64,000 nucleotides of DNA from Acidobacteriota bacterium. GTDB taxonomy: Bacteria > Acidobacteriota > Terriglobia > Bryobacterales > Bryobacteraceae. The DNA lies in assembly GCA_016871155.1 (NCBI GenBank), contig VFZO01000006.1, positions 1 to 64,000 on the forward strand. Direction: 5' to 3'. Below are positions 1 to 64,000 of the stretch, in pieces. Both the position numbers and the translations under genes were made by a program. Position 1 is the first letter of the stretch; the number at the start of each line of letters is the position of its first letter. The notes under the pieces were generated by a model. The model searched no databases and was not told the DNA's origin. It worked only from the letters and a program-made list of their open reading frames with translations.

Positions 1-1
1 T

Positions 2-85
2 ATCCGCGTGATCTGCGAGCAGCGCGGCGAACCGCCCACGGCGCTGTTCGAGGCGTTGATGGACAAAGTCAGGAGCTACACGTAG
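2..85 (+). CDS. C-terminal end of a CDS truncated by the window edge (…ICEQRGEPPTALFEALMDKVRSYT*)
   Basis: Open frame from the window start to TAG at 83-85, overlapping the GTG start of the next gene by 1 nt. Confidence 0.45.
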   Translation: MRVICEQRGEPPTALFEALMDKVRSYT

Positions 86-1443
86 TGCCCCGCGAACACC
101 TTCTCAAGATCGGAGTTTCCGGCGTGCGCGGGGTTGTGGGCGAGTTCCTCACACCGTCTCTCACGCTCAACTTCGCCCAGGCGTTCGGCACCTACGTGGG
201 GCGAGGGCGCGTTGTCGTAGGGCGGGACACACGGACGTCCGGTCCCATGCTGCAGCACGCCGTGCACTGCGGTCTGCTGGCCGCCGGTTGCGATGTCATC
301 GACGTGGGCGTGCTTCCCACGCCCACCATGCAGATCTACGTGCAGCACACCGGGGCGCGCGGCGGCATCGGGCTGACCGCTTCGCACAACCCCCCTGAGT
401 ACAACGCTCTGAAGCTATTCAACGCCGCCGGCCAGTTCTTCAATCACTACGAGCGTAACGAACTGCTGGACCTCTATAACCAGCGGGATTTCGCCCAGGC
501 ATCCAATGCCGAAACCGGCGCCGTGCGCCAGGACCAGGGCAGCGCGAAGGCGGTTCATATCGCGCGCGTTCTGAAGCATGTCGATGCCGGCCGCATCAAG
601 CGCCGGCGCTTTAAGGTCGCGCTGGACGCCGTGAATGGCGCCGGGTCCGTGATGTCGCCCGATTTCCTTACCGAAGCCCTCGGCTGCCGCCTGGAAGCCA
701 TTTCCATCGACCCCACGAAGGTCTTTCCGCGCGTGGCCGAACCGCGGCCAGAAACACTTGGCGAGCTCTCCGAACTGGTCCGCAGGACCGGCGCCGATGC
801 CGGCTTCGCACAGGATCCCGACGCCGACCGCCTGGCGATCGCCGACGAGACGGGCCGCGTTCTCGACAACGACGACGTTCTGGCGCTGGCCGTGCTGCGC
901 GCCTTGGCCAACGTTCCCGGCGACGTCGTCGTCAACCTTACCACCTCCTCCGTCATCGACGATATCGCCCGCACGTTTAATCGCAAGGTCCATCGCACGC
1001 CGGTTGGCGAGGCCAATGTTGTTGACATGATGAACGCCGTAAACGCGTCGATCGGCGGAGAGGGCTCCGCCGGCGGAGTCATCTTCCCGGCCGTCCAACT
1101 CTGCCGCGATTCCTATATCGCCATGGCGTTTCTGCTGGACCTGATGGCGGAGACCGGCAAACCGGTTTCGGAGATCGTCGGGTCGCTGCCGCGCTACACC
1201 CGCCTGGCGGGCAAAGTGCCGTTTCAACACGGCCGGCTGAGCGGCCTGATGCAGGCGCTTGAAGCGGCACACCCGGATGCGGGAACGGACAAGACCGACG
1301 GGCTGAAGCTGCTTTGGCCGGACAAGTGGCTGCATGTCCGCGCGTCGAATACCGAACCGCTGCTGCGCCTGGCGGTGGAGGCCCGTGCCGAAGAGGCTGC
1401 CCGCCGGTTATATGATTCTTCGTGGAGACTACTTACCGGATGA
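85..1443 (+). CDS. glmM: Phosphohexomutase (phosphoglucosamine mutase / phosphomannomutase family)
   Basis: 452 aa; TASHNP active-site motif, GVSGVRG N-terminus, DPDADRLA metal loop, C-terminal RASNTEPLLR phosphate loop. Confidence 0.85.
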   Translation: MPREHLLKIGVSGVRGVVGEFLTPSLTLNFAQAFGTYVGRGRVVVGRDTRTSGPMLQHAVHCGLLAAGCDVIDVGVLPTPTMQIYVQHTGARGGIGLTASHNPPEYNALKLFNAAGQFFNHYERNELLDLYNQRDFAQASNAETGAVRQDQGSAKAVHIARVLKHVDAGRIKRRRFKVALDAVNGAGSVMSPDFLTEALGCRLEAISIDPTKVFPRVAEPRPETLGELSELVRRTGADAGFAQDPDADRLAIADETGRVLDNDDVLALAVLRALANVPGDVVVNLTTSSVIDDIARTFNRKVHRTPVGEANVVDMMNAVNASIGGEGSAGGVIFPAVQLCRDSYIAMAFLLDLMAETGKPVSEIVGSLPRYTRLAGKVPFQHGRLSGLMQALEAAHPDAGTDKTDGLKLLWPDKWLHVRASNTEPLLRLAVEARAEEAARRLYDSSWRLLTG

Positions 1444-3941
1444 CACATCGCGCTCTGCTCCTGCTTCTCGCCGCTGGCCTCGCACTGGCGCAGCGAAAGG
1501 CCGAGTACGGAGCGCCGGTCTCCGATGAAGCGGCCCGCGTGTATGCCTCCGCCAAGACCGGCGGCAATTACATGCAGGCCTACTACATTCCCGCCACCGC
1601 CTCCACGCCGTGGCGGCCGTGCTTCTCGCCGGACGGCGAGTGGATCGCCTTCTCCATGGCCGGTTCCATTTGGAAGATTCCTCGCGAGGGCGGCACGGCC
1701 GAGCAGCTTACGGCCAACAAGACCTACGACTCTTCACCCGTCTGGTCCCCCGACGGCCGCTACATCGCCTATACCGCCGATCACGCGTATTTGCACGTGC
1801 GCCTGATGCTGCTCGATTTACAGACCGGCGAATCCCGCGCGCTCACGCAGGGCGAGAGCGTCAACCTGGACCCCGCGTGGTCGCCCGATGGCAAGTCCAT
1901 CGTCTATGTCTCCACCGCCGCCAAAGGCTGGTTTCACCTCCATCGCGCCGACATCGCCTCCGGCCGTATCCAACAGCTCACCACGGACCACCTCTTTCCG
2001 CGCTCCCGCCTCTACTTCGGCGCCATGGACCTTCACATTCAGCCGTCTGTTTCGCCCGATGGCCGCGAGCTTCTGCTGGTTTCGAATCGAAACATCCCGC
2101 TGGGCTCGGGCGGCATCTGGCGCGCGCCGCTGACGCAGGATCCCATGGCTGACGCCGCGCTGTTGCTGAAGGAAGAGACGCTCTACCGCACGCGGCCGCA
2201 ATGGTCGCCCGACGGTGCGCGGATTCTCTATAGCTCCCATCGCGGCAGCCAATACACGAACCTCTACCTCATCCCGGCTAAGGGCGGTGAGCCCTACCAA
2301 TTGACCTACGACGAATGGGACCACTTCGATCCGCGCTGGTCGCCCGACGGCGACCAGATGGTCTATGTGTCCAACCGCCAGGGCGTTTCGGAGTTGCGCC
2401 TGCGCGGCTCGTTTACCGGCGAGGACGTGCCCATCGCGATTCGGGACCGGAAGCCCAAGGGTCCCACAGGCACGCTTTCCGTCGCCCTCGCGGGCCCCGC
2501 GCGTATTCAGCTCACGGGTTCCGATGGCAAAGCGTACGCGCCCGCCACCGCCTTTCAGCGCGTGGCCGCGCGCGCCCAGCACTTCGACTTCTTTCATGTG
2601 AACGGCGCTTTCAAAGTAGATCTGCCCGCCGGGGAAACGACACTCATCGTCATGAACGGATTGGAGCGCATTCCAGTTACGCGCAAGGTCACCATTCAGC
2701 CCGGGCAGACGGCGGCGGTGAACGTCGCGCTCGAGCGTTTCACCGATTGGAAGGCGCGCGGCTGGTATTCCGGGTCGGACCACATTCACATGAACTATGG
2801 TGGGAACCTCCACAATACGCCGGAAAACATGTTGTTCATGGCTGCGGCGGAGGATCTCGACGTCGTCGGCGAGAAGATCGCCAATAAGGACAATCGCGTC
2901 TTCGACCATCAGTTTTTCGACGGGCCTTTCGACACGAAACGCTCCACCCCCGGGCGCATTCTCTCGTTCGGCCAGGAGTGGCGGCCGCCTTTCTGGGGCC
3001 ATCTGAACCTCATCAATTTATCCAAGCACCTGATCGCGCCCTTCACAACCGGCTACGAGGAAACCGCCATCGACAGCCTTTATCCCTCGAGCACCGACAT
3101 CTATCGGGCCGCCGTCAAACAGGGCGCGCTGGGCGGTTTCGTGCATGCGTTCCCGGCCGAGCCTGAAAAGAACGGCTACGGCCTGGCGCGCGGTTTCGCG
3201 CACGACATGGCGCTGGAGTCCTTCCAATACATCGAGATCATGACCAGCGCCACCTACGCCATGCATGGCGCGCGCGTCTGGCACCGGGCCCTGAACTGCG
3301 GTTACCGCATTACCGCCGCTGGCGGAGAGGACTCCATCACCGGTCTGCACCGCACACCGATCCTTGGCTCCGGCCGTATGTACGCCTACATGGGCCCGAA
3401 ACTCACCTGGCAAGGCTGGGTGGAGGCGATTCGCAAGGGCCGCACCTTTGTTACCAACGGCCCGCTGCTCAGCCTGACGGTGAACGGGCAGCGCCCCGGC
3501 AGCCAGATCGACGTAACGCCCGGCGCCTCGGTGCGCGTAGCCGCGATCGTGGAGTCCGCGTTTCCTGTCGACAAGGTCGAGCTTTTCCTGAACGGCGAAC
3601 CGGTTCAATCCGTCGATGCCGCGCCGGCTCGCAGGCATGCCTGGAACTGGACCATCCCCATCCCCCGCAGCGGCTGGCTTACGCTCCGCGCCACGTCGTC
3701 AAAGGCCGCGCCGCTGGCCGACGACACACATCTTTACGCCGAAACCAGCCCGGTCTACGTGATCGCAGGCGGCAAGCCCATCCGTTCCAAGAAAGACGCC
3801 GAGTACTTCCTTCGCTGGATCGACGACGTGGCGCATCAAGCCGAGACCGATCCCAACTGGCGTTCCGAAAAAGAGAAGGCGCACGTGCGCGCTCAGTTCG
3901 ACGAAGCCGCGCGCCGGCTGCGCGAGCGAGCCGTGGACTAG
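1440..3941 (+). CDS. Secreted TolB/PD40-like beta-propeller fused to a CehA/McbA (PHP-like) metallohydrolase domain
   Basis: Start at 1440 (ATGA overlap with upstream stop); signal peptide MTHRALLLLLAAGLALA|Q; repeated 'WSPDG' PD40 motifs; C-terminal 'YSGSDHIHMNYGG'. Confidence 0.8.
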   Translation: MTHRALLLLLAAGLALAQRKAEYGAPVSDEAARVYASAKTGGNYMQAYYIPATASTPWRPCFSPDGEWIAFSMAGSIWKIPREGGTAEQLTANKTYDSSPVWSPDGRYIAYTADHAYLHVRLMLLDLQTGESRALTQGESVNLDPAWSPDGKSIVYVSTAAKGWFHLHRADIASGRIQQLTTDHLFPRSRLYFGAMDLHIQPSVSPDGRELLLVSNRNIPLGSGGIWRAPLTQDPMADAALLLKEETLYRTRPQWSPDGARILYSSHRGSQYTNLYLIPAKGGEPYQLTYDEWDHFDPRWSPDGDQMVYVSNRQGVSELRLRGSFTGEDVPIAIRDRKPKGPTGTLSVALAGPARIQLTGSDGKAYAPATAFQRVAARAQHFDFFHVNGAFKVDLPAGETTLIVMNGLERIPVTRKVTIQPGQTAAVNVALERFTDWKARGWYSGSDHIHMNYGGNLHNTPENMLFMAAAEDLDVVGEKIANKDNRVFDHQFFDGPFDTKRSTPGRILSFGQEWRPPFWGHLNLINLSKHLIAPFTTGYEETAIDSLYPSSTDIYRAAVKQGALGGFVHAFPAEPEKNGYGLARGFAHDMALESFQYIEIMTSATYAMHGARVWHRALNCGYRITAAGGEDSITGLHRTPILGSGRMYAYMGPKLTWQGWVEAIRKGRTFVTNGPLLSLTVNGQRPGSQIDVTPGASVRVAAIVESAFPVDKVELFLNGEPVQSVDAAPARRHAWNWTIPIPRSGWLTLRATSSKAAPLADDTHLYAETSPVYVIAGGKPIRSKKDAEYFLRWIDDVAHQAETDPNWRSEKEKAHVRAQFDEAARRLRERAVD

Positions 3942-4277
3942 CTACAAGCGGTCCTTGGGATCCTCATCCGGTGACGGCACGTCGGGCTCCGTTACCTTGT
4001 ACTCGATTTCGCCGGGCAGCGTGCGCCCGAACCGGCGCATCTCCATCTCGATGTCCTGCCCTTCCTGCAGCGACTTCACCCGTTTCCGCTTTTCCTCGAT
4101 CGTCAAATGCAGGTCCGATTGCTTCCGGTGGAGCGCCTGAATTTTGTCCAGCTTCGCTCGCAGCGCGCTGATTCCGTGCTGCCCCTGCAGCGCGAATGCC
4201 GTGTAGACACACAGAAAGCCCGCACCGGCGACCATGCCAAGCCGCCGCCACTTCACGGAGATGCCGTTTCGAAACAA
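3942..4277 (-). CDS. FtsB/DivIC-like septum formation initiator (one TM segment plus coiled coil)
   Basis: Short protein with N-terminal TM and coiled coil 'LRAKLDKIQALHRKQSDLHLTIEEKRKRVKSLQ'; start codon ambiguous. Confidence 0.6.
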   Translation of the reverse strand: MFRNGISVKWRRLGMVAGAGFLCVYTAFALQGQHGISALRAKLDKIQALHRKQSDLHLTIEEKRKRVKSLQEGQDIEMEMRRFGRTLPGEIEYKVTEPDVPSPDEDPKDRL

Positions 4278-4302
4278 CAGATAGCCCTTATTTGTTTATA
4301 AT
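4266..4302. promoter_or_regulatory. Candidate cutA promoter: TATAAT at 4297-4302, preceded by perfect palindrome GTTTCGAAAC (4266-4275)
   Basis: Perfect consensus -10 box in the short gap between the divergent ftsB-like and cutA genes; no strong -35 seen. Confidence 0.4.
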
Positions 4303-4331
4303 CTGCTTTTGTTCGAAATCCAAGTCCCAAG

Positions 4332-4673
4332 ATGACGGATAAGTTAATCGTTCTCTCCACATGCCCGTCCATCGACGAGGCGAATCGTCTTGCCCGCGGT
4401 CTGGTTGAGGAGCGCTTGGCCGCATGCGTGAATCTGATTCCGGGCGCGCGGAGCGTCTATCGCTGGCAGGGCGCCATTGAGGAAAGCGATGAAGTACTGC
4501 TCATTATCAAGACGCGGCGCGATTTGCTTGATAAGCTAGGCAAACGTCTTTCGCAACTGCATACCTACGAAGTGCCCGAAGCGATTGCTATCCCCATCCT
4601 CGACGGTCTGCCCGCGTACCTCGACTGGCTGGACAGGGAGCTCAAATCTGAAACAAGGGAGGTCGAGCCTTGA
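4332..4673 (+). CDS. cutA: Divalent cation tolerance protein CutA
   Basis: LSTCPSIDEANRLARGLVEERLAACVNLIPGARSVYRWQGAIEESDEVLLIIKT…YEVPEAIAIPI is a full CutA pattern. Confidence 0.93.
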   Translation: MTDKLIVLSTCPSIDEANRLARGLVEERLAACVNLIPGARSVYRWQGAIEESDEVLLIIKTRRDLLDKLGKRLSQLHTYEVPEAIAIPILDGLPAYLDWLDRELKSETREVEP

Positions 4674-5926
4674 AGCCGACCGCAACACGTCACTACGTCA
4701 TCGTTTTCGCCGTAACTCTCGCCGTACTCTCCTACATCGACCGCGTCGCCATCTCCACCGCCGCCCCGAATATCTCCAAGGACCTCGGTTTTTCCAAGAC
4801 CGATATGGGCCAGATCTTCGCCGCGTTTGGGCTCGCCTACGCGCTGTTCGAAATTCCCGGCGGCTGGATGGGCGATTGGATGGGTGCCCGCAAGGTTCTA
4901 ATGCGCATCGTGGTGTGGTGGAGTTTTTTCACCGCGGCCACAGGTTGGATGATGAACTTCTGGTCCATGTGGATCGCTCGCTTCCTTTTCGGCGCCGGTG
5001 AGGCCGGCTGCTTCCCGAACCTGACCAAGTCCTACACCACATGGCTGCCGCACGCCGAGCAGGTGCGCGCCCAAGGAATCACCTGGCTCGCGGCCCGCTG
5101 GGGCGGTGCCTTTACCGGCCCGCTGGTCATCGCCGTTTTCGCGCTGATGGACTGGCGCTCCGCCTTCGCGGTCTTTGGAGCCATCGGCATCGTCTGGGCG
5201 TTCTTCTTTTACCGCTGGTATCGGGACAACCCGGCGGACCACCCCGGTGTGAATAAAGCCGAGCTCTCGATCATCCAAGCCTCCGCGCAGCCCGCCGAAA
5301 GCCACGGCAACGTTCCGTGGGGAATTCTGGTCTCGCGCGGCAGCGTTTGGGGGTTGTGGCTGCAATACTTCCTGCTGTCCTACCCGTGGTACTTCTACAT
5401 CACTTGGCTGCCTACGTACCTGCAGGAGCATTGGAAGGTCTCCAAGGAAGAAGCGAGCTTCCTCGGCATCGCACCGCTGTTTTTCGGCGGCATCGGAGCT
5501 CTGTTTTCCGGCTGGCTCTCTCCGCGTCTGGGTAAGCAATGGAACGACACTAAACGCGCGCGCCGCCTTGTGGCTACGGTGGGTTTTGCCGGCGCGGCTG
5601 CGATGATGTTCTCCGTCACCCAGATGCCAACGCCCGTCACCGCCATGTTTGTCATGGGTATGGCCAGCTTCTGCAACGACCTTGTTATGCCGAATGCCTG
5701 GGGCGCCTGCATGGATGTGGGCGGCAAGCACGCCGGCACGCTGTCCGGTTCCATGAACATGTTCGGAAACTTCGCAGGGTTGGTTGCGCCGCTGGTGGCC
5801 CCCTACATCCTTCTCTACACCGCCAACGACTGGAACCAGGTGCTGACCGTGATGGCCTGCGTCTACGCCTGCGGCGCGTTTGTCTGGCCGTTCATCGATC
5901 CCGTCAAACCGTTGGAGCAACATTAG
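4670..5926 (+). CDS. MFS transporter (ACS/hexuronate-type)
   Basis: 418 aa, about 12 TM; 'GGWMGDWMGARKVLM' loop motif; TTG start in a TTGA overlap with the cutA stop. Confidence 0.85.
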   Translation: MKPTATRHYVIVFAVTLAVLSYIDRVAISTAAPNISKDLGFSKTDMGQIFAAFGLAYALFEIPGGWMGDWMGARKVLMRIVVWWSFFTAATGWMMNFWSMWIARFLFGAGEAGCFPNLTKSYTTWLPHAEQVRAQGITWLAARWGGAFTGPLVIAVFALMDWRSAFAVFGAIGIVWAFFFYRWYRDNPADHPGVNKAELSIIQASAQPAESHGNVPWGILVSRGSVWGLWLQYFLLSYPWYFYITWLPTYLQEHWKVSKEEASFLGIAPLFFGGIGALFSGWLSPRLGKQWNDTKRARRLVATVGFAGAAAMMFSVTQMPTPVTAMFVMGMASFCNDLVMPNAWGACMDVGGKHAGTLSGSMNMFGNFAGLVAPLVAPYILLYTANDWNQVLTVMACVYACGAFVWPFIDPVKPLEQH

Positions 5927-7105
5927 CTGCGAACGCTGTTTTTCATTCCCTACGCCCTCGCCGCGCAGGAGCCGAATGTGCTCTTCGACGGCAAATTGCA
6001 ACTCGTCGGCGAGTCGCGCATTCGCTTCGAGCGCCGCGTGCACAATGGGTTCGGAGCTTCACGCGATTTCGATGTCGCGCTGCAGCGGCAGCGAGTCGGC
6101 TTTGTCTACAAGCCCTCGAATACGTTCGAAATTAAAGTCGTGGGCCAAGACACACGCGCCCCGCTTTACGGAACCGGAGCGCCCAACTCAATGCGCGACG
6201 GCGCCGATCTGTACGAAGCCTACATCGACCTGTTTCCGAAGAAGAAGACCGGCTTTGCCGCCCGTTTCGGCCGCAGTGTCCTCAGCTATGGCGACACGCG
6301 GCTGATCGGTTCGCCGCAGTGGGCGAATCTCACGCGCAGCTACGACGTAGGGCGCCTGGAGTGGCGCACGGCCAAGAACACGTTCCAGATGATCTACGCC
6401 TCCCCGGTGCAGATCCGCATCTACCGCTTCAACCGTCCCACTTGGAATGAACACATCTGGGGTACCTACAACTTTTTTGGCAAGTGGGCCGAACTCTACG
6501 TGTTGCGTCACAATCAACCCGGTCTGCTGGAAAGCGTTGTCACCGGTGGACGGCTGATGAAGAACCTGCCTGGCAAATGGAAGCTGACGCTGGAGCCCGT
6601 TCTGCAGCGCGTCAAGCGCACGGCCGCCGTCCCCTCCACAGAAGGTGCGCAGGTCGTAACGTTCGCCCGCAAGATTGGCAACGTCGACAACGCGCTCGAA
6701 TACAAGTACGCCTCCTCCGGTTTCGACCAGATTTACCCGGCCGCGCACGACAAGCTGGGCCATGAGGATCTATTCGGCTGGCGCAATCTCCACAACTTCC
6801 GCTATTTCGGCACATGGCGGCCGAACAAGAACCTGGCATGGAGTTTCATGTACAACGCAAACTGGGTGGCCGATCCGCGGGTTGGCGTGTTCAATATTCC
6901 GAACCGGCTGATCGTCCGCGACCCCACCGGCCGGGCCGGGCGCTGGGCCGGGCATGAGGCCGACAGTTTCATCAATTGGCAGTACAGAAAATTTCTAACC
7001 CTGGGCGGCGGGTTCGGCGTCTTCGTGAATGGCGCTTACTTCCGGGCGACCACACCGAACCGTTCGCCGGCATTCGTGTACATCACCCACGTTTTTTCGA
7101 TGTAG
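5927..7105 (+). CDS. Secreted outer-membrane beta-barrel protein, alginate-export-like
   Basis: ORF track starts at GTG 5978, but the frame is open back to the MFS stop and encodes a signal peptide (L/M)RTLFFIPYALAA|QEP from CTG 5927, with GGAG at 5914-5917. Confidence 0.65.
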   Translation: MRTLFFIPYALAAQEPNVLFDGKLQLVGESRIRFERRVHNGFGASRDFDVALQRQRVGFVYKPSNTFEIKVVGQDTRAPLYGTGAPNSMRDGADLYEAYIDLFPKKKTGFAARFGRSVLSYGDTRLIGSPQWANLTRSYDVGRLEWRTAKNTFQMIYASPVQIRIYRFNRPTWNEHIWGTYNFFGKWAELYVLRHNQPGLLESVVTGGRLMKNLPGKWKLTLEPVLQRVKRTAAVPSTEGAQVVTFARKIGNVDNALEYKYASSGFDQIYPAAHDKLGHEDLFGWRNLHNFRYFGTWRPNKNLAWSFMYNANWVADPRVGVFNIPNRLIVRDPTGRAGRWAGHEADSFINWQYRKFLTLGGGFGVFVNGAYFRATTPNRSPAFVYITHVFSM

Positions 7106-7117
7106 ATTGAAGACAGC

Positions 7118-7519
7118 ATGATTGCAGCGCTGCTTCTGCCGTTGCTCTTCCAGATCCGCATCGACGAGAATCAGACCAAACGGGTGGGCCATTACACCGT
7201 CCGGCTGACGATCCCGGCGGACCCCGAGGTGCGTCCGTTGGGTGGAAGCGGCGGCGCGATGTGGGATATTCACGTAATCGACCGTCAAACCGGGCGAAAG
7301 ATCGTTTTTACCGAACAGGTCATCTGGCTGGATGCCATGGCCATGCGCACCGGCCCGCCCGTCTTGTTCACCTGGACGAAATCGTCGATCGACGCGTACT
7401 CCCGCTGCCGCCACGAACCGCGCGGCAAAACCTATGTTATGACGCTCTGCGAAGACTACGAACCCGGCGAGGACGGCAAACTACAGCGCACCAAAGCGCC
7501 GGCTAGGCGCGTACCTTAG
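7118..7519 (+). CDS. Hypothetical secreted or membrane-anchored protein
   Basis: 133 aa ORF following the alginate-export-like gene; hydrophobic N-terminus. Confidence 0.5.
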   Translation: MIAALLLPLLFQIRIDENQTKRVGHYTVRLTIPADPEVRPLGGSGGAMWDIHVIDRQTGRKIVFTEQVIWLDAMAMRTGPPVLFTWTKSSIDAYSRCRHEPRGKTYVMTLCEDYEPGEDGKLQRTKAPARRVP

Positions 7520-8759
7520 CGTAGTCGAAGAACTCGTTCACCAGGTGGTATTCCGGTTCCTTGTCGCGCTGCAAGTAGTAGGTGGGCAGCGGTGTCCGTT
7601 GGAAATCGGTCAGCTTCCGGCGGGTGGCCTTACCGTCTTCCCACTCGTAAAGCTCCACTTCGTGCGGGTTGAACGTATCGAGGAGACCGCGCTCCTTCGC
7701 GATGCGGAACAGGTTAACGTTGCCCGGTTCGTGCCCGCCGAGGAACATGCCGATCATGTCCAGGCGCAACTTGTCCTTGCCAAACATAACCAGGTTGGTC
7801 AGGTGGTCTTTCCCGATGCCGAATCCGTTGCCGTCGCGGCCGTAGATGCCCTCGATCACCGCCAAGCCGGTGTTCAGCGTTTGCGCGTTGTCGCAGGTCT
7901 TGTGGGCCCAAATCTCCTGGTGCACCGGACTCAACGAAGCCTTGCTTTGATACCGCGCATAGCCCATCTTTACGTGCCGGTCGAAGAACGAATTCACGCG
8001 GCGCTCCACTTCGGGGTGAATGTTCTCCTTCATGAAGTCCGGCACGCCCGTCACCATGTTCCAGCCCGGGCAGAACCGCACGTATGGCTTCACGACGAGA
8101 CCCTGTTCGTTCTTGGTCGCCAGCGTCATGCACATCCCGTGCGACTTCCATTTGGCGATGTTGAGAAGCCATGTGTCCTTCTCGTTCACAGGGGCGTAGT
8201 GCGGAATCTTCGTGTAGACCACCGGGTCCGGCACCTTGGTCCACGTCATCTCGTAGCCGTCGCGGAAGTTCCGCGCGCGGCGGTCCGGCTCGTTCACTTC
8301 CACGCCGTGCTTGTCGTTGATGTCGGCCATGCCGCGGTAATTCCACGTGTGGAAGTTGTTCGCCTCCAAGAAGTGGAACCGCTTCAGGCCTAGCTCCTTC
8401 AAACCCACGATAATGCCTTCGTAGAACTGCGGATCGGTGCCCGTGCCCCAGTTCTCCTCGTGCGGCCGCTCGTTGCGGACGCTGGTGAAGTTCGGCTTCA
8501 GCACGATTCGATGGGAAACCGGGATGCCTGCGTCGGCGGGCACGAATACCTCGCGCGCGAACGCGATGCCCTCGCGCAACTTCGCCGCCTCGTCCATCTT
8601 GTGCGGCACCTTGGTCTTCTTGATGAAGATCGCCTTCGGGTTGCGCTCCACGAACGGATGCACCGCGAAGTGTTGCTTGGGAACACGCGCCGGTGCACCC
8701 ACCAACGAATAGGGCGAGAGCAGGGCCGCTCCCAGCATGTGCCGTCGTGTCGGTTGCAT
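7503..8759 (-). CDS. DUF362-like protein with TAT-type signal
   Basis: 418 aa; N-terminus MQPTRRHMLGAALLS; 'IVLKPNFTS' and 'NIAKWKSHGMCMTLATKN' resemble DUF362. Confidence 0.65.
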   Translation of the reverse strand: MQPTRRHMLGAALLSPYSLVGAPARVPKQHFAVHPFVERNPKAIFIKKTKVPHKMDEAAKLREGIAFAREVFVPADAGIPVSHRIVLKPNFTSVRNERPHEENWGTGTDPQFYEGIIVGLKELGLKRFHFLEANNFHTWNYRGMADINDKHGVEVNEPDRRARNFRDGYEMTWTKVPDPVVYTKIPHYAPVNEKDTWLLNIAKWKSHGMCMTLATKNEQGLVVKPYVRFCPGWNMVTGVPDFMKENIHPEVERRVNSFFDRHVKMGYARYQSKASLSPVHQEIWAHKTCDNAQTLNTGLAVIEGIYGRDGNGFGIGKDHLTNLVMFGKDKLRLDMIGMFLGGHEPGNVNLFRIAKERGLLDTFNPHEVELYEWEDGKATRRKLTDFQRTPLPTYYLQRDKEPEYHLVNEFFDYAKVRA

Positions 8760-8768
8760 GATTAGATA

Positions 8769-9860
8769 TTACCGGAATGCAACCACGCCCACGTGCCGTA
8801 TCGACGGCGGAAACACTTCCGTCGTCTCGCCGCGTTTGTAAACCTTCAATTCCAGCGGCGGCGCCTCCGGCCGCAGCAGCGTGGCCGCCGAGTAGACTCC
8901 CTTCACGCGCGCCTGCATCTCCTCGGCCGGCGTGGAGCCGTAATGCAGGATATGCAGCAGGCCGCCTTCGGTGGCGAGTGGAATGGCCGCCTGCGCATTC
9001 CAAAGCCGCGCCGCCCGCCGCCGGTGCGTCACCAGGTCGATCACATCCAGCGCGAATTCGCTGGGGTCCTGAATCCGCCGGTTGTAGGCCACAACCTGTC
9101 CCTGCCCAAGGTTGAACACGCGGCGGTCCGGGTCTGTCTTCGTCAGACGGCCCGGCACGGCCGGCTCGGTGTCGATGACCAGCGTCGCGCCCGCCCGCGC
9201 CACGTCGAAGGCCGCTGGCGGCACGGTCTTCAACCCCGCCGCCACCAACGCCAATACACCGGCCGGCCGCGGCACGGTGGCCGTCAGCCGCGGGCTCGCC
9301 CCGCGCCGGTAGAGCAGATTCGCGATTTCGCTGGTAGGAATGCCGCGCTCCACAATCGCGGTGATCGCGGGGAGCGTTGGCTTTCCGAAAAGACTCTCGT
9401 TCGCGCGCAGCCACTGGGCCGTCCGTGCCAGCGCCCTCCAGGCCTCCATCGCCTTCGGGTCCTTCTTCTCCAGCGCCGCCCGGTAGCGCGGCTCCACCGA
9501 CAGCACAAAATTCCCGCCGTTCACGCGGGCTTCTGCCAGGGCCAGTTCCAGCGTGTCGAACGGAACGCCTCGCTCGGCGTTGTTGTATCGATGAGCCAGG
9601 ACGGGTGTCGCGCCCGGCGTCAGCGCGCGTTCATAAGCGGCAAGATATCCGCTGGAGTCCACCCACGGCTCACGGCTGGCGCTGGCCACGTCGGAGTCGC
9701 CGTCGCGCTTGGCCGCGTCCCGCGTTCCCGGCCACAGTCCGCGTGTGACGGCGCCGGCCACGGGCTCTTCGCCCAATATCTCATCGGGTTGCAGTTGCGC
9801 CGCCAGCGGATCGTCCCGCCGCGGCCATCGGAGCAGGAGCGGAGTAGGAATACTCAACAT
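8769..9860 (-). CDS. Hypothetical protein
   Basis: Long ORF with no closer match recognised; start at ATG 9860 or TTG 9893 (TTGA overlap with upstream gene). Confidence 0.55.
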   Translation of the reverse strand: MLSIPTPLLLRWPRRDDPLAAQLQPDEILGEEPVAGAVTRGLWPGTRDAAKRDGDSDVASASREPWVDSSGYLAAYERALTPGATPVLAHRYNNAERGVPFDTLELALAEARVNGGNFVLSVEPRYRAALEKKDPKAMEAWRALARTAQWLRANESLFGKPTLPAITAIVERGIPTSEIANLLYRRGASPRLTATVPRPAGVLALVAAGLKTVPPAAFDVARAGATLVIDTEPAVPGRLTKTDPDRRVFNLGQGQVVAYNRRIQDPSEFALDVIDLVTHRRRAARLWNAQAAIPLATEGGLLHILHYGSTPAEEMQARVKGVYSAATLLRPEAPPLELKVYKRGETTEVFPPSIRHVGVVAFR

Positions 9861-9889
9861 CCTATAGCATCGAGCGCGGCGCGGCGGGC

Positions 9890-10696
9890 TCAACCAAACC
9901 GCGCGCGGGCCTCGTTAAAATCCTCAAACACATACTTCCAGATCTCAGGGCCGGTCATGTGCGCAGTCCACGACGCTGCGGAATCCGCGTAGAGCGTTTC
10001 GCGCCTGGCCCACAAGGCATCCATGGCCGGGTCGTTCCCTGCGGCGAAAACGTGCAGCATCGGGAAACGGTAGTAGCGATAGCCGTGCCGCTCACCAATC
10101 CACCGCATCGCTTTTTCGCTGTAGAAGAACACGTGCTTGCCCGTCATGGGCGCCAGGTAGCCCCAATCGCTGTCCTGGTTCTCATACAGCTCCGTTGTGA
10201 AGAGCGCATAGCGCGGCCGTCCGGCGAACATGGCCGCCAGCTCGCGCCCCGGCTCCGCCAGGTGCTCCAGCACTTCGATTGCCGTGAGCGCCAGCGGCCG
10301 GACCGCCCCGGGGTCCGGCACCCGGTACGCCAGCGCGTATGCGGGCGACTCCTCGTAGAGATCGTAGGTATGGAAGCCAAACCCGCGGTCCCGCAGCATC
10401 CGGCACAGCATTCCTTCCGCGCCGCCCCAATCGAGCATCGGCGCCTGCCCCCGCAATCCAACTCCATCCAGCAGGTGCGCGCACAACATTGCCACCAACT
10501 GCGTTCTCTGTACCCGGCCCACGTCGTGGAGAATTCGCTTCTCCGCGTATGCTTCGTCCAGCCAGTGCGGCGCCTCGGTCTCCAGCGACTCGCACGCGGT
10601 GCACCGGTAGAGTGCCACATCGTACTTGCCCAGGATTGAAATCGAAAACCGCCGTTCGGCCTTCGCGCCGCACAGGCGGCACGCAATTTCCAGCAT
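9890..10696 (-). CDS. Class I SAM-dependent methyltransferase with N-terminal Cys4 motif
   Basis: CRLCGAK…CTACESLE zinc-ribbon-like motif, 'MLDWGGAEGMLCRMLRDRGF' motif I, 'LALTAIEVLEHLAEP'. Confidence 0.7.
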   Translation of the reverse strand: MLEIACRLCGAKAERRFSISILGKYDVALYRCTACESLETEAPHWLDEAYAEKRILHDVGRVQRTQLVAMLCAHLLDGVGLRGQAPMLDWGGAEGMLCRMLRDRGFGFHTYDLYEESPAYALAYRVPDPGAVRPLALTAIEVLEHLAEPGRELAAMFAGRPRYALFTTELYENQDSDWGYLAPMTGKHVFFYSEKAMRWIGERHGYRYYRFPMLHVFAAGNDPAMDALWARRETLYADSAASWTAHMTGPEIWKYVFEDFNEARARFG

Positions 10697-10700
10697 CGTT

Positions 10701-12902
10701 CTACGGTACCAGCCGCATCCGTTCCACGGAGTTCACTTCTACGGCGCCCCGCGAATAGAGCAGCGGGTGGTAGCTGCCGCCGGCCCACTCCTGCAGCAGG
10801 TTTGAGAAGAATGGGCTGGCCGGATCGCCCGATTCGCCCGGTGTGTTTGTAACCACGGACTTGTCCCAGTCCGACATGTCGAGAATCTGCCGGTAGCTTG
10901 CGCCCGCCGTCTGTTGAAAACCGGTCCCGCTCGTCGAGTTCACCGTGTTCGCGTCGCCCGGGCGCTCCACCGGACCCAGGTCCCACTTCGGCATGTTCAC
11001 CGGATGTGTGAACCGGACATGATGCAGCGCGCCCCACCGCCACTTCGCCTCGTTGGCGCCGAAACGCCGCTCGGCCTCGGCCACCGCATCGCGCAGCGCT
11101 CGCGCGTACGCCTCCGCTTTAGCCAGCTCAATCGCTCGCGGCAACTCCACCCGCGCTCCCAATTCGGCGCCGAATTCCGCAACCGCCAACTTCGCCGACC
11201 ACAAGGAGTAGAGCAGCGCCGGACGGGAGTCCACACCCATCACGCCGTCCCACGCCAGGAACTCGGCCAGCAGGCGTTTCTCCCTTTCCTCCAATCCCGA
11301 AAGGGTCCGCTTCCGCACCGCCGCTTGCATCGCGCGCGCGGCCATTGACCGCACGTCCTGCTGCATCCTCTGAAAGTCGTCCACGGAAAAACGCCGCTTC
11401 TCTCCGATCATTTCGACAATGCGCGAATGGCGCCACGGCTGCGCCCACTCATACGACAGCGCGTGTCTATAGCCCGCCGGCAGGATGTTGTGATTCGCCG
11501 TCGCCACGAATCCGGAGGCCGGGTTGTACACGCGCGGGTTCAGCTCCGGCGCCAGAAAGCCGCTCCACTCGTACTCGCCCGTGTGCCCTGGCACTGGCAG
11601 CAGGCCGCTCCAGTTCTTGCGCAACGGCGCCCAGCCGGAGGCGATCCAGCCCACATTGCCGCTCCGGTCGGCGTAGACCAGATTTTCCGACGGCACCTTG
11701 TACATCGCCGCGCCCTGTTCGAACTCCTTCCAGTTCTTCGCGCGCGACAGCCGCAGCGCCGCCAGGTATCCCGCCGCGCCCGGCTCGGCGCCCACCCACT
11801 TCAGCGCGTACGCGCGATTGCGCGCCGCGTCCTCCGCGATCACGGGTCCATGCAGCGTGTACTTCAGTTCCACGCGGCGGGGCGCCGTCTCGCCCTTTAC
11901 CGCGATCTCTTCCGTCACCACCTCCATACGCTTCCACGCGCCCCTATATTCGTAGCGCAGCGGATCGGCGGGGTCGATCTTTTCCACATACAGGTCGCCC
12001 TGATCGATTCCCACGATGGTGAAGCCAAACCCGGCCTCCTCGTTGTGGCCCAGCGCGATGCCGGGCAGAGCCGGTTCGCCGGCGCCGATCACGTTCCAGC
12101 CGGGCGCCACCAGATGCACCGTCTTCCGCAGCGACGGGTTCTTGATCGGCCGGTGCGGATCGTTTGCCAACAGCGGCTTGCCGGTGACGGTCTTCGATCC
12201 GGCCATTACCCAGTTGTTACTTCCGATCGCTTCGGGTTCGATGCGCGCGTCGCCGATCGCGTCGGTGTAGTCCTTCAACAGAGCCGGCGTAATGCCGTCC
12301 AGGTTCAGGCCCCGCGGAATTTCGATGCGAATCGCCGGATCCGGCGGCAACAGCTTCTGCACCGCCTCCAGACCGAAGCGCTGTATGTCCTGTGCCCGCG
12401 CCACCTCGCGCGCCACATTGCGAATCATCAGCAGGCCGGCGATACGCGCCGTTACGTCTTCCGCCGTCCACAATCCGGGGTCGTACCCGGCTGCGCGAAA
12501 CTCGGCGGGCCGTTTACCGCCCAACGAGCCGATATAGGCGTTGATGCCCTGCGTGAATGCGGTTGCGATCGCCTTCGCGTCGGGCGAGTAGCTGGCCCAC
12601 TCCTTCTGCCAATCGCCGCGGTATTTGACTAGCCGCGCGATTCTGTCCCGGCCCAGCGCTGAGGGTCCCAGCACCTCTGCCAACCGGCCCGTGCCCACGC
12701 GCCGCCACAGGTCGATTTGAAAGAGCCGGTCCTTCGCCGCAAGCCACCCCTGCACGAAAAACAGATCGTCCGCCGATTGCGCATAGATGTGCGGAATCCC
12801 CCACTTGTCGCGGAGGATTTCGACAGGCTTCCGAAGACCCTTCGCGGGAATGTCCTCTGCGATGGTGCACGGTATGAAAAGAAGCGGCAGTAGGCGGAGC
12901 AT
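10701..12902 (-). CDS. Penicillin acylase family (Ntn hydrolase)
   Basis: 733 aa; 'EAIGSNNWVMAGSKTVTGKPLLANDPHRP' with the Gly|Ser autoprocessing site; 'EILRDKWGIPHIYAQSADDLFFVQG'. Confidence 0.88.
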   Translation of the reverse strand: MLRLLPLLFIPCTIAEDIPAKGLRKPVEILRDKWGIPHIYAQSADDLFFVQGWLAAKDRLFQIDLWRRVGTGRLAEVLGPSALGRDRIARLVKYRGDWQKEWASYSPDAKAIATAFTQGINAYIGSLGGKRPAEFRAAGYDPGLWTAEDVTARIAGLLMIRNVAREVARAQDIQRFGLEAVQKLLPPDPAIRIEIPRGLNLDGITPALLKDYTDAIGDARIEPEAIGSNNWVMAGSKTVTGKPLLANDPHRPIKNPSLRKTVHLVAPGWNVIGAGEPALPGIALGHNEEAGFGFTIVGIDQGDLYVEKIDPADPLRYEYRGAWKRMEVVTEEIAVKGETAPRRVELKYTLHGPVIAEDAARNRAYALKWVGAEPGAAGYLAALRLSRAKNWKEFEQGAAMYKVPSENLVYADRSGNVGWIASGWAPLRKNWSGLLPVPGHTGEYEWSGFLAPELNPRVYNPASGFVATANHNILPAGYRHALSYEWAQPWRHSRIVEMIGEKRRFSVDDFQRMQQDVRSMAARAMQAAVRKRTLSGLEEREKRLLAEFLAWDGVMGVDSRPALLYSLWSAKLAVAEFGAELGARVELPRAIELAKAEAYARALRDAVAEAERRFGANEAKWRWGALHHVRFTHPVNMPKWDLGPVERPGDANTVNSTSGTGFQQTAGASYRQILDMSDWDKSVVTNTPGESGDPASPFFSNLLQEWAGGSYHPLLYSRGAVEVNSVERMRLVP

Positions 12903-12928
12903 GTTCCACTCAGTCTACTGCCAAGCCG

Positions 12929-14284
12929 TTACGGCCGCAGGGCGCTCACTTCATCCGGCAGCGCTGTTGTCAGCGCCATCGCCGCCCAGCTTGTGGCCGC
13001 TGCCGAGATCCATTGATCGCGTCCATGCGGGAAGCCCGAATCGCGGAGCTGCTGCACGGGGTTGGCGCGTGTCCGCACCACCCACGTGCCGTCGTCCAAT
13101 CGCGTACGCGCCAGATATGCGACGCCCGCCGGATTCCGGACGCGTGCCGCGTCCAACGCGACGATCGCCATTCCGGTTGCGTAGGCGTCCGGCTCCAGTC
13201 CGTCTAACTGGGCCCAACCGCCGCCCGGACGCTGCGCCGCCAACAGTTCGGCCACCGCGTCCTGAGTCTCCGCGCCGCCCCAGACAAGGCCAAGCAGACG
13301 CATGGCCTTGTCCTCGGTCGTCGCAGGTTTCGAACGGATCAGCCATTCGCGGGCCTGCGCAACCCGAGAGCCGGCGTCCCGCCCGAAAATCGAAAGCGCC
13401 CGCAGGCTCAGCGCCGCCGCCGTGAACCGGCTCGCCTCCATGGGAGGCCGGATTCCAAGCATGACGAAACCGCCGTCGGGCGTCTGGGCGCGGGCGAGCG
13501 CCGCCGCCATCGCCTCGGTGGTTTCGTCGGGCGCGTAGCCTTCGGCGTGCAGACCCAGCAGCGCGTAGCTAAGCGTCACGCCGGGGTTCGGCACGTTGAC
13601 CCTGCCTTCCAGGAGACCTTCGCGAATCGGCCGGTACATGGCCACTACCGCCTTCACCTGCTGGGCCGCGATCGTCTCGTCGACCGGTATGCCGCGCTTC
13701 CGCGCCATGCCGTTCAACATCTGCGGCAGCGATTGATGATGGCACGACACGCAACCCGAAGCTTTCACGAACTGCGGCCCGCTTTTTTGCAGCATCGCCA
13801 CGGCGGAGGCGGCAGCGCTGCGAATCGAATCCCGGTCGCTCGCGCCGGCCGCCCGCAACCGGGCCGCCAACGCCATATCGCCGCGCCGCGTTGCCCATTG
13901 CAGCGCGCTCTCACCGGCTAAGTTCTTTACCCCTGGATCGGCGCCGTGCCGCAACAGCGCGTCCACCAACGCCGGATTCGGCGTGTCCAGGCCCACGGCC
14001 CACATCAAGGGCGTGCTGCCGGCCGCGTCCGTGGCGTTCACCTTGGCGCCGCTATCCAGCAGCGACTGGGCCATTTCCAAATTGCCATGCATCACCGCCA
14101 GCGTCAGCGCCTGCCAGCCGAAAAAGTTGCCTACGTTCGGGCTCTCGCCCTTGGCCAGCGCCTCGCGAACGGCCGGCGTCTGGTTCGTAAGCGCCGCCCC
14201 CACCATTCCTGGGGGCGGCGAAAAATCGGGAACCTGCGCGGTCAATAAAAAGGGAATCAAGGTAACAAGAATTGTTCGTTGCAT
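12929..14284 (-). CDS. Secreted ankyrin-repeat protein with a CxxCH motif and C-terminal terpenoid-cyclase-like (alpha-toroid) repeats
   Basis: Start MQRTILVTLIPFLLTA|QV; ankyrin repeats 'GWQALTLAVMHGNLEMAQSLLDSGAKVNATDAAGSTPLMWAV'; 'ASGCVSCHHQSLP'; 'QTPDGGFVMLG…QRPGGGWAQLDG' motifs. Confidence 0.7.
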   Translation of the reverse strand: MQRTILVTLIPFLLTAQVPDFSPPPGMVGAALTNQTPAVREALAKGESPNVGNFFGWQALTLAVMHGNLEMAQSLLDSGAKVNATDAAGSTPLMWAVGLDTPNPALVDALLRHGADPGVKNLAGESALQWATRRGDMALAARLRAAGASDRDSIRSAAASAVAMLQKSGPQFVKASGCVSCHHQSLPQMLNGMARKRGIPVDETIAAQQVKAVVAMYRPIREGLLEGRVNVPNPGVTLSYALLGLHAEGYAPDETTEAMAAALARAQTPDGGFVMLGIRPPMEASRFTAAALSLRALSIFGRDAGSRVAQAREWLIRSKPATTEDKAMRLLGLVWGGAETQDAVAELLAAQRPGGGWAQLDGLEPDAYATGMAIVALDAARVRNPAGVAYLARTRLDDGTWVVRTRANPVQQLRDSGFPHGRDQWISAAATSWAAMALTTALPDEVSALRP

Positions 14285-14353
14285 ACTCGGTCTACAACTA
14301 CCCACGCGCAACGGCAGGCCAATTTGGTTCAGCCCGCTACTCTTGTTACGGGA

Positions 14354-15400
14354 CTAGTCCACCTGTTCGAGAATCGCGAAGTCCCCGGGGTTCCAGGCTT
14401 GCGCGATGACATACCACTTCTTGCCCACCTTGCGCATCACCGCGTTGTGGATGTGCTGGAAGTTGGCCAGCCCCAACTCCTCTTTCGCCATGATCGTCGA
14501 GACAACCTTGTCGTCTTCGAGGATATAGATCGGCGCGCCCTTGGAGCGGTCCGGGCCGTGCAGCGCGCCGACCACCAGGTACTTGTCGTCGTAGTAGGTG
14601 TCGCAAGGGAAGGAACCCTTCGGCAGTTGCACCGTCTCCAGGTACTTTCCATCCGGCGTGAAGCGGTCGATCTCCGAATTCGGCCGGTCGGCGATGTCCA
14701 CGCGCTTCTTATTCACTACGGTTACGCCGTGCCCCGTTCCGAACTGGCCCGCGCCGGTGCCGCGTCCGCCAAACGCCATCGCGTTCCACTTCGCGTCGAA
14801 ATTCTTGCCAGGCGTCACTTTCGCCGTCAGAACGTAATCGAGCTTTGAGTAGCCGGTAGGAATGTAGAACATGCCGTTCAAATACTCGACGTCGGTGGGG
14901 ATGAACGCGCCCTTCGCCTTGAAGTAATCGTTCGCCGCCGCCGCGCCCAGGTCGGTATCCGCCGTCGGAGGCGCCAGCGTATGCACCAGCTTTCCGTCCA
15001 GTGTCGTTGTGTACACCTTGTTCGCCGCATTGCCGGGGAACGTCAGGTAGCTCTGCCCTTTGTCGGTCCACAACATGGCGTTGTGCATGTTGGTTTTCTT
15101 CATCTCTTCGTCGGTGGGCAGCAGTTTCACGCTCTTCAGATCCGCGCTGATCTGCAGAATTCCCGCGCCCGGCAGCGCAAAGTACGTCTCGCCCTTCCCC
15201 TTCCGTTTGTCGACGGCGAATCCGCCGTGCGCGGCCTTCAGTACGGCTTTCGCCTCGGCGGGCAGGATGTCCGAGGTATGCAGAACGCGGAACCGGAAAT
15301 TTCCCTGGCCGCTTACCTTCCCGACATTCCCTTGGGAGGCGGTGATCAGCGACACGGCGACAAGGCCAAGAAAAACCGGCAGGATCGGCGAAAGTTTCAT
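14354..15400 (-). CDS. Secreted beta-propeller-like protein
   Basis: MKLSPILPVFLGLVAVSLITA signal peptide (alternative start 15412); propeller-like sequence (NHL/6-blade type). Confidence 0.55.
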   Translation of the reverse strand: MKLSPILPVFLGLVAVSLITASQGNVGKVSGQGNFRFRVLHTSDILPAEAKAVLKAAHGGFAVDKRKGKGETYFALPGAGILQISADLKSVKLLPTDEEMKKTNMHNAMLWTDKGQSYLTFPGNAANKVYTTTLDGKLVHTLAPPTADTDLGAAAANDYFKAKGAFIPTDVEYLNGMFYIPTGYSKLDYVLTAKVTPGKNFDAKWNAMAFGGRGTGAGQFGTGHGVTVVNKKRVDIADRPNSEIDRFTPDGKYLETVQLPKGSFPCDTYYDDKYLVVGALHGPDRSKGAPIYILEDDKVVSTIMAKEELGLANFQHIHNAVMRKVGKKWYVIAQAWNPGDFAILEQVD

Positions 15401-15413
15401 AGTTCTGAACATT

Positions 15414-16787
15414 CTACTCCCTATTGAGCCTGCGCGAATCCGGGCAGGGCTGGCTTTGCAAACGAAGTTCGATTCCATCTCGATTGGCGGCCGCGGTGAC
15501 AATCAGCGGGTGACTCGTCGCCGGGCCAGGCATCAGGCCTCTACACCTCACACGGATCGCCGAAAAATCCTCGGCGACGAGTTCGCCGCTTGCGCCCCTT
15601 AGCAACGAAATCGTGAAACTGCCGTCGGCCGCCGCGGTTGCGCCATCGGGTTCCGTCGAGCCAGTCCCGCGGAATTTCACATTCGCCCGAGGCGCGGGGC
15701 TCCGCTCTCGAAATACAACCCGTCCCCGGAGGATGACGGTTGGCTCGAACCCTGGGATTCGAATATCCATTCCCGTCAACTTCGCTCCAAGGTCAACCTG
15801 CACCACACCGGCTTCCTGCCGGCGGGCCGTGCCGGGATAGAAGATGCGGCCGAAAGGTCTCTTGCCGCTGACGGACCCCATTCGATTCACGGAAACCAAG
15901 TACGCGCCAACTGGTACTTCTCGAAGTTGGTATCTGCCGTCCGCATCTGTGCACCCGAAGCTTTGGGCGGCCTGCGCGTTTTCGCCGTCCACCGGCGCCA
16001 GGTCCAAACAGACACCGGCAATTGGCTGCCCTTCGGGCGAAACAACGCGCCCGCCAATAGAAGTATCTTCCACCAAAGTGAAGTTTACACTGACGCCCGT
16101 CTTTGCGCCCAGTCCTACGGCCGGGTCCGTACCGCTCGTGGCTTGGCGTTGAATTGAGCTGCCCATCACGTAGCGGAACTCGATCCGCCAACCCTTCGGT
16201 GCCGCGGCGGAGACTCTGTAAGTGCCCGGTGGCAAATCGAGCAACTCAAAGAACCCCTCCCCATTCGTAGTGGCGGAACGAAGAAGCCCCTCGCCTTCGA
16301 TTGATATTTGAATTCCGTTCATTCTGGGCTCCGGCCCGCCGGTGGTTCTCCTGCTGCGGAAAACCAGCCCCGAAATCCGCGTTCTGGAGGCGGAGTGCGG
16401 CAATGCGCGCAAAAAGGCCAGATCGTCCGTCGCATCGCTCACCTCCGTGGAGCGATGGCATCGGGGCATTCGCAAGCCCCCCTCTTCCGTCTCGATCAAG
16501 TAGAAAAGCACCTTCTGTCCCGCGCGCGTATTCCAGTCGCAGCTAGTGCCACCCTGTCCTATTTCGTATATTTCCCCAGCCTTTGTCCCTTTGAATGGCT
16601 CCACAACGCGCAGCCAGGCCGTCGTGTCGCCATCGGAATCTGAAATCTTCGCCGGATCGGTCTTAATGACTTCGCCGGTAAACACCTTTTTCGAATTGCG
16701 CCACGCTTCGTGCGCTGACGGCCATCCGCTGCAACTACAAGCCCATGCCGATACTCCGGCAAGTCCGAACAGTACCGCACGTCTCAT
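15414..16787 (-). CDS. Secreted protein: TIMP/NTR-like N-terminus plus carboxypeptidase-regulatory-like (CnaB) domains
   Basis: 'AWACSCSGWPSAHEAWRNSKKVFTGEVIKTDP' followed by 'GGRVVSPEGQPIAGVCLDLAPV…YQLREVPVGAYLVSV'; start 16787 or 16808. Confidence 0.6.
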   Translation of the reverse strand: MRRAVLFGLAGVSAWACSCSGWPSAHEAWRNSKKVFTGEVIKTDPAKISDSDGDTTAWLRVVEPFKGTKAGEIYEIGQGGTSCDWNTRAGQKVLFYLIETEEGGLRMPRCHRSTEVSDATDDLAFLRALPHSASRTRISGLVFRSRRTTGGPEPRMNGIQISIEGEGLLRSATTNGEGFFELLDLPPGTYRVSAAAPKGWRIEFRYVMGSSIQRQATSGTDPAVGLGAKTGVSVNFTLVEDTSIGGRVVSPEGQPIAGVCLDLAPVDGENAQAAQSFGCTDADGRYQLREVPVGAYLVSVNRMGSVSGKRPFGRIFYPGTARRQEAGVVQVDLGAKLTGMDIRIPGFEPTVILRGRVVFRERSPAPRANVKFRGTGSTEPDGATAAADGSFTISLLRGASGELVAEDFSAIRVRCRGLMPGPATSHPLIVTAAANRDGIELRLQSQPCPDSRRLNRE

Positions 16788-16822
16788 ACCCGAAATTCTA
16801 ACTCGCATAAACTAGGAACTCT

Positions 16823-17611
16823 ATGCGTCCGCTCGCCATAGCCGCTCTCGCCCTGCCGCTGCTCGCCCAACACGGCCGGTATCTCAGCGATTCCCAGCAT
16901 CCCTCCATCGGCAACCCCCAAGCCGTCGCCGCCGGCTCCAAGCTCTTTATGGGCTCTTGTGCCGGCTGCCACGGCCCCGATGGCGGCGGCGGCGCGCGCG
17001 GGCCGAATCTTGTTCGCCGTTCCCTATGGCATCCGCTCTCCGACGACGCTATTTTCAACGTCATCCGCAAAGGCGTTCCTAGCGCCGGCATGCCGCCCAC
17101 CCAGTTGCCGGACGATCAGACATGGAACCTCGTTGCTTTCCTCCACGCGCTCACCGGCCCAGCCTCCACCAATCCCGTGCCCGGCGACGCCGCGGCAGGC
17201 AAGGCCATCTACTCCGGGGCCAAGGCAGGCTGTGCCAACTGCCACGCCATTCGCGGGCAGGGCGGCCATTTGGGCCCGGACCTCAGCAACATCGGCGGCA
17301 GCCGGCCGCTCGCCGTCATTCGCGAAGCCATCGTCGAACCGGCCAAGGACCTCTACTACCTCGGCAACGAAGCCGCCACCGTCACCCTCAAGAACGGCAA
17401 GACCCTCAAGGGCGTGGCCAAGAACCGCAGCAACTACTCGCTACAGTTTGTCGACACGGCGGGCCGCCTCCACCTGATCGCCATGAACGACGTACGGGAA
17501 CTCGCCCTCTCCTCCACTACGCCTATGCCCACCGACTATGTCAAGCGCCTTACCCGCGACGAACTGCGCGATCTCCTCGCCTATCTCGCCGCGCAGGACA
17601 TCCGCAAATGA
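16823..17611 (+). CDS. Diheme c-type cytochrome
   Basis: Two CxxCH motifs (CAGCHG, CANCH); signal peptide MRPLAIAALALPLLA|Q. Confidence 0.85.
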   Translation: MRPLAIAALALPLLAQHGRYLSDSQHPSIGNPQAVAAGSKLFMGSCAGCHGPDGGGGARGPNLVRRSLWHPLSDDAIFNVIRKGVPSAGMPPTQLPDDQTWNLVAFLHALTGPASTNPVPGDAAAGKAIYSGAKAGCANCHAIRGQGGHLGPDLSNIGGSRPLAVIREAIVEPAKDLYYLGNEAATVTLKNGKTLKGVAKNRSNYSLQFVDTAGRLHLIAMNDVRELALSSTTPMPTDYVKRLTRDELRDLLAYLAAQDIRK

Positions 17612-19194
17612 AACTCCTCGCACTCACCCTCTCCCTGGCCGCCTTCGCGCAGGTCCAGCACGAACAGATCGCCAAGGGCGCGGCCGAGGATTGGCTCACC
17701 TACGCCGGCAACTACGCCGGCTGGCGCTACAGCCCGCTCAATCAGATCACCTCCGCCAACGCGAAAAACCTCGCCGCCAAATGGGTTTATCATGTGCCCG
17801 GCGCGCGCGGGTTAAAGAGTTCGCCCATCGTCTACCAGGGCGTCCTTTACGTCACCAACACCAACTCCATCTATGCCATCGATGGGCGCAGCGGCCGCCT
17901 GATCTGGCAGTATGCCGATCCGCGTTCGAAGAGCAACAGCGTCGATCGCGGCGCCGCTATCTGGGGGGATCGCGTCTACTTTACAACCAGCGACAACTAT
18001 CTCGTTGCGCTGAACCGCCACACCGGCGCACTGATCTTCAACAGGAAGTTCGCCGATATCGAACTCGGCACCACCTCCGCCTCCGCGCCGCTAATCGCCA
18101 AGGGCAAAGTGATCGTGGGCAGTTCCGGCGGCGATAGCGGCATGCGCGGCTTTGTCATGGCGCTGTCGGCCGATACGGGCGAGACGCTCTGGAAGACCTA
18201 CACCGTGCCCGCCAAGGGCGAGAAGGGCGCCGAGACCTGGGGCGACCTCATCGACTACGGCGGCGGTGCCGCGTGGCTCTCCGGCACGTTTGATCCCGCC
18301 TCCAACACGCTCTACTGGACCACGGGCAACCCCTGGCCCGACTATAACGGCGACGTTCGCAAGGGCGACAACCTCTACACCTGCTCGCTCATCGCTCTCG
18401 ATCTCAACACCGGCAAAATGAAGTGGTACTTCCAGTTCACGCCGCACGATACTCACGATTGGGACGCGCAGAGCTGGCCCGTGCTTCTCGATACCGAGAT
18501 CGACGGCAAGCCGCGCAAGGCCGTGCTCCACGCCAATCGCAACGGATTCTTCTATGCGCTCGATCGCGAGACCGGCGAATTCCTCCGCGCCACGCAACTC
18601 ATCGACAAAGTCACCTGGGCCAAAGGCATCGATGCCAAGGGCCGGCCCATCGAACTGCCCAACGCGCAGCCAACGCCTCAGGGCAACTGGGTTTGCCCCA
18701 GCGTCAAGGGCGCGACGAATTGGATGGGGCAGTCCTATAATCCGGGCACCGGTCTTTTGTACGTCCTCACGCTGGAACAGTGCGGCATGTACTTTAAGTC
18801 GTCGCAGGAGCCCGTGCCGATGAAGAACTTCTCGGGCGGTGGCGCCACCGAGGAAGGCGGGCAGGTAATCCTCCGCGCGCTCGATCCCAAGACCGGCAAG
18901 CGCACCTGGGAGTACCCGATGACCGGCGTCGGCCGCATGTGGACCGGCACCGTCTCCACGGCCGGCGGAGTTCTCTTCACAGGCGACGACGACGGCCATT
19001 TTGTCGCCCTCGATGCCAAGTCCGGCAGGAACCTCTGGCACTTCAATCTCGGCGAAACACTCACGGCATCGCCGGTTGTGTATTCCATCGACGGCAAACA
19101 GTACGTGGCGATTCCGTCTGCGACCGCGGTCTTCGCATTCGGACTGTTCGAGCGCGCGGTGGGTGTTGAGCCGCCGGTGATCCGGATGCGATAG
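17608..19194 (+). CDS. PQQ-dependent alcohol-dehydrogenase-like quinoprotein
   Basis: Start at 17608 (ATGA overlap with cytochrome c stop); signal peptide MKLLALTLSLAAFA|Q; 'DWLTYAGNYAGWRYSPLNQI', 'TTGNPWPDYNGDVRKGDNLY', 'FQFTPHDTHDWDAQSWPVL'. Confidence 0.9.
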   Translation: MKLLALTLSLAAFAQVQHEQIAKGAAEDWLTYAGNYAGWRYSPLNQITSANAKNLAAKWVYHVPGARGLKSSPIVYQGVLYVTNTNSIYAIDGRSGRLIWQYADPRSKSNSVDRGAAIWGDRVYFTTSDNYLVALNRHTGALIFNRKFADIELGTTSASAPLIAKGKVIVGSSGGDSGMRGFVMALSADTGETLWKTYTVPAKGEKGAETWGDLIDYGGGAAWLSGTFDPASNTLYWTTGNPWPDYNGDVRKGDNLYTCSLIALDLNTGKMKWYFQFTPHDTHDWDAQSWPVLLDTEIDGKPRKAVLHANRNGFFYALDRETGEFLRATQLIDKVTWAKGIDAKGRPIELPNAQPTPQGNWVCPSVKGATNWMGQSYNPGTGLLYVLTLEQCGMYFKSSQEPVPMKNFSGGGATEEGGQVILRALDPKTGKRTWEYPMTGVGRMWTGTVSTAGGVLFTGDDDGHFVALDAKSGRNLWHFNLGETLTASPVVYSIDGKQYVAIPSATAVFAFGLFERAVGVEPPVIRMR

Positions 19195-19367
19195 AGAGTT
19201 AGAACTTTTTTTCGATGCCGGCCTGTTTCAGTACCGGACATGACATCGGGAATGGCCGCGCTCGACATTGGCACCCTCAACGTCGATCATTGTCGCCAGC
19301 CGAAGGGTAGCACCGAGCGTCCCGCCCGCAGAGCCTCGTTCTCCGGTAGAATAAGGCAGCCCGGATC

Positions 19368-20003
19368 ATGCACGGCCACCGTCATCCATTCTTCGTCCGC
19401 CTCACGCACTGGCTGGCGGCACTTGCGCTCTTGACTCTGCTCGTGACCGGCGCGGCGATCCTCCTCTCTCACCCCCGTTTCTACTGGGGCGAAACGGGCA
19501 ATCTGAATGAGGAGCCGCTCTTCACGCTTCCCCTGCCGGCATCGCGGGGCAGCGTACCCACCGGCTACGGCTTCGTGCTCGCGGATCAGAACGGCTGGGC
19601 GCGAAGCTATCATTTTCTCTCGGCATGGCTCATCGCCATTACGGGGCTGTTCTACGTGTCCCTCGGCGTCGCCTCCCGGCACGTCGCCCGGAAGCTGGTT
19701 CCGAACGGTCCGCCGCCGCCGGGCACCTACAACAATCTCCAGCGCGTCACGTATCTCCTCGTCGTTTTCGCCGCGCTTCCGTTAATGATCTGGACCGGCC
19801 TTGCCATGTCGCCCGCGTTTGTCGCCGCCGTGCCATTCACCGCCACGCTCTTCGGCGGTCAACAATCGGCGCGGACCATCCACTTTTTCACCACCGTTTT
19901 TCTCGCCGCGTTCCTGCTCGTCCATCTCGTCAAGGTGTACCAGGCCGGCTTCCGCTCTCACGTCACGGCCATGATTTTCGGCACATCGAAGGAGTCCCAA
20001 TGA
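19368..20003 (+). CDS. Cytochrome b561-type membrane subunit
   Basis: 'RLTHWLAALALLTLLVTGAAI', 'IHFFTTVFLAAFLLVHLVKVY' histidine-bearing helices; overlaps Mo-enzyme start. Confidence 0.8.
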   Translation: MHGHRHPFFVRLTHWLAALALLTLLVTGAAILLSHPRFYWGETGNLNEEPLFTLPLPASRGSVPTGYGFVLADQNGWARSYHFLSAWLIAITGLFYVSLGVASRHVARKLVPNGPPPPGTYNNLQRVTYLLVVFAALPLMIWTGLAMSPAFVAAVPFTATLFGGQQSARTIHFFTTVFLAAFLLVHLVKVYQAGFRSHVTAMIFGTSKESQ

Positions 20004-20728
20004 GTACCACTCGCCGCAACCTCATCGTAACCGCCGCATCCGCCGCGGGTGTCGCAACCGCGGCCAAGGTGGCCGGCGCAAATGGACTGCTTGCCCCGGA
20101 CGGCTACGGCCAATCGCTCACATACGCGGCACAACGCCTTGCAACGGGCCACGCTCCTGCGCGCGAGTTCGACCGCTCCCAGATCTCCGCGAAGCCTTAC
20201 CAGAACGGTAAGCCGCCCTCGCAGGCTGACTACCAGCGCCACGTATCCGAAGACTTCGCCAATTGGCGGCTCTCCATCGAAGGAATGGTGGACCGCCCCC
20301 TCACTCTGACCGTCGCCGATATCCGCGCCATGCCGCTTTCCAACCAGATTACGCACCTCGCCTGCGAAGAGGGTTGGTCCTACATCGCAGAGTGGGGCGG
20401 CGTTCGGCTCTCCCACCTTCTGGAGCAGGCCGGCACGCAGGCCGCCGCCAAGTATGTCATCTACTTTTCCGTGCAGGCCAGCCGGTGGGACAGTATCGAT
20501 ATATCCGAAGCTCTTCAGCCCCAAACCATCGTGGCCCATCGAATGAACGGCGCCGAAATCCCCACGGGTTTTGGTGCGCCGTTGCGCATGCGCGTACCTA
20601 GGCAGCTCGGTTATAAGAGCATCAAGTACATGAACCGGATCGTCGTCGCCGCCGATCTCAAGTCCTTCCGTAAGGGCCTCGGTTCCGGAGCCGCCGAAGC
20701 AGGTTATCAGTGGTACGCCGGCATCTGA
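20000..20728 (+). CDS. Molybdopterin-dependent oxidoreductase (sulfite-oxidase-like fold), TAT-exported
   Basis: MSTTRRNLIVTAASAAG TAT signal; 'MPLSNQITHLACEEGWSYIAEWGGVRLSHLL' with Mo-ligand-like Cys; 'RMRVPRQLGYKSIKYMNRI'. Confidence 0.85.
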   Translation: MSTTRRNLIVTAASAAGVATAAKVAGANGLLAPDGYGQSLTYAAQRLATGHAPAREFDRSQISAKPYQNGKPPSQADYQRHVSEDFANWRLSIEGMVDRPLTLTVADIRAMPLSNQITHLACEEGWSYIAEWGGVRLSHLLEQAGTQAAAKYVIYFSVQASRWDSIDISEALQPQTIVAHRMNGAEIPTGFGAPLRMRVPRQLGYKSIKYMNRIVVAADLKSFRKGLGSGAAEAGYQWYAGI

Positions 20729-20735
20729 ACCTGCT

Positions 20736-21545
20736 CTACCGCGCCGGCGCAAACACCGCCAGCGACGAGCAAACCGCCCGCCCGGTCCCGAATAGCGTCT
20801 CCGCCGCGCCTGTCTCCGGGTTCCGCATCGCCAGCGTCGTGGACCCGCCCCCGTCCAGATTCAGCGCGTCGAACACACCGAAGTACTCGGCCAGCATCGC
20901 CGCCGCCTCGCGCACCGGCATCTTCTCCGCTGTCATCAGGAATAGGGAGCTCCGGTCTTCTGATAACCCGATCAGCGTTCGGGACGTTCGCACGTCGTAC
21001 CACGATTTCTCCGGCCCATAGCCCGCCGGTCCCCCTGGCTCAAGATCCACGCCATAAACCGGTATGGTCACCCGGCCGCCCGAAATCACTTGCGCGGACC
21101 CCGCCACCGCCACCCGCGCCGTTCCATCGAAACCCGCCTGCACGATCGACGCTTGGTTTTCTTTGCCGATCACCAGCGCTGGCGCATTCGGCACCAGTGC
21201 ATAGGACTGCCGCGGCTTCTCGAAGTCTGAGTACTTGATTCCATCGGCCACCGCCAGGCCAATCAGATTGCACTCGGTATCTTGCGACGGGAACGGCTCG
21301 AAGAAATGCGCGTTCAGTGCAATCTGGGCGCCCGTCTTTTCCAGGAACGCGAGCGTGGTCTCCCGAACCGCCTCGCGGCTGCCGCTGGGCGGCGTCAGCG
21401 CGAATCGCAGCCCGGGAGTCCGAAGATCGATCTTGACGATCCGGGCGGCTTCGCGTTCGAAAATCGTGACGCCTAAATACGGAGTCCTCGCTGTCTCCGC
21501 TCCGCGCAGAGCGAAAACCGCGAGGACTCCCAATACCGGCCGCAA
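20736..21545 (-). CDS. Phosphodiester glycosidase family (NAGPA/DUF2233-like), secreted
   Basis: 'ALNAHFFEPFPSQDTECNLIGLAVADG', 'AAMLAEYFGVFDALNLDGGGSTTLAM'. Confidence 0.8.
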   Translation of the reverse strand: MRPVLGVLAVFALRGAETARTPYLGVTIFEREAARIVKIDLRTPGLRFALTPPSGSREAVRETTLAFLEKTGAQIALNAHFFEPFPSQDTECNLIGLAVADGIKYSDFEKPRQSYALVPNAPALVIGKENQASIVQAGFDGTARVAVAGSAQVISGGRVTIPVYGVDLEPGGPAGYGPEKSWYDVRTSRTLIGLSEDRSSLFLMTAEKMPVREAAAMLAEYFGVFDALNLDGGGSTTLAMRNPETGAAETLFGTGRAVCSSLAVFAPAR

Positions 21546-21549
21546 TCCG

Positions 21550-22062
21550 TTAGACCGCGCGCGCGCGCCGGGACGGCGTGGCGTTCTCCCTCGACGGAGC
21601 CTTCCGCGTCGTCATCTTCGGCGGTGCGGAAAGCCGCTTCGCCTGATCCGTCACGCACACCAGAAACATCGGCTGGTCGGCGTTCTTCAGGATGTCGATA
21701 ATGGTGGTGCCGTTCGTCTCCAGGAAAATAGACTTCCCGTCCGTTACCAGATGCCAATCGCTGTCCGCGCTCAAAATCTCGCTCAACCGCTTGCCCATCT
21801 CCTTTTGCAGGAACCGCAGCACGCGGCGAATCTTCTGGAGCGAAAATCCCTTCCGCCGCAACTCGGCGATCACGGCGATCTCAATCGCCTCCTCTGTCAG
21901 ATAGATCCGTTTGTGCCCCTCGTGGCGCGGCGACACGACTTTCTGTTCATCCCACCACTGCAGTTGTCGAAGGCTCACACCCGTGATCACGGAAATTTCG
22001 CTCGACGTAAACTCCTTACTAGTGGCCTCTGAATCAGTACGTGTCTTTTTTGTTTTGAACAT
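21550..22062 (-). CDS. MerR-family transcriptional regulator
   Basis: 'SSEISVITGVSLRQLQWWDEQKVVSPRHEGHKRIYLTEEAIEIAVIAELRRKGFSLQKIRRVL' winged HTH; divergent from MATE. Confidence 0.85.
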   Translation of the reverse strand: MFKTKKTRTDSEATSKEFTSSEISVITGVSLRQLQWWDEQKVVSPRHEGHKRIYLTEEAIEIAVIAELRRKGFSLQKIRRVLRFLQKEMGKRLSEILSADSDWHLVTDGKSIFLETNGTTIIDILKNADQPMFLVCVTDQAKRLSAPPKMTTRKAPSRENATPSRRARAV

Positions 22063-22123
22063 AAAATGTGTTTTCCGTTTTTGAAAAAACCTGGACTACT
22101 CGATTGTACGAAACTGGAAAAGA

Positions 22124-23464
22124 ATGTCAACGGGAATGATGATGCTCCGCTCGGAGCTTCGTCCAATGCTTCGTCTCGCGCTTCCTTTGGTCGCCGCCGA
22201 ACTCGGTTGGATGGCCATGGGTGTTGTCGATACCATCATGGCCGGACACGCCGGCCGCCAACTGCTGGGCGCGGTCGCCCTCGGGCATGGGCTGTACTAC
22301 ACCTTCGCAGTCTTCGGCGTCGGGATGATTCTCGGACTCGACACTCTCATTTCGCAGGCCTTTGGACGCAAGGACTTAGACGACTGCCGCCGCTCGCTCG
22401 CCGCCGGTCTCGCCGTTAGCGTCCTGATTACTCCACCCCTCATGGCCGCGGCGTTCTCCATGGGCCCGGTCATGGATTGGTTCCGGATCGACGTCGAGCT
22501 GCGGGAGACGACACAGGGCTACTTGAACGCCGTCGCTCTTGGAACTCTCCCATTGATGCTCTATTCCTCGTTGCGTCGCTTCCTTCAGGCCCAAGATATA
22601 GTGCGCCCTGTGACGTTCGCGCTCGTTTCTGCAAATATCGTAAACATTATTGCCAATTATGTTTTGATTTACGGCGAATATGGCTTTCCAAAATTGGGTG
22701 CCGCCGGCGCAGGGTACGCTACGACGCTGTCCCGTCTCTACATGGTGGCCGTGTTGACGGTCGCTGTTGCCCGGCGGAATGGCTGGGCCGGTTGGACCGC
22801 CTGGCCGGGTTGGCCGCGCATCGCCGAGGTCTGCCGCCTGGGCCTGCCCGCGGCGATACAAATTTCTTTCGAAGTGGCGATCTTCGCGCTGACCACCACA
22901 ATGCTCGGCGCGCTCGGTCCCGTCGCCATCGGCGGCCATCAGATCGCCCTGAATCTCGCCAGCGTCACGTACATGATCCCCCTCGGCATCTCCTCGGCCG
23001 CCGCCGTGCGGGTAGGGCAGGCGATCGGCCGGCGGGATGCGGCCGGCGCCAGCCAGGCCGGCTGGGTGGGCATCGCCCTCGGCGCGGGTTTCATGCTCGC
23101 TTCCGCGGCGGTGTTCCTGTTCGCGCCGGGCCTGCTGGCTCGCATCTATTCGAGCGACGCGGAAATCATCGAAACGGCCATCGCGCTGCTCGCCATCGCC
23201 GCGTGTTTTCAGTTCTTCGATGGCGTGCAAGCCGTCGCCACCGGCGCGCTCCGCGGCCTTGGAGACACGCGAACCGCCATGGCTGCTCATGTCGTCTGTT
23301 ACTGGTTTCTCGGCCTGCCACTCGGTTGGTGGCTCACCTATCGGGCTGGCTGGGGCGCGCGCGGCCTCTGGACCGGATTGAGCTTCGCCCTCATACTGAT
23401 AGGAGTCATTCTGTTGATGGCATGGCGCCGCCAACTTGCAAAAACCACGCAATGGTCCTCATGA
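22124..23464 (+). CDS. MATE family efflux transporter (NorM-like)
   Basis: 'LRLALPLVAAELGWMAMGVVDTIMAGHAG', 12-TM protein, 'AVRVGQAIGRRD'. Confidence 0.9.
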   Translation: MSTGMMMLRSELRPMLRLALPLVAAELGWMAMGVVDTIMAGHAGRQLLGAVALGHGLYYTFAVFGVGMILGLDTLISQAFGRKDLDDCRRSLAAGLAVSVLITPPLMAAAFSMGPVMDWFRIDVELRETTQGYLNAVALGTLPLMLYSSLRRFLQAQDIVRPVTFALVSANIVNIIANYVLIYGEYGFPKLGAAGAGYATTLSRLYMVAVLTVAVARRNGWAGWTAWPGWPRIAEVCRLGLPAAIQISFEVAIFALTTTMLGALGPVAIGGHQIALNLASVTYMIPLGISSAAAVRVGQAIGRRDAAGASQAGWVGIALGAGFMLASAAVFLFAPGLLARIYSSDAEIIETAIALLAIAACFQFFDGVQAVATGALRGLGDTRTAMAAHVVCYWFLGLPLGWWLTYRAGWGARGLWTGLSFALILIGVILLMAWRRQLAKTTQWSS

Positions 23465-23835
23465 AAATCTGGTATCTCGCCGAACTGGTTACCGAAGTCA
23501 AAGTCGAAGATGAGCTCTCCAGTGCCGTCCACTTTGATCTTCACGCCGTTCTGGCCGACTCCGCCCTGGATGCGTACAACAAAGCGCTCGTCATCGGCCG
23601 CGACAAAAACAAGAAGTACCTCCGGCAGGAGGACGGCAAGTTCCTCCAGTTCGTTTTCCGCGGCCTGAATGATCTCGTCGCCATGGACGAGGAGTTCGCC
23701 GACGGCGCCCGCCTCCTGTTCCGAGCACAGCCCTCGATGTCGGAGGAAGAGATACAGAACGTCGTCACTCCGCGTGAATACCTCCGCGCCATGCAGGCCG
23801 AGGGATTTTCCGGCGGTAGCGAGACCATTCAATAG
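23461..23835 (+). CDS. DUF4288-like small protein
   Basis: MKIWYLAELVTEVKVE…VTPREYLRAMQ; ATGA overlap with MATE stop. Confidence 0.55.
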   Translation: MKIWYLAELVTEVKVEDELSSAVHFDLHAVLADSALDAYNKALVIGRDKNKKYLRQEDGKFLQFVFRGLNDLVAMDEEFADGARLLFRAQPSMSEEEIQNVVTPREYLRAMQAEGFSGGSETIQ

Positions 23836-23861
23836 CCGGCCGAAAGAGTTATCCTCGGGGA

Positions 23862-25631
23862 ATGCTGCGTTATATCGCTATTCTCGCCGCCGCCGGCCTG
23901 CATGCCCAACCCTCCATCACCACCTACGCTGGATCGGGCGCCGTAGCCTTCGCCGGTGACAGCGGCCCGGCCACTGCGGCCGCCTTCAGCCGGCCTATTT
24001 ATCTGCATGCCGATGGCTCCGGCAACATCTACGTCGCCGACGAAAATAATCTGCGCATCCGGCGCATCAATGCGAGCGGCGTGGTCACGACCTTCGCCGG
24101 CAACGGCGCCCGCGGCTTTTCCGGCGACGGCGGCCCAGCCACCCAGGCGTCGCTCAACGGACCTGCCGGGCTATGTGGAGACGCGGCCGGCAATATCTAC
24201 ATCAACGATGTCCTGAACCACCGGATCCGCCGCGTTGATTCGAACGGCATCATTACGACCTTTGCCGGCAACGGCAACGCCGCCACCTCCGGCGATGGCG
24301 GACCCGCCGCGCAGGCCGGCATCTGGCTCCCCATTCGCTGCGCATTCAACGGCAACAACGAGATGTTTATCGCCGAGCAGGGCGGCCATCGCATCCGCAG
24401 GATCTCGGGCGGAACCATTTCCACGGTCGCCGGTAACGGGACCCGTGGTTTTTCCGGTGACAACGGGCCGGCCTCCGCCGCCGTGCTCGACAACCCGACC
24501 GCCATCGCCATCGACTTCTCCGGCAACGTCTTTTTCTCCGACCAGTTCAATCACCGCATCCGCCGCATCAATCCAGCGGGCCAAATCACCACCATCGCCG
24601 GCACAGGCACGGCAGGCTTCGCCGGTGACGGCGGCGCCGCCCTCACGGCACAGTTGAACTTCCCTGGCGGGCTCGCCGTCGACCAGGGCGGAGTGCTTTA
24701 CGTCGCCGATAGTCCCAACCAGCGCATCCGCCGCATCGTACCGGGAGGTGCCATCGCCACGGTGGCCGGCAGCGGCGCGGCCGGTTTTGGCGGTGACAAT
24801 GGCAATCCCGCCAACGCACTTCTGAATGGCCCATTTGGCCTGGTGCTGGACAATGCCGGCGCACTCTACATCGCGGATTCGGGGAACAACCGCATACGCC
24901 GCGTCACCCAACTCGCTCCCGCCGCCGCTCCCGACATTCCGGCCAACGGCGTCACCAATGGCGCCAGCTTTGCGCCCGGTGTCTCGCGGGGCGGGTTGGC
25001 CACCATCTTTGGCCGCCACCTGTCGACTGTGAATGGTGTGGTGGTGACGGCGGAACGCCCTTGGCCCGTGCAGCTCAACGGTGTCGGCGTGACCGTCAAC
25101 GGCACGCAGGCGCGCATCTACAGTCTGGTGCGCTTGAACGGCCAGGAGCAGTTGAGCTTTCAGGTTCCGTTCGACATCAGCGGCGTCACGGCGGAAGTTG
25201 TCGTCAACAACAACGGGACCTCCGCAACCGTACGGACCACGCTCGCCGATGCGGCGCCCGGCATCTTTCTTATCGATGCCGCCAACGGAGCGTTCACACA
25301 CGCCGATTTCGGAGTCGTCGCCGTCTCCCGCCCCGCCGCGCGCGGCGAAGTGTTGATCGGCTTCCTCACGGGCCTCGGCCCCGTCACGCCGCCGGTCGCG
25401 CCCGGTGCGCCCGCCCCCGGCGCGGAGCCGCTGGCAAGAACCAATGTGACTCCGGTAGTCACCATCGGCGGCCAAACCGCGCAGGTCCTCTTCAGCGGCC
25501 TGGCCCCCGGTTTCATCGGCCTCTACCAGATCAACTTCCAAGTGCCGCAGACCGCCCCCATGGGCAGCATCGACGTGGTCATCGCCTCCGGCGGCGTGAA
25601 CAGTAACACGGCGAAGTTGGAGATCCGCTAG
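23862..25631 (+). CDS. Secreted six-unit NHL-repeat propeller with TIGR03437-type C-terminal domain
   Basis: Signal MLRYIAILAAAGLHA|Q; six repeats ending 'N-RIRR[IV]'; C-term 'NGVTNGASFAPGVSRGGLATIFGRHL…GLYQINFQVP'. Confidence 0.85.
   Translation: MLRYIAILAAAGLHAQPSITTYAGSGAVAFAGDSGPATAAAFSRPIYLHADGSGNIYVADENNLRIRRINASGVVTTFAGNGARGFSGDGGPATQASLNGPAGLCGDAAGNIYINDVLNHRIRRVDSNGIITTFAGNGNAATSGDGGPAAQAGIWLPIRCAFNGNNEMFIAEQGGHRIRRISGGTISTVAGNGTRGFSGDNGPASAAVLDNPTAIAIDFSGNVFFSDQFNHRIRRINPAGQITTIAGTGTAGFAGDGGAALTAQLNFPGGLAVDQGGVLYVADSPNQRIRRIVPGGAIATVAGSGAAGFGGDNGNPANALLNGPFGLVLDNAGALYIADSGNNRIRRVTQLAPAAAPDIPANGVTNGASFAPGVSRGGLATIFGRHLSTVNGVVVTAERPWPVQLNGVGVTVNGTQARIYSLVRLNGQEQLSFQVPFDISGVTAEVVVNNNGTSATVRTTLADAAPGIFLIDAANGAFTHADFGVVAVSRPAARGEVLIGFLTGLGPVTPPVAPGAPAPGAEPLARTNVTPVVTIGGQTAQVLFSGLAPGFIGLYQINFQVPQTAPMGSIDVVIASGGVNSNTAKLEIR
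23920..24910 (+). repeat. Six tandem NHL coding repeats (about 56 aa each)
   Basis: Repeated '[TV].AG.G..GF.GD.GPA..A.L..P…..D..GN.Y.AD..N.RIRRI' in the translation. Confidence 0.7.
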
Positions 25632-26335
25632 CGGACGGTCGCCGCCACCGTTCTCCGGCCCTCCCGCTCAATCACTATCTGATTCGGCGTCAATTTGTCG
25701 TGCCGCACCCGCCGCCACCCGGCGGGCGTCTGCGTGAACACATCCCGAATCAACACTGCGTTCACAACAGTCTCCGTGGCCCCCGTAATCATCCACGCCA
25801 CGACCGTTAGCCGGTCCTTATCGTGCCCGGCCCACAGAATGTCCATCCGGACCGTCCGGCGCTCGGGCGGGATGTCCAGCATCTGCGTCAGTTGCCGCTG
25901 CGAGCCCGCTCGGTCAAAAACCGTCCGGCCGAACCGGTCGACGCTGATCCACTCCGCGTCGTCCAACTCGTTGGAAATCTTCAGCAAGTCCTCTACGTTT
26001 TTGGCCGCGCGAAGCGCCTCGAACTGCTTCCCGTAGATGGCGGCGGCAGTGGCCACAGCATCTTGCCCCAACAGAGGCCACGCCAGGAATGCCACCGGTA
26101 CCAGGATGCGATAGGCGAGCAGGTGCAGGCAGATCGCCAGCACGCTTCCAGCGGCGGCAGCCAATAAGCCGGAGAACGGTTCATCCCGCCACGCACGCAC
26201 GGCATCGCACAGCAGCCCATGCACCTCGCGCAGCGAGACTCGCCCCTGGCAGCGCTGGCGGTATACTGCGCGCATCTCATCGCCAAACTCCTTCCGGACT
26301 CTCGCCGGATAGAGGCTCAACAAGAAATCGATCAC
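25628..26335 (-). CDS. Membrane protein with stand-alone permease-prefix-like N-terminus
   Basis: 'LLSLYPARVRKEFGDEMRAVYRQR' followed by TM segments; directly downstream of PadR gene; GTG start. Confidence 0.55.
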   Translation of the reverse strand: MIDFLLSLYPARVRKEFGDEMRAVYRQRCQGRVSLREVHGLLCDAVRAWRDEPFSGLLAAAAGSVLAICLHLLAYRILVPVAFLAWPLLGQDAVATAAAIYGKQFEALRAAKNVEDLLKISNELDDAEWISVDRFGRTVFDRAGSQRQLTQMLDIPPERRTVRMDILWAGHDKDRLTVVAWMITGATETVVNAVLIRDVFTQTPAGWRRVRHDKLTPNQIVIEREGRRTVAATVR

Positions 26336-26336
26336 G

Positions 26337-26657
26337 CTACACCTCCCGCAGCCGCGCGCCGGCCGCCCTGCTCAAATTTCGCATTCGCTCTACATCGGCG
26401 GCCAGCGCGGTCCGGCCGGTTTTGGTTAAGCGGTACGACTGCTTGTCTCGCGAAGTGTCGTCCGTATCGAACCGTTCGATCCACTTGGATTCCACCAGCC
26501 GCCGCAGCGCGCCATATAGCGTTCCCGTGCTCAGCCGGACCCGGCCCTGGCTGAGCTCTTCCACGTCCTTCAGCAAGGCATAGCCGTGCCGGGGCACCTC
26601 GGCCAGGCTCGTCAGGATCAGGAAAACGGGTTCGCTCAGCGGCTCCACATGTCGCAT
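26337..26657 (-). CDS. PadR-family transcriptional regulator
   Basis: 'VFLILTSLAEVPRHGYALLKDVEELSQGRVRLSTGTLYGALRRLVESKWIERF'. Confidence 0.9.
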   Translation of the reverse strand: MRHVEPLSEPVFLILTSLAEVPRHGYALLKDVEELSQGRVRLSTGTLYGALRRLVESKWIERFDTDDTSRDKQSYRLTKTGRTALAADVERMRNLSRAAGARLREV

Positions 26658-26692
26658 AACGACATGTCATCACAAGGCATGTCGCCTGTCAA
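26648..26692. promoter_or_regulatory. Three CATGTC repeats at exact 15-bp spacing (26648, 26663, 26678), including inverted repeat ATGTCG-CATAA-CGACAT (26649-26665)
   Basis: Read directly from sequence; overlaps the PadR start codon and lies between PadR and the divergent ATL gene. Confidence 0.6.
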
Positions 26693-26725
26693 GCCTCTTT
26701 CGCGGGTACATAATCGAATGCGGGA

Positions 26726-27040
26726 ATGCCAAACGAAAAACCCAACGGTATGTTTGACGCCATGCGCGCAGTTGTGCGGCGCATCCCGAAAGGAAAGGTC
26801 ACTACCTACGGCGACGTTGCCATCGCCGCCGGTTTCCCCACCGGCGCCCGGCAGGCCGCCTGGTGCCTCAAAGGCGCGGGCCCGTTCCTGCCCTGGCACC
26901 GCGTCATCGGGAAGGGCGGCAAGATCCTGCTTCGAGGGGCCAATGGAGTCGAACAGGTCCAGCGTCTGGAAGCCGAAGGCGTGAAGGTCCATGGTACCCG
27001 CGTGGACCTGAAGCGCTTTGGCCACACGTTCCGCTGCTGA
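26726..27040 (+). CDS. Alkyltransferase-like (ATL) protein: MGMT fold with PWHR instead of PCHR
   Basis: 'MFDAMRAVVRRIPKGKVTTYGDVAIAAGFPTGARQAAWCLKG…LPWHRVIGKGGKILLRG'. Confidence 0.88.
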   Translation: MPNEKPNGMFDAMRAVVRRIPKGKVTTYGDVAIAAGFPTGARQAAWCLKGAGPFLPWHRVIGKGGKILLRGANGVEQVQRLEAEGVKVHGTRVDLKRFGHTFRC

Positions 27041-27043
27041 AAA

Positions 27044-27280
27044 CTACTTCGCGCCACCGCCGACAAAATGCACGATTTCTACTTTTGCCCCCGCCTCCAG
27101 CGTCGTACCGCTCCACGCCGCCGTTTTTACAATGGACCTGTTGAGTTCGACCGCCACACGTTCCGGGCGCAGTCCAAGGGCCTCCAATAGGGCTAAAACA
27201 CTAGTCCCGGCGGCAATTTCACGGGAGTTTCCGTTTACGACAATCTCAATCATTTGTGTTTCCGTAGGGAGAACTAGCAC
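27044..27280 (-). CDS. thiS: ThiS-like sulfur carrier protein with a C-terminal …VGGGAK
   Basis: 'MIEIVVNGNSREIAAGTSVLALLEALGLRPERVAVELNRSIVKTAAWSGTTLEAGAKVEIVHFVGGGAK'; start likely at the internal MIEIVVNG. Confidence 0.8.
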   Translation of the reverse strand: MLVLPTETQMIEIVVNGNSREIAAGTSVLALLEALGLRPERVAVELNRSIVKTAAWSGTTLEAGAKVEIVHFVGGGAK

Positions 27281-27301
27281 ATTTTCTTGTCAAAGTGTAA
27301 T

Positions 27302-27359
27302 TTGACGTGGCTCTCCCCTGCTCATTATATTTTGAGAAGGGTACTGTCTCCCTTCTCAA
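27302..27359 (+). promoter_or_regulatory. Candidate nuo promoter: TTGACG (27302-27307), N18, TATATT (27326-27331), with inverted repeat TTGAGAAGGG-N8-CCCTTCTCAA (27332-27341 / 27350-27359)
   Basis: Read directly; lies immediately upstream of the nuoA ATG at 27362. Confidence 0.5.
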
Positions 27360-27361
27360 GA

Positions 27362-27811
27362 ATGCCCACTTCCCTTCCTGATAGCTACTTTCCAGTTCTG
27401 TTGGCATGGATCTTTGCCATCCTGAACGCAACCGGCGTCATTTTGACGGGCGCCGCACTCGGCAAGAGAGTCCGAAACAAGTTTAAGGACATGCCCTACG
27501 AATCCGGCATGGTGCCCATCGGTTCGGCCCGCGAACGCTTCTCCGTCAAGTTCTACATGGTGGCGATGCTTTTCATCCTGTTCGATATCGAAGCGGTGTT
27601 CCTGTACCCCTGGGCGGTTGTTTACCGCGATCTCAAGTGGTTCGCCTTCGTCGAAATGCTCATCTTCATCGTGCTGGTGCTGGCCGGCTTCTTCTACATC
27701 TGGAAGAAGGGCGTACTGAACTGGTCCCACGCCGAAGAGATCGAAGAATCGGCCAAGCACGGCACACTCCACCGCGTGCCCACGCTCGAAAAGGTAGACC
27801 ATGCTGCCTGA
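27362..27811 (+). CDS. nuoA: NADH-quinone oxidoreductase subunit A
   Basis: 'MPYESGMVPIGSARERFSVKFYMVAMLFILFDIEAVFLYPWAV'. Confidence 0.95.
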   Translation: MPTSLPDSYFPVLLAWIFAILNATGVILTGAALGKRVRNKFKDMPYESGMVPIGSARERFSVKFYMVAMLFILFDIEAVFLYPWAVVYRDLKWFAFVEMLIFIVLVLAGFFYIWKKGVLNWSHAEEIEESAKHGTLHRVPTLEKVDHAA

Positions 27812-28256
27812 GAATTTGCAGATCGATCCGGCGGCCATCACCGCCACCCATAACACTCACAACGAACTCACCGTAGAGCTTGTTCCAGGAAAGATCCTCG
27901 ACGTGCTGCGCGCGCTGAAGGCGCAAAAGTACGAGCGGCTGGTCAGCGTCACCGCCGTCGATCGCTATCCGATGGAACCCCGGTTCGAGGCCGTCTATCA
28001 CCTGCAGTCGGTTGCGCTGAACCAGCGAATCCGCCTCAAGTGCCGCCTCGGCGGCGAAAATCCCTCCATTGCCTCGGCGACCGCCGTGTATGCCTCGGCA
28101 AACTGGTACGAACGGGAGACGTTCGACCTGTTTGGCATCCATTTCGAAGGGCATCCCAATCTGACCCGGATCATGATGCCCGAATTCTGGGAAGGTTACC
28201 CGCTGCGCCGGGACTACCCGGTTCACGGCCATAAATACGACTACAAGAACAGCTAG
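27801..28256 (+). CDS. nuoC: NADH-quinone oxidoreductase subunit C
   Basis: 'ANWYERETFDLFGIHFEGHPNLTRIMMPEFWEGYPLRRDYPV'. Confidence 0.95.
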   Translation: MLPENLQIDPAAITATHNTHNELTVELVPGKILDVLRALKAQKYERLVSVTAVDRYPMEPRFEAVYHLQSVALNQRIRLKCRLGGENPSIASATAVYASANWYERETFDLFGIHFEGHPNLTRIMMPEFWEGYPLRRDYPVHGHKYDYKNS

Positions 28257-28295
28257 CCGAAGGCTCGCCTCCCACTTACGGAACTCCCGATTAGC

Positions 28296-29504
28296 ATGAG
28301 CGACACACTGACCACTACAGCCGCGGAAGAGACCGGCCACACTCGCCGAATGATCCTCAACATGGGTCCGCAGCACCCGTCGACGCACGGTGTGTTGCGA
28401 GTCGTCATCGAACTCGAAGGCGAGACCATCGTAAAGGCAACCCCCGACATCGGCTTCCTGCACACCGGCATCGAAAAGCAGTGCGAAGCTCTCAATTGGC
28501 ACCAGGTCATCACCCTCACCGACCGCGTCGACTATCTGGCCAATCTCTCCAACAACCTCTGCTACTCACTCGCCGTAGAAAAACTCCTGCAAATGGAGAT
28601 TCCGGAAAAAGCGCAATGGATGCGCGTGCTGCTCGTGGAACTTGCCCGGATCAATAGCCACCTGGTGTGGCTTGGCACTCACGCGCTCGATATCGGCGCG
28701 ATGACGGTCTTCTTCCTCTGCTTCCGCGAGCGCGAGGACATCCTGCGCCTGTTCGAGATGTTCTCCGGCCAGCGGCTGATGACGTCCTACATCCGGATCG
28801 GCGGCCTCGCTCTGGATCCGCCGCGCGGCTGGGAAAAGCGGGTGAAGACGTTTATCGACCAGTTGCCCGGCCGTATCGATCAATACGAGTCGCTGCTGAA
28901 CACCAATCCTATCTGGCTGAAACGCACCAAGGGAGTTGGCCTCATTCCCGTCGAAGAGATGCTGGAAATCGGCCTCACCGGGCCTTGTATCCGCGCCGCC
29001 GGCATTCCCATGGACGCGCGAAAGATGGAGCCCTACTCAAGCTACGAGAAGTTCCAGTTTGAAGTGCCCACCTCCACTGACAACGATGTGTACGCGCGAT
29101 ACGAATGCCGCGTGAAGGAAATGCGGGAATCGGCGAAGATCGTCCAGCAGGCGATGGCCGGCATGCCGGACGGCCCCGTGCAGGCCGCCGCTCCCAAGCA
29201 AGTGCTGCCGCAGCGCGAACAGATGAAGACCCAAATGGAGTCGCTCATCTACCACTTCAAGATTGTGACCGAGGGCATTAGCGTGCCCGCCGGCGAGTGC
29301 TTCCAAATCGTTGAATCGCCCCGGGGCGAGATCGGCTACTACGTCGTCAGCGACGGCACCGCCAAGCCGCTGCGCGTGCACATGCGCACACCTAGTTTCG
29401 GCAACCTGCAAGGGTTGCCGAACATGATCGAAAGCCGCGGCATCGCCGATTCGATCGCCATCATGGGCAGTTTGGATTTCGTACTGGGAGATTGCGACCG
29501 ATGA
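28296..29504 (+). CDS. nuoD: NADH-quinone oxidoreductase subunit D
   Basis: 'MGPQHPSTHGVLRVVIELEGETIVKATPDIGFLHTGIEK', C-terminal 'DFVLGDCDR'. Confidence 0.97.
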   Translation: MSDTLTTTAAEETGHTRRMILNMGPQHPSTHGVLRVVIELEGETIVKATPDIGFLHTGIEKQCEALNWHQVITLTDRVDYLANLSNNLCYSLAVEKLLQMEIPEKAQWMRVLLVELARINSHLVWLGTHALDIGAMTVFFLCFREREDILRLFEMFSGQRLMTSYIRIGGLALDPPRGWEKRVKTFIDQLPGRIDQYESLLNTNPIWLKRTKGVGLIPVEEMLEIGLTGPCIRAAGIPMDARKMEPYSSYEKFQFEVPTSTDNDVYARYECRVKEMRESAKIVQQAMAGMPDGPVQAAAPKQVLPQREQMKTQMESLIYHFKIVTEGISVPAGECFQIVESPRGEIGYYVVSDGTAKPLRVHMRTPSFGNLQGLPNMIESRGIADSIAIMGSLDFVLGDCDR

Positions 29505-29964
29505 CGTTTTCCCCGCAACTGGAAGCCCGTTTCGCCGAGCTCCTGACGCATTATCCGGAAGGGCGGCAACGCGGCGCGTTGGTCCCCATGCTGATGTACG
29601 CGCAGGACGAGACCGGCGCGATAACGCAGGAATTGATGGAGGAGCTGGCCAAGCGGCTTGGTATCACGACGCTGCAGGTCGACGAGGTCGTCGGCTACTA
29701 CTCCATGCTGCACAAGAAGCCGCAGGGCAAGTACCACGTGCAGGTGTGCACCAACGTGGCCTGCATGCTGCGCGGCGGCGCGGAACTCTATGGCCACGCC
29801 TGCGAGAAACTGGGCGTGGGCCACAAGCAGACGCAGGCGAGCGGATTGTTCTCGCTCGAGGAAGTGGAATGCATCGGCGCCTGCTCCTGGGCCCCGGCCA
29901 TTCAAGTGAACTACGATTTTCACCACGAAGTGACCACCGAAAAACTCGACCAGATCCTGGAGGG

Positions 29965-29974
<10 letters not shown>
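29501..29974 (+). CDS. nuoE: NADH-quinone oxidoreductase subunit E
   Basis: 'GYYSMLHKKPQGKYHVQVCTNVACMLRGG…VECIGACSWAPAIQVN' 2Fe-2S motif; start in ATGA overlap with nuoD. Confidence 0.95.
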
Positions 29975-31278
<1,304 letters not shown>

Positions 31279-31287
31279 GGAGAAACG

Positions 31288-33354
31288 ATGTCGAATCCGG
31301 TCAACCTGACGATCAACGGAACCGCGGTACAAGCGCCCGCCGGCATGCTGTTGATCGATGCCGCGAAGCTCGCCGGCATAGAGATTCCCGCGTTCTGCTA
31401 CTACGAAGGCATGTCGCTGCAAGCGGCCTGCCGCATGTGCCTGGTGGAGATCGAGAAGGCACCGAAGCTGATGGCCGCCTGCGTGGTGCCCGTCGCGGAA
31501 GGCATGGTCGTCAAGACCGAATCCGAACCCGTTGTGAAGGCGCGCAAGACCACTCTCGAATTCCTGCTCACCAACCACCCGCTCGATTGTCCAGTCTGCG
31601 ACAAAGGCGGCGAGTGCGAGCTGCAGGACATGGTGTTCCGCTACGGCGCCGGCGAAAGCCGCTTCACCGAAGTAAAGCACCACGTGCCCGAAAAGCAGTG
31701 GAGCCCCGTTGTGTTCTACGACGGCCCGCGCTGCATTCTCTGCTACCGCTGCGTTCGCGTCTGCAACGAAGGCATGGGCGTCGGCGCGCTGGGTATCGTC
31801 AATCGGGGCGTGGTCTCCGAGATCGCTCCCTCGCACGGCGATCACCTGGAATGCGACGAATGCGGTGCCTGCATCGACATCTGCCCCGTTGGAGCGTTGA
31901 CCTCCGGCGCCTATCGCTACAAAACGCGCCCGTGGGAGATGGAACACACCGGCACCATCTGCACGCATTGCTCTAACGGCTGCAAGACCACGCTGGGCGT
32001 TCGCAACGGCGAGATCGTCCGCGGCAACAACCGGGACCGCAGCGGCATTAACGGCGAGTTCCTGTGCGTAAAGGGCCGCTACGCTTTCGATTTCAATCAC
32101 CATCCGGAGCGGCTGCAGTCGCCGATGATGCGCGTGGACGGAAAGCTCGAGGAAGTGAGCTGGTCCAAGGCTCTGCAGACGATCGCCGCCAAGTTCAAAG
32201 CGATTCGGGACGGCAGCGGCAGGGTTGGCGTGATCGGCTCGGCGCGCATGACGAACGAGGAAGCATTTCTGCTCCAGAAGTTCGCGCGCACCGTCTTCGG
32301 CACCAACAACATCGACCATCAGCGCTCGGGCGACGTCGTCACCCTGCTCGACGCGCTGAGCGGCAAGACCGGCACTCTCGGCTCGACCGCGGACTGCTAC
32401 AACTCCCAGGCCGTTCTGGTGCTGGGCACCGATCTATCGCAGCAGCATCCGTTTCTCGCCAATCAGGTGCGGGCGAACTTCCGGCACCACAAGGCATCGG
32501 TCTACGCCGTCACGGCCGGCCCGGTGCGCGAGGACAAGATCGCCAAGGCGTCGCTTCGCGCCGCAGGCGACGGGCTCGCGGAGTTGGAGTCGCTGAAGAC
32601 CAAGCTGCAGGCCGAAAAGGAACTGCTGGTTCTGTTCGGTGACAGCGTCAAAGGGGAGAGCGTTCGCAAGCTCGTGGCGTTTGGCGAATCGCTCGGGATT
32701 CCAGTGAAGTACATCGCGCTGGTGGACTACGTCAACTCGCGCGGCGTAATGGACATGGGCCTGCTTCCGGACCTCGGTCCGGGCTACCATGCCGCCGAAG
32801 GTCCCGCGGGAATGACGCTGCCGCAGATGCTGGTGGCCGACGATCTCGACATGCTGTGGATCGCCGGCGCGGACGTCAAGGTGGACCACCCGGATGCCTT
32901 CGTCGTCGTGCAGGATCTGTTCCTGACCGGCGCGGCCCAAAAGGCCGATGTGGTGCTGCCCGCGGCCTCCGCCTACGAAAAGAACGGCACCGTGACCAAT
33001 GTGTGCGGTGAAGTGCAGCGTCTGAAGAAGGCGGCCGAAACCGTCGGCGCCAAATCGGACCTGGCGATCATCGGATTGATCGCGCGCGGCATGGGAGTCG
33101 ACCTGGGGAAAGTGGACGCGGATGCCGTGTTTGCGGAAATCCAGAAAACGGTGCGCGGATATAATGTTCCGTTGCCTGTCATCGTCACCGGCGGCGCCGC
33201 GCAGACGCAGCCCGTCAACGGCCGTGTTCCGGCCAATGTCCTGCCGGAGCTGATTCAGTCGGCGCGCGACACGCTGTTTACAACGGGATCGCTGACCCGT
33301 TACTCGAAAGTCTTGAATGAAGTGAGGGAAGCCCCCGGCGGCCTGTACCGCTAG
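31288..33354 (+). CDS. nuoG: NADH-quinone oxidoreductase subunit G
   Basis: 2Fe-2S and 4Fe-4S motifs; 'CILCYRCVRVCNEG', 'CDECGACIDICPVGAL', N7-type 'CTHCSNGC…FLCVKGR'; molybdopterin-fold C-terminus. Confidence 0.95.
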   Translation: MSNPVNLTINGTAVQAPAGMLLIDAAKLAGIEIPAFCYYEGMSLQAACRMCLVEIEKAPKLMAACVVPVAEGMVVKTESEPVVKARKTTLEFLLTNHPLDCPVCDKGGECELQDMVFRYGAGESRFTEVKHHVPEKQWSPVVFYDGPRCILCYRCVRVCNEGMGVGALGIVNRGVVSEIAPSHGDHLECDECGACIDICPVGALTSGAYRYKTRPWEMEHTGTICTHCSNGCKTTLGVRNGEIVRGNNRDRSGINGEFLCVKGRYAFDFNHHPERLQSPMMRVDGKLEEVSWSKALQTIAAKFKAIRDGSGRVGVIGSARMTNEEAFLLQKFARTVFGTNNIDHQRSGDVVTLLDALSGKTGTLGSTADCYNSQAVLVLGTDLSQQHPFLANQVRANFRHHKASVYAVTAGPVREDKIAKASLRAAGDGLAELESLKTKLQAEKELLVLFGDSVKGESVRKLVAFGESLGIPVKYIALVDYVNSRGVMDMGLLPDLGPGYHAAEGPAGMTLPQMLVADDLDMLWIAGADVKVDHPDAFVVVQDLFLTGAAQKADVVLPAASAYEKNGTVTNVCGEVQRLKKAAETVGAKSDLAIIGLIARGMGVDLGKVDADAVFAEIQKTVRGYNVPLPVIVTGGAAQTQPVNGRVPANVLPELIQSARDTLFTTGSLTRYSKVLNEVREAPGGLYR

Positions 33355-33366
33355 GAACGCGAGCAC

Positions 33367-34551
33367 ATGGACTACCTTCTCGTATCGACCATCAAAATGC
33401 TGATCATCGCGCCGGCGCTGCTGGCGACGCTGGCCTACGTCGTGTGGGTGGAGCGCAAGGTGATCGCTCACGTGCAGTTACGCGTGGGTCCGTACTTCGT
33501 CGGTCCGCACGGTTTGCTGCAACCGATCGCCGACGCGGTGAAGCTGCTCACCAAGGAAGACTTCATTCCAAGCGGGGTGAATCACTTCTTCTACTGGCTG
33601 GCGCCGTGGCTGGGACTGATGTTCGCCGTTACCGGCATCGCCGTGATTCCGTTCGGTCCGGTGGTGGAGATCTTCGGTATCAAGACGAACCTGGGCCTTG
33701 CCGATCTGAACATCGGACTGCTGTGGATTCTGGGTCTGGCCGGTATGGGCGTGTATGGCATCGCGCTGGCGGGCTGGTCCTCGAACAACAAATACGCCCT
33801 GCTGGGCGGGCTGCGCAGTTCGGCGCAGATGATCAGCTACGAGTTGCCGATGGCGCTGGCGCTGGCCGCGCCGCTGCTGATTTCGAACTCGCTGAATCTC
33901 CGGGAAGTAGTCGATACGCAGGCCGGCTACGCCTTCGGCTTTGTTCCGAACTGGAATTTGTTCACCGGTTTTCAGATTGTGGGTTTCGTGGTTTACATGA
34001 TCTGCGGCTTCGCCGAAACCAATCGCATTCCATTCGATCTGCCGGAAGCCGAAAACGAACTTGTCGCCGGCTTTCATTCCGAGTACTCGTCGATGAAATT
34101 CGCCGCCTTCTTCATGGCCGAGTATTGCAACATGGTCATTGTCTGCTCCGTGGCCACGGCGCTGTACCTCGGCGGCTGGCACCCAATCGTGCCCCAAGCG
34201 ATCTCGCCGCTTGTACCCGCGGTGTTCCACTGGGTGCTGGCGGGAGCGTTGTTTTATCACGGCATGCACCCGGCCCGGCCAGCCGATAAGCGGACGTTCC
34301 CCGTGTTCGGCGCTATTCTCGGCGCGTTGGGTTTTCTGTTCGTGGCGCCCGGCATCGGCCCGATTGTCACGCCGCTGTTCTGGTTCCTGGGAAAGGTGGC
34401 GTTCCTCCTGTTCTTCTTCATTTGGGTGCGGGCGACGCTCCCCCGTTTCCGCTATGACCAGCTCATGAAGATCGCATGGCTCTTCCTGTTCCCGGTCGCG
34501 CTCCTCAATCTTTTGGCCACGGCACTCGGCGTGACCCTGTTCGGCAAATAA
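33367..34551 (+). CDS. nuoH: NADH-quinone oxidoreductase subunit H
   Basis: 'VWVERKVIAHVQLRVGPYFVGPHGLLQPIADAVKLLTKEDFIP', 'AETNRIPFDLPEAENELVAGFHSEYSS'. Confidence 0.97.
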   Translation: MDYLLVSTIKMLIIAPALLATLAYVVWVERKVIAHVQLRVGPYFVGPHGLLQPIADAVKLLTKEDFIPSGVNHFFYWLAPWLGLMFAVTGIAVIPFGPVVEIFGIKTNLGLADLNIGLLWILGLAGMGVYGIALAGWSSNNKYALLGGLRSSAQMISYELPMALALAAPLLISNSLNLREVVDTQAGYAFGFVPNWNLFTGFQIVGFVVYMICGFAETNRIPFDLPEAENELVAGFHSEYSSMKFAAFFMAEYCNMVIVCSVATALYLGGWHPIVPQAISPLVPAVFHWVLAGALFYHGMHPARPADKRTFPVFGAILGALGFLFVAPGIGPIVTPLFWFLGKVAFLLFFFIWVRATLPRFRYDQLMKIAWLFLFPVALLNLLATALGVTLFGK

Positions 34552-34557
34552 CACGCT

Positions 34558-35058
34558 ATGGACCTCATTCTCTTTCTCACCTTCGCCATCATCGCGGTGG
34601 TTTGCGCGTTGAGCATGGCGCTGCAGCGGCATCCGGTGGCCAGCGCGCTGTCGCTGATCGGTGTCATGGTTTCGCTCGCCGTGTTGTACGTGCTGCTGGG
34701 CGCAGAGTTCATCGCCGCGGCGCAACTGGTGGTGTATTCGGGTGCGATCATGGTGCTGTTCATCTTCGTCATCATGCTGCTGAACGCGGGCGCCGAGAAG
34801 ATGACGCACAAGGCCGGATTGGCCGAGTTTCTTGGCATTCCGCTGCTGCTGCTCTTCCTGGCGTTCTCCACCTGGGTGATCACCAATGCGACGCCGGCCG
34901 GCAAGATGATCAAGTTCGGCAACTTCACCGGCGGCGGTCCGCGGGAAGTGGGCTGGGAGTTGTTCACGCGCTACGTGCTGCCCTTTGAGGTCACCTCGAT
35001 ATTGATTCTGATCGCCATCGCCGGCGCTGTCCGGCTGGCCAACCGGGAGCTCGACTAA
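34558..35058 (+). CDS. nuoJ: NADH-quinone oxidoreductase subunit J
   Basis: '[47 protein letters not shown]'. Confidence 0.95.
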
Positions 35059-35060
35059 CC

Positions 35061-35399
35061 ATGAGAGAGATCCTTCCGCAGGAGCTTTTCACGCAGGCGG
35101 TGCCGCAGGCGGCCTACCTGATCCTGAGCGCGATCCTGTTTACGATCGGCATCGCGGCGTTTCTGTTCCGCCGCAACATCATTACGGTATTCATGGCGAT
35201 TGAGCTGATGCTCAACGCGGTGAACCTCTCCTTCGTAACGTTTTCCAACCAATTCGGCAAAGTGGACGGGCAGATCTTCTCGTTCTTTGTCATGGTCGTC
35301 GCGGCCGCCGAAGCCGCTGTCGGGCTGGCCATCATTCTGATGGTCTTCCGCAACAAGGCGACATTGCAGATCGACGATATCGACTCACTGAAGAACTAA
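35061..35399 (+). CDS. nuoK: NADH-quinone oxidoreductase subunit K
   Basis: '[23 protein letters not shown]…[23 protein letters not shown]'. Confidence 0.96.
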
Positions 35400-35405
35400 C
35401 GGACG

Positions 35406-37271
35406 ATGCAACTCTGGCTCATCCCAATCCTCCCTCTGGCCGGCGCCGCGATAAACGGCCTGACCGGACGCCGCACCAGCAAATCGCTGCAGTCCGCGGT
35501 GGCCATCGGCAGCGTGCTGCTGTCGTTTCTCTGGGTCGTGAAGACCCTTCTTGGACTTGGTGCTCTGGAAGAGCGCTACGTTGAGCACTACTTCACCTGG
35601 ATCGCCTCTGGTTCGCTTTCGATCGGCGTCGACTTCGCGGTGGACCGGCTGACGGCGGTGATGCTGTGCGTGGTCACAGGCATCGGCACGCTCATCCACA
35701 TTTACGCCACCGGCTACATGCACGAGGAGGAAGGCTACTACCGGTTCTTCTCCTACCTGAACCTGTTCATGTTCTTCATGCTGGTGCTGGTGCTGGGCGC
35801 GAACTTCCTGCTTCTGTTCGTCGGCTGGGAAGGCGTGGGTTTGTGTTCGTACCTGCTCATCGGTTTCTACTTCCAGAAGCGGTCCGCGACCGACGCCGGT
35901 AAAAAGGCGTTCATCGTCAACCGGATCGGCGATTTTGGCTTCTCGCTGGCGATGTTCCTGATTGTGGTGCTGTTCGGTTCGCTCGACTTCGGCATTGTGT
36001 TTGAAAAGGCCAAGGCGCTGCCGGTGGAGGCGTCGGCCGGGATGATCACGGCGATCTGCCTCCTGCTGCTTGTTGGCGCGACGGGCAAGTCGGCGCAGAT
36101 TCCGCTGTACGTCTGGCTGCCGGACGCGATGGAAGGCCCCACACCGGTATCGGCGTTGATCCACGCCGCGACGATGGTGACGGCCGGCGTTTATATGTGC
36201 GCCCGTTCGGCCGCGCTGTTCATGAAGGCGCCGATCGCGATGGAAGCCGTTGCGGTGATCGGCCTGTTGACGGCCGTGATGGCGGCGACGATCGGCCTGG
36301 TCCAGAACGATATTAAGAAGGTCTACGCTTACTCGACGGTTTCGCAGCTTGGCTTCATGTTTCTGGCGGTGGGCTGCGGCGCGTTTGGCGCCGGCATCTA
36401 CCACGTGGTGACGCACGCCTTCTTCAAGGCGCTGTTGTTCCTGGGCGCCGGCTCGGTGATTCATGCCTGCCATCATGAGCAGGACATGCGCCACATGGGC
36501 GGGCTGCGCAAAAAAATTCCTCATACGTTTAACGTTCTTCTGATCGCCGCGCTGGCGATCGCCGGTTTTCCGATGATGTCGGGTTGGTGGTCCAAGGAAG
36601 ATATTCTCGGAGCGGCGATGCACCATCACGCCTGGATGTATTGGGCCGCGTGGGTCACGGCCGGAATGACGGCGTTCTACGTATTCCGTTCGATCTTCCT
36701 GACGTTCTTCGGCGAGTACAAGGGCCATGCGCATCCCCATGAGTCGCCCTGGGTGATGATTGGACCGCTGTATGTTCTGGCGATCCTTTCGGTGGTTGGC
36801 GGCTGGCTGTTCCGGATTCCGCACCTCCTGGAACCGGTGTTTAAGGGCATCGTTCCGGAGGGCCACTCCGAGCACTCCATGGCCGATATGATTTTGGGCA
36901 CCGCGCCCGGCCTGATCGGAATCGCGCTGGCCTACGTGGTTTACGTCGCGAGCCCGGGCATGGCCGATTCGATCAAGAGTTCGTTCCAGGGTCTCTACAA
37001 TTTGCTGCTGAACAAGTACTACGTTGACGAAGCGTACGATGCGACCATCGTGCATCCCATCGAACGCAGCTCCCGGAACTTCCTGTGGAAGGTGATGGAC
37101 GCCGGCGTGATCGACAACGGAATTGTCCACGGCTTCTCCGGCGGCGCCCAGAACCTGGGTAACCTGCTGCGGCGGATGCAAGGCGGCGAGATTCGCAACT
37201 ACGGCGCGTGGGTGGTCATCGGAGCGATCTTCGTCTTGGGCGCCTTCACCGTTCTGGGAGGTACGAAATGA
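35406..37271 (+). CDS. nuoL: NADH-quinone oxidoreductase subunit L
   Basis: 621 aa; 'VGWEGVGLCSYLLIGFYFQKRSATDAGKKAFIVNRIGDFGF', 'SAQIPLYVWLPDAMEGPTPVSALIHAATMVTAGVYM'. Confidence 0.96.
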   Translation: MQLWLIPILPLAGAAINGLTGRRTSKSLQSAVAIGSVLLSFLWVVKTLLGLGALEERYVEHYFTWIASGSLSIGVDFAVDRLTAVMLCVVTGIGTLIHIYATGYMHEEEGYYRFFSYLNLFMFFMLVLVLGANFLLLFVGWEGVGLCSYLLIGFYFQKRSATDAGKKAFIVNRIGDFGFSLAMFLIVVLFGSLDFGIVFEKAKALPVEASAGMITAICLLLLVGATGKSAQIPLYVWLPDAMEGPTPVSALIHAATMVTAGVYMCARSAALFMKAPIAMEAVAVIGLLTAVMAATIGLVQNDIKKVYAYSTVSQLGFMFLAVGCGAFGAGIYHVVTHAFFKALLFLGAGSVIHACHHEQDMRHMGGLRKKIPHTFNVLLIAALAIAGFPMMSGWWSKEDILGAAMHHHAWMYWAAWVTAGMTAFYVFRSIFLTFFGEYKGHAHPHESPWVMIGPLYVLAILSVVGGWLFRIPHLLEPVFKGIVPEGHSEHSMADMILGTAPGLIGIALAYVVYVASPGMADSIKSSFQGLYNLLLNKYYVDEAYDATIVHPIERSSRNFLWKVMDAGVIDNGIVHGFSGGAQNLGNLLRRMQGGEIRNYGAWVVIGAIFVLGAFTVLGGTK

Positions 37272-38779
37272 ATCTCCTCAACCTGGTCCTGATCCTTCCG
37301 CTCGCCGGGTTCCTGATCACGCTGCTGCTGCCGAAAGACAACAAGGGCGCAGTCAAGAACTTCGTGCTGGGCTTCTCGATTCTGATCTTCGTTGTGTCGC
37401 TTGGGTTGGCCGGTCCGGCGCTGGAGCGCCCCGCGGCAATGACCTGGGTGACGGACACGGAGTGGATCTCCACGCCGGCCATCCGCTATCACGTCGGCCT
37501 GGACGGCGTTTCGCTGTGGCTGGTGCTGTTGTCGACCTTCCTAACGCCGTTGGCCGTATTGCTGTCGTTCAAATACATCGACCACCGGGTGAAGGAGTTC
37601 TTCGCGTTCCTGCTGCTGCTGGAGTTCGGCCTCATTGGCGTGTTCGTGGCGCTGGACCTGTTCCTGTTTTACGTGTTCTGGGAAGTGTGCCTGGTGCCGA
37701 TGTACTTCCTGATCGGCATCTGGGGGCACGACCGCCGCATCTACGCCGCGGTGAAGTTCTTCATCTATACGATGGTTGGCAGCGTACTAATGCTGGCCGC
37801 GTTCCTGTATCTGTACGGCAAGTCCGGCACGTTCGACTACCCGGCGATGCTGGCGATGATGCAGAGCGGCAAGCTGACGCTTACCCATTTGGAAGAGACG
37901 CTGCTGTTCCTGGCCTTCTTCCTGGCGTTCGCGATTAAGGTCCCGCTGTTCCCTCTGCACACCTGGTTGCCCGATGCCCACGTGGAGGCGCCGACGGCCG
38001 GATCCGTGATGCTGGCCGCCGTCATGCTGAAGATGGGCACCTACGGCATCCTGCGGTTCTGCCTGCCGATGTTCCCCAACGCCGTGAAGGAGAACGCAAG
38101 CTGGATTGTGACCCTGGCGCTGATCGGAATCGTCTACGGAGCGCTAGTGGCGCTGGTGCAGCCGAACATGAAGAAGCTGGTGGCCTACAGCTCAGTGAGC
38201 CACCTGGGCTTTGTCGTGCTGGGGTTGTTCTGCGGCAACCAATGGGGATTGGACGGCGCTGTGTATCAGATGCTGAATCATGGCATCTCCACGGGTGCGT
38301 TGTTCATGCTGGTCGGCTTCCTGTATGAGCGTCAGCACTCGCTGGAGATCAAGGACTACGGCGGCGTGGCGACGCCCGCGCCGTGGTTAACGGTGCTGTT
38401 CCTGGTTACGACGCTGGCCAGCGTCGGCATGCCGGCGCTGAACAATTTCGTCGGTGAGTTCCTGGTCTTGCAGGGCGCGATGAAGACCAACGTCTGGTGG
38501 GCGACGATCGCGGCGACAGGTGTGATCCTTTCGGCCTGCTACATGTTGTGGATGGTGCAGCGCACGTTCTACGGCGAGACGCCGGAATCGGTGAGCCACC
38601 ATATGACCGATCTTTCCAAGCGCGAGTGGCTATGCATCATGCCTCTCGTGGTGCTGATGGTTTGGATGGGCGTCTATACACAGACGTTCCTGCCCTCGAT
38701 CGGCGAGTCGAACAAAGTGATACTGGAGCGCAGCGTCTCCGCGCGGACCTTGGCGGAGGCTACGAACAATGGACGCTAA
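37268..38779 (+). CDS. nuoM: NADH-quinone oxidoreductase subunit M
   Basis: 'KVPLFPLHTWLPDAHVEAPTAGSVMLAAVMLKMGTYG'; ATGA overlap with nuoL. Confidence 0.96.
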   Translation: MNLLNLVLILPLAGFLITLLLPKDNKGAVKNFVLGFSILIFVVSLGLAGPALERPAAMTWVTDTEWISTPAIRYHVGLDGVSLWLVLLSTFLTPLAVLLSFKYIDHRVKEFFAFLLLLEFGLIGVFVALDLFLFYVFWEVCLVPMYFLIGIWGHDRRIYAAVKFFIYTMVGSVLMLAAFLYLYGKSGTFDYPAMLAMMQSGKLTLTHLEETLLFLAFFLAFAIKVPLFPLHTWLPDAHVEAPTAGSVMLAAVMLKMGTYGILRFCLPMFPNAVKENASWIVTLALIGIVYGALVALVQPNMKKLVAYSSVSHLGFVVLGLFCGNQWGLDGAVYQMLNHGISTGALFMLVGFLYERQHSLEIKDYGGVATPAPWLTVLFLVTTLASVGMPALNNFVGEFLVLQGAMKTNVWWATIAATGVILSACYMLWMVQRTFYGETPESVSHHMTDLSKREWLCIMPLVVLMVWMGVYTQTFLPSIGESNKVILERSVSARTLAEATNNGR

Positions 38780-40229
38780 CTTCTTCCCCTCCAACGCCGA
38801 CATAATGCGGATCCTGCCGGAGATCATTCTGACCCTGGCGGGCACGCTGCTGCTCCTTGTCGAAGGCTTCCTGAAGGACGGCGACGATCGCGGCATGGTG
38901 GCGAACCTGACGTTCGCGGCGATCGCGGGCGCCATGGCGGCGTCGGTGATGGCGTACGGCAACCCTGGCACCGGGTTCTACGGCATGATCGTTTCGGACG
39001 GTTTCGCGGCGTTCTTCCGGATTGTGGCGCTGGCCGTTGGCCTGCTGACGGTGCTGTGCTCCGGCGCGTATTTGAAGCGCGAGCACGCCTACACGGGTGA
39101 GTTCTATATTTTGCTCCTGTTCTCGCTGGCCGGCCAGTGCCTGATGGCGGCCTCCAACGAATTGATGATGGTTTTCATTGGCCTGGAAGTGAGCTCGATC
39201 GCGAGCTACATTCTGGCCGGGTATCTGCGCGACGATAAGCGCGGGAACGAGTCGGCGATCAAGTACTTCCTGCTGGGCTCGTTCGCCACGGCGTTTCTAC
39301 TGTACGGCGTGTCGTGGATCTACGGCATGACCGGGACGACCAACCTGACAGCGATCCGCGAGGCGTTGACGAAGGGCGTGCCGTCGGAGACGATGGTCGC
39401 CGCCTCGGCCGCTTTGATGTTGATTGGCTTTGCGTTTAAGGTTTCCGCGGCTCCGTTCCAGATCTGGGCGCCCGATGTGTATCAGGGTGCGCCGGCCCCG
39501 GTGGCGGGTTTCCTGTCGGCCGGTCCGAAGGCGGCAGCGTTCGCGATTATGATCCGCGTGTTTCTGACGGCGTTCGAACCGTTGACGGCGAAGTGGGCGC
39601 CGGTTCTGTGGATGCTGGCGCTGGCCACGATGATCGCGGGCAACTTCGCCGCGCTGTGGCAGTCGAACATCAAGCGGATGCTGGGCTACTCGTCGATCGC
39701 GCACGCCGGCTATGTGCTGGTCGCGATCACCACCCATTCCGTTACCGGTACTGCGGCCGCCATGTTCTATCTGGCCGCCTATGCGCTGATGAACTTTGGC
39801 GCCTTCGCAGCCGTGACGCATGTGGCAGGCAAGGGCGAGAAGCACGTGACGCTGGACGACCTGAAGGGCCTGAGCCAGCGGCAGCCCGGAGTGGCGGCGA
39901 TTCTGACCATCTTCATGCTTTCGCTGATCGGCGTGCCGCTGACCGCCGGGTTCTTTGGCAAGTTCTACATCTTCAAGGCGGCGATCGAAGGGAAGCTGGT
40001 GTGGCTGACGGCGCTGGGTCTGTTGAACTCAGCGGTGGCCGCCTACTACTACCTGCGCGTGCTGGTGGTAATGTACATGCACGACCCCGAGACGACCGAG
40101 CCGGCCGAGGAGATTCCGGGCGGAATCAAGGTGACGATGTGGCTGACCGCGGCGGCGACGCTCGTGTTGGGCGTGTTCCCCGGTCTGGTGTTGGACTTCG
40201 CGAACCAGTTCGCGGTTCTGGGCCGCTAG
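38769..40229 (+). CDS. nuoN: NADH-quinone oxidoreductase subunit N
   Basis: 486 aa; 'FKVSAAPFQIWAPDVYQGAPAPVAGFLSAGPKAAAF'. Confidence 0.96.
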   Translation: MDANFFPSNADIMRILPEIILTLAGTLLLLVEGFLKDGDDRGMVANLTFAAIAGAMAASVMAYGNPGTGFYGMIVSDGFAAFFRIVALAVGLLTVLCSGAYLKREHAYTGEFYILLLFSLAGQCLMAASNELMMVFIGLEVSSIASYILAGYLRDDKRGNESAIKYFLLGSFATAFLLYGVSWIYGMTGTTNLTAIREALTKGVPSETMVAASAALMLIGFAFKVSAAPFQIWAPDVYQGAPAPVAGFLSAGPKAAAFAIMIRVFLTAFEPLTAKWAPVLWMLALATMIAGNFAALWQSNIKRMLGYSSIAHAGYVLVAITTHSVTGTAAAMFYLAAYALMNFGAFAAVTHVAGKGEKHVTLDDLKGLSQRQPGVAAILTIFMLSLIGVPLTAGFFGKFYIFKAAIEGKLVWLTALGLLNSAVAAYYYLRVLVVMYMHDPETTEPAEEIPGGIKVTMWLTAAATLVLGVFPGLVLDFANQFAVLGR

Positions 40230-40462
40230 CCGAGAATGTCGAGCAGGTGCTGCTCGAGTTCCTGACCGGTCTGGGCGACGGCGGCGTTCGCAGCCGAGGC
40301 GTTACGCGCTTCGATGAGTGCGACCGTTTCTGCGCTCAGGTCGACGACGTCGGCAGGCGCGTCGCCGGCATTGAGCGGCAGCCGCGCGAGGCGTTCGGCG
40401 GCGCGTTGCACGCGCTCCTCGGCCCGGCGGATACCTTCCGCGGCTGTGGCTATTACACTCAT
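40226..40462 (-). CDS. Mini flagellar axial (rod/hook)-like protein, 78 aa
   Basis: N-term 'MSVIATAAEGIRRAEERVQRAAERLAR' and C-term 'DVVDLSAETVALIEARNASAANAAVAQTGQELEQHLLDILG' resemble the two terminal helices of FlgB/C/G-type proteins. Confidence 0.55.
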   Translation of the reverse strand: MSVIATAAEGIRRAEERVQRAAERLARLPLNAGDAPADVVDLSAETVALIEARNASAANAAVAQTGQELEQHLLDILG

Positions 40463-40512
40463 TCCTAACTACCTTTTCGACAGGAGTAGCTAGATCATTA
40501 GATTTTCTTTCG

Positions 40513-40544
40513 AGGGTGGACTTTGGGACCCTCCGTCATTTTTT
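40513..40544 (+). repeat. Copy 1 of intergenic element: GGGTGG-AC-TTTGGGACCCTCCGTCATTTTTT
   Basis: 17-bp core TTTGGGACCCTCCGTCA at 40522-40538, identical to 40657-40673, followed by a T-run; contains GAGGGT/ACCCTC stem. Confidence 0.6.
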
Positions 40545-40647
40545 ATTGCGATTTCGTTTCCCGTCGAAAGGCGGGTTCTATCGGAGATATGGAGCCGGAC
40601 CGGGCCGACGCGTTTCTTCCGGATCAGTACTTTGTAAGTGAGAGTAC

Positions 40648-40680
40648 GGGTGGCGGTTTGGGACCCTCCGTCACTTTTTT
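40648..40680 (+). repeat. Copy 2 of intergenic element: GGGTGG-CGG-TTTGGGACCCTCCGTCACTTTTTT
   Basis: 17-bp core at 40657-40673, 135 bp from copy 1; shorter partial match CCTCCGTCA at 40850-40858. Confidence 0.6.
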
Positions 40681-40704
40681 GCGTTCCGGCGGTTGTCCTC
40701 CTTC

Positions 40705-40745
40705 TCTGAAAAAGTGAACGCCCCTGGTTTGGGCCAGGGGCGTTC
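40705..40745 (-). terminator. Intrinsic terminator-like hairpin for the minus-strand sigma factor operon
   Basis: Perfect 12-bp stem GAACGCCCCTGG (40716-40727) / CCAGGGGCGTTC (40734-40745), 6-nt loop; minus-strand continuation is ACTTTTTC. Confidence 0.65.
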
Positions 40746-40862
40746 GCGCTATACGGACCCATTATAGAAGCCCGTCAAGAGATCTTGAGCGGTTTGGGGC
40801 CTCGATTGGCCGCAAGTGGTTGGAAAGAATACGGAAGAATTATTTCGAACCTCCGTCAACGC

Positions 40863-41261
40863 TTAGACCGGCCGGCGGCGTTTGAAGTAGAAGTACCAGC
40901 CGAGGGCGGCCCCGGCCCAGAGCGGGATGACGGAGAGCGGGGCGTCGCGGATTAGCAGGTATTTCAATTCGCCGCGCTGCATCATGAAGCTGAACGGCAG
41001 CAGAGTGAGGAAGACCGTGGCGATTTGCAGCCATTTCTGTTTGGCCAATTCGGCCTTGGCGCGGAGGAGGGATTCGAGCGCCGCGTCCGGCGGCGCGGGC
41101 GCCGATACGGCGAGGCGGCGGGGGCGAGCGGCGGCGAGGATTCGTTTGAGATCGGGATCCGATTCCAGATACTGCTCGACGAGGAGGCGGGTGGCGGGGC
41201 TGCCTTCGCCCTCCTGGTAGAGAGGCAGCAGGTCGAGAATTACGTCACGGGTGATGGTCAT
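40863..41261 (-). CDS. Membrane protein, likely anti-sigma-type partner of the adjacent ECF sigma factor
   Basis: N-terminal 'MTITRDVILDLLPLYQEGEGSPATRLLVEQYLESDPDLKR' zinc-finger-less anti-sigma-like domain plus 2 TM; overlaps sigma gene. Confidence 0.6.
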   Translation of the reverse strand: MTITRDVILDLLPLYQEGEGSPATRLLVEQYLESDPDLKRILAAARPRRLAVSAPAPPDAALESLLRAKAELAKQKWLQIATVFLTLLPFSFMMQRGELKYLLIRDAPLSVIPLWAGAALGWYFYFKRRRPV

Positions 41262-41767
41262 TTTGAGCTCCTTGATTCGCGTTGTTGCCGCAGCTCGGTG
41301 AGACGGAGGCGCGCGCGGAAGACGCGGGCCTTGACGGCGCCGGCGGTGATGCCGAGCGCACGGGCCACCTCCTCGTAGCCGAGTTCCTCGAAGACCGCCA
41401 TAACAAACGCGGCGCGGTCGCCTTCGGCGATGCGGTTGAGATCGCGAAGGGTATGGGCGAGTTCGTCGCGGGCTTCGAGGCCGCTTGCCTGGGCAGCCGG
41501 GATGGAGAGGTCCGAATCGTCCGGGACCTCGCCCCGGAATGCGCGCAGGTGCGCCGTGTAGAGATTGCGGGCGATGGTGAATAGATACGCCTTGGCGGTT
41601 TCAGTACGGATGGGCACGTCCGTGGTCCAGGCGCGAACGAACGTCTCCGAAGCGAGATCCTGCGCCAGCTCCCAGTTGCCGGTGAGGTAGAGCAAGAACC
41701 GGAACACATCGGCGGAGTAAGCGGTGTAAAGCCGCTCAAACTCGTTGGTCTCGGTGTTGGCTCGCAT
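41258..41767 (-). CDS. ECF RNA polymerase sigma factor
   Basis: 'FERLYTAYSADVFRFLLYLTGNWELAQDLASETFVRAW' region 2 and 'EELGYEEVARALGITAGAVKARVFRARLRL' region 4. Confidence 0.92.
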   Translation of the reverse strand: MRANTETNEFERLYTAYSADVFRFLLYLTGNWELAQDLASETFVRAWTTDVPIRTETAKAYLFTIARNLYTAHLRAFRGEVPDDSDLSIPAAQASGLEARDELAHTLRDLNRIAEGDRAAFVMAVFEELGYEEVARALGITAGAVKARVFRARLRLTELRQQRESRSSK

Positions 41768-41824
41768 CGGGGTTCGGACAGTATATGCGGTGGCGCGGCC
41801 GGGGTTACGAAAATTTTCGCGGGG

Positions 41825-44419
41825 TCAATTTTCCCGAAGAGCGTGGATCGGATCGACGCGGGAGGCGCGGAGGGCGGGCAGTATCGTCGCAGCGATCGAT
41901 ATCGCGCCGATCAGGATGGCCACCGCGAGGAGCACCGGCGCGTCGAGCGGCGCGACCCCGTAGAGTTGGCTGGCGATCCAGGGCGTGAGGCTCGCGGCGA
42001 GGACGGTCCCAACGAGCAGGCCGATTCCGGAGAGGGCCGCGCCGTCCGCAAGGACTCCGGTGAATATCCGCCCCGGCGCACAACCGATGGCGAGGCGAAT
42101 GCCGATCTCCCGCCTCCGCTGCGATACCAGGAAGGCGAGCAGTCCGTGGAGTCCGAGAGCGGTCAACAGCGCGGCCACGCCCGCGAACAGGAGAACGAGC
42201 CCGTGCGCGGTGCGGCGGGCGGATAGAGAGCCGTCGCGTCGTTCCGCCATCGAGGCCAGCTCAAACAAAGCCGTGCCGGGCGAGAGCCGGGCAAACTCCC
42301 GCCGCACCGCTGGGACTGTGGCGTCCGGCCCACGCCAAACGAAGCTGAAGCGGCGCGTGGGGGCGGCCGACCAGGGGCGGAAGTAGACCCCGTTCGGATT
42401 GCCGCTGCCGGCCAGATCCTTCAGCCGGATGGAACGAACGACACCCACCACCGTCATGCGGAAGTCCGGCGGTGCGCCAGGGAAGTACATCTTTTTGCCG
42501 ACTGGATTTTGAGCCGGCCAGAAGCGGCGGGCCAACCGCTCATCGACGACGACTGGTCTCGCAGAGCCGCTGGTGTCGCGGTCCTCGAAGAGGCGGCCGT
42601 GGATGGGTTGGAGCGCAAGCGTCTCCATGAACCCAGGCGTGACGAGGAATTGAATGGGCGAGACGACGGACTCCCCCACCTTGGGAACGTAGCCATCGGC
42701 CATCACGACAATGTCGTTGAAGGAAGTCGCAAAGGGCAGATTGGACGCGCCGCCGGCGGAGGAGACGGTGGGGATGCCGGCGAGACCGCGCACGATCCGG
42801 TCCGCGGACTGGAGCAGGTCCTCGTTCCGTGGATGGGAGGCACGCGGCAGATGGGTGGTGGCGGTCCAGACGCGATCGACTTGGAAGCCAGGGTCCACAC
42901 GGAGCAGTTCCCGCAGGCTAACGGTGAGCAGTGCGGCGCCCCCGGCGAGAACGAACGCGAACGCGACTTGGGCGATTACGAACACCCTTCGCAGCAGAAG
43001 ACCGCGCCCGGTGACGCCGCGCGCGCCCGGGCGCAGGCCGGTCTTGGAAAGCGCCGGCGCCAGGGACACGAGGCTTGCCAGTAGACCGGCGAGGATGGCG
43101 CCGCCCATTGCATAGACGGCGACGAGCGGCGAAACTTCGATCTCGACCGCGCCGGGCAGGAGGCTCCGATCCAAGGCGCGGAGCAGCAGAGTACCGGCAG
43201 CAACGCCGACCGCGCCGCCGGCCAGCGCCTGGACGAGGCCATCGACAACGGCGCGGCGAACAAGATCGGCCCCGGTGGCCCCGAGAGCGAGGCGCGTGGC
43301 CGTTTCGGGGGTCCGGGCATGCGCCCGCGCGAGGGAGAGCCCGGCGAGATTCGCGGCGCCGGCGAGGAGCACCAGGAGAGCGCCGGCCCAGAGCAGGCGC
43401 AGGCTGGGCCGCACGTGGCGCATGATCCAGGATTGAAGCGGCTCGATGTGCGTGTAGAAGCCGGACTCGAGGATGAGATGTTTGACCTGCGGAAGCAGGT
43501 CCAGCGCGCGGAGATTCAACGCGTCCACCTGGGCGCGAACCTGCTCGATGGTGGCGCCATCGCGCAGCCGAGCCAAATAGCGATAGTTGTTGCTGTGGCG
43601 GGCCCGCTTCTCCTCCGGCGAGAGCGCGAGGGGAACGAAGTAGCGCGCGCCCGATGTCATGAAGCGGAAGCCGGGCGGGAGAATGCCAACGACGGTCCGC
43701 ACGCGCCCGTCGATACGTATCTGGCTGCCGAGGGCGGGTTGTCCCCCGAACCGCTCCCGCCAGAAGCCGTCGGTCAGTACGACGGCGAGATCCTTGCCCG
43801 GCTCACTCTCGGCGAGATCGAAGAAACGCCCTTGCGCAGGCCGCACGCGCAGCACATCGAAGAATGAAGGCGTGACGGAGACGCCGCGTACCTGGGTCAC
43901 GCCGCCGCCGTGGTCGACGGGATAGGAGACCATTTGATAGATGGCTTGGCTCGAAAGCGTGTCGACGGCCTGGGAGCGTTCGAAGTAATCGCCGGCCGCG
44001 GACTCCTCCTGATCGGTAATTCCGGCCTTCGGGTATTGATTGGCGAGGACGATGAGTCTGCCGGCCTGGTCGAAGGGGAGCGGCCGGAGGAGCAGGGAAT
44101 CGACGACGGTAAAGACCGAGGTGTTGAGGGCCGTGCAGATTCCGATGGTGGCGACGATGGTGAGGGTGAGCGCGGGCCGTTTGCGGATGGCGCGAAGGGA
44201 GTCCCGGAGATCGGCGGCGAGGAGGTCCAACCAGCGGCCGGGGCGCGCGTCGCGGCACTGCTCGCCGACCTGCTGCGCGCCGCCGAACTCGTGGCGGACG
44301 CGCCGGCGGGCTTCCGGCTCGGAGAGGCCGGTTTGGATGAGGTCCCGGACGCGCTCTTCGATGTGGAAGGCGATCTCGTTTTCGAGACCGTTTTGCGTGG
44401 ATCGACGGAACGGCCACAT
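41825..44419 (-). CDS. ADOP-family FtsX/MacB-type ABC permease
   Basis: Start at ATG 44419: 'MWPFRRSTQNGLENEIAFHIEERVRDLIQTGLSEPEARRRVRHEFGG' prefix, two FtsX domains, C-terminal 'LRASRVDPIHALREN'. Confidence 0.88.
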   Translation of the reverse strand: MWPFRRSTQNGLENEIAFHIEERVRDLIQTGLSEPEARRRVRHEFGGAQQVGEQCRDARPGRWLDLLAADLRDSLRAIRKRPALTLTIVATIGICTALNTSVFTVVDSLLLRPLPFDQAGRLIVLANQYPKAGITDQEESAAGDYFERSQAVDTLSSQAIYQMVSYPVDHGGGVTQVRGVSVTPSFFDVLRVRPAQGRFFDLAESEPGKDLAVVLTDGFWRERFGGQPALGSQIRIDGRVRTVVGILPPGFRFMTSGARYFVPLALSPEEKRARHSNNYRYLARLRDGATIEQVRAQVDALNLRALDLLPQVKHLILESGFYTHIEPLQSWIMRHVRPSLRLLWAGALLVLLAGAANLAGLSLARAHARTPETATRLALGATGADLVRRAVVDGLVQALAGGAVGVAAGTLLLRALDRSLLPGAVEIEVSPLVAVYAMGGAILAGLLASLVSLAPALSKTGLRPGARGVTGRGLLLRRVFVIAQVAFAFVLAGGAALLTVSLRELLRVDPGFQVDRVWTATTHLPRASHPRNEDLLQSADRIVRGLAGIPTVSSAGGASNLPFATSFNDIVVMADGYVPKVGESVVSPIQFLVTPGFMETLALQPIHGRLFEDRDTSGSARPVVVDERLARRFWPAQNPVGKKMYFPGAPPDFRMTVVGVVRSIRLKDLAGSGNPNGVYFRPWSAAPTRRFSFVWRGPDATVPAVRREFARLSPGTALFELASMAERRDGSLSARRTAHGLVLLFAGVAALLTALGLHGLLAFLVSQRRREIGIRLAIGCAPGRIFTGVLADGAALSGIGLLVGTVLAASLTPWIASQLYGVAPLDAPVLLAVAILIGAISIAATILPALRASRVDPIHALREN

Positions 44420-44421
44420 AC

Positions 44422-44823
44422 TCAGTTCGCCTTGGTTTCGGGGAGCCCGAGGATGAGGCCGATAGCCTGGGCGAGGCGATGCCAGCTCTCGGAGCCGTTC
44501 GAGAGCTTCTTTCGGCCGAGGCTGGAGAGGCGGTAGAACTTGGCCTCCCGGCCCGTATCGGTGAGACCCCATTCGGCGACGATCCACTTTCGCTGTTCGA
44601 GCCGCTGCAGGGCGGGGTAGAGAGAGCCGCCGGGGACTTGCACGACGTCGCCGGAGATCTGTTGGAGACGCTGGGCGATGGCGTAGCCGTGAACGGGCCC
44701 GAGGGCGACGGTTTTGAGGATGAGGAGGTCGAGGGTGCCTTGCGGGAGGGGGGATGGGATCCCTTGCGCTTCTAGTTGTTGAGGGTAGCATTGAAGGGGT
44801 AGAAGGACAAGGGGTGGGGGCAT
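44422..44823 (-). CDS. PadR-family regulator of the ADOP permease
   Basis: 'LPQGTLDLLILKTVALGPVHGYAIAQRLQQISGDVVQVPGGSLYPALQRLEQRKWI'; true start probably downstream of 44823. Confidence 0.88.
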   Translation of the reverse strand: MPPPLVLLPLQCYPQQLEAQGIPSPLPQGTLDLLILKTVALGPVHGYAIAQRLQQISGDVVQVPGGSLYPALQRLEQRKWIVAEWGLTDTGREAKFYRLSSLGRKKLSNGSESWHRLAQAIGLILGLPETKAN

Positions 44824-44844
44824 TTGGGGTTTTCTCCGCGCGGG

Positions 44845-47751
44845 TTACTCGAGGGGAGGATGCGAGAGGGAGTCGGCGATCTCTTGAAACGCCTCGCGCA
44901 ATTTCTCTAGGCCTTGCATGCCGTTCCGGATGGCGGAGTCCGCGAGTGCGATGGCTTGTTGGATGTCGGCCTGTGATTGGTTGAACTCTCCGGATTTTGC
45001 GACCGCCCCGGACCGGTTCGCGTGCGTTTTGGCCAGAAGTGGGAGAAGTTCAGTGCGGCCGGATTCGACGAGGCGCTTGTAGATACGGATCGCGGCGCCG
45101 TACTCGGCAATAGCGGCGCCTAGTTGACCGAGCCTGTCGAGCGCGACGCCCTTGTTCATCCGGGCGGTGGCAAGTTCGTCTTCAAGTTCGATGCCGGCGG
45201 AGTCGACAAGCCTTTCGAAGATCTTGATCGCGGCGTCGGCTTCAGCGACGGCCGACGCTGCCCGGCCAAGATTGTTGAGAGCGATGCCTTTGCTCATGTG
45301 GGCGGCAGCGAGGGTGCGTTCTTGTTCGCTGTTGCGGGAGTCAACCAGATTTGTGAGTATTCGGATTGCGGCTTCAAATTCGGTGATAGCCGCAGCGGGT
45401 TGATCGCAATCGGCGAGTGCGCAACCCTTGTGCACTAGGGCAACCACAAGCCCGTCTTCGGAACTCACGAAAGGGATTTCGACGAGACGTTTAAGAATTT
45501 TTATGGCGGCGTCAAGTTCGGCGATAGCGGCGTGTGGTTGGCCGAGAATGCCGAATGCACGGCCCTTACTGCTGTAGGCGGCGGCGACGTAGTTTTCGTG
45601 CTCGTTGCTATCGGGACCGGCGAAACTTTCCAAGTTCTGGATGACGGATTCGAATTCCGTAATGGCGGCGGCGGGTTGGCCGAGATTGCAGAGAGCTTCG
45701 CCCTTGCTTATGCGGGCGCGGGCCAGGCTGCCTTCGAGTTCGGTGCGGCCTGATCCGACGACACGGGCGAGGATTCTCTCGGTAACCGCGAAGAGGTGCA
45801 GAGCGAGGCGATTCTCCTTACCACTCCACGCCTCATCGCCCCGATTCCCGCAGGCAAATGCTACCGCTTCTCCACCCGGCTCCGCCCATTCCCGAAGCAA
45901 TTCCTGAATCGGCAGCACGAGACCATACACGGTTACCGGCGCGCCGCCCGCGACGACTGAATCGCTAGCGACGATCATCCGGCTTTGCACTTGGCGGCTC
46001 AGGGCGGACTGGCGTGCCTGGTCGTCCGGCAGACCCAGTTCGATCGCCTCTTTCCGGAGCGGGAACGGGAACTGCGCCAGGAAGCCGAGCAGTTGGCGGT
46101 CCTCTTCGGCGAGGCGTTGCCAGTGGTGGAGGAGGATTGGCCGGAAGGCCTCCTGGCGGAGCGACTCGTCGGCCTGGTCGTAGCCGGCGAAGAGTTCCGG
46201 GTTGTTGAGAAAGTCGCGAAGCGTCGTCTCCGAACCGGGACCGTTCAGATACGACAGCACGGAGGAAAGCGCCAGCGGGATTCGGTGGACCCGCTCGAGC
46301 AGCGCGCGGAGGTCCGCATCGCTGGCCTTTCTTAAGCCGGTGGCTTGCGAATCCCTCCGCTCCGCCTGCAGCCATTCCAGGGCGGCCGCGGCATCCATGC
46401 CTACGCCGAGAGAATCCGTTGCGCCGAACGGCTGCAGCCGGCGCCGGGTGGGTGGAAGTTCCGGGAGCAAGCGGCTTTCAAACAGGAGGCAACAGCGATG
46501 TTCGCGCTCCCAGAGCATGCGCACGAGGGCGCCGAGTTCCGCATTTTGGAATCGGCCCTGCCCATCAAGCAGGTTTTCTGCGTTCTGCCAGAGCAGCCAG
46601 ATGCGGCCTGTGCCCGCACTGCGACTGAGTGTGGTAAGGGCATGCTCCAGCTTAATGGCGACAGGGAGATCCAAGGCGATCCGCTGTTCCCACTCCCGCC
46701 GACGGGATTCGTCCACCAGTTCGCCAACGCGGAGGAGGATGGCGGTGAGAGATGCCTGCGACGGGTCGCGAAAGTCCCAGCCAATGACGGCGGAGGCCTT
46801 TTGGGGATCCCAGTCCGCACCGGCGCGGGCAAGATTGAGAGAGGCGGTGAGAACGCCGGTTTTGCCAAAACCGGGCGGCGCAACGAGCACGATGACCTTG
46901 GCGCCATTTGGGTCTGCGGCCTCGTCGCAGACGGCGCGGGCTTCCCGTTCCCGGCCGTAGATAGGTGTGCTGAGAGAGGGCAGGGGGCCGGCCGTGCGGT
47001 AGGTGAGCGGGAGCGTCTGTTTCAGGAGTTGGAGTAGTTCGTCGAGCTTCAGGTGCACGGACTCAAAGCCGGCCTCGATTTGGCTCTGAATCCGGTTGAC
47101 GCCTTGCTCCCAGTCTGCCTCGATGAAGAGCCTGGAGCCGCCGGCGGTGCGAACATGGAGGTCCGCGAGGAGGCGGGCGAAAACGATCGAACGGAGAGGT
47201 TGATTTGATTGGATCTCCGCATGAAACAGCGCGGTGAAGTAGCGGGGCCAGCGCTCACGCAGCAACCTCCGCAGGTTGTCACGGAGTTCAGGTTGCGCAT
47301 GAGTGGCAGCGAAGTGCTCGTCCAGCGCCTTTTCGATGCGCTTGAGGACGATGCCTGTTACCGCTTCATGGCCGCGCGGGTCACTGACGAGGAGGCACTC
47401 AACTCGGGCATGGGCGTCGTCTACGGAGTCGACGGCCCAGTCGAGCGGGTTGACGGCGCGCGCCAGCAGAAGCGAATACAGGGTGCGGATCTGAGTTTGC
47501 TGGGGTTGCAGGAGGAAGCCAACGGGGGCGTCGGCAGGAGAGCGAATTGCTTTCCAAACCGAGGCCGCTTTCTGTACCAAGGACTCGAGCATTGGAGTCC
47601 CCTCGCCGGGGACGGCGAGCATCTCAGTCTTGGTGAGAGGCGCACCGATGCGGGTGCCGTAGTCATTTGCGACGGCGATGGCAGCGACCCAGTATGAGCG
47701 TAGGAGCGCACGCCTGAGGTCCTGACTCTCGTGCGGGCCTGCGAGGGACAA
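44845..47751 (-). CDS. STAND-type NTPase with C-terminal TPR array (reading frame probably continues upstream, see finding)
   Basis: Walker A 'VLVAPPGFGKTG' after 'PIYGREREARAV'; about five 46-aa helical repeats 'KGxALxxLGQPAAAIxEFxAAIxILxxLV'; apparent TTG start. Confidence 0.75.
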   Translation of the reverse strand: MSLAGPHESQDLRRALLRSYWVAAIAVANDYGTRIGAPLTKTEMLAVPGEGTPMLESLVQKAASVWKAIRSPADAPVGFLLQPQQTQIRTLYSLLLARAVNPLDWAVDSVDDAHARVECLLVSDPRGHEAVTGIVLKRIEKALDEHFAATHAQPELRDNLRRLLRERWPRYFTALFHAEIQSNQPLRSIVFARLLADLHVRTAGGSRLFIEADWEQGVNRIQSQIEAGFESVHLKLDELLQLLKQTLPLTYRTAGPLPSLSTPIYGREREARAVCDEAADPNGAKVIVLVAPPGFGKTGVLTASLNLARAGADWDPQKASAVIGWDFRDPSQASLTAILLRVGELVDESRRREWEQRIALDLPVAIKLEHALTTLSRSAGTGRIWLLWQNAENLLDGQGRFQNAELGALVRMLWEREHRCCLLFESRLLPELPPTRRRLQPFGATDSLGVGMDAAAALEWLQAERRDSQATGLRKASDADLRALLERVHRIPLALSSVLSYLNGPGSETTLRDFLNNPELFAGYDQADESLRQEAFRPILLHHWQRLAEEDRQLLGFLAQFPFPLRKEAIELGLPDDQARQSALSRQVQSRMIVASDSVVAGGAPVTVYGLVLPIQELLREWAEPGGEAVAFACGNRGDEAWSGKENRLALHLFAVTERILARVVGSGRTELEGSLARARISKGEALCNLGQPAAAITEFESVIQNLESFAGPDSNEHENYVAAAYSSKGRAFGILGQPHAAIAELDAAIKILKRLVEIPFVSSEDGLVVALVHKGCALADCDQPAAAITEFEAAIRILTNLVDSRNSEQERTLAAAHMSKGIALNNLGRAASAVAEADAAIKIFERLVDSAGIELEDELATARMNKGVALDRLGQLGAAIAEYGAAIRIYKRLVESGRTELLPLLAKTHANRSGAVAKSGEFNQSQADIQQAIALADSAIRNGMQGLEKLREAFQEIADSLSHPPLE
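45000..45730 (-). repeat. TPR-like coding repeats (about 46 aa each) in the STAND protein
   Basis: Repeated 'AxxxKGxALxxLGQPAAAIxEFxAAIxILxxLVxS' in the translation. Confidence 0.65.
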
Positions 47752-47899
47752 CCTTTTTGTCGATGACGGCTAAAAAGTTGCCGATGGACTGGTCGGTGCG
47801 GCCGCCGCCGACCTCGCCGAGAAGGCCGGCGAGGGTCGACTCCTTATTTACGAGTTGCAGGGCGGCAATACTAAACCCCACGAGGGCTAAGTCAGGCAT
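47663..47899 (-). CDS. Probable 5' part (first ~49 codons) of the STAND gene, in a frame offset by 1 nt
   Basis: MPDLALVGFSIAALQLVNKESTLAGLLGEVGGGRTDQSIGNFLAVIDKK-; distance 47751 to 47899 is 148 nt, so one nt removed restores frame. Confidence 0.6.
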   Translation of the reverse strand: MPDLALVGFSIAALQLVNKESTLAGLLGEVGGGRTDQSIGNFLAVIDKKVVPRRPARESGPQACAPTLILGRCHRRRK

Positions 47900-48045
47900 A
47901 CCGAAACCCCTATGCTATCAGCAGGCGGAGAGGCTGGTTCCGCGGCGGAACCCATCGGCGATGGATGACCGGGGGTGACCCACGCCCCCGGTGCGCCTCG
48001 AATTTTGCTAACCTTCCAGGTACTTCACCTTCTAGTAACGGGCCG

Positions 48046-51000
48046 ATGCTTACTCGGGGATTTTTCATACTATTGACCGCGTTGCCGCTGCTTGGGCAGA
48101 GCAATGCCACGATTACCGGGCTTGTCGCCGATCAATCCGGCGCGCCGGTGGCGGGCGTGAAAGTCGCGATTCTGGCCACGGGGACGAACACCACGCAGGA
48201 GACGTTGACCAACGACATCGGCTCCTACACCGTGCCCGCGCTGCCGCCGGGGTCCTACATCGTGTCCGTGGACTTGAGCGGCTTTAAGAAAGCCGCTTCG
48301 CGGGAGCTTCGCGCCGATTCGGGCTCCACGTTGCGCGTCGATCTGACGCTGGTTCCGGCGGACTCAAAGCAAGTGATCGACGTCTCGGCGGACCCGCCGA
48401 CAATCGAGACGCAGAACTCGATGCTTTCGAATTCCGTCTCCGAGCGCGAACTGAATTCGCTGCCAATAGGTGCGCGGAACGTGCTGGATTTGGCCATGAC
48501 GATGCCGGGCGTGGTTGGCGACCCAGGTTCCGACGAAGCCGGCATTTTCATGGACGTGCCCAGCGCCGGATCCGGTATGTCGATTGGCGGCGGGCGCGCG
48601 GGATCGTCGGCGATCCTGGCCGACGGGGCCAACGCGACCTCGATCGGCATCGGCCGCGCCACCGTTACCTTCACGCCGGATACCGTGCAGGAGGTGCAGA
48701 TTATCACGTCGACGTTTTCGGCCAAGTACGGGAACTCCGGCGGCGGGGTGGTGCAGACCGTTTCCCGGGCCGGCACGGACCGCTATCGCGGTACGGCTTA
48801 CTACTTCCACCGCAACCCCTGGTTCGCGGCGCGCGGGTTCAACCGGCCGTTCGCGCCGGCGGGGCGCAGGCACGAAGGCGGGCTGACGTTCTCCGGCCCG
48901 TTGCGGATTCCCAAGCTTTACGACGGCAAGGGCAAGACCTGGTTTTTCGCGGCGGTCGAGCCGAAGACGTATTTCGATCAGATCGAGATTTATGACCGCT
49001 TCCCGACGCCCGAGGAGCGGAACGGAGACTTCCGGAACTCCTGGGTGCCGCCGGGCCAGGTGCGGCCGCGGATTTTTCAGACCGTTCGGTGCGGCGATCC
49101 GCAGTGTTCGCAACTGGTGCCGATGCATCGCCCGTCGACGACGGCGCAGTACCCGCTCTGGTCGGCGGGCGATCCGGATCCGTCGAAGCGCGGATACGTG
49201 ATTCCCCGCCAGTATTTCGACCCGCTGGCGCTGAAAATTCTGCAAGAGCTGCCGATGCCGAATCAGCCGTTCGACGCCGGCGGCCGCAACTATATAGGGG
49301 TTCGCGGCGTGAGCGGGCGCAGCAACCGGGTGCAAGCGAAGGTGGACCATAACATCACGCCGAAGAACCGGCTCTCCGCCACCTACCGCGAAGTGCCGAA
49401 CTTCTCCGACCGGTTTCGCGTGCGCAAGGACGAACTGTTTTTCACGTTCCCCGGAGATAAGAGCCTAACGCGGCAGGCGCTGCTGTCGAATTCCTACACC
49501 ATCTCCCCGTCGGCGGTGAACGAACTGCGGGCCAGCTATACGTTCGCCGACTACAGCCGCACGCCGCCCGGCGAGGTGGGCACCACCAACTTCACCAAGG
49601 ACAAGTTCGGACTGCCCAACGTTACCGACTGGGGATACCCGCTGTTCAACTTCAACTCGCAGTTTGGAAGCGCGCTGGGCTCCATTGGATTGAACGGGGC
49701 CATGGGTAACTACCTCGAGCACCAATACCAGGTCTCCGACGATTTGACGATTATCAAGGGCCGGCACAACATTTCGATCGGCGGCGATTATCGGAAGCTG
49801 ATGCTGAACATCAAGTCGAACGGGCTGCGCGATTTGTGCTGCGGCACCTACACGTTTAACCCGGCCCAGACGAACTCCGGAAACGCGAATACGCCGGGCG
49901 GAACGGGCGGCTGGAGCCTGGCCGGCTTTCTGCTGGGTACGCCGAACGGGATAACGCTGCGCAGCCTGCTGGTGCCCTACTACTACCGCTGGACGGTGGC
50001 CGCCGCCTACTTTCAGGACGACTATCGCGTACGCCGCGATTTGACGTTGAACCTGGGCGTGCGCTGGCAGTTCAATTCGCCGCGCATTGAGAAGTTCAAC
50101 CGGCAAGCGGCGTTCGACTACGACAACCCTATTCCGATCGAGAACAACGCGGGCGAAGTGAGCCGCTATGCCTTCAACTATCTCTACTCCGGCATCGGCG
50201 GGCGAAGCCGGTATTTGGAGCAGCCGCACTACAAGAATTTCGAACCGCGCTTCGGTTTCGCGTGGCAACCGCCCGCCGGGTTCCTGAAGCGCCGCAGCTT
50301 CGTCGTCCGCGGCGGCTATGGCATTTCGCATCCGCCCACGACGTCGCGCGGCCGCGATCCGATTCCCGATTTCGGCGTCGGCTCATCGGGCTCCTGGGGG
50401 TATCTGCGCTGGCAATCGGCCACCGCCGTGCCTGCGCGCACGCAGGGCCGGGACCCGGCCTATACCGTCACGATCGGGCGCAATCCGCCGGTGCTGCGGG
50501 CGAACTACGGGATCTTCGATATACCGGCCGACGGCAAGCTGTGCGTCGGCTGCGGCACGGTGCAGGACGATCGCGTTCCGGCGGGCGCGCGCGTGGTGTT
50601 CGCGCAGGACGCGAACTCTCCCTACGTGCAGACCTGGAACTTTACGACGGAGTTCTTACTGCCCGCCCGATTCGTCGTGCGCACGAGCTATATGGGGCAG
50701 AAGGGCACCCACCTGTATTCGCCGCTGCTGGGCGTGAATTTTCCGGACCGGCAGGATTACGAGGAGATGCTGGCCGAGGGCATCGACCCGAACGAGTTGA
50801 TCGACGATCCGTTCGGCCGCGTGGATCAGGCGGGTAATCCGCTGCAGCGGCCGCGCATCGACTATTTGCGGCCCAATCCGCTGGTGGGCGATGTAAACGT
50901 GGGCGGCCTGACGAGCGCCAAATCCGTTTACCACGCGGGGTCGTTGTCGTTCGACCGCCGCATGCAGAAGGGCGTGTTGTTGCGGGCGAACTACACGTGG

Positions 51001-51840
51001 GGCAAGTCGATCGACACGACGTCCGATGCGACGCTGAACGGCCCGAATCTCTACCTGTGGGGCAGTACGCGCATTCAGGACGCGCTGGATATGAAGGCGA
51101 ACCGGTCGGTGTCCAACTTCGACATCCGGCACCGCGTCAATATCGTCGCCAGCTACGATTTGCCGTTCGGACGCGGGCAGCGGCTCTTCCGCCGCGCGAG
51201 CCGGAAGTTGACGATGCTGATCGGGAACTGGAGCGCCTCGACGATTATTACGACGCAGAGCGGATTCCCGTTCTCACCGTTTCTGAACGACGCGAACGGC
51301 ATCCCCGGCGGCGCGACAGGCACGGAGCGGATCCGGCCGAATATGGTTCCCGGCGCTCCGCTGCGCAATCCGCGATGGTCGCGGCAGGTGGCCAACGACG
51401 TTCCGTACTTCAATCCCGAAGCGTTTGCGCGGCCGGAGTTCGGCAATCTGGGCGATGCGCCGCGCACGCTCGACTACGCGCGCAATCCCTGGCGCTACAC
51501 CTCGAACCTGACGCTGATCAAGCCGATCTTCCCGTGGAAGGAGCGTCGCAAGTTTTTTGAGCTGCGCGCCGAGGCCTACAACGTAACCAACACGCCCGTT
51601 TTCACGCTCGATAGCGGCATCAGCTACAGCATGTTCTCTTCGTCGCCGCCGGTGTGCCGCATCGGCTGCCCGTCGCTGGCGGGGCCCATGCCCTACTTCT
51701 GGGATCGCACCACGGCGCCGGCCGCCGGCACGCGCGAAGCGATTCTGGCCAACAACTACAACCAGAACTTCGGCAAACTGTGGCGCGACCGCAATGGCCC
51801 GGGCCGGATTATGCAGTTCGCCCTGAAGTTCTATTTCTAG
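48046..51840 (+). CDS. Oar-like TonB-dependent outer membrane receptor with carboxypeptidase-regulatory-like N-terminal domain
   Basis: Signal MLTRGFFILLTALPLLG|Q; 'ATITGLVADQSGAPVAGVKVAIL'; Plug-like region; C-terminal 'RIMQFALKFYF'. Confidence 0.85.
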   Translation: MLTRGFFILLTALPLLGQSNATITGLVADQSGAPVAGVKVAILATGTNTTQETLTNDIGSYTVPALPPGSYIVSVDLSGFKKAASRELRADSGSTLRVDLTLVPADSKQVIDVSADPPTIETQNSMLSNSVSERELNSLPIGARNVLDLAMTMPGVVGDPGSDEAGIFMDVPSAGSGMSIGGGRAGSSAILADGANATSIGIGRATVTFTPDTVQEVQIITSTFSAKYGNSGGGVVQTVSRAGTDRYRGTAYYFHRNPWFAARGFNRPFAPAGRRHEGGLTFSGPLRIPKLYDGKGKTWFFAAVEPKTYFDQIEIYDRFPTPEERNGDFRNSWVPPGQVRPRIFQTVRCGDPQCSQLVPMHRPSTTAQYPLWSAGDPDPSKRGYVIPRQYFDPLALKILQELPMPNQPFDAGGRNYIGVRGVSGRSNRVQAKVDHNITPKNRLSATYREVPNFSDRFRVRKDELFFTFPGDKSLTRQALLSNSYTISPSAVNELRASYTFADYSRTPPGEVGTTNFTKDKFGLPNVTDWGYPLFNFNSQFGSALGSIGLNGAMGNYLEHQYQVSDDLTIIKGRHNISIGGDYRKLMLNIKSNGLRDLCCGTYTFNPAQTNSGNANTPGGTGGWSLAGFLLGTPNGITLRSLLVPYYYRWTVAAAYFQDDYRVRRDLTLNLGVRWQFNSPRIEKFNRQAAFDYDNPIPIENNAGEVSRYAFNYLYSGIGGRSRYLEQPHYKNFEPRFGFAWQPPAGFLKRRSFVVRGGYGISHPPTTSRGRDPIPDFGVGSSGSWGYLRWQSATAVPARTQGRDPAYTVTIGRNPPVLRANYGIFDIPADGKLCVGCGTVQDDRVPAGARVVFAQDANSPYVQTWNFTTEFLLPARFVVRTSYMGQKGTHLYSPLLGVNFPDRQDYEEMLAEGIDPNELIDDPFGRVDQAGNPLQRPRIDYLRPNPLVGDVNVGGLTSAKSVYHAGSLSFDRRMQKGVLLRANYTWGKSIDTTSDATLNGPNLYLWGSTRIQDALDMKANRSVSNFDIRHRVNIVASYDLPFGRGQRLFRRASRKLTMLIGNWSASTIITTQSGFPFSPFLNDANGIPGGATGTERIRPNMVPGAPLRNPRWSRQVANDVPYFNPEAFARPEFGNLGDAPRTLDYARNPWRYTSNLTLIKPIFPWKERRKFFELRAEAYNVTNTPVFTLDSGISYSMFSSSPPVCRIGCPSLAGPMPYFWDRTTAPAAGTREAILANNYNQNFGKLWRDRNGPGRIMQFALKFYF

Positions 51841-51841
51841 T

Positions 51842-53785
51842 ATGCGTTCCGTACTTTTGCTGTTCTCCGTTTCCGCATTCGCCGTTACGCAGCCGCTGCG
51901 CTTCGAGGCGAACCGCGGCCAGGCGCCGGGCGAGGTGCGATACCTGGGCCGGGCGGGCGCGATGCTGCTCGCCGCGACAGACGACGGTCTCTCGGCCGGC
52001 GGGGTCAAGCTGGAATTCGAATGCAAAGGGGGGTGGAGCGCCGAGGCGCCCGCGGCGTCGATGGTGCACTACCTTGGCGCCCGGCCCGTTCACGCTTCCC
52101 AGTTTCAGCGCCTTCGTTGCGTGGAGACCGCGCCGGGCATCGATGCCGTTTTTTACGCCAACGCGAACGGCGAATTGGAGTACGACCTCCAGGTGGCGCC
52201 GCAAGCCGATCCATCGCGCGTGCAGTGGCGGACGCGCGGCCCCAGAATCGAGGGCGGCGATCTAGTGGCGGGAACACTGCGCCTGCGAAGGCCGGTTGCG
52301 TCGCAGGAGGGCCGGCAGGTGGCGGCGGCGTATCGAGTTCGCGGCGACCGGTTCGGTTTCGAGACGGGCCCCTACGACCGGTCCAAGCCCCTGCTGATCG
52401 ATCCTGTCATGACATTCGGCACCTACATGGGCGGCGTGGGCGGCGGCACCGGCGAGGGGGTTGCGCTGGACGCCCAGGGGAACATCTACGTTACCGGCGT
52501 TGCGAATACGAATTTCTTCCCGCTGAAGGACGCGATGCGGGATTACTTCTCGGGATCGAACGACGTGTTCATCGCGAAGTTCAACCGCGACCGGCAGTTG
52601 CTGTGGTCCACCTACCTCGGCAGCTTCGCCGACGACCGGGCGCTCGACATCGCCGTGGATCCGGAAGGCGCGGTTTACATCACCGGCTTTACCGCGTCGC
52701 TTGAGTTTCCCGTCACCCCCGGCGCGGCGCAGCCGATGCATGGCGGGGGGAGCATTCTGAACGGCGGCGACGCGTTTGTCACGAAGATCGCGCCCGACGG
52801 CGCGAGCATCGTGTGGAGCACGTTCTACGGCGGCACGGGCGACGAGTACGCGCGCGGACTGGTGGTGGCGAGCGACGGCAGCGTGATTATCAGCGGTTCG
52901 ACGACGTCGATCGACCTGCCGCTGGTGAGGGCCTTGCAGAGCGAACGGGACGGCCCGCGCGACATTTTCGTGGCTCACTTCAGCGCCAACGGAGGACAGC
53001 TTCTGTTCTCGACGTACTTCGGGGGCTCCGGTACCGATGAGGGCAACGGCATCGCCATCGATCCGCGGAATCACGTCTATCTTTCGGGCACCACCACCAA
53101 TGCGACGTTCCCGAAGAAGAACGAGGCGCAAGCGAACTACGGGGGCGGTACGCGCGACATTGTTATCGTGAAGATCGACCCGTTCGCGGCCGAGCTGCTG
53201 TACTCGACAAATTGGGGCGGGACCGGAGACGACATCGCGCGCGGCATTGTGGCCGATGCGGATGGGCACGCCTATCTGACCGGGCAGACGGGCAGCAACA
53301 CGTTTCCCACGCGGAACCGGCTGCGCGCGTCCGGCGGCGGCACCGAGGCGTGGGTTCTGAAAATGAAGCCCGATGGGACCGATGCGCTCTGGGGCACGTT
53401 CCTGGGCGGCAGTTCCACCGAGCAGGGCTTCGGTATAGACATCGACGCCGAGCGGAACGTGTACGTATCGGGATTCACGCAGTCGCTGAACTTTCCGCTG
53501 GTCGCGCCATTGCAGACGGCCATCGGGAGTCCGTGCCGCGCGACGCCCTGCACGGCCGATTGGTTCCTGGCGCGCTTCCGCGCCGACGGTCAGGAGTTGC
53601 AGTTTTCGACGTATCTTGGCGGAAATTCGGCGGACCAGTCGCGCGCGGTGGCCGTGCGCCCGGACGGCGCGATGCACATTATCGGCAACACGCAGTCCAG
53701 CACGTTTCCAACGGCCGGCGCCTTTCAGCCGGACTATAACGGCGGCGGGCCGAACATTATTTTTCTGACCCGGATTGAACCGTAG
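51842..53785 (+). CDS. Secreted SBBP-repeat beta-propeller protein
   Basis: Repeats 'GIAIDPRNHVYLSGTTTNATFP', 'AVDPEGAVYITGFTASLEFP', 'STYLGG'; 1 nt after the TonB receptor stop. Confidence 0.85.
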   Translation: MRSVLLLFSVSAFAVTQPLRFEANRGQAPGEVRYLGRAGAMLLAATDDGLSAGGVKLEFECKGGWSAEAPAASMVHYLGARPVHASQFQRLRCVETAPGIDAVFYANANGELEYDLQVAPQADPSRVQWRTRGPRIEGGDLVAGTLRLRRPVASQEGRQVAAAYRVRGDRFGFETGPYDRSKPLLIDPVMTFGTYMGGVGGGTGEGVALDAQGNIYVTGVANTNFFPLKDAMRDYFSGSNDVFIAKFNRDRQLLWSTYLGSFADDRALDIAVDPEGAVYITGFTASLEFPVTPGAAQPMHGGGSILNGGDAFVTKIAPDGASIVWSTFYGGTGDEYARGLVVASDGSVIISGSTTSIDLPLVRALQSERDGPRDIFVAHFSANGGQLLFSTYFGGSGTDEGNGIAIDPRNHVYLSGTTTNATFPKKNEAQANYGGGTRDIVIVKIDPFAAELLYSTNWGGTGDDIARGIVADADGHAYLTGQTGSNTFPTRNRLRASGGGTEAWVLKMKPDGTDALWGTFLGGSSTEQGFGIDIDAERNVYVSGFTQSLNFPLVAPLQTAIGSPCRATPCTADWFLARFRADGQELQFSTYLGGNSADQSRAVAVRPDGAMHIIGNTQSSTFPTAGAFQPDYNGGGPNIIFLTRIEP

Positions 53786-55568
53786 CTTCGAGCTCGGCCC
53801 AGCGGGCATAGAGCGCCTCGACGGCGGCTTGCGCAAGATCGAGGCGCGTGGTGGCCGCGGCGGCCTTCGCAGGGTCGGTAAAGACAGCGGGGTCCTCGAC
53901 CTTGGTCTTCGCCGCCGAGAGTTCGTCTTCGGCCGCGAGAATCTTCGACTCCATGCCGTCCCACTCGCGCTGTTCCATGTACGAGAGTTTTTTCTTCGCG
54001 GACGCGGGGGCGGCGGGCTCCTGCGCGCGGGCCGGCTTGGAGGGGGCGGCCGGTTTGCCTCGCGCGGCTCGCTCTTCCTCCCATTGCTGGTACTCGGCGT
54101 AGACGCCCCAGCGGCCGTCGCCTTCGAGGGCGAGGACAGCAGACGCGACGCGATCGAGCAGGTAGCGGTCGTGCGTGACAAGCACGAGCGCGCCGGGGAA
54201 TTCCAGCAGGTTTTCCTCCAATACTTCCAGCGTGGGGATGTCCAAATCGTTGGTCGGCTCATCCAGAAAGAGAACATCGGCCGGCTGCAACATCAGGTTC
54301 GCCAGCAGCACACGGGCACGCTCGCCGCCGGATAGTTGGCGCACGGGCTGGACGAGTTGCTCCGCAGTGAACAGGAAGCGCCGGGCCCAGCCGGCGACGT
54401 GGATTGGCTGGCCCTGGTACAGGACGGTATCGCCATCGGGAGAGAGCGCCTGTTTGAGCGTAACGTTCTCATCAGGCAGGCGGCGGTTTTGATCGAGCAT
54501 GACGACGCGCAGGAATTCGGCACGGCGAACGTTGCCGCGATGGGGCGCGTCGATTCCCGCGAGGATGCGAAGGAGCGTGGACTTGCCGCTGCCGTTGCCG
54601 CCGGCCAAGCCAAGCTTTGTGCCGGCCATGAGGGCGAAATCGAGATTCTCGAACAGCACGGGCCCGCCGGGAGCGGCCGCCAGGCCTTCCACCTCGATCA
54701 GCCGCTTGGTCTTGCGGTCCGACGCGCCGAGGGCGATCGCGGCGGCGGCGGTGCGGTTGCGCTCCGCGACTTCGCCGAGCTCGCCGATCAGGCGATGGGC
54801 CTCATCGATGCGGGCCTTGGATTTGGTAGTTCGCGCCTTGGGGCCGCGCCGCAGCCATTCGACTTCGCGGCGTACTTTCGTGGCGAGGGAGTCCTGCAGT
54901 TTCCGCTGGGCGATGAGGAACTCCTCGCGGCGTTCGAGGAACTTCGAATAGTTGCCTTCAGCGAAGTAGAGCCCATCGGGGTAGAGGCGGCTGATCTCGG
55001 CCATGTGCGTGGTGACGCGCTCCAGGAAGTAGCGGTCGTGACTGATGAGAAGCGTGGCGATGTCGAGTTCGCGCAGCACGCCCTCGAGCCAGAGGATGCC
55101 ATCGATATCCAAATGGTTCGTCGGTTCGTCCAGCAGCAGCGCCGCGGGCCGCCGGACCAGCGCCGCGACAATCGCGAGGCGCTTGCGCCAGCCGCCGGAT
55201 AGCGAAGCGGCCTCGACATCCAGCTCCTTGAACCCGGCGCGGCTGGCTTCGACTTCCATGCGCAGGCGGGCCTCTTCGGGAGGCAGATCCCGCAGTCCGT
55301 CTTCCAGAACGGCGCGGACGCTCAGATTGGAAGGGTAGAAGGAGTCCTGGGACACGAACGCCGCGAGCGCTCCCTTGCGAATGGAGCGAACGCCCTCATC
55401 GGGCGGCTCCAAGCCGGCGAGAATTCGCATCAACGTGGACTTGCCCGCGCCGTTGGGGCCCGTCAAGCCGATACGCTGGCCATCGTGGAGCGAGAAGGTT
55501 AGATTCTGAAAAAGCGGCGCGGTTCCAAACTGTTTGCTCACCGCCGAGCAACTCAACACAACAGCCAT
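53757..55568 (-). CDS. ABC-F family ATPase (Uup-like)
   Basis: Two ABC domains: 'GLTGPNGAGKSTLMRIL', 'LSGGWRKRLAIVAALVRRPAALLLDEPTNHLDI', second 'GGNGSGKSTLLRIL'; C-terminal coiled coil. Confidence 0.93.
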   Translation of the reverse strand: MAVVLSCSAVSKQFGTAPLFQNLTFSLHDGQRIGLTGPNGAGKSTLMRILAGLEPPDEGVRSIRKGALAAFVSQDSFYPSNLSVRAVLEDGLRDLPPEEARLRMEVEASRAGFKELDVEAASLSGGWRKRLAIVAALVRRPAALLLDEPTNHLDIDGILWLEGVLRELDIATLLISHDRYFLERVTTHMAEISRLYPDGLYFAEGNYSKFLERREEFLIAQRKLQDSLATKVRREVEWLRRGPKARTTKSKARIDEAHRLIGELGEVAERNRTAAAAIALGASDRKTKRLIEVEGLAAAPGGPVLFENLDFALMAGTKLGLAGGNGSGKSTLLRILAGIDAPHRGNVRRAEFLRVVMLDQNRRLPDENVTLKQALSPDGDTVLYQGQPIHVAGWARRFLFTAEQLVQPVRQLSGGERARVLLANLMLQPADVLFLDEPTNDLDIPTLEVLEENLLEFPGALVLVTHDRYLLDRVASAVLALEGDGRWGVYAEYQQWEEERAARGKPAAPSKPARAQEPAAPASAKKKLSYMEQREWDGMESKILAAEDELSAAKTKVEDPAVFTDPAKAAAATTRLDLAQAAVEALYARWAELEATVQSGSEK

Positions 55569-55591
55569 CTCTACCCAGTATGCTGGATTGC

Positions 55592-56953
55592 ATGTCCAAA
55601 ACCGGCGTCACGGTGATGCCAGAGTATTTTCAAAATGAGGGTGTAGAGTCCGTCGTCGAGAGATTGCAAGCCGCGAAGGTCGACATGATCGCCACGTCGC
55701 CCTATGTAATGGAGCCGTCGAACGAAAAAGAGGGCGGGCGCGAACCACCGGTAGACGCGGGCGCTGGCTCGGTCCGGCTGCTGGACCGGATGCTTTGGGG
55801 AAAGCGCGAACTGTTCGTGAAGACGGCTCCCAGCTTTGAGCCGGAGAAGAAAATCTATAGCGGGTTGCGCTATCAGCCGGCGGCGGCCAACGGGCTGACG
55901 TTTCGCGAGGGCGGAGTCATCAAGCAGTTTCTGCGCGCGGCACAGTCCAAACATATTCAGGCGTATTTGCAGGTGCAGGCGGCGATTCCGCCGGGGTACC
56001 GCGTCCAATTCGGCGGCCCGGTGGACGACGATAAGCCGCGTTTGCCGGATGGCCGCGTGCCGGCGAGGAGGCTGGCGAACAACGGGTCGCTGGCCAGTCC
56101 ACACATTCTCGACTACACGCTGGCGCTGACGCGGGATCTGATCCGGGCGTATCCGGAAATCGACGGTATCCGCTTCGATTGGCCGGAGTACCCGCCCTAT
56201 TTTTTGGACGATGTGTTCCTGGATTTCAATCCGCATTGCGGGCTGGCGGCGCAACGGTTGGGGTTCGATTTCGGCCGGATGCAGAAGGCGGCGCTGGAGT
56301 TGTACCAACTCTTCCATGGCGGGCTGACGAACAAGCATCTGGAGCGGTTCGATCAAAAGGATCTGCTGGCAGGCTTGGTAGATCATCCCGGGCTGCTGGA
56401 CTGGCTGCGTTTTAAAGGCGCGCTGGTAACGGAGTTGGCGCTCCGGTTGCGCGAAGCGATTCCGGGTCGCATCGCGCTGACGTTCGGCGTGTTTCCGCCG
56501 CCGTTTTCGACAATCAGCGGGATGCAGTACTCGGCGTTGGCCAAGTATGCGACGGCGTTGCACGTCAAGCTCTACACAATGCATTGGCCGGTGATTTTCC
56601 GTTTCTATGCGGACCAGATTCAGAAGGAGAATCCTGGGCTGGATGAGACACTGCTGTGCCGGTTCCTTGGGCAGTTGCTGGACATCCAGGACCCGCCGCA
56701 CGCGTCGAAGATCGCCGACTACCGGTATCCGGAACCGGACGAGGCGCACCCGGTGGGACGCGACGCGCAGATCCGGAAAATCCGCGATGCGCAAAGGCTG
56801 GCGGGCCAGACGCCGGTGTATGCGTTCGTGCATGGATATGGCCCGGTCAACGATTTCAAGAACCGCCTGGCGATTGGCCGGCAGGCGTCGGCACACGGCG
56901 TTTGGATCAACCGGTACGGGTACTTGCGGAACGAGAAGATCGCGCTTTTGTAG
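55592..56953 (+). CDS. Hypothetical glycoside-hydrolase-like (TIM-barrel) protein
   Basis: 'GVTVMPEYFQNEGVESVVERLQAAKVDMIATSPYVMEP', 'YPEIDGIRFDWPEYPPYF'; alternative start 55580. Confidence 0.5.
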   Translation: MSKTGVTVMPEYFQNEGVESVVERLQAAKVDMIATSPYVMEPSNEKEGGREPPVDAGAGSVRLLDRMLWGKRELFVKTAPSFEPEKKIYSGLRYQPAAANGLTFREGGVIKQFLRAAQSKHIQAYLQVQAAIPPGYRVQFGGPVDDDKPRLPDGRVPARRLANNGSLASPHILDYTLALTRDLIRAYPEIDGIRFDWPEYPPYFLDDVFLDFNPHCGLAAQRLGFDFGRMQKAALELYQLFHGGLTNKHLERFDQKDLLAGLVDHPGLLDWLRFKGALVTELALRLREAIPGRIALTFGVFPPPFSTISGMQYSALAKYATALHVKLYTMHWPVIFRFYADQIQKENPGLDETLLCRFLGQLLDIQDPPHASKIADYRYPEPDEAHPVGRDAQIRKIRDAQRLAGQTPVYAFVHGYGPVNDFKNRLAIGRQASAHGVWINRYGYLRNEKIALL

Positions 56954-56994
56954 GCATCCTTCCAGCTTTGAGGCGCGTGTTAGAATTATGACAA

Positions 56995-57651
56995 TTGTTT
57001 AACTTTCGCGTTTCCAGCGCTATACCATGGTTGTTTGCCGCGGCTGCCTTGTTTCTTGCTCTCGGGTTGACAACTGCGATTGTTCACCACACGCGCGGCA
57101 ACGACTTCCAGTTCGGTCTTCGTCCACTGTTCGACCTCGATCGGGAAAATAGTATCCCAACATGGTTTAATGCGCAGCTTCATCTGGCGTGCGCCATTAC
57201 TTTGGGCCTGCTGGCGCGAGGTAGGTCGAATTCCGGAAATTGGACGGTTTTGGCGTTGGTGTTCGTATTCTTTTCGATCGATGAGGTCGCTTCGATTCAC
57301 GAACTGCTCGCGGTGCCGGCGTCGCGTATTTTCGGGGAAGCGACGGCCTTGCGGTTTCGATGGGTGCTGCTGGGCGCCCCCTTGGCGCTGCTCTTCGGCT
57401 TGGCGCAATTGCGGTTTCTCTTCCGGTTGCCGGCTGAAACACGAAATGGGATCCTTTTCGCGGGAATGACGTTCTGCGCGGGGGCGCTCGGCGTGGAGGC
57501 GGCTTCGGATCCTTCGTCGCCGATTCAATACTCGTTCGCCGTATTCGCCGAGGAGGGGCTGGAGATGCTCGGACTCATTTCGTTTCTCCGAACGCTTTGG
57601 CTTTACATCGAACGGACGGAGAGCGATGTCCGGCTGGAGTTTCGGAACTAG
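56995..57651 (+). CDS. Multi-spanning membrane protein, unknown function
   Basis: 218 aa, about 6 TM; 'VFFSIDEVASIHELL', 'FAEEGLEMLGLISFLRTL'; TTG start. Confidence 0.55.
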   Translation: MFNFRVSSAIPWLFAAAALFLALGLTTAIVHHTRGNDFQFGLRPLFDLDRENSIPTWFNAQLHLACAITLGLLARGRSNSGNWTVLALVFVFFSIDEVASIHELLAVPASRIFGEATALRFRWVLLGAPLALLFGLAQLRFLFRLPAETRNGILFAGMTFCAGALGVEAASDPSSPIQYSFAVFAEEGLEMLGLISFLRTLWLYIERTESDVRLEFRN

Positions 57652-57655
57652 GCGG

Positions 57656-59206
57656 CTACTCCGGCGCGAAGCGGGTGACAAGGACTTCGGGGTTGCCGTC
57701 GTCGCTGAATAGCAGAGGCTCATCGCCCCAGTGGCTCTTTCGTTTGCGGCGCAGCAGCGTCCAGACAATGGCCGTCATGGCGGCGAGAATCAGATAGGGC
57801 TGAACACCGGAGAGCGCCATGCGGAGGAACTCCGCGCCGAAGGAGGCGAAGGCGAGCAGTTGGGCCAGGAAGATCACGATAGTCATGGCAATGGGCCAGG
57901 AGTCCGGCGAGTAGGTGGAGGTGAATGGCACACGATACCAGGCCGTGAGGCGGTGCTCGATGAGGCAGGCGATGAGGCCGAAGGCCAACGGCGCGGCGGG
58001 CCAGGTGTTTGTGGCAATCAACAGTGGTAGGCCGATGAGGACGCTGGCCGCGCCGGCGTAGACGTAGAGTGAATGAACGATGGATTCGAGTTGGCGGGGG
58101 CGGACGGCCGGGTCCTCCGTGATGCGAAAGATCCAGTGGGCGGGCCAATCGGCCGGGACTTTAAAGACCGTGGTTAGCGACGTGACCAGACCCATACCGA
58201 GCAACAGTGGCAAGGCGAGAGAGGCGGAGGCCGGGGCGGCGCGTCCGCGCAGGAACGCGAGCAGAATTCCATCCAGCGCGACGGCGAGGCCGCCCGCGCC
58301 TATGCCGATGAGCAGCAGACGGTGCTGCGGCGAACGGGCGAGAACCAGCGTGAGAAATTGAAACGTGCCCCGGTCCGGAATCCGGGCGAGTTGGAGCAGC
58401 CACGACGGGCGCGATGCGCGCGTCTGTGGCGGCGAGGCATACTCCCCGAAGTTCCGATAGAGCGCGAGGTAGCCGCCGAAGGTAACGGCCGCGCAGAGCG
58501 CGAGTTGAAGCCAGGCAGCGGCGGCGAGTTCGAGATACCAGGCGTCGGTGGTTCCGCGCAGCTGGCGGCTAACGGCGAGCCAGCCGGCGGGCGGGAAGTA
58601 CTCGAGCCATTGGGGACGTGCCGAGACGACGGGTTGCATGCCGGGCACGTGGAGCAGAATGGGCAGCACGAGAATCGCCGACAACAACAGTACCGCCTGC
58701 GCTAGAAACCCGAAGGCGCGGGGGAGCCAGAGCAGACAGAGGCCTTGCACGGCCGCAGCGAGCAGGACTGCATGGAGGCCCGCGCCGATCGCGGCGACGG
58801 CGTGCTGCCAGGAGGCGTAGCCGAGCACGGGCACGAGATTCGCCGCCAGCATTGCGATGGCGAGAAACTTTGCGAGCGCGGAGAGGCGTGCGGCGAAGAT
58901 ATCGGACCGGCGGACGGGCAACGGCGAGAGCACCTGGCAATCGCGTGCGCCGGGAAACAGCGCCTGCCACTCCAGCGAAACGATGAGCAAAAGCGTGAAG
59001 AAGCTGGCGCCGAAGACGAAAAGTTCGTCGGAGGCCGAGCCGTGATTGCGGGCGCGAAGGCGCGCGAACTGGGCGTGGAACGCGGGCAGCGCGGCGGCGG
59101 CCGAGATCAGCCAGGTACGGTAGTTGTCGATACCGGCCTCCGAAAGCAGTTCGCTCCGAAAGAAGCCGGCGAAGAAGTGCCGGGTCAGTAATTGACGCGG
59201 CGTCAT
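57656..59206 (-). CDS. ABC-2-type permease subunit
   Basis: 516 aa, multiple TM segments; ATGA overlap with the ABC ATPase. Confidence 0.7.
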   Translation of the reverse strand: MTPRQLLTRHFFAGFFRSELLSEAGIDNYRTWLISAAAALPAFHAQFARLRARNHGSASDELFVFGASFFTLLLIVSLEWQALFPGARDCQVLSPLPVRRSDIFAARLSALAKFLAIAMLAANLVPVLGYASWQHAVAAIGAGLHAVLLAAAVQGLCLLWLPRAFGFLAQAVLLLSAILVLPILLHVPGMQPVVSARPQWLEYFPPAGWLAVSRQLRGTTDAWYLELAAAAWLQLALCAAVTFGGYLALYRNFGEYASPPQTRASRPSWLLQLARIPDRGTFQFLTLVLARSPQHRLLLIGIGAGGLAVALDGILLAFLRGRAAPASASLALPLLLGMGLVTSLTTVFKVPADWPAHWIFRITEDPAVRPRQLESIVHSLYVYAGAASVLIGLPLLIATNTWPAAPLAFGLIACLIEHRLTAWYRVPFTSTYSPDSWPIAMTIVIFLAQLLAFASFGAEFLRMALSGVQPYLILAAMTAIVWTLLRRKRKSHWGDEPLLFSDDGNPEVLVTRFAPE

Positions 59207-59964
59207 CGGCGTGTGGCCGCCAGAATGGACTCGGCGACGGCGGAGTAGTCGGCTTGGTGGGTGACCTGGGCAAAGATCTGTTCCAGATCGGGCTTCAGCG
59301 AATGGCGGAGGTTCTCAATGGATTCGGCGAGAACGACCTTGCCCTTGTAGAGAATTACGACGCGGGAGCAGACCTTCTCCACGACCTCGAGAACGTGCGA
59401 ACTGAACAGCAACATTTTGCCTTCGCGGGCGAGCACGTGCAGCAGGCTGCGCAGCAACTGGGCCGCGTTGACGTCGAGCCCGGAGAAGGGTTCGTCGAGG
59501 ATCAGCAACTCGGGATCGTGCAGCAGCGCGGCGCACAGCAGCACTCGCTGGCGCATGCCCTTGGAATAGCTGGAGATGACCGAATGCCGGGCGTCGTGAA
59601 GTTGAAACAGCGTGAGGAGTTCCGCGGCGCGCGCCTGGGCGGTTTCAAAGCCGATGCCCCGCAGACGCGCGACGAACAGCAGGTATTCGGTGGCGCTCAT
59701 GTGGCCGTAGAGCTGCGGCTCCTCCGGCACGTAGCCCATGCGGCGTTTGAACGCGACAGGGTCTTCGGACACCGGGCGGCCGTTGTATTTGACCAAGCCG
59801 TCGCTCGGGTCGATCAGGCCGGTGACGATCTTTACAGTGGTGCTTTTGCCGGAGCCGTTAGGGCCGAGGTAGCCGAGAATTTCGCCGGGACGGATCTGGA
59901 AGTTGACACGATCCAGCGCGGTGAGGCCGCGATAGCGCTTGGTTAGATTTTCGACTTCGAGCAT
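59203..59964 (-). CDS. ABC transporter ATP-binding protein
   Basis: 'GYLGPNGSGKSTTVKIVTGLIDPSDG', 'YSKGMRQRVLLCAALLHDPELLILDEPFSGLD'. Confidence 0.93.
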   Translation of the reverse strand: MLEVENLTKRYRGLTALDRVNFQIRPGEILGYLGPNGSGKSTTVKIVTGLIDPSDGLVKYNGRPVSEDPVAFKRRMGYVPEEPQLYGHMSATEYLLFVARLRGIGFETAQARAAELLTLFQLHDARHSVISSYSKGMRQRVLLCAALLHDPELLILDEPFSGLDVNAAQLLRSLLHVLAREGKMLLFSSHVLEVVEKVCSRVVILYKGKVVLAESIENLRHSLKPDLEQIFAQVTHQADYSAVAESILAATRR

Positions 59965-60308
59965 TGGAGCCAGAACACCGACAGAAAAAGTGTGGCGAAC
60001 AGCACGAAGAAGACGGCACCGAACATTACGATGTAGTTCGCCAGGGCCGCATGTATACGGGGGACTCTCGGGATACCGGCCGCGGCACCGGCGAAGAGCG
60101 AGAGGGCGATGAGGCAGGCGGCGGCGCCGATGTAAGGCGCCGGCGATTTGAGCCGGTAGACGAAGGCCGCGCCGAGAAGGTTCGCCAGCGCGGCGGGCGA
60201 GCGCAAGCAGGCGACATCCGCTTCGATTTGCGCGCCAAAGCGATCGCGAAATTCGGAAGGGTAGAGCAGAAGAATGAGGCGGGTGAGGAGGTTAGGCATG
60301 CTGGGCAA
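59943..60308 (-). CDS. Small membrane protein, permease-prefix-like
   Basis: 'LLTRLILLLYPSEFRDRFGAQIEADVACL' plus TM segments; overlaps both neighbours. Confidence 0.5.
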   Translation of the reverse strand: MPSMPNLLTRLILLLYPSEFRDRFGAQIEADVACLRSPAALANLLGAAFVYRLKSPAPYIGAAACLIALSLFAGAAAGIPRVPRIHAALANYIVMFGAVFFVLFATLFLSVFWLQCSKSKI

Positions 60309-60588
60309 GCCTCCGTCGCGCGTCGCGCAGGCGCTTGTCGAGCCGGTCGACTTCGGCGGTCAATTCGCCGCGGCCATGGCGCGTGAGGCGGTAGTAGCGG
60401 CGGCGCTGATCCTCCTCCGGACCGGGCCGGCGCGGGGACTCTTCGACAAGCTGGCGATCGAGAAGGCGCTCCAGCATCGTGTAGAGAGTTCCGGGGCCGA
60501 TCTTGACCTCGGTCATCAGGGCGTAGCCGTGGCGGTCTCCGGCGGCGAGAGCGAGCAGCACCTCGAACTCGGACGGTGTGAATGGCAT
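60292..60588 (-). CDS. PadR-family transcriptional regulator
   Basis: MPFTPSEFEVLLALAAGDRHGYALMTEVKIGPGTLYTMLERLLDRQLVEE; ATG at 60588 inside a longer spurious ORF. Confidence 0.88.
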   Translation of the reverse strand: MPFTPSEFEVLLALAAGDRHGYALMTEVKIGPGTLYTMLERLLDRQLVEESPRRPGPEEDQRRRYYRLTRHGRGELTAEVDRLDKRLRDARRRLAQHA

Positions 60589-60592
60589 GACT

Positions 60593-60624
60593 CTATCGAA
60601 GATCAGTATATCGACAACCGATAG
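60593..60624. promoter_or_regulatory. Candidate PadR operator: CTATCG-N20-CGATAG
   Basis: CTATCG at 60593-60598 and CGATAG at 60619-60624, just upstream of the padR ATG, with internal TATATCGA. Confidence 0.45.
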
Positions 60625-60695
60625 AATTGCAAGTAAATTTATTGGGCAGCAGAAATCGGAGTTTCCGGGAATCAAACGCCCTTTAGGATAAGAGC

Positions 60696-61703
60696 ATGGA
60701 CGCACGATGGAATGCGGTGGTGGCGCGGGATGCGCGGGCGGATGGGCAGTTCTACTATTCGGTGGCGACGACAGGCGTGTATTGCCGGCCGTCCTGCGGG
60801 TCGCGGCTGCCGAAGCCGGAGAACGTCGCATTTCACGATTCGTGCGAAGCGGCGGAGCGCGCGGGTTTCCGGCCCTGTTTGCGGTGCCGGCCGAACGCAC
60901 CGCGCGCGGGCCTGATCGCGGAGATCTGCCGTTGGATCGCAGAGTCGGAGACGATGCCGGATTTGCCCGCCATGGCGGCGCGTACGGGCTTGAGCGTCTC
61001 CCGCTTTCACCGGGTGTTTCGATCGGCGACCGGTTTGACGCCGCGCCGCTACGCGGCCGAAGAGCGGGCGCGGCGCGTGCGCGCGGAATTGACGAAGCCG
61101 GGGACAGTGACGGAGGCGCTGTATGGCGCCGGATATGGCTCGAGCGGGCGGTTCTACGAGGATGCCGACCGGGTCCTGGGAATGACGCCGACGGAGATGC
61201 GGCAGGGTGCCGCGATTCACTACGGGTTCGGGAGCTGCTCCCTGGGTACCGTGCTTGCGGCGCGGAGTTCCCGCGGCGTGTGCGCCATTTTGCTGGGCGG
61301 CGGCGCGGCGGAGCTGGTGGCGGAATTGAAGGCCCGTTTCCCGCGCGCGGACGTGGCGGAAGGCGGGCCGGAGTTCGCCGGGTTGGTGGCGGCGGTTGTC
61401 CAACTGGTGGAGCAGCCCGCGCGCGGGACGGAGTTGCCGCTGGATATTCGGGGCACGGCGTTTCAGATCCGCGTTTGGGACGCACTGCGCCGGATTCCGC
61501 CGGGCACCACAGTGAGCTACGCGGAGTTGGCGGCCATGGTGGAGGCGCCGGCGGGAGCCAGGGCCGTGGCGCGGGCGTGCGCTGCGAACGCGCTGGCCGT
61601 GGCCGTGCCGTGTCACCGCGTGGTGCGGGCGGACGGCGGGCTGTCCGGGTACCGCTGGGGCGTGGAGCGGAAACGAGAGTTGTTAGAACGAGAGCGCCGG
61701 TAG
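60696..61703 (+). CDS. ada: Bifunctional Ada: methylphosphotriester/O6-methylguanine methyltransferase and AraC-type regulator
   Basis: 'TTGVYCRPSCGSRLPKPENVAFHDSCEAAERAGFRPCLRCRP', AraC HTH, 'VAVPCHRVVRADGGLSGYRWGVERKRELL'. Confidence 0.95.
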   Translation: MDARWNAVVARDARADGQFYYSVATTGVYCRPSCGSRLPKPENVAFHDSCEAAERAGFRPCLRCRPNAPRAGLIAEICRWIAESETMPDLPAMAARTGLSVSRFHRVFRSATGLTPRRYAAEERARRVRAELTKPGTVTEALYGAGYGSSGRFYEDADRVLGMTPTEMRQGAAIHYGFGSCSLGTVLAARSSRGVCAILLGGGAAELVAELKARFPRADVAEGGPEFAGLVAAVVQLVEQPARGTELPLDIRGTAFQIRVWDALRRIPPGTTVSYAELAAMVEAPAGARAVARACAANALAVAVPCHRVVRADGGLSGYRWGVERKRELLERERR

Positions 61704-61826
61704 CGCCAGCCGGGCGGCAGTCGCCGGCGGCCGCCAGCGCCTCGTGCGGGAATGCCGAGAGCGGCGGGCGGCTCGGGGCGGCGAACATGCCGGTCCTACT
61801 CCTTCTAGCGAGAAATCGTTGCGAGA

Positions 61827-63035
61827 ATGGTCAAGATGTTACGCCGCACATTTTTATCGTTGCCACTGCTTGGCCAGGATGTGTTCGTGCGCTCGCCGGG
61901 CAAGGGCAAGGCGGTGATGGCGGTGGCGTACTATACGTCGGCTTCGGGCGTTGCCATGAAGTCGATGGAGCAGCGATGGTCGCGTTCCGATACGATCGAC
62001 ACCGTGTACGTCCGAACCTCGGCCGACAATGGGCGCACGTGGTCGGCCCCGCGGGAAAGTGCAACGGGCGAACGGCGGGCCGGGGGAATGTGGCGGAAAC
62101 ATCCGCGAGCCGGGTATGTGGATCCGCGATCGAAGAAGCTGCTCGAGTTTTGGATGGAGGCGGTGCTGCCGGCTGACGATCCGCTGGAAGGTCTGAAGAA
62201 CTATGGTGTCTACTACTCGATCGACGGCGGGCCGGCGCGGGCCGTGATCGTGCGGGGGCAGGACGCGCAGCACCCGTTGCCTGGGCTGGAGCTGGGCCGC
62301 AACGGGTTCATGTTGGGCGATCACGGCTCGATGCCGGTGACGGCGCCAAACGGCGACATACTGCTGCCCGTGGAGATTTTTCCGGCGGGTCCGGACGGGA
62401 AGCTCTACAACCCGGGCGGCGGCTATACGTGGTCCGAGGCGGCTGTGCTGCACGGGCGCTGGCGGCGCGGGGCGTTGGAGTGGACGACGTCGAACCGGCT
62501 GACCGGCGACCCGAAGGAGACGACCCGCGGAATGGTGGAGCCGACGATCGCGTTTCTGGACAGCAAGCGGGTGCTGATGGTGCTGCGCGGATCGAACGAC
62601 AAGTCTCCGGCGCTGCCCGGACGTAAGTGGGTGAGCCGGTCCGCGGATGGCGGGCGCACGTTTTCGGCCGCGCGGCCTTGGACCTTCAGCGATGGCGATT
62701 CCTTCTTCTCGCCGAGCGCCTGCTCACAGCTTGTGCCGCACTCGAACGGCAAGCTGTACTGGCTGGGCAACATTACTCCCGAGAATCCGCGCGGCAACCG
62801 GCCACGGTATCCGTTCGTGATTGGCGAGGTGGACCGGGACAGCGGCCTGCTGCGCCGGGAGACGGTGCGGCCCATCGACACGAGAAAAGAGGGTGAGAAC
62901 GAGATTTTGACACTGTCTAATTTCTTCGCCCACGAGGACAGGGAGACGCACGAGATCGTGCTTTACATGACGCGGCTGTTCGCGCTGAACGATGGCTGGG
63001 AAGGCGACGGGTTGCGCTATCGCGTGCCGGTTTAG
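61827..63035 (+). CDS. Secreted sialidase/BNR-like protein
   Basis: Signal MVKMLRRTFLSLPLLG|Q; BNR-type 'SADNGRTWSAPR' and 'SADGGRTFSAARP'. Confidence 0.75.
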   Translation: MVKMLRRTFLSLPLLGQDVFVRSPGKGKAVMAVAYYTSASGVAMKSMEQRWSRSDTIDTVYVRTSADNGRTWSAPRESATGERRAGGMWRKHPRAGYVDPRSKKLLEFWMEAVLPADDPLEGLKNYGVYYSIDGGPARAVIVRGQDAQHPLPGLELGRNGFMLGDHGSMPVTAPNGDILLPVEIFPAGPDGKLYNPGGGYTWSEAAVLHGRWRRGALEWTTSNRLTGDPKETTRGMVEPTIAFLDSKRVLMVLRGSNDKSPALPGRKWVSRSADGGRTFSAARPWTFSDGDSFFSPSACSQLVPHSNGKLYWLGNITPENPRGNRPRYPFVIGEVDRDSGLLRRETVRPIDTRKEGENEILTLSNFFAHEDRETHEIVLYMTRLFALNDGWEGDGLRYRVPV

Positions 63036-64000
63036 CCCTCGCGCAAAGCACGCATTGGATCGATAGAGGCGGCTCGCATCGCCGGTCCGGCGACGGCGGC
63101 AAACGCGGCGGCGAGCAGAACGCCGATAGCGGCGAAGAGGGTCCAATAGGGAATGGCACCTTCCGGGAGCATTCTTTGTTTCTGCGCGATGTGCGCGGCG
63201 TAGACCGCGATGGGGGCGCCCAGAATGATTCCGCCGCACGCCAGCGCCATACCTTCGCTCGCGATCTGCCGCAGAACGGCCCGGCTGGGCGCTCCGAGTG
63301 CAATGCGGATTCCAATCTCCGGTGTTCGCCGCGCTGTGCTGTGCGCCATCAGACCGTAGAGGCCAACCGCGCAAAGCACCAAAGCCAGGACGCCGAAACT
63401 GCCGCAGAGCCAGGCAAACATGCGCTCCCGCTGCAGGGTGCGGGAGATCTGTTGCTCCATCGAAAAGACGTCGACCAGTGGAATGCCGGGGTCGATCTCA
63501 CGCAGCGCATGGCGAGCGGCGGGCAGTACGCTTAGCGGCGGCACGCCGGTTCGCAGAACGACCGTGACCGAGGGGATGTCTTTCGGAAGCGGACGGTACA
63601 CAACAGGCATCGGATTTGTCAGACGCGAATAGCTGGCGTTGCGGGCCACGCCGGCGATTTCCCAAACGTTTTTGCCGGAATCCTCGATCTTGGCGCCCAG
63701 CGGCGCGCGGATACCGAGCGATTGAACGAGAAGTTCGCTCACCACAACCACCTTACGGCCCGCGCGAACCTCCTCCGCCGTCAGGGCGCGGCCGGCCACG
63801 ATTTGCACACCGAGTGCGGGGAGGAATCCCGCCGTGGCGAAGTGAAAACCCGAATTTACGGACTTCGATCCGCCGGGCAGGCTCACGCCGTCGTGAAAAC
63901 CGCCTCCGCGCATAGGGCGGATGCGGGAGAGACCCATGGACAGCACGCCGGGAATGGCAGAGAGACGCTCTTCCACATTGCGGTAGTAGGTCTCAAGACG
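63032..64000 (-). CDS. ADOP/MacB-type ABC permease, truncated by the window edge
   Basis: 'TPEIGIRIALGAPSRAVLRQIASEGMALACGG', C-terminal 'MRAASIDPMRALREG'. Confidence 0.85.
   Translation of the reverse strand, partial: RLETYYRNVEERLSAIPGVLSMGLSRIRPMRGGGFHDGVSLPGGSKSVNSGFHFATAGFLPALGVQIVAGRALTAEEVRAGRKVVVVSELLVQSLGIRAPLGAKIEDSGKNVWEIAGVARNASYSRLTNPMPVVYRPLPKDIPSVTVVLRTGVPPLSVLPAARHALREIDPGIPLVDVFSMEQQISRTLQRERMFAWLCGSFGVLALVLCAVGLYGLMAHSTARRTPEIGIRIALGAPSRAVLRQIASEGMALACGGIILGAPIAVYAAHIAQKQRMLPEGAIPYWTLFAAIGVLLAAAFAAVAGPAMRAASIDPMRALREG

What the first reader, a model, noticed from the sequence alone, without database searches (positions are those of the whole stretch)
47742..47899. STAND-TPR gene split by a single nucleotide at an A5 tract
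Seen: ORF 47899→47663 (minus) encodes MPDLALVGFSIAALQLVNKESTLAGLLGEVGGGRTDQSIGNFLAVIDKK, then drifts into unrelated residues. The STAND ORF begins with TTG at 47751 as (L)SLAGPHESQDLRRALLRSYWVAAIAV. The two starts are 148 nt apart (49 codons + 1 nt). At the junction the minus strand reads GTCATCGACAAAAAGGTTGTCCCTC (T5 on the plus strand at 47754-47758). Removing one A gives a continuous ~1017-aa protein, …AVIDKRLSLAGPHESQDLRRALLRSYW…. Possible causes are a sequencing indel, a pseudogene, phase variation at the homopolymer, or a +1/-2 programmed frameshift acting as a switch on an NLR-like protein.
Basis: partly seen in the sequence, partly recalled or inferred. Interest (0 to 1): 0.72.

Follow-up and report, generated by a model that had tools for sequence, protein, structure and literature searches.

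The report
Frameshift-broken bacterial NLR-like (STAND-TPR) gene
An Acidobacteriota genome carries an immune-receptor-like gene whose reading frame is broken near its start; relatives have the same parts in one unbroken frame, so this looks like an ordinary inactivating mutation (or, less likely, an assembly error) rather than a molecular switch, in a gene family that seems to be broken rather often.

Summary
That both pieces are one gene is supported: a profile built only from relatives scores the downstream piece at 63.4 bits and the joined piece at 80.4; none of 1000 shuffled N-parts reaches that. Fourteen related loci encode the same ~280-aa all-helical N-domain in a single frame. The switch readings are not supported: no site is conserved in relatives, A5 is shorter than tracts treated as phase-variable, there is no stimulatory RNA fold, and no start close enough for coupling. 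Frame decoding of 464 kb of the same assembly found no other mid-gene break, so sequencing error is possible but less likely than a real mutation. Five of 19 N-domain loci are interrupted, including a second one in this genome (in-frame TGA followed by ATG). Best reading: a recently frameshifted, probably inactivated NLR-like gene. By-product: an N-terminal domain without a Pfam match, joined to varied STAND NTPases and repeats, seen in only one Acidobacteriota family in my searches.

The parts
47756..47899 (-). N-terminal part (48 codons) of the N-domain, frame 0, ATG start with AGGGG upstream; encodes helix 1 and most of helix 2 of the domain
   Evidence: structure models
47663..47899 (-). 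78-aa open frame as it stands: 48-49 native residues, then about 29 out-of-frame residues to a stop
47754..47758 (-). AAAAA tract, most likely site of the indel (break confined to about 47722-47770)
44845..47751 (-). Downstream frame (968 aa from TTG): rest of the N-domain, P-loop STAND-like NTPase, C-terminal TPRs
46999..47755 (-). Rest of the ~280-aa all-helical N-domain (ESQDLRRALLRSYW element, RERWPRYF element) in the downstream frame
46858..46890 (-). Walker A region VLVAPPGFGKT
46573..46599 (-). Degenerate Walker B region WLLWQNAEN (no acidic residue at the usual place)
47590..47622 (-). Possible internal restarts ATG 47622 and ATG 47592 (the latter with GAGGGG 6 nt upstream), 41 and 71 nt past the stop of the 78-aa frame; the product would lack the first third of the N-domain
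   Evidence: role is inference

Best explanation
A bacterial NLR-like gene (N-domain, P-loop STAND-like NTPase, TPR sensor) has suffered a recent frame-changing indel in codons 43-60, most likely in the AAAAA tract. Translation from the true start (ATG 47899) now yields 48 native residues plus unrelated ones and stops at 47663, so the full receptor is not made; at most some N-truncated protein could come from internal starts. In intact relatives the N-domain, presumably the signalling or effector end, is fused to the NTPase, which by analogy with NLRs would multimerise when the TPRs sense a ligand. The gene is probably an inactivated accessory immune-type gene. Shown: the split, the homology of both parts, fusion in relatives. 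Inferred: reality of the mutation, loss of function, immune role.
For: Relatives-only profile: joined 80.4 vs 63.4 bits, 0 of 1000 shuffles reach it. N-domain in one frame with what follows in 14 other loci, several running only to a contig end. The assembly looks indel-poor: about 100 homopolymers of 5 nt or more in 42 window ORFs are in frame; 427 kb of decoded coding sequence from 21 stretches of the same genome show no mid-gene break. Interruption is common in this family: 5 of 19 loci (window; G000:C167 in-frame stop; G549:C23 two frameshifts; G635:C84 decayed; G550:C115 remnant). A nonsense codon, as at G000:C167, is not a homopolymer artefact. No other lesion in the 968-codon downstream frame, so the break would be recent.
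Against: No raw reads and no second assembly of the species could be examined; a single indel error cannot be excluded. The downstream frame is intact over 968 codons, which also fits an error in a functional gene; the GeneTack authors expect homology-validated singletons to be mostly sequencing errors (PMC3711429). The frame decoding cannot see pieces under about 120 nt and missed the window's own N-part.
Confidence: 0.65

Rival explanations
1. Sequencing or assembly indel at the A5 tract in a functional, intact gene.
For: Singleton; downstream frame otherwise perfect; draft assembly in 577 contigs with 6.5% contamination, apparently a MAG; PMC3711429 expects validated singletons to be mainly errors.
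Against: No other mid-gene frame break in 464 kb of the same assembly; about 100 other homopolymers of 5-7 nt in window genes are in frame; the sister gene in the genome is interrupted by a nonsense codon, not an indel.
Confidence: 0.24
2. Phase variation: slipped-strand mispairing at the A-tract reversibly switches the receptor on and off.
For: Poly-A tracts near gene starts are over-represented, and an A6/A7 tract in L. monocytogenes inlA mutates about 1000-fold above the average point mutation frequency (PMC2831843); the position near the 5' end fits.
Against: A5 is shorter than that tract and than the 7-nt limit used in PMC3711429; there are 24 A5 and 25 T5 runs in this window alone; 16 of 17 other family loci have no run of 5 or more there, and the one that does (G561) is in frame with the run in another codon phase.
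Confidence: 0.05
3. Programmed +1 (or -2) ribosomal frameshifting or transcriptional slippage makes the fusion protein.
For: A-rich site; G549:C23 has a frame change of the same direction at nearly the same place (model positions 47-51).
Against: No shared motif between the two sites (window GACAAAAAGG, G549 GCGTCATTTCTTC); the G549 gene has a second frameshift further on; 14 loci are in frame; no stop codon or known +1 heptamer; RNA downstream is less structured than shuffles (z +1.31); transcriptional slippage sites are usually 8 nt or longer (PMC3711429).
Confidence: 0.03
4. A functional split: the small N-piece and an internally started STAND protein are separate products (termination-reinitiation).
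For: G000:C167, the second family member in the same genome, is split as TGA immediately followed by ATG; in the window ATG 47592 has GAGGGG 6 nt upstream, 71 nt past the first stop.
Against: In the window residues 49 to about 92, including the NHDL-type element, would be in neither product; no start within 20 nt of the stop; relatives are fused.
Confidence: 0.03

Closest known systems
Frameshifted 'singleton' genes / pseudogenes as classified by GeneTack (Antonov et al. 2013, PMC3711429)
   Same: Homology-validated frame change in one genome, relatives in frame, no conserved site
   Different: Nothing in kind; error and mutation cannot be told apart without reads
STAND/NLR-like proteins with NB-ARC or NACHT NTPase and TPRs (architectures in PMC7159879; bacterial NLR-related bNACHT proteins, PMC12169576)
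   Same: N-terminal domain, P-loop NTPase, C-terminal TPRs; relatives with the same N-domain hit NB-ARC or NACHT
   Different: The window NTPase gives no NB-ARC or NACHT hit and lacks the Walker B acid; the N-domain has no Pfam, PDB-sequence or convincing fold match
L. monocytogenes inlA poly-A inactivation (PMC2831843)
   Same: Frameshift in a short A-tract near the 5' end gives a truncated product
   Different: A6/A7 there with a measured high mutation frequency; A5 here with no evidence of reversion

Membership tests
Programmed frameshift gene | Frameshift site conserved among homologues | tested here: not met
   14 loci in one frame; no conserved heptamer in phase at the aligned site in 17 sequences
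Programmed frameshift gene | Slippery heptamer plus stimulator (stop codon/SD or downstream RNA structure) | tested here: not met
   Site is GAC AAA AAG G, no stop codon; downstream fold z +1.31
Phase-variable gene | Long homopolymer or repeat (7 nt or more) at the switch point | tested here: not met
   A5 only; limit from PMC3711429
Phase-variable gene | Both tract lengths present in a population | not testable with these tools
   no reads available
Translationally coupled gene pair | Second start within 10-20 nt of the first stop | tested here: not met
   in-frame starts are TTG 88 nt upstream and ATG 41 nt downstream of the stop
Frameshifted pseudogene | Relatives intact in one frame, this copy broken | tested here: met
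Frameshifted pseudogene | Lesion is real, not a sequencing error | tested here: inconclusive
   assembly appears indel-poor but there are no reads
STAND/NLR-like NTPase | Walker A P-loop | tested here: met
   APPGFGKT aligns with APPGFGKS of the G542 relative, 28% identity over 725 columns
STAND/NLR-like NTPase | Acidic Walker B | tested here: not met
   WLLWQNAEN in the window against WLVVENAER in G542 and LLLILDDVW in G000:C167
STAND/NLR-like NTPase | NB-ARC/NACHT profile match | tested here: not met
   window best AAA_22 E=0.022; relatives with the same N-domain match NB-ARC or NACHT, so the protein is STAND-like by relationship and layout, not by profile
STAND/NLR-like NTPase | C-terminal superstructure-forming repeats | tested here: met
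   TPR_8 1.2e-11, TPR_2 1.1e-8

The most novel reading that the evidence does not exclude
Uncoupling of the N-domain from the STAND NTPase is a recurrent, selected event in this family (two of two members in this genome, five of 19 loci overall, two with a same-direction frame change at nearly the same place): a frequently used way to disarm or split NLR-like receptors whose N-terminal domain is a new, lineage-restricted effector or signalling module.
Probability: 0.08. Interest if true: 0.65.

Novelty: new member of a known kind. Interest (0 to 1): 0.28.

Why it matters
As a frameshift it is ordinary: one more broken or mis-sequenced accessory gene, and a caution against reading a switch into it. 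What the check uncovered is more useful: a ~280-aa all-helical N-terminal domain with no Pfam match that is shuffled among NB-ARC+TPR, NACHT+FGE-sulfatase-like and NTPase-less architectures in one Acidobacteriota family, and that is interrupted in about a quarter of its loci. If confirmed, that would be a candidate effector-associated domain of bacterial NLRs with a measurable inactivation rate.

Tried and rejected
Single-protein scan of genome contigs: no relative; the two-row profile found one, which appears to be the public record of the same-genus hit (same 3601-base contig length). The phylum search with a profile that included the P-loop was swamped by generic P-loop hits, so it was repeated with the N-domain alone. 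Plasmids: only TPR matches for the whole protein, none for the N-domain; phages: none; viral contigs could not be scanned with the alignment. PADLOC: no hit for the window protein, only weak partial hits for some relatives. PDB by sequence and two Foldseek searches of moderate-confidence models: nothing better than E 0.098, so a HeLo/Bcl-2-like idea for the hydrophobic N-terminus (a recollection, not a test) found no support. Eight apparent mid-gene frame breaks in the genome scan turned out to be ordinary gene ends when read by eye. A conserved frameshift site shared with G549:C23 was considered and rejected because the motifs differ and that gene has a second frameshift.

Full report
What is there. 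On the minus strand, ATG 47899, preceded by CATAGGGGTTTCGGT (Shine-Dalgarno-like AGGGG, 7-nt spacing), opens a 78-aa frame that ends at 47663. One base out of phase, a 968-aa frame runs from TTG 47751 to 44845. At the hand-over the strand reads GTCATCGACAAAAAGGTTGTCCCTC. Every coordinate and peptide in the finding is right. TTG 47751 has AAGG touching it, so it is a poor start.

Do the two frames belong together? Yes. The 18 same-genus genomes searched hold no close homologue; the only relative of the N-terminal region there is G012:C531, which has a continuous N-terminus followed by the same region and P-loop. A profile from these two found further relatives in the same order, and they all begin with a short hydrophobic segment, a GN(R)xD-like element, then an NHDLxRAL-type element, a WFxxF-type element and, in most, a P-loop, in one frame. 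To avoid circularity I built a profile from 12 relatives without the window: the downstream part alone scores 63.4 bits, the N-part joined to it with X at the junction 80.4; 1000 joined shuffles of the N-part average 63.5 with a maximum of 71.9; about 2700 other 48-residue pieces from window ORFs give nothing higher except two that repeat the STAND gene's own segment. So the 48 residues are the start of the same domain.

Where is the break? Reading frame 0 up to codon k and then stepping one base, the relatives' profile scores best at 47755-47758, the A5 tract, but scores stay within about 3.5 bits from 47770 to about 47725. A5 is the likely site; the data confine it to about 50 nt.

Is it an assembly artefact? 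The genome is a draft of 7.2 Mb in 577 contigs with 6.5% contamination. In the window about 100 homopolymers of 5-7 nt lie inside 42 gene-length ORFs and none breaks a frame. I then decoded coding frames with a periodic Markov model over 464 kb of the same assembly (window plus twenty 20-kb stretches): 62 direct same-strand frame changes were listed; nearly all lie within 45 nt of the upstream frame's stop, and the eight first flagged as farther away read by eye as ordinary gene ends. The method does not see pieces shorter than about 120 nt and missed the window's own N-part, so this bounds the error rate but does not prove the lesion. No reads were available.

Is it a switch? Against the published criteria for frame transitions (PMC3711429): programmed frameshifting needs a conserved site, but 14 loci are in frame, and among 17 aligned relatives only one (G561) has an A5 near the site, in another codon phase and in an unbroken frame; there is no stop codon or stimulatory RNA fold (z +1.31). 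Phase variation is assigned there to tracts of 7 nt or more; A5 occurs 24 times and T5 25 times in this window alone. Poly-A tracts near gene starts can mutate fast (PMC2831843), so a slip at A5 is plausible as a mutation mechanism without being a switch. Translational coupling needs a start within 10-20 nt of the stop; the nearest are 88 nt upstream and 41 nt downstream.

The family. With the N-domain alone as query, the phylum sample gave no match outside this genome and the family sample gave further members. Together with those there are 19 loci, all in one family-level group (f1) of the phylum; that the phylum is Acidobacteriota is inferred from the record title of what appears to be the G012 contig. 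Layouts: N-domain + NB-ARC (G636, G634, and with TPRs G498, G549:C6), NACHT + FGE-sulfatase-like domain (G635:C234), FxSxx-type ATPase + TPR (G513; G502 below the curated cut-off), AAA_16-like + TPR (G542, below cut-off), and TPRs or no recognised domain without an NTPase in the part held (G561, G635:C111). Structure models of the domain are all-helical and of moderate confidence (mean pLDDT 65 and 74), with no credible PDB match. The window's break falls near the end of helix 2.

Interrupted members. Besides the window: G000:C167 in the same genome, where a 114-aa N-part ends in TGA directly followed by the ATG of a 696-aa NB-ARC protein in the same frame; G549:C23 with a frame change at nearly the same place and a second one later; G635:C84 spread over several frames with no NTPase; G550:C115, a remnant. 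Five of 19 is high, but the loci were found through their N-domain and the sample is small; the near-coincidence of two break points is not significant with so few (inference). The C167 case is a nonsense codon and so speaks for real inactivation in this genome, although a stop-start split cannot be excluded there.

Best explanation. A recent inactivating frameshift in an accessory NLR-like gene, 0.65; sequencing error, 0.24; the switch and split readings together about 0.11. The NTPase of this copy also lacks the Walker B acid (WLLWQNAEN; the nearest full relative has WLVVENAER), which may mean it was already an unusual or degenerate member. Function as an immune receptor is inference from architecture; PADLOC gives no hit to the window protein.

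Noticed in passing
L147 (G000:C167) 383-2818: Second N-domain NLR-like gene of the same genome, split by an in-frame TGA immediately followed by ATG; NB-ARC with LLLILDDVW Walker B and repeats downstream.
   Followed up: partly
L164 (G549:C23) about 2003-3526, minus strand: N-domain gene with two frame changes, the first of the same direction and nearly the same place as the window's, without a shared motif.
   Followed up: partly
L142 (G635:C84) 164-700 and L165 (G550:C115) about 530-736: Decayed and remnant copies of the same N-domain.
   Followed up: partly
window 46999-47899 and 18 related loci: ~280-aa all-helical N-terminal domain without a Pfam match, combined with NB-ARC, NACHT, FxSxx-type ATPase, TPR and FGE-sulfatase-like partners, found in only one Acidobacteriota family in these searches.
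   Followed up: partly
window 46573-46599 (residues 385-393 of the 968-aa frame): Walker B region WLLWQNAEN lacks an acidic catalytic residue; the closest full relative has WLVVENAER.
   Followed up: partly
window 47592-47613: ATG with GAGGGG 6 nt upstream, an internal start candidate downstream of the broken part.
   Followed up: no
window 47965-51840 (+): Divergent gene for a TonB-dependent outer-membrane protein with a carboxypeptidase-regulatory-like domain; no defence-gene context was noticed around the STAND gene.
   Followed up: no
window 36510-36516: A7 run inside an intact NuoL-like gene, longer than the A5 tract and in frame.
   Followed up: no
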